Made by a program: the position numbers and the translations under genes
Source of the DNA: a virus
DNA: 30,861 bases
IMG/VR virus record: IMGVR_UViG_3300030116_001210
Location: 1-30,861 of that record
Reading direction: 5' to 3' (one strand)
Notes under the pieces: generated by a model
Told to the model about the DNA's origin: nothing
Seen by the model: the letters and a program-made list of their open reading frames with translations, nothing else
Databases searched by the model: none
Part shown: piece after piece, positions 1 to 30,861 of the stretch
Numbering within the stretch: the stretch's first letter is position 1
How the letters are laid out: the number at the start of each line of letters is the position of its first letter

Positions 1-252
1 GCAGCAACAGATAGCGTTACAGTTATTAATGATATTAATACTAATGGTAAAAGGTCAACGCATATTGGTGGTACAGCAGATACAGATACAGAAAAGTCAC
101 AAGCTGAAATAAATGCATGTGTGCAACGTAATGTCGACCATTTAGAAATTATATTAGAATATACAGACCCTGATGTTAAAAACTCTAGTGATGATAAATC
201 ATCTTATACGAGTGCAATAACAACTGGTAAAGCTTACATAGCAGCAAACTAA
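1..252 (+). CDS. Partial hypothetical protein (5' end outside window)
   Basis: An open frame runs from base 1 to a TAA at 250-252. It gives the last 83 residues of a protein whose start lies upstream of the window. The visible part is hydrophilic and rich in Asp, Thr, Asn and Ser, with one Cys and a C-terminus ending in KAYIAAN. There is no membrane segment and no motif I recognise. It lies one base ahead of the next + strand gene, so it probably belongs to the same late operon. Its function is unknown; a virion or tail-associated role would be a guess from position alone. Confidence 0.6.
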   Translation, partial: AATDSVTVINDINTNGKRSTHIGGTADTDTEKSQAEINACVQRNVDHLEIILEYTDPDVKNSSDDKSSYTSAITTGKAYIAAN

Positions 253-253
253 A

Positions 254-508
254 ATGGAACTAACAGGCTACACAATGTTTTTATTGTGGAATATATTTTT
301 AACATTGGTAGTCGCACCGATACTTTTTAGTATTCGTCAGAATACAGCAGAGATAAAAAGACTTGACATACTTTTAAATAAAACGAGAGAAGAGATGGCT
401 AAAGAATACGTAACTAAAAAAGAACTATCAGATGGTATGGATAGAGTCTTTGATACGCTAGACAAGATTGAAGAAAAACTTGACAAGCTTTTTGAGGTTA
501 AATCATGA
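254..508 (+). CDS. Small membrane protein with coiled-coil tail
   Basis: This is an 84-residue protein. Residues about 5-27 form one hydrophobic membrane segment. The rest is charged and heptad-like (about 30-82, rich in Lys, Glu, Leu and Ile), consistent with a coiled coil outside the membrane. That topology occurs in small phage holins and in inner-membrane spanins, but there is no diagnostic motif. The ATG follows the preceding stop by one base. The TGA overlaps the next ATG (ATGA at 505-508), so the two are probably translationally coupled. It resembles in topology the - strand gene at 17298-17663. Function is unassigned. Confidence 0.7.
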   Translation: MELTGYTMFLLWNIFLTLVVAPILFSIRQNTAEIKRLDILLNKTREEMAKEYVTKKELSDGMDRVFDTLDKIEEKLDKLFEVKS

Positions 509-2529
509 AGAATAAAAAGAAACAAAGACAAAGAAACCTAAAGCAAAGAATTGACTATCGTAATGGTGGTCGTGTTGCATTTAATGCAGGACAGGCTGCT
601 AGAAGAAGACAAGAAGAGGAAAGAGAACAAGAACAAGAGGCTATAGAACAAGCAGAAGCCGCAGCAAAAGATAACAATAATGCTCTTAATGAAAATCAAG
701 AAGCAGAAAAAGAAAGAGAAAAAGATTTTAAAGAAAAAAGAGATGAACGAATAGGAAGAACTGCAGAAGCTGTAGAGGCTGCAACAAAAGGAACAGTTCC
801 TGCTGCTGCAAAAATACCTGATCCAGTTCCAATGGTTGAAGATACTCCAATGGCTACTACAACTATGGCAACACCAACTAAAGTTGTAGGACAGACTGCT
901 GCACCTATAGTTCCAGAAAAAGTTACAGAAGTTCAAGACACATCACAGGTTTCTCCTCCAGAAGAATTAAGAGCAGCCCAAATGGAAGCTGCACAAGTAA
1001 CTGAATCTCCTGAAGTTGTAGCAGCACGTTCTGAAGTAAGAGATGAATCATTAGCAAAAGCTGCTAAAATAGATAGAGTTGCACCTATTGAAGGAGCAGA
1101 AGTAGATATACCTGAAGGAGCTTTGGCAGAAAGAGTTGTTGGAATTATTAGTGAAGGAGCAAAAGCTACAGCAGCTATTAATGCAGGAACTACATTATCT
1201 AGAATTACAAGAGCAAGACAACAATTAAAAAATGCAGGTTTAACAACAGAACAAATTAATGAAATTGGAAATGATCCCGAAGTTTTAGAGGCTCGTCTTG
1301 TTAATTTTACAGAAGAAGAAAGAGGAATTATTGAAGGGTTGCCTAGAGAAGCTTTAGTATCTACGCAACTTAATGGTTTATTAGAAGGTATTGAAGATGG
1401 TAACATACCTCCTTGGGCATCCCCTGCTGTTGCACAAGTAGAACAGATGTTAGCTTCTAGGGGAATAAGTGCTTCTACAGTTGGTAGAGATAATTTATTA
1501 AATGCGATTATTCAAGCAGCATTACCTATTGCACAAAGTAATGCTCAAGCTATACAACAATCTGTTGCACAACAAAAAGATATAGAATTTAAAACAGCAG
1601 AAGCTAATGCACAAAGATTACAACAAACTGCATTAAAAAATGCTGATAATGTTTTTAAAATGAATATGGCTCAGTTTAGTGCCGATCAGCAAACTGCTTT
1701 ATTTAATAGTAAATTTTTACAGACTGTTGGTTTAACAGAGGCAAACTTTGATCAACAATCTATTGTACAAAATGCGGTGCTAATGTCGCAAGCTAACTTA
1801 GCTGAAGCAGATTTTTATCAAAAATCTCAGATACAAAATGCTCAAGCCTTTTTACAAACTGACATGGCTAATTTAAATGCAGCCCAACAATCAAATATAC
1901 TAAAGGCTCAACAAGAACAACAAAGGTTACTTAGTAATCAAGCAGCAGAAAATGCAGCACGAAATGCTAATATGGTTTCAACAAATCAAATGGAACAGTT
2001 TTCTGCTAATTTAAATTTTCAAACTAAACAATTTAATACACAACAATTAAATGCAATGAAACAATTTAATGCTAATGCAAAAAATGCAGCAGAAGCTAGA
2101 GATGCAAATAGAATTGCAGACTTAAATAGGTTTAATGCACAATTATCTACACAAATTGAACAGTTTAATTCTCAACAAGACTTCGCAAGAAATCAGTGGA
2201 ACGCTCAAAATGCTGCTGCAGTTGAAGCTTCAAATGTAGAATGGAGAAGAAAAATAAATACAATTAATACGGCAGCACAAAACCAAGTGAATATGCAGAA
2301 CGCAATGAATGCTTTTAATTTAAGTTCTCAGTCTCTTTCATTTTTATGGCAAGAATTAAGAGATGAAGCTGATTTTGATTTTAGAACTGCAGAAAATGCA
2401 AAAGCTCAAATTACACAACTTAGAGCAACAGCTATTGCTAATGAAGCAGCGTTAGCAGAAAAATCAAGATCAACAATAAATCAAGTTGTTAGTCTTGTTG
2501 AGAGTATGATAAAAGATTACTACACATAA
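505..2529 (+). CDS. Gln/Ala/Asn-rich coiled-coil protein, probable internal virion protein
   Basis: This is a 674-residue protein. Residues 1-20 are very basic, followed by the glycine motif NGGRVAFNAG (20-29) and a charged Glu/Arg/Ala helix (about 30-85). A Pro/Thr/Val-rich stretch follows (about 95-160). From about residue 340 the chain is long, helical and dominated by Gln, Asn, Ala and Phe, with recurring QFN-type units. It has no Cys, signal peptide or membrane segment. The composition and its place at the head of a block ending in a giant ejection-type protein suggest an internal virion or ejection component (inference). A GAGG ribosome site precedes the ATG, which overlaps the upstream stop. 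A similar GGRV motif recurs in the 1980-residue protein. Confidence 0.75.
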   Translation: MKNKKKQRQRNLKQRIDYRNGGRVAFNAGQAARRRQEEEREQEQEAIEQAEAAAKDNNNALNENQEAEKEREKDFKEKRDERIGRTAEAVEAATKGTVPAAAKIPDPVPMVEDTPMATTTMATPTKVVGQTAAPIVPEKVTEVQDTSQVSPPEELRAAQMEAAQVTESPEVVAARSEVRDESLAKAAKIDRVAPIEGAEVDIPEGALAERVVGIISEGAKATAAINAGTTLSRITRARQQLKNAGLTTEQINEIGNDPEVLEARLVNFTEEERGIIEGLPREALVSTQLNGLLEGIEDGNIPPWASPAVAQVEQMLASRGISASTVGRDNLLNAIIQAALPIAQSNAQAIQQSVAQQKDIEFKTAEANAQRLQQTALKNADNVFKMNMAQFSADQQTALFNSKFLQTVGLTEANFDQQSIVQNAVLMSQANLAEADFYQKSQIQNAQAFLQTDMANLNAAQQSNILKAQQEQQRLLSNQAAENAARNANMVSTNQMEQFSANLNFQTKQFNTQQLNAMKQFNANAKNAAEARDANRIADLNRFNAQLSTQIEQFNSQQDFARNQWNAQNAAAVEASNVEWRRKINTINTAAQNQVNMQNAMNAFNLSSQSLSFLWQELRDEADFDFRTAENAKAQITQLRATAIANEAALAEKSRSTINQVVSLVESMIKDYYT

Positions 2530-2546
2530 TTTAATTAGGATACAAA

Positions 2547-3944
2547 ATGGGAAAATTACGAAAAATAGGTAAAAAAATCTGGAATGGTGTCAAGAAAGTT
2601 GGTAAAAAAATTGGTAAAGGATTTAAAAAAGTTTTTGCAGGAGTCGGTAAATTTTTAGGAAAACTTGGACCAATCGGAACTATTGCTATGATGATAGCTA
2701 TGCCTTATATAGGAGCATATTTGTGGCAAGGTTTTGGAACATGGGCAGCAGGATTAAAGGGAACATTTGGAACAGTAATGAAAGGTGTATACAAAGTAGG
2801 TAATAGTGTAATGGGAGTATATAAAAATATTACTGATGCTGTCTATGGAACTTTAAAACAAATTCCCGGAGTTGGTGATGCACTAGAAGGATTTGATAGA
2901 TTTTTAGATAGAACTAGAAGTGCTATGGGATTAGAGTCTGGTTCAATTAGTGTTTTAAATGACAAAGAGTTAAATGGTTGGGTAGGTACAGATGCAGGTG
3001 CAAAAGCAATGGGATACGAAAATGCTGCTGCGTTTAAAGCTGCAAACCCTACTTATTTTACAGCCGAGGGTACTTTAAGTAAAAGTGGTTTAAACTTTGC
3101 TAGAGGTAAAAGCATGGCTTATGAGGCACATCTTAGAGGTAGAGATGTATTTAATAAAGTAGATGGTGAATTTGATTTTAATAGTTACTCAGATAACTTT
3201 AAAACTAATGTTCTAGATACAGATTTTGTTCAAGGAGATATTTCAAGATTTGGAGAATCTTTACAGGGTAAAACTTCAATTACATTTAGAACTGGAAGTC
3301 CTCAAGGGTTTAGACAGTCTACTTTAAGAGAGGATTTAGCAGCCCACAAAAAGACTCTTAGTGCAGAAGAACTTAAAGTATTTAATCAAGATGAGTGGAT
3401 AAAACAATATAAAATTGATAATCCATATCAAAAAGTTTTCTTTGAACAAGATGAAGGTTTGTTTGGACAACGTAAATTAGACCCAAATGATCCTATGTAT
3501 GAAGCTAAATTAGGTGAATTTGGAAACGTGGGAACTTTAACTTTTGAAGGTGTTGGTTCAAGATACACAAGTGACGTTCCAATTGTAGCTAAAGATGGAT
3601 CAGTTATAGGGTATGATACTGTTGAAGGAACTAAATTCGGTAGAGCATTTAAAACAGGATTAAAACAAGGAACTATAACTAGTATTGGAGGTAGTCCAGA
3701 ACAAGAAGTTCAAAGCATGGGATACTCAGCACAAGTTGCAGAACCTCCACAATTAGAAACTGCTTCTACTATGCCTGTGGTTTCATTTACAGCAGGTTCT
3801 AATACTACACAAGGATTAAATTATTTAAATTTACTTTCTGGAAATGCTACTCCTTCTGGAGGACAACTAAGCCAGTTTTATAATAGTGGAGTAGTAATGC
3901 CACACTTATTACCACCAATACCTTTTGGATCATCAGCAACATAA
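2547..3944 (+). CDS. Probable virion/ejection protein with cationic amphipathic N-terminus
   Basis: This is a 465-residue protein. Residues 1-40 are strongly cationic with regularly spaced Lys and hydrophobic residues (repeats of the type KKxGKKIGKGFKKV), ideal for an amphipathic helix. A hydrophobic segment follows (about 41-62, PIGTIAMMIAMPYIGAYLW), then a Gly-rich helical stretch. The remainder (about 130-465) is soluble and mixed. An AGGA ribosome site lies 6 bases before the ATG. Lying between two probable ejection proteins, it may insert into or disturb the host membrane during DNA entry; this is inferred from composition. I recognise no named family. Confidence 0.7.
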   Translation: MGKLRKIGKKIWNGVKKVGKKIGKGFKKVFAGVGKFLGKLGPIGTIAMMIAMPYIGAYLWQGFGTWAAGLKGTFGTVMKGVYKVGNSVMGVYKNITDAVYGTLKQIPGVGDALEGFDRFLDRTRSAMGLESGSISVLNDKELNGWVGTDAGAKAMGYENAAAFKAANPTYFTAEGTLSKSGLNFARGKSMAYEAHLRGRDVFNKVDGEFDFNSYSDNFKTNVLDTDFVQGDISRFGESLQGKTSITFRTGSPQGFRQSTLREDLAAHKKTLSAEELKVFNQDEWIKQYKIDNPYQKVFFEQDEGLFGQRKLDPNDPMYEAKLGEFGNVGTLTFEGVGSRYTSDVPIVAKDGSVIGYDTVEGTKFGRAFKTGLKQGTITSIGGSPEQEVQSMGYSAQVAEPPQLETASTMPVVSFTAGSNTTQGLNYLNLLSGNATPSGGQLSQFYNSGVVMPHLLPPIPFGSSAT

Positions 3945-3960
3945 TAATTAGGAGATTTAA

Positions 3961-4587
3961 ATGCCTATCATAGAAAATATAGCAGAAGATAATTACATAG
4001 ATGATGAAAAGTTAGAGCTTATAGGGAGTGCTTTAAATAAATCAATTCCCGGTCAGTCATTAGTAAAAGACCCCGAACAACCTTATCCTTGGGAAGGTCC
4101 GCCTAAATACACAACTGTTCCTGATGCATCTCTAGCAATTTTTGTAGAAATGACAAAAGAAGAAACTTTTGTACCATTAATACAAGCTTTAAAACAAGGT
4201 TTTCCTGTTACAGACATGGCTAATCTTATTTTATATAGAGGATTTCAAACTGGTCAATTTAGTCCGGACTTAATGTTACTTTTACTTGAACCAGTAATTT
4301 ATATGATTTTAGCTTTAGCAGAAAAAGCAGGTATAGGTGACGTTGTAGGATACGATGGAGAAGAAGATGATGATGAGGGTGAGCCAGAAGAACAAATTGA
4401 TGCATTAAGAAGAATGAAACAATCTTTACAACTTGCAGGTAAGAATGTTTCTGAACAAAGCGTAGCAGATTTACCAGAGTTGAAACAAGAAATTTTGGAG
4501 TTTGAAGTTCCTGAAAATTTACCTAGTTTATTAGGAAGATCAGAACAACCAACAGAAAACAATAGTTTATTAGATAGAGGTACTTAA
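3961..4587 (+). CDS. Conserved virion-associated protein, function unknown
   Basis: This is a 208-residue acidic protein. It has an N-terminal segment with PGQSL and a Pro/Tyr/Trp-rich PYPWEGPP (about 31-48). A helical core with a hydrophobic helix follows (about 100-122, DLMLLLLEPVIYMILALAEKA broken by charges), then a run of acidic residues (EEDDDEGEPEE, about 134-145). The C-terminus is Leu/Glu-rich. An AGGAG site precedes the ATG. I have a memory-based impression that this PGQSL-PYPWE arrangement recurs in marine phage structural modules, but I cannot verify it here. Gene order implies a virion component; no activity can be assigned. Confidence 0.65.
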   Translation: MPIIENIAEDNYIDDEKLELIGSALNKSIPGQSLVKDPEQPYPWEGPPKYTTVPDASLAIFVEMTKEETFVPLIQALKQGFPVTDMANLILYRGFQTGQFSPDLMLLLLEPVIYMILALAEKAGIGDVVGYDGEEDDDEGEPEEQIDALRRMKQSLQLAGKNVSEQSVADLPELKQEILEFEVPENLPSLLGRSEQPTENNSLLDRGT

Positions 4588-6387
4588 ATGGATTCATTAT
4601 TTAAAAGAAGACAAAAGTTATATGAGGGAGGCGTTCCTGATCAACTAGCCTATGGTGCAGATTTAGAACGAGGCATTCGTAAAAGAACAAGAAGAAACGA
4701 TAGGCTTGCACTTGTCAGTAGTTTAATTTCAAGTGTTAATAAAAGCAACATAAATAAATTACAAGAAAATTTAAATAGAATAGAAAATAATTTAGAAGAT
4801 GAAAAAGCTAATCTAACTGCTTTTGGAACTCAATATACTGATCATAAAGCAAGAATGAAAACTTTAGAAGATAAAGGTAATGGAAGTTTAGAACAAGGAA
4901 TGCTTTTGGATATTTTAGAAAAGAATGGTATTAAAGAGTTAAGTAATCTAGATGGAATAAAAGCTAGATATAGTGACTCTTTGTATGCAAAACTTCTTGA
5001 TGAAGCAAAAAGAGCTTCTGATATTATGAGGAAACAAGAAAAGGAATATTCACGTCTAAGAACAAGTTTTGATTCAAATAATCCTGAAGAAGGAGTTGCA
5101 TATGACAATCTTGCTGATAAAGCACTATTTACTAAACCAGTTACTTTATCCCTTTATGAGATTGGTGAAAAACAAAAAACACTTGGTAATAATAATTTTT
5201 TAGATTCGTTACGAGACAGAGCAGGTAAAAATGAATTTGATTTAATAAAAGAAGGAGTAGCAGAAGAAGAAAAATTACGAAGTTTAATTAATGCTACCCA
5301 AGCAGGTAGAGATGCTATAGAAGATTATGTTACTCCTGCTGCATTAATAGATAGTCTTTTAGAAGAACAATCAAATTTAAGTAGAAGTGAGAAAAGTTCA
5401 CAAGCATTAAATGAGGAACTAAATAACTTTGTTGCGGACACTAGAGAGTTTTTAAGTGAAAACAATAGTGCTTACAATAAAGGAGATTACTTTTTTGAAC
5501 AAGCTAATTCAGAGGTTCAAGCTGCAAGACAAAAAAGAAATTATAATTCAGATTATGAACAATTCAAAACAAAATATGGATATACTGACGAACAAATTCG
5601 TAGATTGTATTGGGAGTCTACCACAAAAGTAACAGAAATTAAAAACGAAGTAATAAAAAATCTAATTGTTGGTAGTGATAGAATGGGTGGTTATGCCGAA
5701 GAAGAACTAGCCAACGAATTTAAATCTTCTGTATATGGAATGTTTTCGCAATATGATTATGATATTTCTAGAGTTCCTGAAAGGGAGAGAAGAAGAATAG
5801 TATCAGTTTTGAATTTAAAAGGTTATGAAGATAAACAAATAACTGAGTCTGAATATATGTTTGGTTCTAAACAAATAGAATCAGCTATTGATACTTTATA
5901 TTCAGATGCTTATAAAGATTTATATCAGAGCTTACCTAGTAAAATAGCTTTTAATTTAACTGTACTGCGTGATGCTAAAGATTATCAATCTCAATATAAT
6001 CTTACTGCTGCTCAAGCTTTAGAAGTATCTTTAAATGTACAAAAATTTGGATTAGCTAGTAAAGAAGATGGCTATTCAATTTTGGGTTTAAGGTTTGGAG
6101 ATGATTATAGTTTTCAAGCACAACCCTTTTTACCTTATCAAAATGGTAGACCTATTCAAGAGATTTTATTAAACTATGATAAAAATCAAACTATACCTGA
6201 AGGAACATTTCAAGAATTTTTTAATACAATTAATAAAAATAAAGTTTATTGGTACAGTCCACGATCATTAATGCGACCAGAACCAAAGCTTCATAAAGAC
6301 AACAGTACTATTGAAATTGGTCAATACACTCTAAGATTTAATCATCAGCCAGATGAAGAAGGAAATCACTTTACTATTGTAAATTAA
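4588..6387 (+). CDS. Large helical protein of the virion/ejection block
   Basis: This is a 599-residue, mostly helical protein. The basic N-terminus contains YEGGVPDQLAYG (about 12-23) and a run of Arg/Lys. Long charged coiled-coil-like stretches follow (about 45-165 and 235-300). A more globular C-terminal third is rich in Tyr and Phe (about 380-599). It has no Cys, signal peptide or clear membrane span. The ATG directly abuts the upstream TAA with an AGAGG sequence before it, so translation is likely coupled. It lies just before the giant 1980-residue gene. An ejection-core role like that of T7 gp15 is plausible by position and size, but no homology is visible. Confidence 0.7.
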   Translation: MDSLFKRRQKLYEGGVPDQLAYGADLERGIRKRTRRNDRLALVSSLISSVNKSNINKLQENLNRIENNLEDEKANLTAFGTQYTDHKARMKTLEDKGNGSLEQGMLLDILEKNGIKELSNLDGIKARYSDSLYAKLLDEAKRASDIMRKQEKEYSRLRTSFDSNNPEEGVAYDNLADKALFTKPVTLSLYEIGEKQKTLGNNNFLDSLRDRAGKNEFDLIKEGVAEEEKLRSLINATQAGRDAIEDYVTPAALIDSLLEEQSNLSRSEKSSQALNEELNNFVADTREFLSENNSAYNKGDYFFEQANSEVQAARQKRNYNSDYEQFKTKYGYTDEQIRRLYWESTTKVTEIKNEVIKNLIVGSDRMGGYAEEELANEFKSSVYGMFSQYDYDISRVPERERRRIVSVLNLKGYEDKQITESEYMFGSKQIESAIDTLYSDAYKDLYQSLPSKIAFNLTVLRDAKDYQSQYNLTAAQALEVSLNVQKFGLASKEDGYSILGLRFGDDYSFQAQPFLPYQNGRPIQEILLNYDKNQTIPEGTFQEFFNTINKNKVYWYSPRSLMRPEPKLHKDNSTIEIGQYTLRFNHQPDEEGNHFTIVN

Positions 6388-6389
6388 TT

Positions 6390-9300
6390 ATGCCTATATA
6401 CGAACCTGAAGAAATAAAGATTGAAAACGAAGAACAGGAAACTACACCAAAAAAGAAAGTAGTATTTCCTGTTTATGGAACACAATCTTACGTTGCTCCT
6501 GAAACTATAAATATGTCTGGAACTACAGTTGATCCTATAACTGTTTTTTCTAAAGATGCAACAGGAAAGTACACAGGAACAGTTGAAAAGTTTACAGGTA
6601 ATCCGGATGATCCAAGACCTTTTAATGAACAATATCAAGATTTTAAAAATAAGCAACAAACTTTTGTTGAGCAAAGCAAACAAATTTCTAATTATTTTAA
6701 TCCTGAAGCTTTAACTATAACTGACTTTACAAATAATCCAGAAGTTCAAGTTAGAGCAAATGAAATGGCTTCGTATTTAGATAACAAAACTTTTGAAGAT
6801 GGTCAAAATGCTGCAGATTTTTTTGTTGACTATACAAGAGGTCGTGATTTTAATCTAACAAAAGCAATGGCTGAAGTAGTATTAAACACACGTAGGCAAA
6901 AACGGAAAGACCCCGAGACAAAAAAGTTTTTAGAAAATTATAGTTACTTAATGAATGAGTTTCATGCTGTAAATCCAAATGGTAAATCCAAATATGAAAA
7001 TGTAGGTATTAGAGAAAATACAACTTTAGCCTTAGATATATTTAAAGGTTTATTTACTGATCCTGCTAATCTTCCTATTCTATTTACAGGTGGTACAAGT
7101 CTTCCTGTTAACATTGCTACTCAACAAGCAGCATCATTAACACTAAGACAAGGTATTAAAAATATGGCTGCTAAAAGTTATAATGTATCTTTAGGTAAAG
7201 TTGCTCCTATTTACAACAAAATTCCTAAGATACCTTTAGACCCAAGAAGTTACAAAAGTTCAATTGGTGTTATTGGTACAGAAGGTGCAATATATGGAGG
7301 GTTAGATAGTCATTTATTTCAGAGAAGATATAATTTATTAGGTGTACAAGGGTATGAAGAGTATGATCCTACAGTTACTTTAATGGGAACTGTTTTTGGT
7401 TTTGGAATAGGAACAACTATTGGAGGAGGTACAACTTATTATTTACGTAATTTAAGTAAATCTGCTAAAGAAGAAAAAGCTATACAACAAACAGAATCTG
7501 AACAATTTAAAAGAACTATTTTAGATGAGCCTGATCCAGAAGCAGAAGGACCGAAAATACTTTCAGTAGAAGAGGCTGCAGAATTAAACAGAAAAGAAAG
7601 GGAAATTAATCCTGAATTAAGTAATCCAACTCATGTAGAAGATGTTGCTGACTTTGAAAGACGTGCAGCAGATGAAGAACAGTTACTGCCTGAAAATTTT
7701 GTAAACAGAGTTATTGATGATGATGGAATTATTATAACGGATAAAACAGTTAGTCAAGTTTTAAAAGAAGAATCAAAAAAAGTTAAACCTAAAATAGGCG
7801 GCTTTCAAAAATACAGAGAAGAAGGCGGTACTATTATTTTAGGTAAGTCTATGCGTATGTTTAATAAGCCTACTACGTATAGTAAACAAGTCGGAGAAGT
7901 TAGTAAGTTTTTAGCAGAATCTGGAGTAGATAACGGGGGAACTGCCTATAATTTTTTAAGACTAATAAGAAATGATTCTTTAGAAAAATTTAGTGACAGA
8001 GTAGAAGATGTTGCTTTTGATTACAACTATTTAAACAGACAATATTCTGAGCAAATAGCTTTTAAACAAGGTGAATATTTATCTAGAATTAACGCATTAA
8101 AAATAGAAGCTGAAAGGATTGCTAGAAATGAAGCTAGATATACTAGAGGACCGGGATTATATTTACGTAAAAAAAATTACAAGTTAAGAGAGGGTACAAC
8201 ATTAAATGATGATTTATATATGTTTTTAAATCAAGGTCGTTTTCAAAGAGATGTACCTGAAAGTATTATAAAAATTGGAGGAAAATTTAGAAAGTTATAC
8301 AACGATATAGAAAAAGATGCTATTATGGCAGGATTTGAATTTCATAAAGTTCCTAATTTTTTCCCTCGTTATTTAAAATCATATAAAGTTAGTAGGCTTG
8401 GAAGTAGAGGAAGAACAAGATATGCTCAACAATTAGTTGATGATGGTTATTTTGATAATTTAACAGATGCTAAAGATGCTGTTAAAAGGCAAACAGATAA
8501 GCTTGAAGGTGATTTTGATCCATCCGAAGGTTCTCTTGGTCAAAGAACTTATAAGAATTTAGATACTTATAATATTAGAGATTTATTTGAACAAGATGTA
8601 TATGCCACAACAATGATGTATGCTAATAGTACAGCTAGAAAAATAGTTACGAAAAAAACTTTAGGGTTTGGAGAATTTGAACAAGATCAAAAATGGTTTA
8701 TTCCTATGTTTGGTGGTAAGGATTTAGTTAAAACAACACCAGAAGATGCCTTTGAATTAGTTACAAAAAATTTAATGGCAAGAGGATTTGATGAGTCTTT
8801 TGTAAACGATCCAATGCTAAAAAAATATATTGATGCAAACTTTTTAGCAAGACAAAACATTACTGATACAATCAAATCTCCTGTAAAGGATGAGCAAGGT
8901 AATATAATTTTAGACAGAAATGGAAATCAAGTTTTAGAAGATATTCCTCTCCCTTTAACGGATTTAATTAAAGCAAATAATAAATTACGAAGTAATGCTT
9001 CTGCATTATCAAATAATTTTAAGTTTAATAACTTAACAGTATCTGAAAGAAATCAATTATACGCTCCTTCTTTTCAAGAATCTATTGATAATATAATTTT
9101 AAATAATTTTAAAAGTGGAACATTTACTAGACAAAGTGGTACAGTTATCGGAGAACTTGACCCCGCTAATGTAAATTATTTAGGAATGCGAAGTCCTTCT
9201 GATGAAAAAGCGAGGTTAAAAACACTTGTAGAAAATGTAACTGGTCAATATGGTAGAGGTACTCCTGAAGCTGAAAGGTTTACAGGAACATTACTAGCAC

Positions 9301-12300
9301 TTCAAGCAGCTAATAAACTTTCTATGGCAACTTTTTCTAGTCTGCCAGAGAGTTTTATTCCAATGTTTAAAGCAACTCCTAAACTAGCAGTACAGGCTTT
9401 TCTTAAAACTGTTTTTGAAGAAGGTGGTAAAGCCGCTTCAAATTTACTTGGAGGTACGAAAGGATTGCCTAGTTTAACTAGAGCAGAAATGCATCAACAT
9501 AACAAAATGATGTCAAGTGCAATGAACGAAGCGTTAAATGCTAGGTATGGAGATAATTTAACAGGAATATCACAAAAATTAACTTACGCTTTTTACAGAA
9601 GTATTTTTCTAGATCAATACACTAAATTTGTACAAATATACTCATACAATGCCGGTAAATTACTTATAAGAGAAAATTTATCTAAGTTAGATAAAATGGG
9701 TAAAGAAGCCTTTAATAAAAACAATAAAAAGGCTATGAGATTAAGATCGACTATAAATCAATTAGGAGTTAATGTAGATGAAGGTATACAATGGCATAGA
9801 TCAGGAGGAGCTATTGACGATCCATTTTATCAAAATTTACAGCGAAGTGCTAATCGATTTGTTGATGAAGTAGTCATGATTCCATCTAGAGAAAATGCTC
9901 AAAAGTTTATAGCCTCAAGTCATTGGGCTGCCAGAGTAGCTTTTCAATTATATTCTTACCCTATTGCTTTTACTAATACTGTTTTAAGAAACGCTTTAAG
10001 AGATATGTCTGTTAATAGAGATTTTGGAACAGCAGCTAAACACGCTGCAGGATTAAGTCTAATGTATTATGCGACAGGCTTTACGCAAAGGCTTAAAGGT
10101 GTAGGAGAATTAGATGCTGAACCAATAGATCAAGCATTTGATACACTACATACTATGGGAATTTCTGGACCATTCATGATAGTTGATGATGTTATGAATA
10201 ATATTTCATATGGAAGTAATACACCTAGATCATTTTTTAGATTATTAGGTCCAACTGTCGGAGGTATGCTTTTAGATGCCTTACAAGGAGATACGCCTTT
10301 TAGTTCAGCAGTATTTAAAAATACATTACCATATCGTAATTTAATAAGAAAACTATCTCCTGAACTAGTGTTTGAGATAGAAGAAGGATTAAAAGATTTA
10401 GAAAGAAGAAGATACCTAACTCGGTTTATCGGACTAACTCCACAAGGAGAGCTAACCAGAGATAGAAAATATTTTGAAGCACAAAAAAGATTTGAATTTC
10501 AAAAAGAATTAAAAGACAAAAGAGATCGACAACGTGATTTAAAGGAAGAGCGTTTAAAATTGTTTACAGGTGGTAAAGCCTCAAACTTAACATTTAATCA
10601 ACAGTACCATAGAGATACTATTGCACAAAATCAAGCAATGTTAAACTCTGATAAAAGTGTGACAACTGCAAAAGTAAAAGGTGTAGAATATAAAGGAAAA
10701 ATATATAACTTGCCAAGTTATGATAGAAATGGAGGATTCTTTACAGACGAAGAACTTAGAAAAAAATATGAAGTTGAAATGGAAACTGGTGTTATTAAAG
10801 GATATGATAAAAACTTTGATGGTCCAATAGAAAATCATCCTGCTAATGTTGCTGCAAGAAAAGAACACGAATTAATGATGGCTGAGGCAGAACTCGCAAG
10901 AGGAGCTATTAATCCTAAGTATACTAATACTCCTTCTAAAGAAATTGTTAGTGGATTAAAGGCAGGTATGAGGGCTTTAGGTTTTGCTGATGGAGGTCGT
11001 GTATCTTTAGCTACTGGTGGTAAATTATCCGAGGACTATCCTGTTCCGTTTACTAAATCTAATCCTTCAGAAAGAAAAATTTCTGGTACAAACGAAAGTT
11101 ATGCTGTAATTGCAGGATTGTTTGAAGAAGAAGATAGAGTTCCGGTTAGAGTAGGAGGATTATTAGGAAAACAAGCAGCTAAAAATAAAACGATAAAAAC
11201 AAATTTATTTAAAAAGAAAGCGGGTTGGAAGTGGACAAAAGTTCCTGAAGGTTTTGATCCTAATCCCGATGGTCAGTTTCCGTTAGTGTCTGTAGAAACA
11301 GGAGGCAAACATTTCTATTCTTTACAAGCTGATTTTCCTGAAGGGGTTTTATTAGAAAGATATGCTAAACAAAAAAGTGAACCTAGACTTAGACCAACAA
11401 CAAAAGGAGTTATTAGGACAGGTAATAAAATAGGAGAAATTAGAACGTCAAGCGGTAAACTACATCCAGTATACGATAATATAGTTGCGGTAGATGAAAA
11501 GACTAAAGCTGTTAAAGGATTAAAAGATATGCCTACAAATGTAATGCCGGCTCCGCAAAGATTTTTTGATCCTGAAGATAAAGGGTATAAGCCTTTCTTA
11601 TCTAATTTTGATTACATTAAAGGGGGTAGGTATGTTGAAATTAATAAAGAGGGCAATAAGGATATTACAGGTGCTACACCTAAACAAGCTAGAATATCTA
11701 TAAGCCCTGAAGGTAAAGCATCTTTTACAATATCAAAAGAGTTTTACGATTCTATTTTTCCACAACAAACAATACGACAATTTCATGGTACAAAAAACGA
11801 ATTACCTGAAGTTTTACAAGATTTTGATATGGGCTATCAAGGCTCAGAATCCAACATATATGGGGCAGGATTTTATACAACTTCTGAATCAGGTATTGCT
11901 AAAGGGTATGCTAAAAAAACAGACAGACGTACTGGTGAAACAGCTAAAGGTTTTGTATATGAGATCACAGAAAAAAAAGGTAATAAATTATATAATCTAG
12001 ACTCGAAAGTTCCCGACCAAATTAAAAAAGATATACTTGAACCTGAACTTGATATTTCTACTGAGTTAGAAGATGAATTAGCAGGGTTTTTAGAAGAAAA
12101 TCCAAATGCATCTTTCTTAGAATTATATGATGAGGCTAGAGAGATTTCAAGAGGGTATCAAATACCAACATATGAAGTTCAAGAATTATTTAATGGTTGG
12201 GCTATGTATTTAATAGACCAAGGGTACAACGGACTTAGGCATAAAGGTGGTGTTCTAAGCGGAGGAAAAGAACATGATGTTAAAATTTATTGGAATCCAA

Positions 12301-12332
12301 GTCAATCTTTAAATGTAAAACTTTTAAAATGA
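6390..12332 (+). CDS. Giant ejection-type virion protein with C-terminal ADP-ribosyltransferase-like domain
   Basis: This 1980-residue protein is the largest in the window. The N-terminal ~1400 residues are mostly helical, with hydrophobic stretches (for example about 205-250, 325-350 and 1185-1330) in long charged segments. This suits a phage internal virion protein ejected into the cell, such as T7 gp16, though no lytic transglycosylase motif is visible. A glycine motif, DGGRVSLATGG, lies at 1534-1544. About 250 residues of unknown fold follow. The last ~185 residues carry FHGT (H1799), then GAGFYTT (1825-1831) with an Ala-Lys-x-Tyr helix after it, then KEHDVKIYWNP near the end (E1961). This is the His/Tyr/Glu layout of PARP-like ADP-ribosyltransferases. 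The start follows the upstream stop by two bases with no clear ribosome site. The TGA overlaps the lysozyme ATG. Confidence 0.75.
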   Translation: MPIYEPEEIKIENEEQETTPKKKVVFPVYGTQSYVAPETINMSGTTVDPITVFSKDATGKYTGTVEKFTGNPDDPRPFNEQYQDFKNKQQTFVEQSKQISNYFNPEALTITDFTNNPEVQVRANEMASYLDNKTFEDGQNAADFFVDYTRGRDFNLTKAMAEVVLNTRRQKRKDPETKKFLENYSYLMNEFHAVNPNGKSKYENVGIRENTTLALDIFKGLFTDPANLPILFTGGTSLPVNIATQQAASLTLRQGIKNMAAKSYNVSLGKVAPIYNKIPKIPLDPRSYKSSIGVIGTEGAIYGGLDSHLFQRRYNLLGVQGYEEYDPTVTLMGTVFGFGIGTTIGGGTTYYLRNLSKSAKEEKAIQQTESEQFKRTILDEPDPEAEGPKILSVEEAAELNRKEREINPELSNPTHVEDVADFERRAADEEQLLPENFVNRVIDDDGIIITDKTVSQVLKEESKKVKPKIGGFQKYREEGGTIILGKSMRMFNKPTTYSKQVGEVSKFLAESGVDNGGTAYNFLRLIRNDSLEKFSDRVEDVAFDYNYLNRQYSEQIAFKQGEYLSRINALKIEAERIARNEARYTRGPGLYLRKKNYKLREGTTLNDDLYMFLNQGRFQRDVPESIIKIGGKFRKLYNDIEKDAIMAGFEFHKVPNFFPRYLKSYKVSRLGSRGRTRYAQQLVDDGYFDNLTDAKDAVKRQTDKLEGDFDPSEGSLGQRTYKNLDTYNIRDLFEQDVYATTMMYANSTARKIVTKKTLGFGEFEQDQKWFIPMFGGKDLVKTTPEDAFELVTKNLMARGFDESFVNDPMLKKYIDANFLARQNITDTIKSPVKDEQGNIILDRNGNQVLEDIPLPLTDLIKANNKLRSNASALSNNFKFNNLTVSERNQLYAPSFQESIDNIILNNFKSGTFTRQSGTVIGELDPANVNYLGMRSPSDEKARLKTLVENVTGQYGRGTPEAERFTGTLLALQAANKLSMATFSSLPESFIPMFKATPKLAVQAFLKTVFEEGGKAASNLLGGTKGLPSLTRAEMHQHNKMMSSAMNEALNARYGDNLTGISQKLTYAFYRSIFLDQYTKFVQIYSYNAGKLLIRENLSKLDKMGKEAFNKNNKKAMRLRSTINQLGVNVDEGIQWHRSGGAIDDPFYQNLQRSANRFVDEVVMIPSRENAQKFIASSHWAARVAFQLYSYPIAFTNTVLRNALRDMSVNRDFGTAAKHAAGLSLMYYATGFTQRLKGVGELDAEPIDQAFDTLHTMGISGPFMIVDDVMNNISYGSNTPRSFFRLLGPTVGGMLLDALQGDTPFSSAVFKNTLPYRNLIRKLSPELVFEIEEGLKDLERRRYLTRFIGLTPQGELTRDRKYFEAQKRFEFQKELKDKRDRQRDLKEERLKLFTGGKASNLTFNQQYHRDTIAQNQAMLNSDKSVTTAKVKGVEYKGKIYNLPSYDRNGGFFTDEELRKKYEVEMETGVIKGYDKNFDGPIENHPANVAARKEHELMMAEAELARGAINPKYTNTPSKEIVSGLKAGMRALGFADGGRVSLATGGKLSEDYPVPFTKSNPSERKISGTNESYAVIAGLFEEEDRVPVRVGGLLGKQAAKNKTIKTNLFKKKAGWKWTKVPEGFDPNPDGQFPLVSVETGGKHFYSLQADFPEGVLLERYAKQKSEPRLRPTTKGVIRTGNKIGEIRTSSGKLHPVYDNIVAVDEKTKAVKGLKDMPTNVMPAPQRFFDPEDKGYKPFLSNFDYIKGGRYVEINKEGNKDITGATPKQARISISPEGKASFTISKEFYDSIFPQQTIRQFHGTKNELPEVLQDFDMGYQGSESNIYGAGFYTTSESGIAKGYAKKTDRRTGETAKGFVYEITEKKGNKLYNLDSKVPDQIKKDILEPELDISTELEDELAGFLEENPNASFLELYDEAREISRGYQIPTYEVQELFNGWAMYLIDQGYNGLRHKGGVLSGGKEHDVKIYWNPSQSLNVKLLK

Positions 12333-12790
12333 AATACAACGACTATTTAAATCATTTAGAACATAGAGAAGGTAACGAAGAATGCGTATACCTTGATACA
12401 CTAGGCAAGCCTACCTGTGGTGTTGGGCATCTCTTGACAGAAAGAGAACGTCAAATCTACCAAGTAGGAGATAGAGTTTCTCAAGAGCAGAGGGATGAGT
12501 GGCTTAGGCAAGATGCTGCTAAAGCATGGGATGCTGCTGCTCAACAGATACAAGACTTACGTATTGACGATGCAGACTTTATTATTGCATTAGGTTCAGT
12601 AAACTTTCAATTAGGTACACGATGGATGGATAAGTTTCCATCAGCCTATAGAGCCTTGGCTAGTAAAGATTATGATGAGGCAATACGACAAGTCTCAACT
12701 GGTTCGGGGAGGAATGGTCAATCTAGATGGAAAGAACAAACACCAGTAAGGGTTGAAGATTTTGTAATAGCTATTGACAAATTAAGATAA
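12329..12790 (+). CDS. Endolysin, T4-type lysozyme (GH24)
   Basis: A 153-residue lysozyme that would cleave peptidoglycan between MurNAc and GlcNAc at the end of infection. The N-terminus has E14 in the sequence HREG, D23 in YLDT and T29 in PTCGVGH. The spacings of 9 and 6 equal those of the E11-D20-T26 triad of phage T4 lysozyme. A helical remainder ends with the usual SRWKEQTPVR-type segment. The frame stays open upstream to an ATG at 12290, but the ATG at 12329 overlaps the upstream TGA (ATGA) and starts right at the lysozyme fold, so I chose it. No signal peptide is seen, so release should depend on a holin. Holin-like genes follow. Confidence 0.9.
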   Translation: MKYNDYLNHLEHREGNEECVYLDTLGKPTCGVGHLLTERERQIYQVGDRVSQEQRDEWLRQDAAKAWDAAAQQIQDLRIDDADFIIALGSVNFQLGTRWMDKFPSAYRALASKDYDEAIRQVSTGSGRNGQSRWKEQTPVRVEDFVIAIDKLR

Positions 12791-12800
12791 GAACCCTATA

Positions 12801-12950
12801 ATGATATTGTATTTAGAAGATCAATTAGAAGCATGCTATAGACAGTATTGCATTCATCAAGTAAAACAAGATATGCCTTTCATGAGTCTAGACGATTTTA
12901 GAAACATGTTTGAAGACTTGATGGAAGTAATTTACGCAGACGAAGAATAG
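12801..12950 (+). CDS. Small hypothetical protein in lysis cassette
   Basis: An open frame of 49 residues fills the space between the lysozyme and the holin-like gene. It begins MILYLEDQLEACYRQYC and ends in an acidic tail, MEVIYADEE. It has two Cys and no membrane segment. Its TAG shares a base with the GTG start of the next gene (TAGTG), the kind of overlap seen elsewhere on this strand, which supports its being real. No ribosome site is obvious before the ATG. Function unknown. Confidence 0.6.
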   Translation: MILYLEDQLEACYRQYCIHQVKQDMPFMSLDDFRNMFEDLMEVIYADEE

Positions 12951-13381
12951 TGGGAATACCATTTGAAATAATCACGATGATTGGGTCTACCCTTTTGGGT
13001 GGGCTTATGAGTTTGTGGTCGCAGTCAATAAAAGCTAAACAAGCTAATCAAGCTATGCTAATGGAACGTGCTAAGTTCCAACAAAAATCTGTTAAAGATG
13101 CTAGAGAATATGAGAATGTAGGATTCCAATGGACCAGAAGAATCATAGCCCTCACAGCTATATTCTCTATAGTTGTATTCCCAAAAGTTGTCGCAGTATT
13201 TTTTCCAGAAGTCTCAGTAACTGTAGGATACACAGAGTTTAGACCGGGATTTTTATTCCTTCCGGAAAAAGAAGTAATGGAATGGCGACAAATGTATGGT
13301 CTAGTTATTACTCCGCTTGATACAAATTTAGTAGGGGCTATTGTTGGTATGTATTTTGGTGGAAGTTTAGTCAAAAAATAA
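12950..13381 (+). CDS. Holin-like protein with three membrane segments
   Basis: This 143-residue protein starts at a GTG that overlaps the previous TAG. Hydrophobic segments lie at about residues 2-22, 66-86 and 118-139, with a charged, Lys/Gln-rich linker between the first two. Size, topology and position directly after the lysozyme fit a holin that permeabilises the inner membrane to release the endolysin. The overall plan is like the three-span holin family described for gene transfer agents, but that family match is tentative. A second holin candidate lies at 13729-14124. Confidence 0.65.
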   Translation: MGIPFEIITMIGSTLLGGLMSLWSQSIKAKQANQAMLMERAKFQQKSVKDAREYENVGFQWTRRIIALTAIFSIVVFPKVVAVFFPEVSVTVGYTEFRPGFLFLPEKEVMEWRQMYGLVITPLDTNLVGAIVGMYFGGSLVKK

Positions 13382-13386
13382 TAAGC

Positions 13387-13575
13387 ATGGAAAAAACATT
13401 AAAAGACGTAATCGCAAACGGGCGATGGAATTGGTTCGGTCTAGGCGAAGACGAAGAAGGTTCTCAAGATGATAATTGTTATAAAGGATTATTTTGGGAT
13501 TTAGAAACTAGAGAATTCCTAAGATGGAATGAATTTATTAAAAAGGAGTGTAAATCAACTGAAAGCAGTGACTGA
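13387..13575 (+). CDS. Small hypothetical protein
   Basis: This is a 62-residue soluble protein, acidic overall and rich in Trp for its size (RWNWFG, FWDLE, RWNEF), with two Cys. No domain is recognised. It starts 5 bases after the holin-like gene, inside the lysis cassette. Its last codons contain an AAGGAG sequence at 13543-13548 that could serve a further tiny ORF downstream. Confidence 0.6.
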   Translation: MEKTLKDVIANGRWNWFGLGEDEEGSQDDNCYKGLFWDLETREFLRWNEFIKKECKSTESSD

Positions 13576-13645
13576 TGGTATCTGCGTTGTATGTATCGTT
13601 GGTTGGGTATACTTAGTAGTTTCGGGATACTACTATTTTTTCTAA
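13559..13645 (+). CDS. Possible tiny single-span membrane peptide (non-ATG start)
   Basis: The frame ending at TAA 13643-13645 encodes a short hydrophobic peptide containing GICVVCIVGWVYLVVSGYYY, a clear single membrane span. A strong AAGGAG ribosome site (13543-13548) lies 10 bases before a CTG at 13559 and farther from a GTG at 13568. No ATG is in frame, so the start is uncertain. The location, between two holin-like genes, would suit a lysis accessory peptide such as a pinholin-like or spanin-like element. This is a weak call. Confidence 0.3.
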   Translation: MKAVTDGICVVCIVGWVYLVVSGYYYFF

Positions 13646-13728
13646 CCACTACTAAAACTAAGAAGTAATTTAAAGAACGCTATTGGTAGCTTCACAGGGA
13701 AATTGCACCTTAAAAATGGAGAGTCAGA

Positions 13729-14124
13729 ATGGGAGATCAATATCATCCTTCAGGTAGGTTTGGAGGTGACATGGACAGAAACGAGGTTGAGATTGACCTC
13801 AATAAGTTCATGGCGTTACTCCAAGAAAAGTCTGAATTAAAAGATAGAATCAGAGAACTTGAAGACGAAAAGAATGACAACCCTTATCAAAAGCTAATCT
13901 TTGTTGCAGAAGCTGTTGATAGTTGGAGAATTATTCCTAGAGCCTTTCTTGGTGTGTATATGTATCTATTATACTATACAACATTTTGGTTTATGGCTTT
14001 ACCCGAACCTTCATTTGAGCAGTCAGGTTTAATATCTATTGTAGTTGGTGCGGGTGCAGCATGGTTTGGATTGTATACTAATACATCTAAAGGTAAATCA
14101 GATTTTTCTAAGGGAGGTAAATAG
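13729..14124 (+). CDS. Second holin-like membrane protein with coiled-coil N-terminus
   Basis: This is a 131-residue protein. Residues about 20-52 form a charged coiled coil (Glu, Lys, Leu, Arg). Two hydrophobic spans follow at about 70-92 and 100-118, the second containing ISIVVGAGAAWFGLYTNT. The C-terminus is short, Lys/Gly-rich and hydrophilic. A GGAG site lies 7 bases before the ATG, and the TAG overlaps the GTG of the next gene (TAGTG). Topology and place suggest a holin or a holin partner. An alternative is a membrane-anchored virion assembly factor. Confidence 0.6.
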   Translation: MGDQYHPSGRFGGDMDRNEVEIDLNKFMALLQEKSELKDRIRELEDEKNDNPYQKLIFVAEAVDSWRIIPRAFLGVYMYLLYYTTFWFMALPEPSFEQSGLISIVVGAGAAWFGLYTNTSKGKSDFSKGGK

Positions 14125-15158
14125 TGAGACAGGCATCACTACTTTTAACATTTATTTTATTAACAGGATTTTTACAAGCAGATCAGACAGGAGATTGTAC
14201 GGCAGGTTCGCAGTATTGTGAGCAGAATAGTTTAGAGACTACTAACACTACGACTACAACTAACACAAACACGAATACAAATACTAATACAAATACTAAT
14301 ACTAATACAAATACAAATACTTCAACAAATACAAATACTAATACAAATACTAATACTAATACAAATACAAATACTAGCACGAATACGAACAGCAATACGA
14401 ATGTAAATACAAATACATCTACTGCTACTAATCAGAACACTAACGTAAATACTAATACTTCGACTAGTACAGTAAACTCTAGCGTAGATCAGAATGTAAC
14501 TAACACGACAACAAGCACATCAAATAACACAAACACTAATATAAATACATCAAACTCGACTAGTACAACAAACAATACAAATGTAAATCAATCCACATCA
14601 GAATCAAATGTTACAACAGATAATACAAACACTAACACTAACAACAACAATAGTGTTTCTGATAATACTAATAGAAACATTAATCAGTCTACTTCTACAC
14701 AAAATATAAATCAAAATGTTAAAACTAAAGCTCCTCCCGCTTCTGCTATTGCTCCTAGTATCATGTCTTATTCACAGGACTTATGTACAACAGGAGTATC
14801 AGGGGCTTTTCAAGGGCAGATATTTGGTATCTCAGGCGGGAAGGCAGTACGTGACGAAAACTGTGAACGTCTAAAGCTATCTAAATATCTATATGATACT
14901 GGTATGAAAGTAGCTTCGGTATCTATTTTGTGTCAAGACCCAAGAGTATTCAGAGCAATGGAAATGGCAGGAACACCTTGTCCATATCAAGGTAAGATAG
15001 GTAAAGAGGCTGCTCAAGCGTGGGCAAAAAATAAAAAAGATAGACCAGATTACGACCAATTAGAAGAAAACTATATTAAACATTGCAAGACACAAAGAAA
15101 CTCTAATGGTAAAAAGAAATCAGGAAGAACCTGTGCAAAAGAATTTAGAAACAGTTGA
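14124..15158 (+). CDS. Exported protein with long Asn-Thr repeat and Cys-containing C-terminal domain
   Basis: This 344-residue protein starts at a GTG overlapping the previous stop. Residues 1-19 look like a signal peptide (hydrophobic core LLLTFILLTGF, then LQA before D20). A short Cys-containing stretch follows. Residues about 38-200 are almost pure Asn and Thr with some Ser, starting as (NT)n and becoming less regular. The C-terminal ~140 residues form a different, folded-looking domain with Cys and Gly-rich motifs (DLCTTGVSGAFQ, IFGISGGK, LCQDPRVF, GTPCP). Adjacent late genes are for lysis, so an envelope or virion-surface role is likely. No enzyme motif is visible. Tandem-repeat length probably varies among relatives. 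Confidence 0.75.
   Translation: MRQASLLLTFILLTGFLQADQTGDCTAGSQYCEQNSLETTNTTTTTNTNTNTNTNTNTNTNTNTNTSTNTNTNTNTNTNTNTNTSTNTNSNTNVNTNTSTATNQNTNVNTNTSTSTVNSSVDQNVTNTTTSTSNNTNTNINTSNSTSTTNNTNVNQSTSESNVTTDNTNTNTNNNNSVSDNTNRNINQSTSTQNINQNVKTKAPPASAIAPSIMSYSQDLCTTGVSGAFQGQIFGISGGKAVRDENCERLKLSKYLYDTGMKVASVSILCQDPRVFRAMEMAGTPCPYQGKIGKEAAQAWAKNKKDRPDYDQLEENYIKHCKTQRNSNGKKKSGRTCAKEFRNS
14257..14416 (+). repeat. Hexanucleotide-type tandem repeat encoding (Asn-Thr)n
   Basis: A period-6 repeat of the form AAY-ACN lies in the exported protein gene. The codons vary (AAT or AAC; ACA, ACT or ACG), but blocks such as aatacaaatactaat recur exactly several times. That pattern suggests expansion by slippage or unequal exchange, followed by silent drift. 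Interruptions with Ser begin near 14320 and become common after 14390. Confidence 0.8.
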
Positions 15159-17301
15159 TTCAAATGTTTGGTGTTTTATTGCTAGTTTAATTTTATCAGC
15201 AATCTTTTCATTAGGTGTTCACAACCTTCAAGCAGATTACATCTACGAAGCTAATCAAAACCTTTTTGACCTTACAAATCAGACAGGAACTACCAATCTA
15301 AACTCAGGTGACGATCAGTTATCTGCAGCATTCAATCTAGACAACTCCTTTACCTTTTATGGTAATACCTATGACTCAGCACGTATGGCTACAAACGGCT
15401 GTTTACATTTTGGTTTAGGTACAGGTAATATAAATTACAATAACTATTGTGGAGATTACACACCTGATCCATTACCTCAGTACACCAACACATTATTTCC
15501 GTTTTGGACAGATTTAATTAGAGACAATCAATCGAAAATGCTTGCCAAAAACTTTAGCGATAAAGCAGTCTTTGGTTGGTATGATATGAAAGAGTACAAT
15601 AGAAACTCAGACAACAGCTTTGAAGTTGTGCTTTGGAATAATAATACATTTGAATTTAGATATGGTGCGTTAGATATAATACAGCATGACGTATTAATAG
15701 GAGAACAAGGAAGTTCTTCTCAATATTACCAGTACCTTTTTCATGATGAATGTAACACAGGTACAACTAATGTAGCAGGTACATGTGTTAATAGTAATTG
15801 GAATGGTACAGCTAGTAATAATTTACTAGAGAATGGAGGTAGTTTGTATGGAGATGGATCGGGTAATGCGATAGACTGTAGTAATCCTTTAAACAATACA
15901 GCTTGTACTGGATATGCAGCAGCTTATTTATCACAACAATGTGACATAGACTCTTTGTATGATACGAGTTGTCCTAATTATTGGGAAGCATATGATGATC
16001 AACAATGTGATGAAGACCCGCAGTATGCTCCATTTTGTGCAGGTTATCAGCAAGAACAATCGATAGCCTATTTTGTTGAGGATGATTTTGATTATGGATA
16101 TGAAGAAGAATACTTTGAAGACTTTTTGTTTGAAGAAGAATGGTATGAAGAACCTATAGACGAATATGTGTTTATTGGACCAGACTATGAAGAAGAAGTT
16201 TTTATAGTATTTTTTGATCCGCCTCAAGAAGAAATATATTTTGAAGAGTTATTTATTGAAGAGTCTTACGAAGTTTTACCAGTAATTGAAGAGGAATATA
16301 TTGTAAATGTCGAAAGGATTGATGAGCCTGTTCTATTTGCACATACAAATGAACTGTTAGAAGTATTTAATTTTGAAATAATAAGAGAGGAAATGGAAGA
16401 TGAATTTAGAGATGATGAAAGAAATGAAGAAGAACTTGTCGAAGTTTTGGAAGAAGTTGAAGAGTGGTTTGAAGAAACTACAGATGAACTTGCAAATTTG
16501 GATAGACCCGAAGAACGAGTGGTTATGGAAGAAACCAGAGCAGATCAAGCCGAAGAAGAAGAAATCAGTCAAGAAAACAACAACCAAGAAAAAAGCTCAG
16601 TAAGGGTATCTGCACTAGACGTTGTAGCTAGTACTATACAGACTGCTAGGAATAGTGTTTCTAGTTCCATACGTGGCTCTGTTGGAACGAATAGATCATC
16701 ATCCTTGTCGGCACTTAACAATTCTGCTAGTGGCTCGTCAGGCTCGTCTATTTCATCTAGTGGCGGGATAAGTACGACAAACTCGCCTAGTATATCTGAT
16801 CAAGTTGTATCGGCATCAGCACAAAACCAACAAGTTTTAGATATGGGTTCGGATGTAGGTACATCTTCCGCTAATGTGACCATCACTTATATGCCTGATC
16901 TAGAAGGAACTCCACAAGTTGCAATGGCAGATGTTCAGGTCCAAGATATGCAGGGAGAGATAGACACTGCAATATCAGGAGTTATGACAGTTAGTGAAGC
17001 CGATCAAATAGCAGAGCAGATTGTTGCTCAAAACATTCAGGAACAACAAGAGCAAGCGGAAGTAGAGCAGCAAGAAACTGGACAATACTCCGATGAGTCT
17101 ACCCTAGTAGCTTATCTAGGGTACGTTGTAGGTTTTGACTCTTATATAAATTTAGATATACCGCAACAAGAAACTTGGTACGAACCTAGAGCAATATATA
17201 CTGATGTAATATTAGATGATAACAACCAAGCTTTTTCTAGTTTAGCTAACGTAAATATAAACCGACTAGCTGAATTACAAAACCTGCAACCTAATCTTTA
17301 G
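15106..17301 (+). CDS. Exported nidogen-like protein with Cys repeats and long acidic region
   Basis: This is a 731-residue protein. A hydrophobic signal or anchor lies at about 22-40. Residues about 70-215 resemble a nidogen (NIDO)-type domain: FTFYGNTYDSARMATNGCLHFG, a TLFPFWTDL segment, then FEVVLWNNNTFEFRYG. Six Cys (258, 267, 279, 289, 301, 311) follow, spaced 9-12 residues, in a repeat of about 22 residues. Residues about 324-505 are extremely rich in Glu, Asp, Tyr and Phe. A Ser-rich linker (about 508-580) and a C-terminal domain complete it. The ATG overlaps the upstream gene by 53 bases and has no ribosome site. A GTG at 15133, preceded by AGGAAG, may be the true start. Likely surface or adhesion role; the nidogen call is from motif memory. 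Confidence 0.7.
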   Translation: MVKRNQEEPVQKNLETVDSNVWCFIASLILSAIFSLGVHNLQADYIYEANQNLFDLTNQTGTTNLNSGDDQLSAAFNLDNSFTFYGNTYDSARMATNGCLHFGLGTGNINYNNYCGDYTPDPLPQYTNTLFPFWTDLIRDNQSKMLAKNFSDKAVFGWYDMKEYNRNSDNSFEVVLWNNNTFEFRYGALDIIQHDVLIGEQGSSSQYYQYLFHDECNTGTTNVAGTCVNSNWNGTASNNLLENGGSLYGDGSGNAIDCSNPLNNTACTGYAAAYLSQQCDIDSLYDTSCPNYWEAYDDQQCDEDPQYAPFCAGYQQEQSIAYFVEDDFDYGYEEEYFEDFLFEEEWYEEPIDEYVFIGPDYEEEVFIVFFDPPQEEIYFEELFIEESYEVLPVIEEEYIVNVERIDEPVLFAHTNELLEVFNFEIIREEMEDEFRDDERNEEELVEVLEEVEEWFEETTDELANLDRPEERVVMEETRADQAEEEEISQENNNQEKSSVRVSALDVVASTIQTARNSVSSSIRGSVGTNRSSSLSALNNSASGSSGSSISSSGGISTTNSPSISDQVVSASAQNQQVLDMGSDVGTSSANVTITYMPDLEGTPQVAMADVQVQDMQGEIDTAISGVMTVSEADQIAEQIVAQNIQEQQEQAEVEQQETGQYSDESTLVAYLGYVVGFDSYINLDIPQQETWYEPRAIYTDVILDDNNQAFSSLANVNINRLAELQNLQPNL

Positions 17302-17325
17302 TTAGCTAGTGGATTAGTTTTATCT
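17291..17325 (+). terminator. Possible weak terminator at convergent gene junction
   Basis: CTAATC (17291-17296) and GATTAG (17312-17317) can pair across a 15-base loop. They are followed on the + strand by TTTTATCTTC. The hairpin spans the overlapping stop codons of the two convergent arms. The stem is short and AT-rich, so it could only be a weak terminator for late + strand transcripts. The other strand lacks a T-run after the hairpin. Confidence 0.35.
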
Positions 17326-17663
17326 TCTTTAATAATCTGAATATCTGTTTTTATAGAACTAACATCTGCTTTTATAGCTGATACAGTTGTCTTAATTTCT
17401 ATAGTATCGCTTTCATTAAAATCTATTCTAGTTAAAGTATCATCTAAAGTTTTATCTAAATAGTTTACAGTACTTTCTAAGTACTCAAATCTTTTCTCAA
17501 TCTCTCCAAGACCATCATCAGTCTCTTCAGTCTTTTCTATCTTAGCTTCTAAGTTCTCAATTCTATTTACATACGTAGCACCAGTATATCCAAACCCTGC
17601 TAGAGTTCCTACTATGCTAACTAAAGCTATAAGTTGTGTAGTTTTATTTTCAAACCATTCCAT
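17298..17663 (-). CDS. Membrane-anchored coiled-coil protein (spanin- or holin-like topology)
   Basis: This is a 121-residue protein. A short N-terminal head is followed by one membrane span (about 10-31, IALVSIVGTLAGFGYTGATYV). Then comes a long charged helix with heptad character (about 33-112). This is the topology of inner-membrane spanins and of some single-span holins, but it sits at the end of the - strand (replication) arm rather than with the lysozyme. A GGAG site lies 6 bases before the ATG. Its TAA overlaps the stop codon of the convergent + strand gene. Function is unproven. Confidence 0.65.
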   Translation of the reverse strand: MEWFENKTTQLIALVSIVGTLAGFGYTGATYVNRIENLEAKIEKTEETDDGLGEIEKRFEYLESTVNYLDKTLDDTLTRIDFNESDTIEIKTTVSAIKADVSSIKTDIQIIKEDKTNPLAN

Positions 17664-17674
17664 ATTGTTCTCCG

Positions 17675-17902
17675 TTAATTAATTGTAGAGTTCAAGGCAT
17701 CTAACTCAGATTCTAATTGATTGTGTATGTCTAATATCTTTTGCCTTGATTCTCTAATTACAGTTTCTATTATTTTTAAATCATAACCTTTAAAAACTTT
17801 CTTAGCATCTTTTAAAGGTAAGCCGCTAGTCTCTGTAACTAAACGACCTTTCGTATCAAAAAGTATGTGGAAGGATAGTATGTTCGCTTCCTGTGCTTTC
17901 AT
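17675..17902 (-). CDS. Small hypothetical protein downstream of nrdB
   Basis: This is a 75-residue soluble, helical protein (MKAQEANILSFHILFDTKGR start). No Cys, membrane span or motif is recognised. A GGAG site precedes the ATG by 8 bases. It is separated from the nrdB stop by only two bases, so the two are probably on one transcript. Function unknown. Confidence 0.6.
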   Translation of the reverse strand: MKAQEANILSFHILFDTKGRLVTETSGLPLKDAKKVFKGYDLKIIETVIRESRQKILDIHNQLESELDALNSTIN

Positions 17903-17904
17903 TT

Positions 17905-18873
17905 TTATATCTCCGCAAATGCAACTTTGTCTTGCTTTCCTCGCAATCCTGCTTTCATATATGCAGTTGCTCGACCTTCAAAAAAGTTTTGATGTTCAAC
18001 ACCAAGCACTTCATCCAACCAAGGAAGAGGATTTTCTCTCTGATCAAAGTTTGTTTTTAATCCAAGTTGTAATAGTCTCCTGTCTGCAATATATCTATTA
18101 TATGCATACATATCTTTCTTTGTGAGTCCTTTCATATCTCCAAGTTCAAATACTAAATCAAGAAACTTATCTTCCAACTCTACCATCTCTCTACAAATAT
18201 TGTAAAGTTCTTTTTTAAATTCATCAGTCCATATATCTAGGTTCTCTTGTATAAACTCTCTGAATAGTTTAGTCATAGCTTCAACGTGTAATGACTCGTC
18301 ACGTATAGAGTATGTTACAATTTGCCCCATACCTTTCATCTTACCAAATCTAGGAAAGTTTAACAAGATTGCAAAGCTACTAAATAGTTGTAGTCCTTCT
18401 GTAAATCCTGAATAAACTGCAAGAGTTCTAGCTATAGCTTGCTTATCCCGCCTAGTTGGTTTGAAATCTTTTATGTAGTCATGCTTGTTTGCCATCTCTT
18501 CATACTCAGCAAAAGCTTTGTATTCTATTTCAGGCATACCAACTGTATCTAAAAGTAAACTGTAAGCATGTTGATGAATAGATTCCATGTTAGCAAATGA
18601 ACACATCATCATTCTTGCTTCAGGCTTTTTAAATATACGCATGTACTTATCTATGTATCCTGATCCTACATCTACATCAGACTGTGTAAACAATCTAAAT
18701 ATTTGTGTTAATAAATTCTTTTCTTCATTCGTAAGTTCTTGCCAGTCTTTGACATCCGTATGTAAAGGTACAGACTCAGGCAACCAATGCATTTGGTTTT
18801 GTTCCACATACTTTTCAAACATCCAAGGATGATCAAAAGGTTTGTAGTATTCTCTAGTGCTTAGTAAACTCAT
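17905..18873 (-). CDS. nrdB: Ribonucleotide reductase class Ia, beta subunit
   Basis: This 322-residue radical-generating subunit would partner with NrdA (19421-21319) to convert ribonucleotides to deoxyribonucleotides for phage DNA synthesis. The di-iron ligands are all present: D66, E97, H100 (in ESIHQHAY), E159 (FTEGL), E193 and H196 (RDESLH). The radical tyrosine is Y104. Spacings match those of E. coli NrdB (D84, E115, H118, Y122, E204, E238, H241). Length is somewhat below that of E. coli. GGAG precedes the ATG by 9 bases. The Tyr argues for the oxygen-dependent, tyrosyl-radical class and therefore an aerobic host. Several tiny genes separate it from nrdA. Confidence 0.95.
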   Translation of the reverse strand: MSLLSTREYYKPFDHPWMFEKYVEQNQMHWLPESVPLHTDVKDWQELTNEEKNLLTQIFRLFTQSDVDVGSGYIDKYMRIFKKPEARMMMCSFANMESIHQHAYSLLLDTVGMPEIEYKAFAEYEEMANKHDYIKDFKPTRRDKQAIARTLAVYSGFTEGLQLFSSFAILLNFPRFGKMKGMGQIVTYSIRDESLHVEAMTKLFREFIQENLDIWTDEFKKELYNICREMVELEDKFLDLVFELGDMKGLTKKDMYAYNRYIADRRLLQLGLKTNFDQRENPLPWLDEVLGVEHQNFFEGRATAYMKAGLRGKQDKVAFAEI

Positions 18874-18876
18874 ATA

Positions 18877-19047
18877 TTATTCTCCATTAAGGTAACTAGC
18901 ATATTGTGCTAATAACCATTTATTATACTTTCTTTTATATTCTTCTTCTGTGTAAGTGGTAGATTGAGGTGTTTTATTTTCATCACAATGGTCTAACCAC
19001 ATACGTCTACAAAACTGACTAAATTTTTCTCGTTCTTCTTTTGTCAT
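18877..19047 (-). CDS. Small hypothetical protein between nrdB and nrdA
   Basis: A 56-residue frame beginning MTKEEREKFSQFCRRMW exactly fills the gap upstream of nrdB. It is charged and rich in Lys, Glu, Tyr and Trp, with two Cys (13 and 21). Its last codons (AATGGAGAATAA) supply the ribosome site of nrdB. It begins one base after the preceding gene's stop. Function unknown. Confidence 0.6.
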   Translation of the reverse strand: MTKEEREKFSQFCRRMWLDHCDENKTPQSTTYTEEEYKRKYNKWLLAQYASYLNGE

Positions 19048-19048
19048 T

Positions 19049-19270
19049 TTAAAACTCTTTTAATAATAAATCAAGCTTTTCTTTAGCAGTAGCCATCTTA
19101 TCTAAAAGTAAATCCATAGACTCTATTATATGGGGATGTTCTGCTACACCCATACCTAATGAAAAGTAAGTATCTAACTCTGATTTAGCTATTGCTATCT
19201 CTGCTTCATACTTCTTTTGAAGTGCATCAAATCTTCCTTCATACATATTATCAAATTTATCTTCTGTCAT
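19049..19270 (-). CDS. Small helical protein between nrdB and nrdA
   Basis: The frame is open to 19324, but the ATG at 19270 has a strong AAAGGAG site and overlaps the upstream gene's stop (ATGA), so I take it as the start. The product is 73 residues, begins MTEDKFDNMYEGRFDALQKK, and is helical and charged with no Cys. It may form a coiled coil. Function is unknown; the location suggests co-expression with the reductase. Confidence 0.65.
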   Translation of the reverse strand: MTEDKFDNMYEGRFDALQKKYEAEIAIAKSELDTYFSLGMGVAEHPHIIESMDLLLDKMATAKEKLDLLLKEF

Positions 19271-19419
19271 ATTACTATCTCCTTTGGTAAATAAACCATG
19301 ACAAATGAGCCACAGTTCGGACAACTTAAATTAGTTTCCATGATATATTCTGAATCATCATCTTCTATATCATGATCACCACCCCATATTAATTTTGTAT
19401 TACAATGCCAACAATTCAT
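19267..19419 (-). CDS. Zinc-ribbon micro-protein (CxxC...CxxC)
   Basis: This 50-residue protein starts at 19419, immediately after the NrdA stop. It begins MNCWHC (Cys 3 and 6) and has a second pair in LSCPNCGSF (Cys 33 and 36). The two CxxC pairs, 26 residues apart, form a typical zinc ribbon. Between them lies a Gly/Asp-rich loop, GGDHDIEDDDSE. Its position between nrdA and nrdB suggests co-regulation with dNTP synthesis. Zinc ribbons this small often bind nucleic acids or proteins; the target is unknown. Confidence 0.7.
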   Translation of the reverse strand: MNCWHCNTKLIWGGDHDIEDDDSEYIMETNLSCPNCGSFVMVYLPKEIVI

Positions 19420-19420
19420 A

Positions 19421-21319
19421 TCAACCCTCACAACTTAAACATTCTACATCTTCAAGCTTGACTCTTTGTACTTTAATATTTACATTCTCAGCATTACGAG
19501 CAGCATCTGATCTAAAATAATATAGTGACTTTAATTTATTCATCGCATACCAATGAACATCATTAACATACTGTAAGTATTCATCATGTACAGACTGAGG
19601 CTCAGTAGCTTTAGGCATAGTGAAAAATAAATTTACACTTTGACTTTGGCATACATAAGCTTGTCTCATATGTGCATGTTCAACTAAGTAGATTTGATTA
19701 ATCTCTGTAGCTGTTTTAAATACTTCTTTTTCTTCTTCTGTAAAGACATGCCCCATATGTTGTATTGATCCATTATGTCCTGCAATATCTTTCCATACTA
19801 ATTCAAGTTCTTTTTTGCTTAACTCTTTTTTCTTTAATAATCTTTCCAAGTATTTATTCCTAACTTGGTACGAACCTGATAAAGTTTTGTGCGTATATAC
19901 GTTAGCACGATATGGTTCAATGCTAGGGGAAGTACCACCGCATATAATACTACTACTGGCATTAGGAGCAATAGCCAAAAGATGAGCGTTACGATTACCG
20001 CTACCATGTATATCAGGAGCTTCCCCACGTTCATCGGCAAGTTTTTTAGTTGCTTCCACAGATCGTTCCTTGATATGGGAGAATGCGACATTATTGATGC
20101 TAGTAGATCGTAAGCCTTGGAAAGGTAAACCTTGGCTTTGGAGTAGAGCATGAAAGCCCATCGCTCCAAGACCCACCGACCTTTCCCTATAAGCTGAATA
20201 AGCTGCTTTAAGTAATCCTTCTTTTTCTTCTTTAACATATTTTTTAAACCTCTCAAAATTAGCACTGTATCCACCGAGTCTACTAGTGTCCACAATAGCT
20301 TCAATAAAATGTTCAAGAACATTATCTAACATAGTGATTAGATCACTAATAAAATGTTCGTTCTTTTTCCATTTATCAAAGTGTTCTAAATTAACACTCG
20401 ATAAACAACATACGGCTGTACGTTCTTCGTTTGTAGCTAAAACTATTTCAGAACACAAGTTACTTTGATTTACTTTTAAACCTAAATCTTTTTGTTCTTT
20501 CGGTAAATGTTCATTACATGTATCTATGTTTATCATGTAAGGCTCGCCAGTCTCTGCTCTAGCGTTGAGCATTTGCCACCACAAATCTCTAGCATTTACA
20601 ATCTTAACTGCCTCTCCACTTTTAGGATCGATCAGTCTCCATTCTTCGTCATTCTTAACCGCCTCTAAATATTCATTAGTAAGATTAATTCCATTATGTA
20701 TATTTAAACACTTCCTATTTATATCTCCGCCTGATTCTTTACGCATGTTTATAAATTCTTCTACTTCAGGATGTGATATATCCATATAAGCAGCATATGA
20801 ACCTCGTCTTGTTACACCTTGATTAAAGGCAAGCATCTGAGAATCTACGACATGCATGAATGGGATTGATCCAGTAGAACGAGAATGGTTAGAAGTACCA
20901 ATACCATTGCTTCTAACATCTCCCCAATATCCACCGATGCCTCCACCTGAACTAGCGAGCCATATGTTCTCATCATAGTGATCAGATAAACCACGCCTAC
21001 TGTCAGGTACATAGTTAAGAAAGCAGCTAATAGGTAAGCCACGAGTCGTTCCCCCGTTAGAAAGTATAGGAGTACTAAACATAAACCATAAATCGGAACT
21101 GTACTCATAAAGTCTCTGTGCAAGATCAAAGTCAGTCTCACCTTTATAAGTAGCCCCAAAAACACTAGCCCTTGCAAAAGCTTCTTGAGCATGAGTCTCT
21201 TCCTCCCAAAAATATCTATCCTTTAAGGTATCTAAACTAAACTTATCTAGTTTCTTTTCTTTGTCATAGTCTATAACTATTCCTAAGTAAGGTTTCTTAC
21301 CTACTTTATCTTCCACCAT
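19421..21319 (-). CDS. nrdA: Ribonucleotide reductase class I, alpha (catalytic) subunit
   Basis: This 632-residue catalytic subunit reduces ribonucleoside diphosphates in partnership with NrdB. The active-site layout is visible: C99 (PISCF), N287, C289 and E291 (NQSNLCSEI), C304 (CCLSSVNL), the SIICGGTSPSIEP loop, and the LYY tyrosine pair of the radical pathway. The last residues, CLSCEG, carry the C-terminal redox Cys pair. E. coli NrdA is about 760 residues with its first active Cys at 225. The shorter N-terminus here leaves no room for the usual ATP-cone that gives overall activity control. AGGAG precedes the ATG, which overlaps the upstream stop (TAATG). Confidence 0.95.
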   Translation of the reverse strand: MVEDKVGKKPYLGIVIDYDKEKKLDKFSLDTLKDRYFWEEETHAQEAFARASVFGATYKGETDFDLAQRLYEYSSDLWFMFSTPILSNGGTTRGLPISCFLNYVPDSRRGLSDHYDENIWLASSGGGIGGYWGDVRSNGIGTSNHSRSTGSIPFMHVVDSQMLAFNQGVTRRGSYAAYMDISHPEVEEFINMRKESGGDINRKCLNIHNGINLTNEYLEAVKNDEEWRLIDPKSGEAVKIVNARDLWWQMLNARAETGEPYMINIDTCNEHLPKEQKDLGLKVNQSNLCSEIVLATNEERTAVCCLSSVNLEHFDKWKKNEHFISDLITMLDNVLEHFIEAIVDTSRLGGYSANFERFKKYVKEEKEGLLKAAYSAYRERSVGLGAMGFHALLQSQGLPFQGLRSTSINNVAFSHIKERSVEATKKLADERGEAPDIHGSGNRNAHLLAIAPNASSSIICGGTSPSIEPYRANVYTHKTLSGSYQVRNKYLERLLKKKELSKKELELVWKDIAGHNGSIQHMGHVFTEEEKEVFKTATEINQIYLVEHAHMRQAYVCQSQSVNLFFTMPKATEPQSVHDEYLQYVNDVHWYAMNKLKSLYYFRSDAARNAENVNIKVQRVKLEDVECLSCEG

Positions 21320-21600
21320 TACTCTTCTCCTAAATGATACTCAGTATCTTCTAAGGCTATAGCTATAATTGCATAATGTATAATCTTTAACAAGTCATAT
21401 TCAGCATCATTTCCTTCTTTCTTACCACACCTCATAGCATACTTCATAATATTACCCATGCAAAAACCTTTGCCATGCCCTGCATCTATAATCATATCTG
21501 TTGCTTGATACTTTCCTTGGGCATAATGTCTTTCGTATGTTCCATCTACGTATCTTTGTATTTGTTCTATTATATTTTTCTCGTTAAATTTATATTCCAT
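21319..21600 (-). CDS. DUF3310-type phage protein
   Basis: This 93-residue protein contains GFCMGNIMKYAMRCGKK (about 45-61), then a helical, Asp/Leu-rich segment (DLLKIIHYAIIAI). The GN-x-KY-x-R pattern followed by a D-L-x-K helix is what I know of the DUF3310 phage family, which has been linked by others to nucleotide metabolism without a firm biochemical role. GAGG precedes the ATG. The stop overlaps the NrdA start (TAATG), so it is co-translated with the reductase. Confidence 0.7.
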   Translation of the reverse strand: MEYKFNEKNIIEQIQRYVDGTYERHYAQGKYQATDMIIDAGHGKGFCMGNIMKYAMRCGKKEGNDAEYDLLKIIHYAIIAIALEDTEYHLGEE

Positions 21601-21609
21601 ATGTTATCC

Positions 21610-21816
21610 TCAATGTATTGTGTCGTCTTCTGATATACCCGTTAATCTTCTTTTTGATTCTAGTTCAATTAATTCTTTCATTTTATCTATGACTTCTGTT
21701 TCTACTTCGTTTATATTATGGCCAGAAAAAATAAAACTACCTATAACCATAATGAGTTCGTTCAACTCAATGTCTTCTAAATCCCAAGCAATAATAGCTG
21801 TTTTATACTCAGCCAC
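21610..21816 (-). CDS. Small hypothetical protein
   Basis: This is a 68-residue acidic protein starting at a GTG that lies within the last codons of the upstream gene, with an AGGAA sequence about 8 bases before it. It is helical, with no Cys and no membrane segment. Nothing in it identifies a function. It is part of the run of small genes between the exonuclease and nrdA. Confidence 0.6.
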   Translation of the reverse strand: MAEYKTAIIAWDLEDIELNELIMVIGSFIFSGHNINEVETEVIDKMKELIELESKRRLTGISEDDTIH

Positions 21817-22081
21817 GTTCTAGTTCCTGAACTTTAATTTCTGTGATATTCTTACCAGTTGACTTAACAATCTTCTTAATGCCTTTCGTAAACCATCGTA
21901 AAGTGTACGCAGAAACTCGGAGATGCCGATTAGCATAAATATGAGTTTGATCCGGCAAATATTTTTCCAAGTTATCAATTTTAACTTTATCTTTTTCATC
22001 ATCAGGTACTACACTCCTTAACCATTCAAGCATTAGATGCTTTGCGTGTCGTCTTATTAGCTTTTCTTTTTTTGAATTCAT
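21809..22081 (-). CDS. Small basic hypothetical protein
   Basis: This is a 90-residue protein with a basic N-terminus (MNSKKEKLIRRHAKHLMLEW) and a Lys-rich C-terminal half (RWFTKGIKKIVKSTGKN). It has no Cys or membrane span. It overlaps the exonuclease gene by 56 bases and has an AGGAAA site before its ATG. The charge suggests nucleic-acid contact, possibly with the neighbouring nuclease, but this is inference. Confidence 0.6.
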   Translation of the reverse strand: MNSKKEKLIRRHAKHLMLEWLRSVVPDDEKDKVKIDNLEKYLPDQTHIYANRHLRVSAYTLRWFTKGIKKIVKSTGKNITEIKVQELERG

Positions 22082-22940
22082 GTGTAATTTCCTCTACTTT
22101 AGGTTCTTTAACTACCTGTGTTAAATAGGAAAGACCCTTCGCATATTTAAATACTCGAAGACCTTTACCGTTATTTGAATCTTTATGACATTCTACTTTG
22201 TGCCTACAGAAAAAACATCCTCTAGGTAGTTTCATGTTACCTGATTGTCCGTCAGGGATAGGTTGATAGCAAAGTTCAGGTGGTGCTGATTTGCGTAAAG
22301 ATTTCTTGACTGTATTTATTTTACTCTCTATGTTGGGTTTGTCAAGTTCTTCTGGAATATAAAGTGCAAGTTCTCCATTTTCTTTATTCATTGCCAAAAA
22401 TCCACCCTCGGAAGTACCATGACCTGCTTCGTATCCGGCAAGTTGAGCGAGGTATCCGAAGGTATCATCTTGAGCTAGTGTTCCATCCTTGAACTTCTTA
22501 AAGGCGTAACCTGATGCAGTCTTAACATCTACTACTTCACCATCAATAACACAATCCATGTGGCCTTCAATGCCTTTTACTTTTACGTTCTTCTGTTCAT
22601 GCTCTACCTTATGTCCGGCTAATCTAACTAATAATAAGACTACCTCTTCTAAGATGTGACCATAAAGAAACTTTATAAATGTATTAGGAGTAATAGAACT
22701 TTCTTGTTGTTCAGTCTTCATGTCATACCATAGTTGCCTATTAGGTCTACCAATGTTTGACATACGTAATGTTCCTTCGGATCTTTTAGTAGGTGTAGAC
22801 CAATGACGTAAAACTTCTTTCATGTCTTCACCAAACTTATCTATAACTTCGTCAGATAGGTTAAGGGATTTACCTTCACCAAGTACAGAAAGTTTTTTGT
22901 AGATATCATCTACTAATGTATTTAATTTTTTCTTTCTCAT
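22026..22940 (-). CDS. PD-(D/E)XK exonuclease, Cas4/RecB-like, with Cys cluster
   Basis: This is a 304-residue nuclease. Metal-binding motifs are E98/E99 (GHILEE), D129 (GHMDCVID), D138 and K140 (EVVDVKTA), and a QLAGY motif (166-170). This is the order expected of RecB/Cas4-type PD-(D/E)XK nucleases. Four Cys lie near the C-terminus (C224, C242, C245, C251 in GCFFCRHKVEC) and could hold an iron-sulfur cluster or zinc. In a T7-like layout it sits where the gp6 exonuclease would be, so it may degrade host DNA and trim phage ends. The start overlaps the upstream stop (ATGA). Confidence 0.8.
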   Translation of the reverse strand: MRKKKLNTLVDDIYKKLSVLGEGKSLNLSDEVIDKFGEDMKEVLRHWSTPTKRSEGTLRMSNIGRPNRQLWYDMKTEQQESSITPNTFIKFLYGHILEEVVLLLVRLAGHKVEHEQKNVKVKGIEGHMDCVIDGEVVDVKTASGYAFKKFKDGTLAQDDTFGYLAQLAGYEAGHGTSEGGFLAMNKENGELALYIPEELDKPNIESKINTVKKSLRKSAPPELCYQPIPDGQSGNMKLPRGCFFCRHKVECHKDSNNGKGLRVFKYAKGLSYLTQVVKEPKVEEITHEFKKRKANKTTRKASNA

Positions 22941-23233
22941 GTTCTATGTTTTACCCATTCACATTTTCTAGTATCTGGATTAAATTTTATTACTTGAACA
23001 CCTAAAACTTTTTGTTTTTCACTTCTTGCAGTAGTTCCGTTAGATCCATTGTTTGATCTAGTTTTAATATCTGTCAAGGTTATATGTCCATCTTTAACAG
23101 CGATCAAATCAATTGGACCATCGCAACCACAATTTTTAAACACTTCATATCCCTGATCCCATAACCAAGTGATTGCATAAAATTCTGCAAAGTCTCCTCT
23201 GCGATTCTCGCTTTTTTTCTTAATGTGTTTCAC
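22937..23233 (-). CDS. PD-(D/E)XK endonuclease (resolvase-like)
   Basis: The frame is open to an ATG at 23263, but that ATG has no ribosome site and lies inside the polymerase gene. The GTG at 23233 has GGAG 7 bases upstream and leaves only a 14-base overlap, so I prefer it (98 residues). The fold signature is compact: an Arg-Gly-Asp-Phe-Ala-Glu helix, IDLIAV with its Asp, and LTDIKTR with Asp and Lys. A CGC pair lies just before the IDLIAV strand. Size and placement suggest a Holliday-junction or branched-DNA endonuclease replacing T7 gp3; the substrate is inferred. Confidence 0.7.
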   Translation of the reverse strand: MKHIKKKSENRRGDFAEFYAITWLWDQGYEVFKNCGCDGPIDLIAVKDGHITLTDIKTRSNNGSNGTTARSEKQKVLGVQVIKFNPDTRKCEWVKHRT

Positions 23234-24950
23234 TCCAGTTCTCCCCGATCTTATATTCTCCATCCATTGGACAGCGAAGGTTATAATACTCTCCTGCTTT
23301 AATAATACAGTTGACCGCTAACTCTCCTACGAAGTTTGCTATATCTTCTCTAACTTCCATTTGCCACTCGTCATGAATGTTAGCCACAAACTTAGCATCT
23401 AGTGTATTTAATTTAATTGCAGCATCTAACATAACTAAACCACGCTTCATCACTATAGCTCCTCCACCTTGTAATAAAGTGTTGAGAGCAGCGTGCTGTG
23501 TGCGAATTAAAAGTTTTCTTCCGTCTAATCCTTTGAGGAAGTTCTTTGCTGATGCTCTTTGAACTTTATCTCTAAGAGATTTAAATGATGGATTACTATC
23601 AAAGAATTGTTCTCTAAGTCGCTTGCCATCTTTTTGATTTCCTCCAACCACTCTGCCAAGTTTTGCATCTCCTGCTCCGTATATGAGGGCATAGATGAAA
23701 GTCTTTGCCTGATCTCTAGATTCAAGTCCTGCAGATTTCTGATTAAGGGTGTGTATATCTCCGTCAATGATTTCATTTATAAACTCCTCGTCTTGCATAT
23801 AGTGAGCAAGCATTCTTAATTCTAAACTAGAAGCATCAATACCTACTAATTTGTATCCTTCTTCCACCGTCCAACAAGCTCTACACTCTGGCCCAAAAGG
23901 ACTATTTATATTAGGAACTTGAGCCATATTCGGATTTCTATGACTCATTCTTCCGGTAATTGTACCATTCGGAATAACAAACCCATGTACCCTTCCATCA
24001 TGATCAAGGGCCGATATCCATGAATCAATCTGTGCAATTCGTTTTTGATATAATAAATAATCAGCAATAAGTTTTGCTTGTGGTATATCATCAATACGTG
24101 CTAATGTAGTTTCATCTACAATAGGTTGACCGGTAGGAGTAAACTTCTTAGGTTTCCACCCAAACTCAACTAAGTATTCACCTATTTGTTTTCGTGAGCC
24201 TAAGTTAAAGTCTTGGAGTTTTCTTCTGGTAAAAGGGGTTATGTCGTTGGTAGGGGATCTTTCTTCAAATTCTTCGGGAGTTAATCCTTGTTTAGATAAT
24301 GTTCCGTCTTTCTTTAATCTCGGTTGAACATCTTTAAGATCAATCATCTTAGGTTTAAAGACCTTGTGTACTTCGTCTTCTGCTTTCTGCATCAGTTGAC
24401 GTAGTTCAGCTAATAGCATGTCAGCATGTTTAGAATCAAATTTAAAACCATTTAGCTCTTGCTTTTTAATTACAGATGCTACTGATTGTTCTAATGCAAC
24501 GCACTCTTTTGCAAAACCTTTACCTTCATTGCGAAGGTGTTGAAAGAGGACAGTATTTAGTTGGACATCACGAACACAATAGTCCATCATTTCTTTTGAA
24601 TAGTTGAGGTAATCTTCAAACTCTATCTTTCTAAAGCCTAAACGAAACCCCCACTTCTCTAAACTATGTCCTCCTTCACGAACCGGATTGAATAGTCTTG
24701 ACATAACTAATGTATCTACAACTGGTTTGTGAGAAAGTTTTACATTACCAAACTTCTCAACCATAGGTATATCAAAACCTATAATGTTGTGACCAATAAG
24801 TTTATCTGCTTGTTCTAATAGAGCATAACCTTCCTCTAGTTTATCCGGTGGATACTTGTATAGAGTACCAGTATCTACATCTTGAGCCACCAAGCAATGT
24901 ATCTTAGTAGCTCTTAGATCGTCTGTCTCTATATCAAAAACTAAATCCAT
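23220..24950 (-). CDS. DNA polymerase, family A, T7-like, with 3'-5' exonuclease
   Basis: A 576-residue replicative polymerase. Exonuclease motifs are intact: D6 and E8 (FDIETD), N55 and D60 (GHNIIGFD), Y124 and D128 (YCVRD). Polymerase motif A is IDASSLELRM (D372, E377). Motif B has K416, Y420 and Y424 (KTFIYALIYG). Motif C is H526-D527-E528. Y420 occupies the position of E. coli F762 and T7 Y526. Compared with my memory of T7 gp5, the thumb region that holds the thioredoxin-binding loop is about 20 residues shorter and an insertion in the fingers is missing. It sits beside the primase-helicase, whose stop is 1 base upstream of its ATG. Confidence 0.95.
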   Translation of the reverse strand: MDLVFDIETDDLRATKIHCLVAQDVDTGTLYKYPPDKLEEGYALLEQADKLIGHNIIGFDIPMVEKFGNVKLSHKPVVDTLVMSRLFNPVREGGHSLEKWGFRLGFRKIEFEDYLNYSKEMMDYCVRDVQLNTVLFQHLRNEGKGFAKECVALEQSVASVIKKQELNGFKFDSKHADMLLAELRQLMQKAEDEVHKVFKPKMIDLKDVQPRLKKDGTLSKQGLTPEEFEERSPTNDITPFTRRKLQDFNLGSRKQIGEYLVEFGWKPKKFTPTGQPIVDETTLARIDDIPQAKLIADYLLYQKRIAQIDSWISALDHDGRVHGFVIPNGTITGRMSHRNPNMAQVPNINSPFGPECRACWTVEEGYKLVGIDASSLELRMLAHYMQDEEFINEIIDGDIHTLNQKSAGLESRDQAKTFIYALIYGAGDAKLGRVVGGNQKDGKRLREQFFDSNPSFKSLRDKVQRASAKNFLKGLDGRKLLIRTQHAALNTLLQGGGAIVMKRGLVMLDAAIKLNTLDAKFVANIHDEWQMEVREDIANFVGELAVNCIIKAGEYYNLRCPMDGEYKIGENWSETH

Positions 24951-24951
24951 A

Positions 24952-26607
24952 TTATAACTCTAGTAATCCATTAGCATCATCCTCAAATTGATCTTTAGGA
25001 ACTTCTCTAAGTCTACCGGTTTCCCTGTCATATAGCAAATGACTGGCTAATCCAACGTCACCGGTATACCTAGATTTTAAAACACGAACTCGTGTCGTAT
25101 TCGATTCTTCAAGATCCTCAGACTGTTGATTTCTTTCAAGAGCAATAACACAATCAGACAGTTGAGCGATACTCTGTGAACCTCTCAAGTGTGAGAGAGA
25201 CACTTCAATACCATTCTCGTGTCCTTTGTTTCCATCAACTCTTCTCAAGTGTGATACTAAGATTAGTCCTGCACCTGTCTCTTCAACTATACTTCTAAGT
25301 CTTGTCATGATGTTGTCGATTGCTCTACGTTCATCACCTTCGGACAAGGCAGACACTAACATATGTAAGTGATCTACAACAACCCACTTACAATCACAGG
25401 CCACAATCATGAAGCGAATTTTATTAAATATTTCATCAATACTATTCGTGCCAAAATGAGCATGTATCCATACTCTATTTTTATTTTCTCCGTCATATAG
25501 AATATCAAAGAATTTATCCAACTCTTCTTCGGAAAAGTTTTCTCTCTCTTGATCTATATATAATCTAGCGTTAGCTTCTATAGATAAGATTCCGTCAACA
25601 GTTCTTCTCCAATCTTCTTCAAGAGCAATAACTCCTACGTTATCCGTAGTTTCTTTAATAAGCCAATGTTCTAGTTCTCTAGTCACAGAAGACTTACCAA
25701 GTCCTGTACCTCCAGTAAGTGTTACCAACTCGCCGGCACGTAACCCATATAGCTTGTCATTTAAACCTTGCCAAGGGTACGGAATACTTTCTTTCTTCTC
25801 TCGTGAAAAGAAATCTTGTCTCGATTCGGATACATTGATAACACCACTAGGAGTATAAACTTTTGCAGACCACCAAGCTTCAACAAACTCTTTGTGTTTG
25901 TTTTGACGAAGCATATCGTTAGCATCTTTGAATCCATTTGGAAGAGTCATGATCTTAGCTTTACTAGGTTGAAATAACATTGCTACTTTTTTAGCAGCCT
26001 CCTGTCCTTGCTTGTCGCTATCAAAACAGATCACCACATTCTCAAAACTTTCTAAAAACTCTAAGCTTTCTTTGACATCTTTAACTGCACCGGATGAACC
26101 TCTCTTTATTGAGACTGATGCCCACTTACTACCCATTAATTCGTAGCAAGCCATAGCATCACATTCACCTTCAACTAAGGTAATTGACTTACCTCCAGTC
26201 TGAAAAAGTTGCTCACCAAACAATCCTGTGCCTTCAAAACTACCTTGAACAGAGAAATTCTTATCTCGAACATAGCGTATTTTCGTAGCAGATAGCTCAT
26301 GTTTGTTGAAATATGGATACAAATGTTGCACTACATCTCCATTGCTAGAGAGTATGGATTTTACTCCATATTTACGAGCAGTTGCCTCTGATATTCGTCT
26401 ATCAGATAATGCAACAAAATCTCCACCATTAGGATTGACTGGGGATTTATGTTTTTTGTGTGTCACTTCCTCGCCTGATACAGCTTTGTTATAATTTAAG
26501 AAATAAGTATCACAGCTAAAACATTTTGCTGATCCGTCTTCATTCAATGATACAGGATCGCTCCCTCCACATTTTGGACATGGTAGTTGATGTTTTATAA
26601 ATGCCAT
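24952..26607 (-). CDS. Primase-helicase, T7 gp4-like
   Basis: A 551-residue bifunctional protein that would unwind the fork and make primers. The N-terminal zinc finger has C10, C13, C29 and C32. The TOPRIM primase domain has E146 (LVEGECDA) and D196/D198 (CFDSDKQG). The RecA-like helicase has Walker A GGTGLGKSS (299-307), a catalytic-type Glu at 330, Walker B around D412 (WVVVDHLHML) and SHLRRVDG and SHLRGSQSI motifs after it. The tail is acidic, ends in Leu and resembles the T7 gp4 tail that contacts the polymerase. Length is close to T7 gp4. GAGG precedes the ATG. A long leader (26608-26820) lies upstream. Confidence 0.95.
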   Translation of the reverse strand: MAFIKHQLPCPKCGGSDPVSLNEDGSAKCFSCDTYFLNYNKAVSGEEVTHKKHKSPVNPNGGDFVALSDRRISEATARKYGVKSILSSNGDVVQHLYPYFNKHELSATKIRYVRDKNFSVQGSFEGTGLFGEQLFQTGGKSITLVEGECDAMACYELMGSKWASVSIKRGSSGAVKDVKESLEFLESFENVVICFDSDKQGQEAAKKVAMLFQPSKAKIMTLPNGFKDANDMLRQNKHKEFVEAWWSAKVYTPSGVINVSESRQDFFSREKKESIPYPWQGLNDKLYGLRAGELVTLTGGTGLGKSSVTRELEHWLIKETTDNVGVIALEEDWRRTVDGILSIEANARLYIDQERENFSEEELDKFFDILYDGENKNRVWIHAHFGTNSIDEIFNKIRFMIVACDCKWVVVDHLHMLVSALSEGDERRAIDNIMTRLRSIVEETGAGLILVSHLRRVDGNKGHENGIEVSLSHLRGSQSIAQLSDCVIALERNQQSEDLEESNTTRVRVLKSRYTGDVGLASHLLYDRETGRLREVPKDQFEDDANGLLEL

Positions 26608-26820
26608 ATATATTCCCTCACGTTGTTAATAAAAAGTGTGTAGCTAGTGCATGGTGGTTTAGTTCTCATTTACTTTTATCCTTAACCTTTTCAAGCCAAC
26701 CAAATTGATACAGAAAGGTTTTTATAAAGGCTCACTCCTAGCTACACTTTGAAGGTCTAGTAGTTTATAGTCACTTCTTGGGATAACCTTCTCGCACCCA
26801 ATGGCTGACTCTTAGGAGCA
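26608..26820 (-). promoter_or_regulatory. Leader of primase-helicase gene: noncoding, with inverted repeats
   Basis: This 213-base stretch has no convincing gene. GTGTAGCTAG (26638-26647) is the exact complement of CTAGCTACAC (26738-26747), 90 bases apart. Inside, AACCTTT (26684-26690) pairs with AAAGGTT (26714-26720). A transcript could therefore fold into a nested, long-range structure ahead of the ribosome site. GACTATA lies near 26766-26772 on the - strand. I see no tRNA features. The role could be a promoter region, an RNase processing site or a small RNA. Confidence 0.5.
26623..26635 (-). repeat. Leader element TTTTTATTAACAA, copy 1
   Basis: This exact 13-base sequence occurs here, 16 bases before the primase-helicase start, and again at 28580-28592 ahead of the WYL-like gene. 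A shorter relative (TTTTTACTAA, 27627-27636) precedes the SSB-like gene. Confidence 0.5.
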
Positions 26821-27192
26821 CTAGTCGGAGTCGCTAGACTCAGATAGTTCTTCGACCACTTCAGCATTTGCTTCTGTGTTTTGTCCGTCATTATTAACTA
26901 TATCTACAATTTTATTTGAGAAGAAGTTAATACTTGCTTGTACTTCTTCAAGGTCGAGTGTGATATTCACCTTCTTTTGATTTAGCCTTTGCAGTCTTCC
27001 AAATATTCCTTGTCCTTCGTCAGGAAGGTCTTCAACAAAAATCTGTACACCATCTATTGTGACGTAAGGTTTGTTAGGATCTTCTACTACACCACCTTGT
27101 GAATATTGAAGACGAGATTTCTTTGGTCTTCGTAACCACCTACTCAAAAGTTTACCTTCAATAGTTAAGAATTTATTTGATGTTACTCTCAT
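26821..27192 (-). CDS. Hypothetical protein with acidic tail, paired with SSB-like gene
   Basis: This is a 123-residue protein. The N-terminal part is basic (about 12-28, RWLRRPKKSRLQ) and the middle is mixed beta/helix. The last ~25 residues are acidic (EVVEELSESSDSD). It starts 2 bases after the stop of the SSB-like gene, with GGAG 8 bases before the ATG, so the pair is co-translated. A basic body plus acidic tail is common in DNA-replication accessory proteins that contact SSB or helicase. No specific family is recognised. Confidence 0.65.
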   Translation of the reverse strand: MRVTSNKFLTIEGKLLSRWLRRPKKSRLQYSQGGVVEDPNKPYVTIDGVQIFVEDLPDEGQGIFGRLQRLNQKKVNITLDLEEVQASINFFSNKIVDIVNNDGQNTEANAEVVEELSESSDSD

Positions 27193-27194
27193 AA

Positions 27195-27614
27195 TTAAAA
27201 CTCCAGATCATCATCTATTGGTTGTAATTCACTTCCGTCTGAACCGGTGTACTCTACTAACTCTACGACTTGAACTGCTTGTAAATCAAGGCCTTTGAAG
27301 TCTCCATAGTTATTAGAAGTTTCCCATTCTCGGTATTGGACATTTACTTTAGAGCCATTGCCTACTGCAACATCCAAGGGTTCTTTATTAGCATCAAGAA
27401 GTTTTGGAGCTTGATTAGGTGTTCCGTCTTTTCTTGCGACTTTTCGTTTGATAATGAGTTCCTTCTGTCCGTCATTATCTCTGACTCTAAAACCCCTGCT
27501 AGAAAAACTATCAGCAGTCTTATCATCAACTAATAAAGTAACAGAGTACTCACCATATTTATTGGGCGTTTTAACCTGTGCCCAATTTACAGGTACTGGT
27601 CCAATTATTGGCAT
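27195..27614 (-). CDS. Single-strand DNA-binding-like protein (T7 gp2.5-type role)
   Basis: This is a 139-residue protein with alternating strand-like segments suggesting an OB-fold. VAVGNGSKVNVQYREW (about 81-97) and GDFKGLDLQAVQVVELV (about 102-118) fit phage single-strand-binding relatives. The tail is acidic and ends in an aromatic residue (DDDLEF), the classic SSB tail that recruits partners. AAAGGAG precedes the ATG. It is clustered with primase-helicase and polymerase, as in T7 (gp2.5, gp4, gp5). I infer that it coats ssDNA at forks. The assignment rests on tail, strand pattern and context. Confidence 0.7.
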   Translation of the reverse strand: MPIIGPVPVNWAQVKTPNKYGEYSVTLLVDDKTADSFSSRGFRVRDNDGQKELIIKRKVARKDGTPNQAPKLLDANKEPLDVAVGNGSKVNVQYREWETSNNYGDFKGLDLQAVQVVELVEYTGSDGSELQPIDDDLEF

Positions 27615-27757
27615 AGTATTTCTCCTTTAGTAAAAATCTGTGAGGTTTTATGTGAGTCGTTAGACCTCAAACTAACATCAGCTTGTACTGACCTACTATC
27701 TAACTTTTGGGGTGTATAGTGAGGGCTACATGCGTTAGTAGTATAACTCATAGGAGG
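27615..27757 (-). promoter_or_regulatory. Leader of SSB-like gene: noncoding, repeat-rich
   Basis: This 143-base stretch has no convincing gene. It contains several pairable GTTAG/CTAAC units (for example ATCTAAC near 27698-27704 with GTTAGAT near 27747-27753), TGAGGT/ACCTCA, and the phage-promoter-like site at 27711-27730. On the - strand it ends with TTTTTACTAAAGGAG ahead of the SSB-like start. Confidence 0.5.
27711..27730 (-). promoter_or_regulatory. Candidate T3/T7-type phage RNA polymerase promoter
   Basis: Read on the - strand the site is TGTAGCCCTCACTATACACC. Its CTCACTATA matches the last nine bases (-9 to -1) of the T7 promoter, and CCCTCACTA matches the T3 consensus. The first transcribed base would be C rather than G, and the -17 to -10 part matches poorly. 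It lies in one of only two sizeable noncoding stretches and points toward the replication genes. No RNA polymerase gene is in the window, so this is a candidate only. Confidence 0.4.
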
Positions 27758-27991
27758 TTAGATTTCCCTCAAATATTTATTATAGATGTCGCCTATGAAC
27801 ATCTCTAAACTATTTTCATCAAAAAACTTTAAAATAAAGTCTTGGCCACTTACTCTAAGTTCATGTCCTAATTTCATTTCATATAAATGTGTAAGAATGT
27901 CATAGTCCGAACCTACTTTCAAGTATTGTTTCCTTGATAATTTAATTTCTGTATTACTTATCTTTTCCATAAGGTGAGGATTATATATCAT
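27758..27991 (-). CDS. Small hypothetical protein
   Basis: This is a 77-residue soluble protein with mixed charge and many aromatic residues (YLKVGSDYDILTHLYEMK, DFILKFFDENSLEMFIGD). It has no Cys or membrane span. No clear ribosome site precedes the ATG at 27991 or the in-frame ATG seven codons later, so the start is uncertain. Function unknown. Confidence 0.55.
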   Translation of the reverse strand: MIYNPHLMEKISNTEIKLSRKQYLKVGSDYDILTHLYEMKLGHELRVSGQDFILKFFDENSLEMFIGDIYNKYLREI

Positions 27992-28004
27992 AATAATTAA
28001 GGTG

Positions 28005-28178
28005 TCAAGCCCTCGATTTAATTTTTTTAAATTTCTTTCTCCACTTGGAGCGTTTGAATTGAGTCATTGTTCCATCTGCATATCTGATCTCAATGATGCC
28101 ATTATTAACATGTAAAGATGTCACTTGTTCTTTGTCAAGTATATCCTTGTAAAGTTTTTTAACATCATACTGAGTCAT
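28005..28178 (-). CDS. Small basic hypothetical protein
   Basis: This is a 57-residue protein beginning MTQYDVKKLYKDIL. It ends in a very basic tail (FKRSKWRKKFKKIKSRA) that could bind nucleic acid. An ATG at 28214 is also in frame, but it overlaps the upstream gene by 50 bases. The ATG at 28178 overlaps it by 14, and I prefer that one. The two starts cannot be separated firmly, because a GGAAG also lies before the longer one. Function unknown. Confidence 0.55.
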   Translation of the reverse strand: MTQYDVKKLYKDILDKEQVTSLHVNNGIIEIRYADGTMTQFKRSKWRKKFKKIKSRA

Positions 28179-28560
28179 TATGTGTTCCGTCTGTTTCTCT
28201 GTAGTTTTCATCATCTACTACTTCCACTCCATACTCTAAGTCTCCAAAGTCTATCATTTCTTGTAGTCTTTTGGTTACATTATCCCATGTAGGATGAAAT
28301 GGAAACGCTATGGGTTCAATGTGGACCACACATATAGTTTCCCTGCCTAGCCATTCACTAATTCTTTCTAATCCAAAACGTCTGAACTCTTGTTCTTCTG
28401 TTCTTTCATCAGTTCCTTCAAAGCCGGTGAAGTCTCCATAAAATCCCTTTGGTTTAATGACTCTAATAGTTTCATGTCCACCATATTTAAAGGATACCGA
28501 TTTATTTTCTTTAATCGCCTCTATTACGTCTAATGTTATTTGTGATGTATCTAATGTCAT
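28165..28560 (-). CDS. WYL-like domain protein
   Basis: This is a 131-residue protein. Residues about 16-71 read as a compact beta-barrel: VSFKYGG, then IRVIKPKGFYGDF, then FRRFGLERISEW. The order (FxY, Arg-x-x-x-Pro, then F-R-x-F-x-x-x-R-I) is that of the WYL domain, a small ligand-sensing domain found in regulators and in phage-defence proteins. There is no DNA-binding helix, and the C-terminus is acidic. A strong GGAGG precedes the ATG. A regulator or anti-defence role is possible, but the match is by eye only. Confidence 0.5.
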   Translation of the reverse strand: MTLDTSQITLDVIEAIKENKSVSFKYGGHETIRVIKPKGFYGDFTGFEGTDERTEEQEFRRFGLERISEWLGRETICVVHIEPIAFPFHPTWDNVTKRLQEMIDFGDLEYGVEVVDDENYRETDGTHNDSV

Positions 28561-28579
28561 TGTTATTTTCCTCCATTAA

Positions 28580-28592
28580 TTGTTAATAAAAA
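28580..28592 (-). repeat. Leader element TTTTTATTAACAA, copy 2
   Basis: This exact copy of the 13-base element at 26623-26635 sits 20 bases before the WYL-like start, between the upstream stop and the GGAGG ribosome site. Confidence 0.5.
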
Positions 28593-28594
28593 TT

Positions 28595-28855
28595 TTACTC
28601 GTTATCTATCTCAATCCGATCCCAATCTACTTGAGCATCATCACCATAATCTGTACCAACATAAGTGACTTTGTAATCCACTTCATCATCTGACTTACCT
28701 GTAGATTGATCACCTTGTGTAGTAACGTCAACTTCACAAATGGCTCCAACGATAGCCATGTATTCATCATCAGTAAATGGTTTATCAGTTTCAATTTCAA
28801 AGTGTCTAACATCTACAGTCTGCTCTCTTACAAAGTATTTGTATTTAGTTTTCAT
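28595..28855 (-). CDS. Small acidic hypothetical protein
   Basis: This is an 86-residue acidic protein (many Asp and Glu, e.g. DDEYMAIVGAICEVDV and the ending DRIEIDNE) with one Cys. It begins with a short basic stretch, MKTKYKYFVREQTV. The ATG overlaps the stop of a small basic ORF upstream (28852-29001). The acidic character could indicate a DNA-mimic inhibitor of host proteins, as in T7 Ocr, but this is speculative. Confidence 0.6.
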   Translation of the reverse strand: MKTKYKYFVREQTVDVRHFEIETDKPFTDDEYMAIVGAICEVDVTTQGDQSTGKSDDEVDYKVTYVGTDYGDDAQVDWDRIEIDNE

Positions 28856-29001
28856 TTTCCCTGCCCTCTATATTTTTTGTAGGTCTGTTTAATTCTTTTT
28901 GGCATTGTTGAAGTGCCTACATTCCTTCGACCTTGCCAAGTCTTTTTACCACGCACCCCTGTCTTTGAGGTATGTTGTATGTTCTGTGTTGCTTTTCTCA
29001 T
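28852..29001 (-). CDS. Small basic protein
   Basis: This 49-residue frame is too small for usual cutoffs. It is very basic (RGKKTWQGRRNVG, PKRIKQTYKKYRGQGK) with no acidic residues that I can see. Its ATG overlaps the upstream stop and its TGA overlaps the next ATG, both as ATGA. That is strong evidence of real coupled translation. It probably binds nucleic acid; function unknown. Confidence 0.6.
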   Translation of the reverse strand: MRKATQNIQHTSKTGVRGKKTWQGRRNVGTSTMPKRIKQTYKKYRGQGK

Positions 29002-29141
29002 GAGTATATGTTTTTCATACTAGCAACATAACTCCTCGCAAAAAGATCCCATGAGGCCGGTGAATACTCTTTGATCTGTGCGATCTCAAGTCCTTCCTCA
29101 TACCATCTCTCTTCTAGTTCTTGTTGTATTAAATTACTCAT
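28998..29141 (-). CDS. Small hypothetical protein
   Basis: This 47-residue frame (MSNLIQQELEERWYEEGLEI start) is acidic at the N-terminus and aromatic-rich. GGAG lies 10 bases before the ATG. Its start overlaps the previous gene and its stop overlaps the next (ATGA), so it is part of a tightly coupled chain. Function unknown. Confidence 0.6.
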   Translation of the reverse strand: MSNLIQQELEERWYEEGLEIAQIKEYSPASWDLFARSYVASMKNIYS

Positions 29142-29341
29142 CTTAATATTTCTCCATTGGTTTTATTTATAAATTCTTCAAATATTGGTTTATAAGTTTT
29201 GTTTCCCTCATAATCAACTTCATCTAAAGTATCGATTGAAAGACGAATTTGTTTTCCAATTTCTATTTCAAAAGCAAAATCATTATCAATAGATTTAATT
29301 CTGATTTTGTCTCTAAAACTTACTTCAACTCCATCACTCAT
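29138..29341 (-). CDS. Small hypothetical protein
   Basis: The frame is open to 29395, but the ATG at 29341 follows a strong GGAGGAAGAAG sequence and leaves a short overlap with the upstream gene, so I chose it. The 67-residue product begins MSDGVEVSFRDKIRIKS and has an alternating beta-like pattern with no Cys or membrane span. Function unknown. Confidence 0.6.
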   Translation of the reverse strand: MSDGVEVSFRDKIRIKSIDNDFAFEIEIGKQIRLSIDTLDEVDYEGNKTYKPIFEEFINKTNGEILR

Positions 29342-29537
29342 CTTCTTCCTCCTCCCATTCATCAGGATTACCAATACATTCCCAATCTCCACCATTTGAA
29401 TCTACTTCTTCTGTATCACCTCCACCTGCTAAAAATATATCCTCTGCCTCTTCATAAGACTCGGCTGTAACTGCTGTTTCCTCGGTGATTGTTATTGTAT
29501 TACTAAATAAATATTCTTTGAATTTTCGTTTACTCAT
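29334..29537 (-). CDS. Small acidic hypothetical protein
   Basis: This 67-residue protein has a basic N-terminal ten residues and an acidic body ending in DEWEEEEDE. Its ribosome site is in the 19-base repeat at 29535-29553 (GAGGAAAAAACT before ATG). The acidic C-terminus overlaps the GGAGGAAGAAG ribosome site of the next gene, which explains the Glu run at the DNA level. Function unknown. Confidence 0.6.
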   Translation of the reverse strand: MSKRKFKEYLFSNTITITEETAVTAESYEEAEDIFLAGGGDTEEVDSNGGDWECIGNPDEWEEEEDE

Positions 29538-29553
29538 AGTTTTTTCCTCACTT
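29535..29553 (-). repeat. 19-base start-region repeat, copy 1
   Basis: catagttttttcctcactt (given on the + strand) occurs here and, without mismatch, at 29771-29789. On the - strand it holds the ribosome site GAGG, an A-run and the ATG of the 67-residue gene. Confidence 0.7.
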
Positions 29554-29773
29554 ATACTTTTCTCTTAGTCGCCATTCGTTTTTTCAACGTGACTCGTTTA
29601 TTATAAAATCCGTCTTGCATTAAGTAGCAACCAAATGCTATTCCTACTGGTGCAAAAAACATTATCATCAAAGGGAAACTAAACTCCCTATATGCAAACA
29701 CCACCACAATATGAGCCATACCACTTACTAAAAGTAGCACACTCCCTACGCTAAAGTTAAACCAATTCATCAT
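29552..29773 (-). CDS. Small two-span membrane protein
   Basis: This is a 73-residue protein with hydrophobic spans at about 7-27 (FSVGSVLLLVSGMAHIVVVF) and 32-52 (FPLMIMFFAPVGIAFGCYL). The C-terminus is short and very basic (KRVTLKKRMATKRKV), which favours a cytoplasmic tail. It is in the early-type block, far from the lysis genes, so superinfection exclusion or membrane takeover are as likely as a holin role. Its start lies in the 19-base repeat copy 2. Confidence 0.6.
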   Translation of the reverse strand: MMNWFNFSVGSVLLLVSGMAHIVVVFAYREFSFPLMIMFFAPVGIAFGCYLMQDGFYNKRVTLKKRMATKRKV

Positions 29774-30018
29774 AGTTTTTTCCTCACTTTGTAGATTCCG
29801 GTTAATTTCTCCTTCTTAGGATGTTCGGAATCTATAACACCCTGAAAGATTTCTTGTTGTACTTTAGAAATCTCTGTTGGATCTGTCAAGTTTAATATCT
29901 TGACATCATGCAACTTAGGTTTCCAAGTCTTCCAATAAATTTTTTCTATCTCACGTACTCGCCAAGTCCACTCGACATTCTGTCCGTTGTAGTCATAACC
30001 GAAGATAGGCCTACCCAC
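29770..30018 (-). CDS. Small basic hypothetical protein
   Basis: This 82-residue protein starts at a GTG that overlaps the upstream stop. It begins MGRPIFGYDYNGQNVEW, has several Trp (EWTWRV, YWKTWKPK) and a Lys-rich end. No Cys or membrane span. The final codons (VRKKL, stop) are encoded by the 19-base repeat copy 2. Function unknown. Confidence 0.6.
   Translation of the reverse strand: MGRPIFGYDYNGQNVEWTWRVREIEKIYWKTWKPKLHDVKILNLTDPTEISKVQQEIFQGVIDSEHPKKEKLTGIYKVRKKL
29771..29789 (-). repeat. 19-base start-region repeat, copy 2
   Basis: An exact copy of 29535-29553. Here it is read both as the last codons of the 82-residue gene and as the ribosome site and first ATG of the membrane protein. 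Confidence 0.7.
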
Positions 30019-30172
30019 GTTCTTTATCCCTATCTAAAAATTCCTTAACATAAATTGCATCAGTCGCATTAAGATCGTAATGTGCCCTTAATGTTTCAAT
30101 ATTAAACGGACATGCATCCGGTTCTTTTTCTAGCAATCTAGCATCAATAATTATTTTATGTAATCTCGTCAT
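30011..30172 (-). CDS. Small hypothetical protein
   Basis: A 53-residue frame (MTRLHKIIIDARLLEKEPDA start) with one Cys in DACPFNIETL. It overlaps the upstream gene by 17 bases and the downstream GTG by 8. This layout fits the surrounding dense operon. Function unknown. Confidence 0.6.
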   Translation of the reverse strand: MTRLHKIIIDARLLEKEPDACPFNIETLRAHYDLNATDAIYVKEFLDRDKERG

Positions 30173-30422
30173 ACTCTTCTAGTTCCCTCATAAACTCTGG
30201 ATCGGTATCCCATAATTCATCAATCCGTTCTTCGTCAATTATGAAATCATGTAAAGTTATTTCTCTTCCATATCCGTCTATTACTGTCCTGCCTTCTTTC
30301 CCACTAGGTTTAAATATACCTGTGTCTAAAAAGTTTCGGACGTAGTAACGGCCTACACTTCCCTCTAGCCGTAGAAATAGCCCACCATTAATTATTTCTA
30401 ATTGTTTTTCATAAAACGTCAT
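30156..30422 (-). CDS. Small acidic hypothetical protein
   Basis: An 88-residue protein with a strong GGAGG site before its ATG. The first half is mixed (LRLEGSVGRYYVRNFLDTG), and the second half is acidic (IIDEERIDELWDTDPEFMRELEEYDEIT). No Cys or membrane span, no recognised family. Part of the early-type block. Confidence 0.6.
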   Translation of the reverse strand: MTFYEKQLEIINGGLFLRLEGSVGRYYVRNFLDTGIFKPSGKEGRTVIDGYGREITLHDFIIDEERIDELWDTDPEFMRELEEYDEIT

Positions 30423-30431
30423 GTATCCCTC

Positions 30432-30761
30432 CTATTTATTTAAAAACATTTCTTTATATTCTTGATACTCGGACACCCAAATACCTTTTTTATTAGTCTT
30501 TGTAAATTTATCTATAAGATAGTTAAAAAACTCAAAATGTTTTTCAGCATCTTCTGTTATAGATTTATATTTTTCACAAAATCGATCGCCCAATATAAGC
30601 TCTCCTACTATTTGCTTGATGAAATACCACTTACCACGTTCATCAAGTGTATTCAAATCCCTATTAAATGGTAAGAATACATCTGGTTCTTTATCTCTGT
30701 TATCAAATACTGTATTCCAACAATTAGTTATTTGTAATAAATATTCATAATCATACTTCAT
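30432..30761 (-). CDS. Hypothetical protein
   Basis: A 109-residue protein, mostly helical and aromatic-rich (Tyr, Phe, Trp), with two Cys (CWNTVF, RFCEKY). A GGAGG site precedes the ATG. No membrane span and no recognised domain. It follows the cut-off gene at the right end of the window by 9 bases. Confidence 0.6.
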   Translation of the reverse strand: MKYDYEYLLQITNCWNTVFDNRDKEPDVFLPFNRDLNTLDERGKWYFIKQIVGELILGDRFCEKYKSITEDAEKHFEFFNYLIDKFTKTNKKGIWVSEYQEYKEMFLNK

Positions 30762-30770
30762 ACGCCCTCC

Positions 30771-30860
30771 TTATATTTCATTCCATTCATGATCATACAA
30801 TTCTGTAACAACATCATCATTTTGTGAGGAGTCTATTCTTAGAACATCGTCAGTTAATGG
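30771..30860 (-). CDS. Partial hypothetical protein (5' end outside window)
   Basis: The - strand frame is open from the right edge to a TAA at 30771-30773. It gives 29 C-terminal residues, acidic and ending DHEWNEI. Spacing to the next gene and continuity of strand support a real gene that starts beyond the window. Confidence 0.5.
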   Translation of the reverse strand, partial: PLTDDVLRIDSSQNDDVVTELYDHEWNEI

Positions 30861-30861
30861 C

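What the first reader, a model, noticed from the sequence alone, without database searches (positions are those of the whole stretch)
11760..12332. ADP-ribosyltransferase-like domain fused to the end of a giant ejection-type protein
The C-terminal ~185 residues of the 1980-residue protein carry FHGT (H1799), GAGFYTT (1825-1831) with an Ala-Lys-x-Tyr helix, and a final KEHDVKIYWNP (E1961), which is the H-Y-E layout of PARP-like ADP-ribosyltransferases. Known phage examples (T4 Alt) are injected with DNA and modify host proteins. Here the domain seems to ride on a protein that would be ejected at infection, so it could modify the host RNA polymerase, ribosome or defence proteins within the first minute.
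Basis: partly seen in the sequence, partly recalled or inferred. Interest (0 to 1): 0.75.

Follow-up and report, generated by a model that had tools for sequence, protein, structure and literature searches.

The report
ADP-ribosyltransferase on phage ejection protein
A marine virus of bacteria carries an enzyme domain that can probably attach ADP-ribose to host molecules, fused to the end of a very large protein that the virus most likely injects with its DNA; the kind of enzyme and the kind of carrier are both known, but the domain sits in a slot where close relatives carry something else or nothing.

Summary
The last ~185 residues of the 1980-aa ORF (6390-12332) are an ADP-ribosyltransferase (ART) domain. 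A family profile built without the window and its nearest relatives matches them at 111 bits (E 4e-34; best of 1949 scored shuffles 10 bits). A confident AlphaFold2 model (pLDDT 88.7) has the ART fold. Its best solved match is a C-terminal domain of the cyanophage A4 pre-ejectosome protein (Z 12.3), then diphtheria-group toxin and tankyrase ARTs (Z 7-8). The domain belongs with ART-PolyVal (H-Y-D type). It is not PARP-type H-Y-E: E1961 is not conserved, and D1963 is the better candidate for the acid. It is not T4 Alt-like (R-S-E). The carrier belongs to a podoviral virion-protein family, ends a block syntenic with an isolated podovirus, and precedes a lysozyme gene. Close relatives hold the ART, nothing, or a different tail there, so the gene's end behaves like an exchangeable effector slot. 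Most likely mechanism: the protein is ejected, its C-terminus reaches the cytoplasm, and the ART modifies a host molecule early. Virion presence, ejection, catalysis and target are inferred. New member of a known kind.

The parts
6390..12332 (+). Giant ORF, 1980 aa: predicted ejection (internal virion) protein with C-terminal ART domain
   Evidence: PHROG 7348 E 2.4e-26 and 6958 'virion structural protein' E 3.8e-15 over residues 933-1226; homologue in podovirus Slicky01 E 9e-22
6390..10529 (+). Residues 1-1380: conserved core shared with Slicky01 and LUZ24-like virion proteins
   Evidence: core profile hits L097 and L214 (E 2e-8); 54-75% identity to L005-L008
10530..11129 (+). Residues 1381-1580: linker module, shorter in L005-L008, shared at about 72% identity with L009/L010, whose giant protein is otherwise unrelated
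11130..11768 (+). Residues 1581-1793: C-terminal domain kept in all close relatives (84-94% identity), unknown fold
11769..12329 (+). Residues 1794-1980: ADP-ribosyltransferase domain, present in L001, L002, L006; absent from L005, L008; replaced in L007
11784..11786 (+). H1799, strand-1 histidine (HGT motif)
   Evidence: 36/36 in A7, partly by selection; strand E10-14 of the model
11874..11876 (+). Y1829, strand-2 tyrosine (GAGFYTT)
   Evidence: 36/36, partly by selection; strand E41-44 of the model
11907..11909 (+). Y1840, second nicotinamide-pocket tyrosine, 11 residues after Y1829 as in PARPs (own knowledge)
   Evidence: 36/36, not used in the selection
12228..12230 (+). N1947 of GYNGLRHKGG; D in 32 of 36 relatives (GYDG)
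12270..12278 (+).
12329..12332 (+). ATGA overlap: giant stop TGA with lysozyme start ATG (translational coupling)
12329..12790 (+). Phage lysozyme gene (PF00959 E 1.9e-9)
505..2529 (+). Upstream gene of the same block, homologue of Slicky01 WGH49919 (E 3e-80)
2547..3944 (+). Homologue of Slicky01 WGH49920 (E 1e-6); basic amphipathic N-terminus with hydrophobic stretch, candidate ejection protein
3961..4587 (+). Homologue of Slicky01 WGH49921 (E 4e-28)
4588..6387 (+). 599-aa protein in the position of Slicky01 WGH49922 (no detectable similarity)

Best explanation
The giant protein is the large ejection (internal virion) protein of a marine podovirus. Its C-terminus carries an ART-PolyVal-type (H-Y-D) ADP-ribosyltransferase as an optional effector. 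On infection the protein leaves the head with the DNA and builds the conduit across the envelope, leaving its C-terminal end in the cytoplasm. There the domain binds NAD+ with H1799, Y1829 and Y1840 and transfers ADP-ribose to a host macromolecule before any phage gene is expressed. Shown by sequence and model: the ART fold, the H/Y/Y residues, fusion to a virion-protein family, the optional slot, and purifying selection. Inferred: presence in the virion, ejection, catalysis, target.
For: ART identity: nearly all of the best ~50 PDB sequence matches of the family profile are ARTs/PARPs, E 0.009-0.2; 27 of 36 aligned members match PF18760. Fold: model pLDDT 88.7, pTM 0.84; PDB 9k3a_B, cyanophage A4 pre-ejectosome, Foldseek E 7.7e-5 and Z 12.3 over 166 residues; toxin and tankyrase ARTs Z 7-8. 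The matching stretch of Anabaena phage A-4L ORF27 (1717 aa; taken to be the same phage as A4) holds HGT and GxGxY and scores 17-22 bits. Carrier: PHROG 6958/7348; LUZ24-like 'particle protein' is PHROG 6958 itself and lies in a block with a protein matching 'DNA ejection protein'; synteny with podovirus Slicky01. Slot: four states before the same ATGA junction. Selection. T7 gp16 C-terminal domain is described as protruding into the host cytoplasm (PMC8954989).
Against: No virion proteomics. The record is a metagenomic fragment without visible capsid, portal or terminase genes. The catalytic acid is uncertain: N at the GY[D]G position, and D1963 is D in only 4 of 36 relatives. The A4 domain lacks the second Tyr, so such domains may persist without catalysis. 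Structural Z values of 7-8 to toxins and PARPs are middling alone. The Slicky01 homologue lacks the C-terminal ~700 residues, so the ART is not needed for ejection.
Confidence: 0.7

Rival explanations
1. The ART fold is a catalytically weak or dead structural or binding module of the ejectosome, kept for packing in the head or for binding host factors or NAD, not for transfer.
For: The A4 domain, solved in a pre-ejectosome, keeps H and Y but has Asn in place of the second Tyr and lacks the HxGG/H motifs. The GYDG Asp is Asn in the window.
Against: H1799, Y1829, Y1840, H1951 and H1962 are all kept and unchanged between the window and L006 under purifying selection. A purely structural part would not be missing from close relatives.
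Confidence: 0.2
2. The domain acts late, inside the producing cell (for example on rival phages, or as an NADase at the end of infection), and is not injected.
For: The gene lies in the late block next to lysozyme and a possible holin gene; translational coupling to lysozyme (ATGA).
Against: The carrier is of a virion-protein family, and an ART-fold domain on such a protein has been solved inside an assembled pre-ejectosome.
Confidence: 0.1
3. PARP-like H-Y-E enzyme with E1961 as catalytic glutamate, as first proposed.
For: E1961 lies next to the last core strand; E or D occurs at that column in 9 of 36 relatives.
Against: R, P, K, Q, L or A in most of the other relatives. End-point arithmetic of the structural alignments places D1963, two residues on, at the toxins' glutamate.
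Confidence: 0.07

Closest known systems
Cyanophage A4 (Anabaena phage A-4L) pre-ejectosome protein ORF27, PDB 9k3a chain B (Hou et al. 2025, PNAS 122:e2423403122, seen only as a citation in PMC12810830)
   Same: Podovirus, giant ejectosome protein (1717 aa), ART-fold domain near the C-terminus (residues 1418-1602) with HGT and GxGxY
   Different: No sequence similarity in the core was found; the A4 domain lacks the second Tyr and the HxGG/H motifs; A4 has ~115 further residues after it; that ORF27 of A-4L is 9k3a_B is inferred from matching residue numbers
ART-PolyVal, Pfam PF18760 (Tox-ART-HYD2 clade; Iyer et al. 2017, PMC5512222), prototype in Roseovarius Plymouth podovirus 1 vRNAP
   Same: H in strand 1, Y in strand 2, full-length profile match, fused into a giant phage protein beside virion genes
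   Different: Carrier has no N4-like RNA polymerase, metallopeptidase or other recognised effector; N instead of D in GY[D]G; Pfam score under the curated cut-off
DUF3990, PF13151
   Same: Best single Pfam match (E 1.2e-5), N-terminal half only
   Different: Match stops after strand 3; C-terminal motifs follow ART-PolyVal
T4 Alt (R-S-E clade)
   Same: Virion-borne ART injected with DNA (PMC5512222)
   Different: Different active-site clade and carrier
Podoviral large virion/ejection proteins: PHROG 6958 (LUZ24-like), Slicky01 WGH49923, T7 gp16 by analogy
   Same: Core homology and gene order
   Different: These lack the C-terminal ~700 residues with the ART (Slicky01, Lyrsu01)

Membership tests
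ART-PolyVal / Tox-ART-HYD2 | ART fold | tested here: met
   AF2 pLDDT 88.7; 9k3a_B Z 12.3; toxin/PARP ARTs Z 7-8, and listed matches are nearly all ARTs
ART-PolyVal / Tox-ART-HYD2 | Histidine in strand 1 | tested here: met
   H1799, model strand 10-14
ART-PolyVal / Tox-ART-HYD2 | Tyrosine in strand 2 | tested here: met
   Y1829, model strand 41-44
ART-PolyVal / Tox-ART-HYD2 | Aspartate in strand 5 | tested here: inconclusive
   If strand 5 is the strand of the toxins' glutamate, D1963 fits (range end points; A4 also has D there). If it is the GYDG strand, the window has N1947
ART-PolyVal / Tox-ART-HYD2 | Family-wide sequence similarity | tested here: met
   Profile of 33 other members: 111 bits, E 4e-34; 27 of 36 members match PF18760 at E <= 0.001. 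The window's own PF18760 score is 18.1 bits, under the cut-off of 31.2
PARP-type H-Y-E ART | Catalytic glutamate at the start of the last core strand | tested here: not met
   E1961 is not at the conserved position; the column is R/E/P/K/D/Q
T4 Alt/ModA/ModB (R-S-E) | R-S-E active site | tested here: not met
   HGT and GxGxY in place of the R and S motifs
Podoviral ejection (internal virion) protein | Homology of the core to virion structural proteins | tested here: met
   PHROG 7348 E 2.4e-26, 6958 E 3.8e-15; Lyrsu01 particle protein is PHROG 6958
Podoviral ejection (internal virion) protein | Position in the structural gene block | tested here: met
   Collinear with Slicky01 WGH49919-49923
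Podoviral ejection (internal virion) protein | Present in the virion and ejected | not testable with these tools
   Needs virion proteomics and infection experiments
Polyvalent protein (Iyer et al. 2017) | Two or more effector domains in one polypeptide | tested here: inconclusive
   Only the ART is recognised; residues 1381-1793 are unassigned

The most novel reading that the evidence does not exclude
The 3' end of this ejection-protein gene is an exchangeable cargo port. Different effectors (ART, zincin-like peptidase, an unknown domain) or none are plugged in just before a fixed ATGA junction with the lysozyme gene, so the ejectosome works as a general protein-delivery vehicle in an uncultured marine podovirus group.
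Probability: 0.4. Interest if true: 0.6.

Novelty: new member of a known kind. Interest (0 to 1): 0.42.

Why it matters
It adds a clear case in which a host-modifying enzyme is physically part of the DNA-ejection machine of a short-tailed phage. Together with the A4 structure it suggests that ART-fold domains on ejection proteins are recurrent. The presence/absence polymorphism among close relatives makes the function testable by comparing related phages with and without the domain.

Tried and rejected
A first AF2 run on 5 sequences was poor (pLDDT 53) and its Foldseek matches were meaningless. It was superseded by the 36-sequence alignment. tblastn of the domain against annotated phages and plasmids found nothing even at E 10, so all sequence relatives come from IMG/VR. 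Two scans of genome contigs gave no relative. The pattern GAGFYTT alone is not diagnostic: most IMG/VR hits were unrelated proteins. No PDB relative of the carrier core was found by sequence. PADLOC gave weak matches of the domain to PDC-M13 candidate defence proteins (E 2.7e-5), read as shared ART-like sequence and not as a defence system. Conservation of HG[TS], GxGxYxT, GY[DN]G and HxGG in A7 is inflated because these motifs were used to collect the rows. Only Y1840, A1837, H1962 and V1964 are independent of the selection. The assignment of D1963 uses only the end points of the VIA-align ranges, assumes no gap in the last 17 residues, and is an inference. The A4 paper itself was not in the library, so whether its authors call the domain an ART is not known here.

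Full report
The window is a complete IMG/VR virus record of 30,861 bases, a linear fragment with G+C of 34%. The left half, on the plus strand, carries a late structural block, lysozyme and a possible holin. The right half, on the minus strand, carries ribonucleotide reductase, a PolA-type DNA polymerase and a DnaB-type helicase-primase. The polymerase is closest to Pelagibacter phages HTVC103P/104P/115P (50% identity), so a marine podovirus is likely. No capsid, portal or terminase gene was identified in the fragment.

The ORF and all motif positions are as stated. Pfam alone gives only sub-threshold matches to DUF3990 and ART-PolyVal. Relatives collected from IMG/VR make the case. L001, L002 and L006 carry the same domain (91%). 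L025 carries a 30%-identical version in a giant ORF downstream of terminase-like and portal-like ORFs. A motif scan brought dozens of further domains. Most ART matches in the fetched loci (89 of 118, duplicates included) lie in ORFs of 900 aa or more. 27 of 36 aligned members match PF18760. A profile made without the window, L006 and L025 finds this domain, and nothing else in the six frames of the window, at 111 bits.

Structure. With the 36-sequence alignment AlphaFold2 gives pLDDT 88.7 and pTM 0.84. Foldseek and VIA-align put first the cyanophage A4 pre-ejectosome protein (9k3a_B residues 1418-1602, E 7.7e-5, Z 12.3, 166 residues). Catalytic domains of ART toxins and tankyrases follow at Z 7-8. 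In the library of viral models many matches are named PolyVal ADP-ribosyltransferase, and giant proteins of cyanopodoviruses (Pf-WMP3, Arthronema virus TR020) also appear. A profile search of PDB sequences returns almost only ARTs. In Anabaena phage A-4L the 1717-aa ORF27 has HGT and GSGTY in exactly the range aligned. An ART-fold domain therefore rides on an ejectosome protein in an assembled particle that has already been solved.

Active site. H1799 and Y1829 are in strands 1 and 2. Y1840 follows 11 residues after Y1829, as in PARPs (own knowledge), and is invariant in all 36 rows without having been used for selection. E1961 is not conserved. H1962 is invariant. D1963 lies 17 residues before the last aligned residue, as do the catalytic glutamates of three ART toxins in the VIA-align ranges (plus own knowledge of the residue numbers), and A4 has Asp at the same place. 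D1963 is therefore the likeliest counterpart of the acid, which gives H-Y-D, the configuration published for polyvalent ARTs (PMC5512222). The caveats are that most relatives have R or N there, and that the window has N in the otherwise common GYDG motif. Activity is likely but not certain.

Carrier. Residues 933-1226 match PHROG 7348 and PHROG 6958 (virion structural protein). The LUZ24-like particle protein of Pseudomonas phage Lyrsu01 is PHROG 6958 itself, and a neighbouring protein in its block matches a DNA ejection protein family. The core profile reaches Lyrsu01 at E 2e-8. The gene ends a five-gene block collinear with podovirus Slicky01, whose homologue lacks the C-terminal ~700 residues. 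A review of T7-type ejection proteins places the gp16 C-terminal domain in the host cytoplasm after ejection (PMC8954989). A C-terminal ART would thus be on the right side of the membrane. Transfer of that topology to this protein is an inference.

The slot. Between a conserved stretch (residues 1581-1793) and an invariant ATGAAATACAA junction with the lysozyme gene, relatives differ. The ART is in the window, L001, L002 and L006. L005 and L008 have nothing. L007 has an unrelated ~130-aa tail. L010 (and L009) has a HExxH-bearing end, on a giant protein that shares only residues 1381-1580 with the window. The window and L006 are 55-73% identical in the core but 91-94% in the last 400 residues, which points to recombination of the 3' end. 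No second ART was found in the held contigs of relatives that lack it.

Conclusion. The domain is an ART-PolyVal-type ADP-ribosyltransferase, fused as an optional C-terminal effector to a podoviral ejection protein, and probably delivered at infection. The principle is known from polyvalent proteins, from T4 Alt by analogy, and from the A4 pre-ejectosome. The slot-like variation is the most interesting part. Virion presence, ejection, catalysis and target are not shown.

Noticed in passing
window 12323-12332: A T_TTA_AAA heptamer sits directly before the giant's TGA in all ART-bearing loci (window, L001, L002, L006) but not in L005, L007, L008, L010; a -1 slip would run in frame into the lysozyme. 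May be chance in AT-rich DNA.
   Followed up: partly
L009:9301-10092 and L010 end of first ORF: A different giant protein ends at the same lysozyme junction with a HEIIHR (HExxH) segment weakly like Peptidase_M91 (E 0.057).
   Followed up: partly
L007 C-terminal ~130 aa (up to 14846): Unrelated tail in the slot where the window has the ART; no family match.
   Followed up: partly
window 10530-11129: Module of residues 1381-1580 shared at about 72% identity with L009/L010, whose giant protein is otherwise unrelated: mosaic exchange.
   Followed up: partly
window ~560-600 and ~11090-11130: A GGRV-type motif (NGGRVAFNAG, DGGRVSLATGGK) recurs in the 674-aa protein, the giant protein and L009; meaning unknown.
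   Followed up: no
window 14124-17301: Two large overlapping ORFs (344 and 731 aa) between the lysis genes and the RNR genes; the first starts like a signal peptide followed by a TNTNTN repeat; no Pfam match, and a PHROG of unknown function for the first.
   Followed up: no
L014, L019, L050, L052, L064: Giant phage proteins with YRG...GAGFYTT...KEYVTF, which look like a second (R-type) ART family found by the GAGFYTT scan.
   Followed up: no
window 28165-28560 (-): Small protein with a weak match to WYL-domain models (PADLOC E 0.002).
   Followed up: no

Follow-up and report, generated by a model that had tools for sequence, protein, structure and literature searches.

Several described systems resemble in part the locus studied here, whose central gene we call G1 and whose two partners we call G2 and G3. 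The nearest conceptual precedent for G1 is curli (CsgA/B, type VIII secretion), which have been reported in other pelagiphages (PMC9599517, PMC7029224). Both share the idea of an exported beta-fibre rich in N, Q, T and S, and of phage genes which alter the surface of infected Pelagibacter. G1 differs from curli in its register of two residues and its superperiod near 15–16, in place of curlin repeats, and in its additional Cys domain. CsgG (PF03783) was found in none of 28 records (the window and 27 carriers, some of which may be fragments), with positive controls, and the Pfam scan of the window gave no match to the curlin family. With neither CsgG nor curlin repeats, a curli identity for G1 was rejected. 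Spanins (Rz/Rz1; the T1 gp11 u-spanin) share with the gene set a position in the lysis region and a one-TM coiled-coil partner. Some u-spanins are beta-rich, and they have no periplasmic Cys (PMC6139136). T4 Spackle-type exclusion proteins are also phage-encoded, exported periplasmic proteins (PMC7677548), but they have neither a fibre nor a multi-gene module, and a likeness of role is only proposed. Finally, G1 matches phrog_20531 (function unknown), which contains JJJA_0025 of Achromobacter phage JWDelta, with E=1.9e-10 over residues 91–300; the match falls partly in a low-complexity tract, and a short-tract homologue also matches (E=6e-9). The JWDelta protein has an exported layout, a Cys domain and a tract of alternating N/Q, all of which recall G1. 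It differs in an extra Gly-rich N-terminal region, and its gene stands apart from the lysis genes with no G2 or G3 seen, unlike that of the window.

The window, that is, the whole stretch of DNA which was analysed, comprises the whole of a virus record (30,861 bp), which is probably a piece of a larger genome. A SAR11 or related host is plausible, because the DNA polymerase is nearest to those of the Pelagibacter phages HTVC103P, HTVC104P and HTVC115P, with about 50% identity. The features of the locus are collected in Table 1. The G1 ORF starts with GTG. Its signal peptide is likely to be cleaved at MRQASLLLTFILLTGFLQA|DQ, a point chosen by eye, without a predictor. AlphaFold2 (AF2) places a helix at residues 3–13, and G1 homologues have a comparable hydrophobic segment at the N-terminus, which supports the export proposed by the first-pass annotation. 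The repeat stalk it described is also present, as a tract of 161 residues. Our preferred reading, to which we assign a probability of about 45%, is that G1 is the exported fibre of an envelope module of the infected cell, together with G2 and G3.

Table 1. Coordinates of features in and around the G1 locus of the window
Feature	Position	Strand	Remarks
Endolysin (phage lysozyme)	12326..12790	+	
Sigma-70-type promoter, perfect TTGACA-17-TATAAT	12774..12802	+	Upstream of holin-like, G1 and G2 genes
Holin-like multi-TM protein	12950..13381	+	phrog_38283 (function unknown)
Small membrane protein	13729..14124	+	Directly 5' of G1; phrog_10198 (function unknown)
G1, exported protein, 344 aa	14124..15158	+	Signal peptide, NT tract, C-terminal four-Cys domain
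Cleavable signal peptide of G1, residues 1–19	14124..14180	+	Likely; by eye, AF2 helix, homologue N-termini
Cys pair C25, C32 (DCTAGSQYCE)	14196..14219	+	N-terminal to tract; common to most long-tract homologues
Asn/Thr tract, residues 39–199, 161 aa	14238..14720	+	Strict two-residue register
Exact 48-bp repeat, copy 1	14274..14321	+	
Exact 48-bp repeat, copy 2	14328..14375	+	
Conserved C-terminal domain, Cys 221, 247, 270, 286	14736..15158	+	Beta hairpin plus helices
G2, 731 aa	15106..17301	+	Hydrophobic N-terminal export segment; start overlaps G1 end
G3, 121 aa	17298..17663	-	One-TM coiled coil ending NPLAN; convergent on G2

The tract contains 59 T, 58 N, 20 S, 9 V and 6 Q, plus others. 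Its description as nearly pure Asn/Thr holds for about the first 60 residues; beyond them it is mixed, and overall N+T make up 73% and N+T+S 85%. A period-6 array with exact sub-blocks had been noticed in the DNA, and it was recovered: TRF detects a period of 6 at 14265-14417 (75% match) and of 18 at 14274-14417 (79% match), and a 48-bp block is present twice without changes. None of 2000 synonymous-codon shuffles reached a repeat of 48 bp (the longest was 47), so a true duplication accounts for part of the array. Codons are mixed along the tract (AAT/AAC and ACA/ACT/ACG), which indicates that the array is not freshly expanded. An ORF of 52 aa in the +1 frame of G1 (14716-14874, MLKLKLLPLLLLLLVSC...), with a lipoprotein-like start, was considered as an embedded o-spanin and rejected. 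Only 24 of 257 loci keep it and stops interrupt it in close relatives; it is therefore probably a fortuitous by-product of the conserved PPASAIAPS codons.

The most striking feature of the tract is its two-residue register. Between constant boundaries, the lengths of the 152 homologous tracts vary widely but have, without exception, the same parity. In 60 representatives, all 601 charged residues fall on a single parity, while shuffling each tract leaves at least 206 on the minority parity by the same statistic; these homologues are related by descent, so that sequence counts are not independent events. Up to 60 residues from the tract end, each of the 30 positions on one parity is charged in at least one homologue, and no position on the other parity ever is. 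Farther upstream, the 21 charge-bearing positions are all on one parity, which gives 51 of 51 for the whole tract. The charge-bearing face contains Thr, Asn and Val and all the Glu/Asp/Lys/Arg, the charge-free face Asn, Ser, Thr, Val, Gln, Ala and Ile. Mutation bias points against this segregation, since single-base changes that create a charged residue are more numerous, in the window sequence, on the charge-free parity (184/609 vs 127/547). The register is kept, with at most one exception each, in distant members of different composition: JWDelta (6:1), Variovorax (5:0), L176 (14:1), L180 (9:0) and L183 (5:0). It is absent from the very short roseophage tracts of CRP-810 (3:2) and CRP-207 (4:2).

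The plain reading of this register is the alternation of a beta-strand with one buried face, and the sequences would fit a beta-fibre in which an Asn/Ser face is buried and a Thr/charged face exposed. Blocks of Ser are spaced every 14–18 residues (z about 4–6), with a second peak near 30. This spacing is compatible with a coil of about 15–16 residues, although it is only suggestive, and the peak at about 30 residues is another possible coil length. AlphaFold, previously suggested as a check for residues 205–344, modelled the C-terminal domain but left the tract unfolded (pLDDT <50, no strands), and is uninformative there. The tract might also be a disordered, low-complexity linker driven by mutation, whose constant parity comes from slippage in 6-bp steps. 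Low AlphaFold confidence and the true 48-bp duplication agree with such a linker, and length parity would survive slippage of this kind. However, slippage cannot explain a 601:0 segregation of charge over an irregular sequence and in distant homologues, and we regard this already disfavoured linker as very unlikely. The register is an unusually clear evolutionary sign that a low-complexity repeat folds, and it yields a direct structural prediction for the G1 tract.

It had also been suggested that the array might change its length quickly, as in phase variation. We have measured the tracts of the long-tract homologues between the N-terminal Cys motif and the conserved PPASAIAPS, and their lengths range from 108 to 268 residues. 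Length is the same in all 26 non-identical pairs with at least 99% identity in the adjoining domain and in 26 of the 28 pairs with 97–99% identity, with differences emerging at lower identity; some pairs come from related samples and are incompletely independent, and rare length variants could be masked by short-read assembly. Such constancy among near-identical relatives speaks against rapid change. A phase-variable contingency repeat was rejected for the same reason, and also because a 6-bp coding unit cannot shift the frame: all lengths differ in two-residue steps. An assembly artefact in the repeat is unlikely, because the closest independent contig (L001) has a tract of equal length, with 2 mismatches in 498 bp. 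Over the whole G1 family the tract extends from about 15 to about 267 residues, and in isolates it is short (about 15–60).

The C-terminal region of G1 has 140 residues. Its AF2 model (residues 222–343) is a beta hairpin followed by helices, with pLDDT mostly >90 from residue 260, and the four Cys are invariant in 14 diverse family members. PDB searches by sequence and by fold (Foldseek, VIA-align) gave nothing convincing, and the matches to the fold in BFVD are all uncharacterised phage proteins. The first-pass annotation considered this domain as distinct and conserved, and proposed to look for it in marine phages. It is a conserved domain, shared by more than 450 viral contigs. Among its carriers are hundreds of contigs from marine phages, isolated pelagiphages and roseophages, an N4-like phage and operons on bacterial chromosomes. 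The family is found in the Pelagibacter phages HTVC202P, HTVC033P, HTVC023P, HTVC115P, Mosig and Baldr, in the roseophages CRP-207 and CRP-810 and in marine MAG contigs, with weak matches in JWDelta and Agrobacterium JP1. Chromosomal copies are rare: among 398 genomes sampled from the phylum, 7 have the domain, and the query genome is one of these 7. Several of the chromosomal copies have two neighbours, one a further secreted protein rich in Ser/Gly/Ala, the other small and also secreted. For example, L289 (6430-8241), L291 and L095 (3965-5965) carry, in Burkholderiales-like genomes, an operon of three genes on a chromosome or megaplasmid, for a Ser/Gly/Ala-rich secreted protein, a G1-type domain protein and a small secreted protein (GDYGVWHVPQYMPG...); the L289 operon copies have no family match in NCBIfam. 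Seven G1 homologues (L091, L177, L178, L179, L183, L185 and L186) have a C-terminal hydrophobic tail, absent in the window G1, which suggests that they are anchored in a membrane.

G2 consists of a beta-rich N-terminal head (residues 55–215), a Cys-rich part, an acidic stalk (66 D/E of 176) and a conserved C-terminus. Heads vary among clades; the C-terminus remains recognisable. The window head is predicted as beta-rich with pLDDT about 85–93, and the G2 fold has no convincing match in PDB (Foldseek, VIA-align). A NIDO domain (PF06119) was rejected, with 13.2 bits against a gathering cut-off of 25 (E=0.093); none of 61 G2 homologues matches it at E<=0.01, and the head has no significant family match. 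The usual order is G1, then secreted G2, then a one-TM coiled-coil G3 ending in "NPL". In the window and a few relatives, G3 runs towards G2 from the opposite strand. At least 3.8 kb of sequence follows G1 in 150 loci, of which 137 contain a G3-like ORF (one-TM coiled coil, NPL end) and 112 a G2-like ORF (exported, acidic stalk), as judged by simple rules for ORFs, signals, TM segments and lipoboxes in loci which come mostly from two query types. The 3.2 kb downstream of G1 contain NPL ORFs at 29 times the density of the remainder of these loci. Isolates with the gene set are HTVC202P, HTVC033P, HTVC023P, HTVC115P, Mosig and MedDCM-S28-C10. The stalk protein was thought to be unusual in a podovirus late operon; this does not agree with the hundreds of marine phage contigs which carry G1, mostly beside the same two partners. 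Long tracts occur with one G2 head type (99/101) and short tracts with other heads (77/77), an association which is confounded by phylogeny and by the choice of two search queries; the exceptions are L180 and L183. Mu releasin (DUF2730) was rejected for G3, since the "DUF2730" label in MedDCM-S28-C10 failed a Pfam scan, and defence families gave only coiled-coil noise for G3. We have found no description of the module in the literature searched. A three-gene exported module that recurs in podo-, myo- and roseophages under the label "hypothetical" would represent a major and so far unstudied function in the host envelope.

G1 and G2 might alternatively be virion parts (a fibre or appendage) with signal-like N-termini, or be joined to particles at release. 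The tract is fibre-like, the modular heads resemble receptor-binding proteins and some phages have structural genes nearby. Nevertheless, we consider this unlikely: hydrophobic export segments and conserved Cys suit periplasmic proteins, the chromosomal homologues are not phage particles, and the membrane tails mentioned above are also against it.

In the window clade the gene set sits in the lysis region. The multi-TM protein is a putative holin, and no SAR segment is obvious in the window endolysin, a further point against a Mu-type releasin. The promoter in Table 1 is the sole plus-strand site of the window with at least 11 of 12 sigma-70 matches. A 12/12 promoter is found at most 1.7 kb upstream of G1 in 26 loci, including the window, and in some of them the sequences which flank it are unrelated. 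Upstream of G1, the density of sites with 11 or more matches is about five times that found elsewhere, and conservation of the promoter is limited to the window clade. Such a perfect site suggests transcription by the host RNA polymerase. A second perfect 12/12 sigma-70-like promoter is present at 28008 on the minus strand, reading leftwards into replication genes.

This location raises the question of a spanin substitute, in which G3, as an inner membrane coiled coil, and the exported G1 and G2 would form a link and disrupt the outer membrane in the last step of lysis. Besides the neighbouring endolysin and holin-like genes, lysozyme or peptidase genes are near the module in HTVC033P, CRP-207, CRP-810 and HTVC023P. 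Judged by its sequence, G3 has a putative N-terminal TMD followed by a coiled coil, a layout which resembles an i-spanin; no conserved lipoprotein candidate was found in the lysis region of the window, and some u-spanins are beta-rich. The gene set is nevertheless unlike spanins in several features. It has no lipoprotein component: by a simple rule, a lipobox is found in 0/259 G1, 0/131 G3 and only 5/195 G2, and without it G1 does not have the u-spanin layout of N-terminal lipobox and C-terminal TMD. G1 has at least four Cys, unlike u-spanins (PMC6139136), the heads are exchangeable, the family tract length is very variable, the gene is remote from lysis genes in JWDelta and Agrobacterium JP1, and there are chromosomal homologues. 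We regard a spanin role as less likely than an envelope module.

In our preferred reading, that of an envelope module, the infected cell would export G1 through Sec. The Asn/Thr tract would form a rigid beta-fibre, either a beta-solenoid or a cross-beta ladder. One of its faces would pack the Asn/Ser side chains, and the opposite face would bear Thr and every charged residue. The N-terminal Cys pair and the C-terminal four-Cys domain would close this fibre. Together with secreted G2 and G3, it would build a module whose most likely task is the presentation of the G2 head in the periplasm or on the cell surface; such display could alter adhesion or receptor access, for example in superinfection exclusion. 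The conserved gene set, the register, the stable length and the promoter hexamers are observed, while we infer that the signal peptide is cleaved, that the tract has a beta fold and that G1–G3 form a complex, as well as where they are located and what they do. Surface display by G1, as suggested previously, is possible. The envelope module fits the export signals, the Cys, the modular heads, the membrane-anchored variants and the chromosomal relatives. We are more hesitant about a wider claim, and consider it less likely than not: that the tract stands for a new class of exported beta-fibre, whose buried face is polar (Asn/Ser), which is tuned in two-residue steps and bears a previously unseen four-Cys cap, and which forms with G2 and G3 a phage-borne surface apparatus that controls superinfection or adhesion in unrelated, abundant marine phages.

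Two minor observations concern neighbouring sequences. G3 of HTVC023P and HTVC033P contains His-rich stretches (HSHDMPKHSHEVGEHQHDEHGH; HNHDFDHTHD), which are possibly metal-binding (L089 8032-8391, L090 8044-8367). Upstream in the window, 6390-12332 codes for a protein of 1980 aa which matches phage virion/endolysin PHROGs; by eye, its C-terminal segment FHGTKNELPEVLQDFDMGYQGSESNIYGAGFYTT resembles an ADP-ribosyltransferase-type motif.
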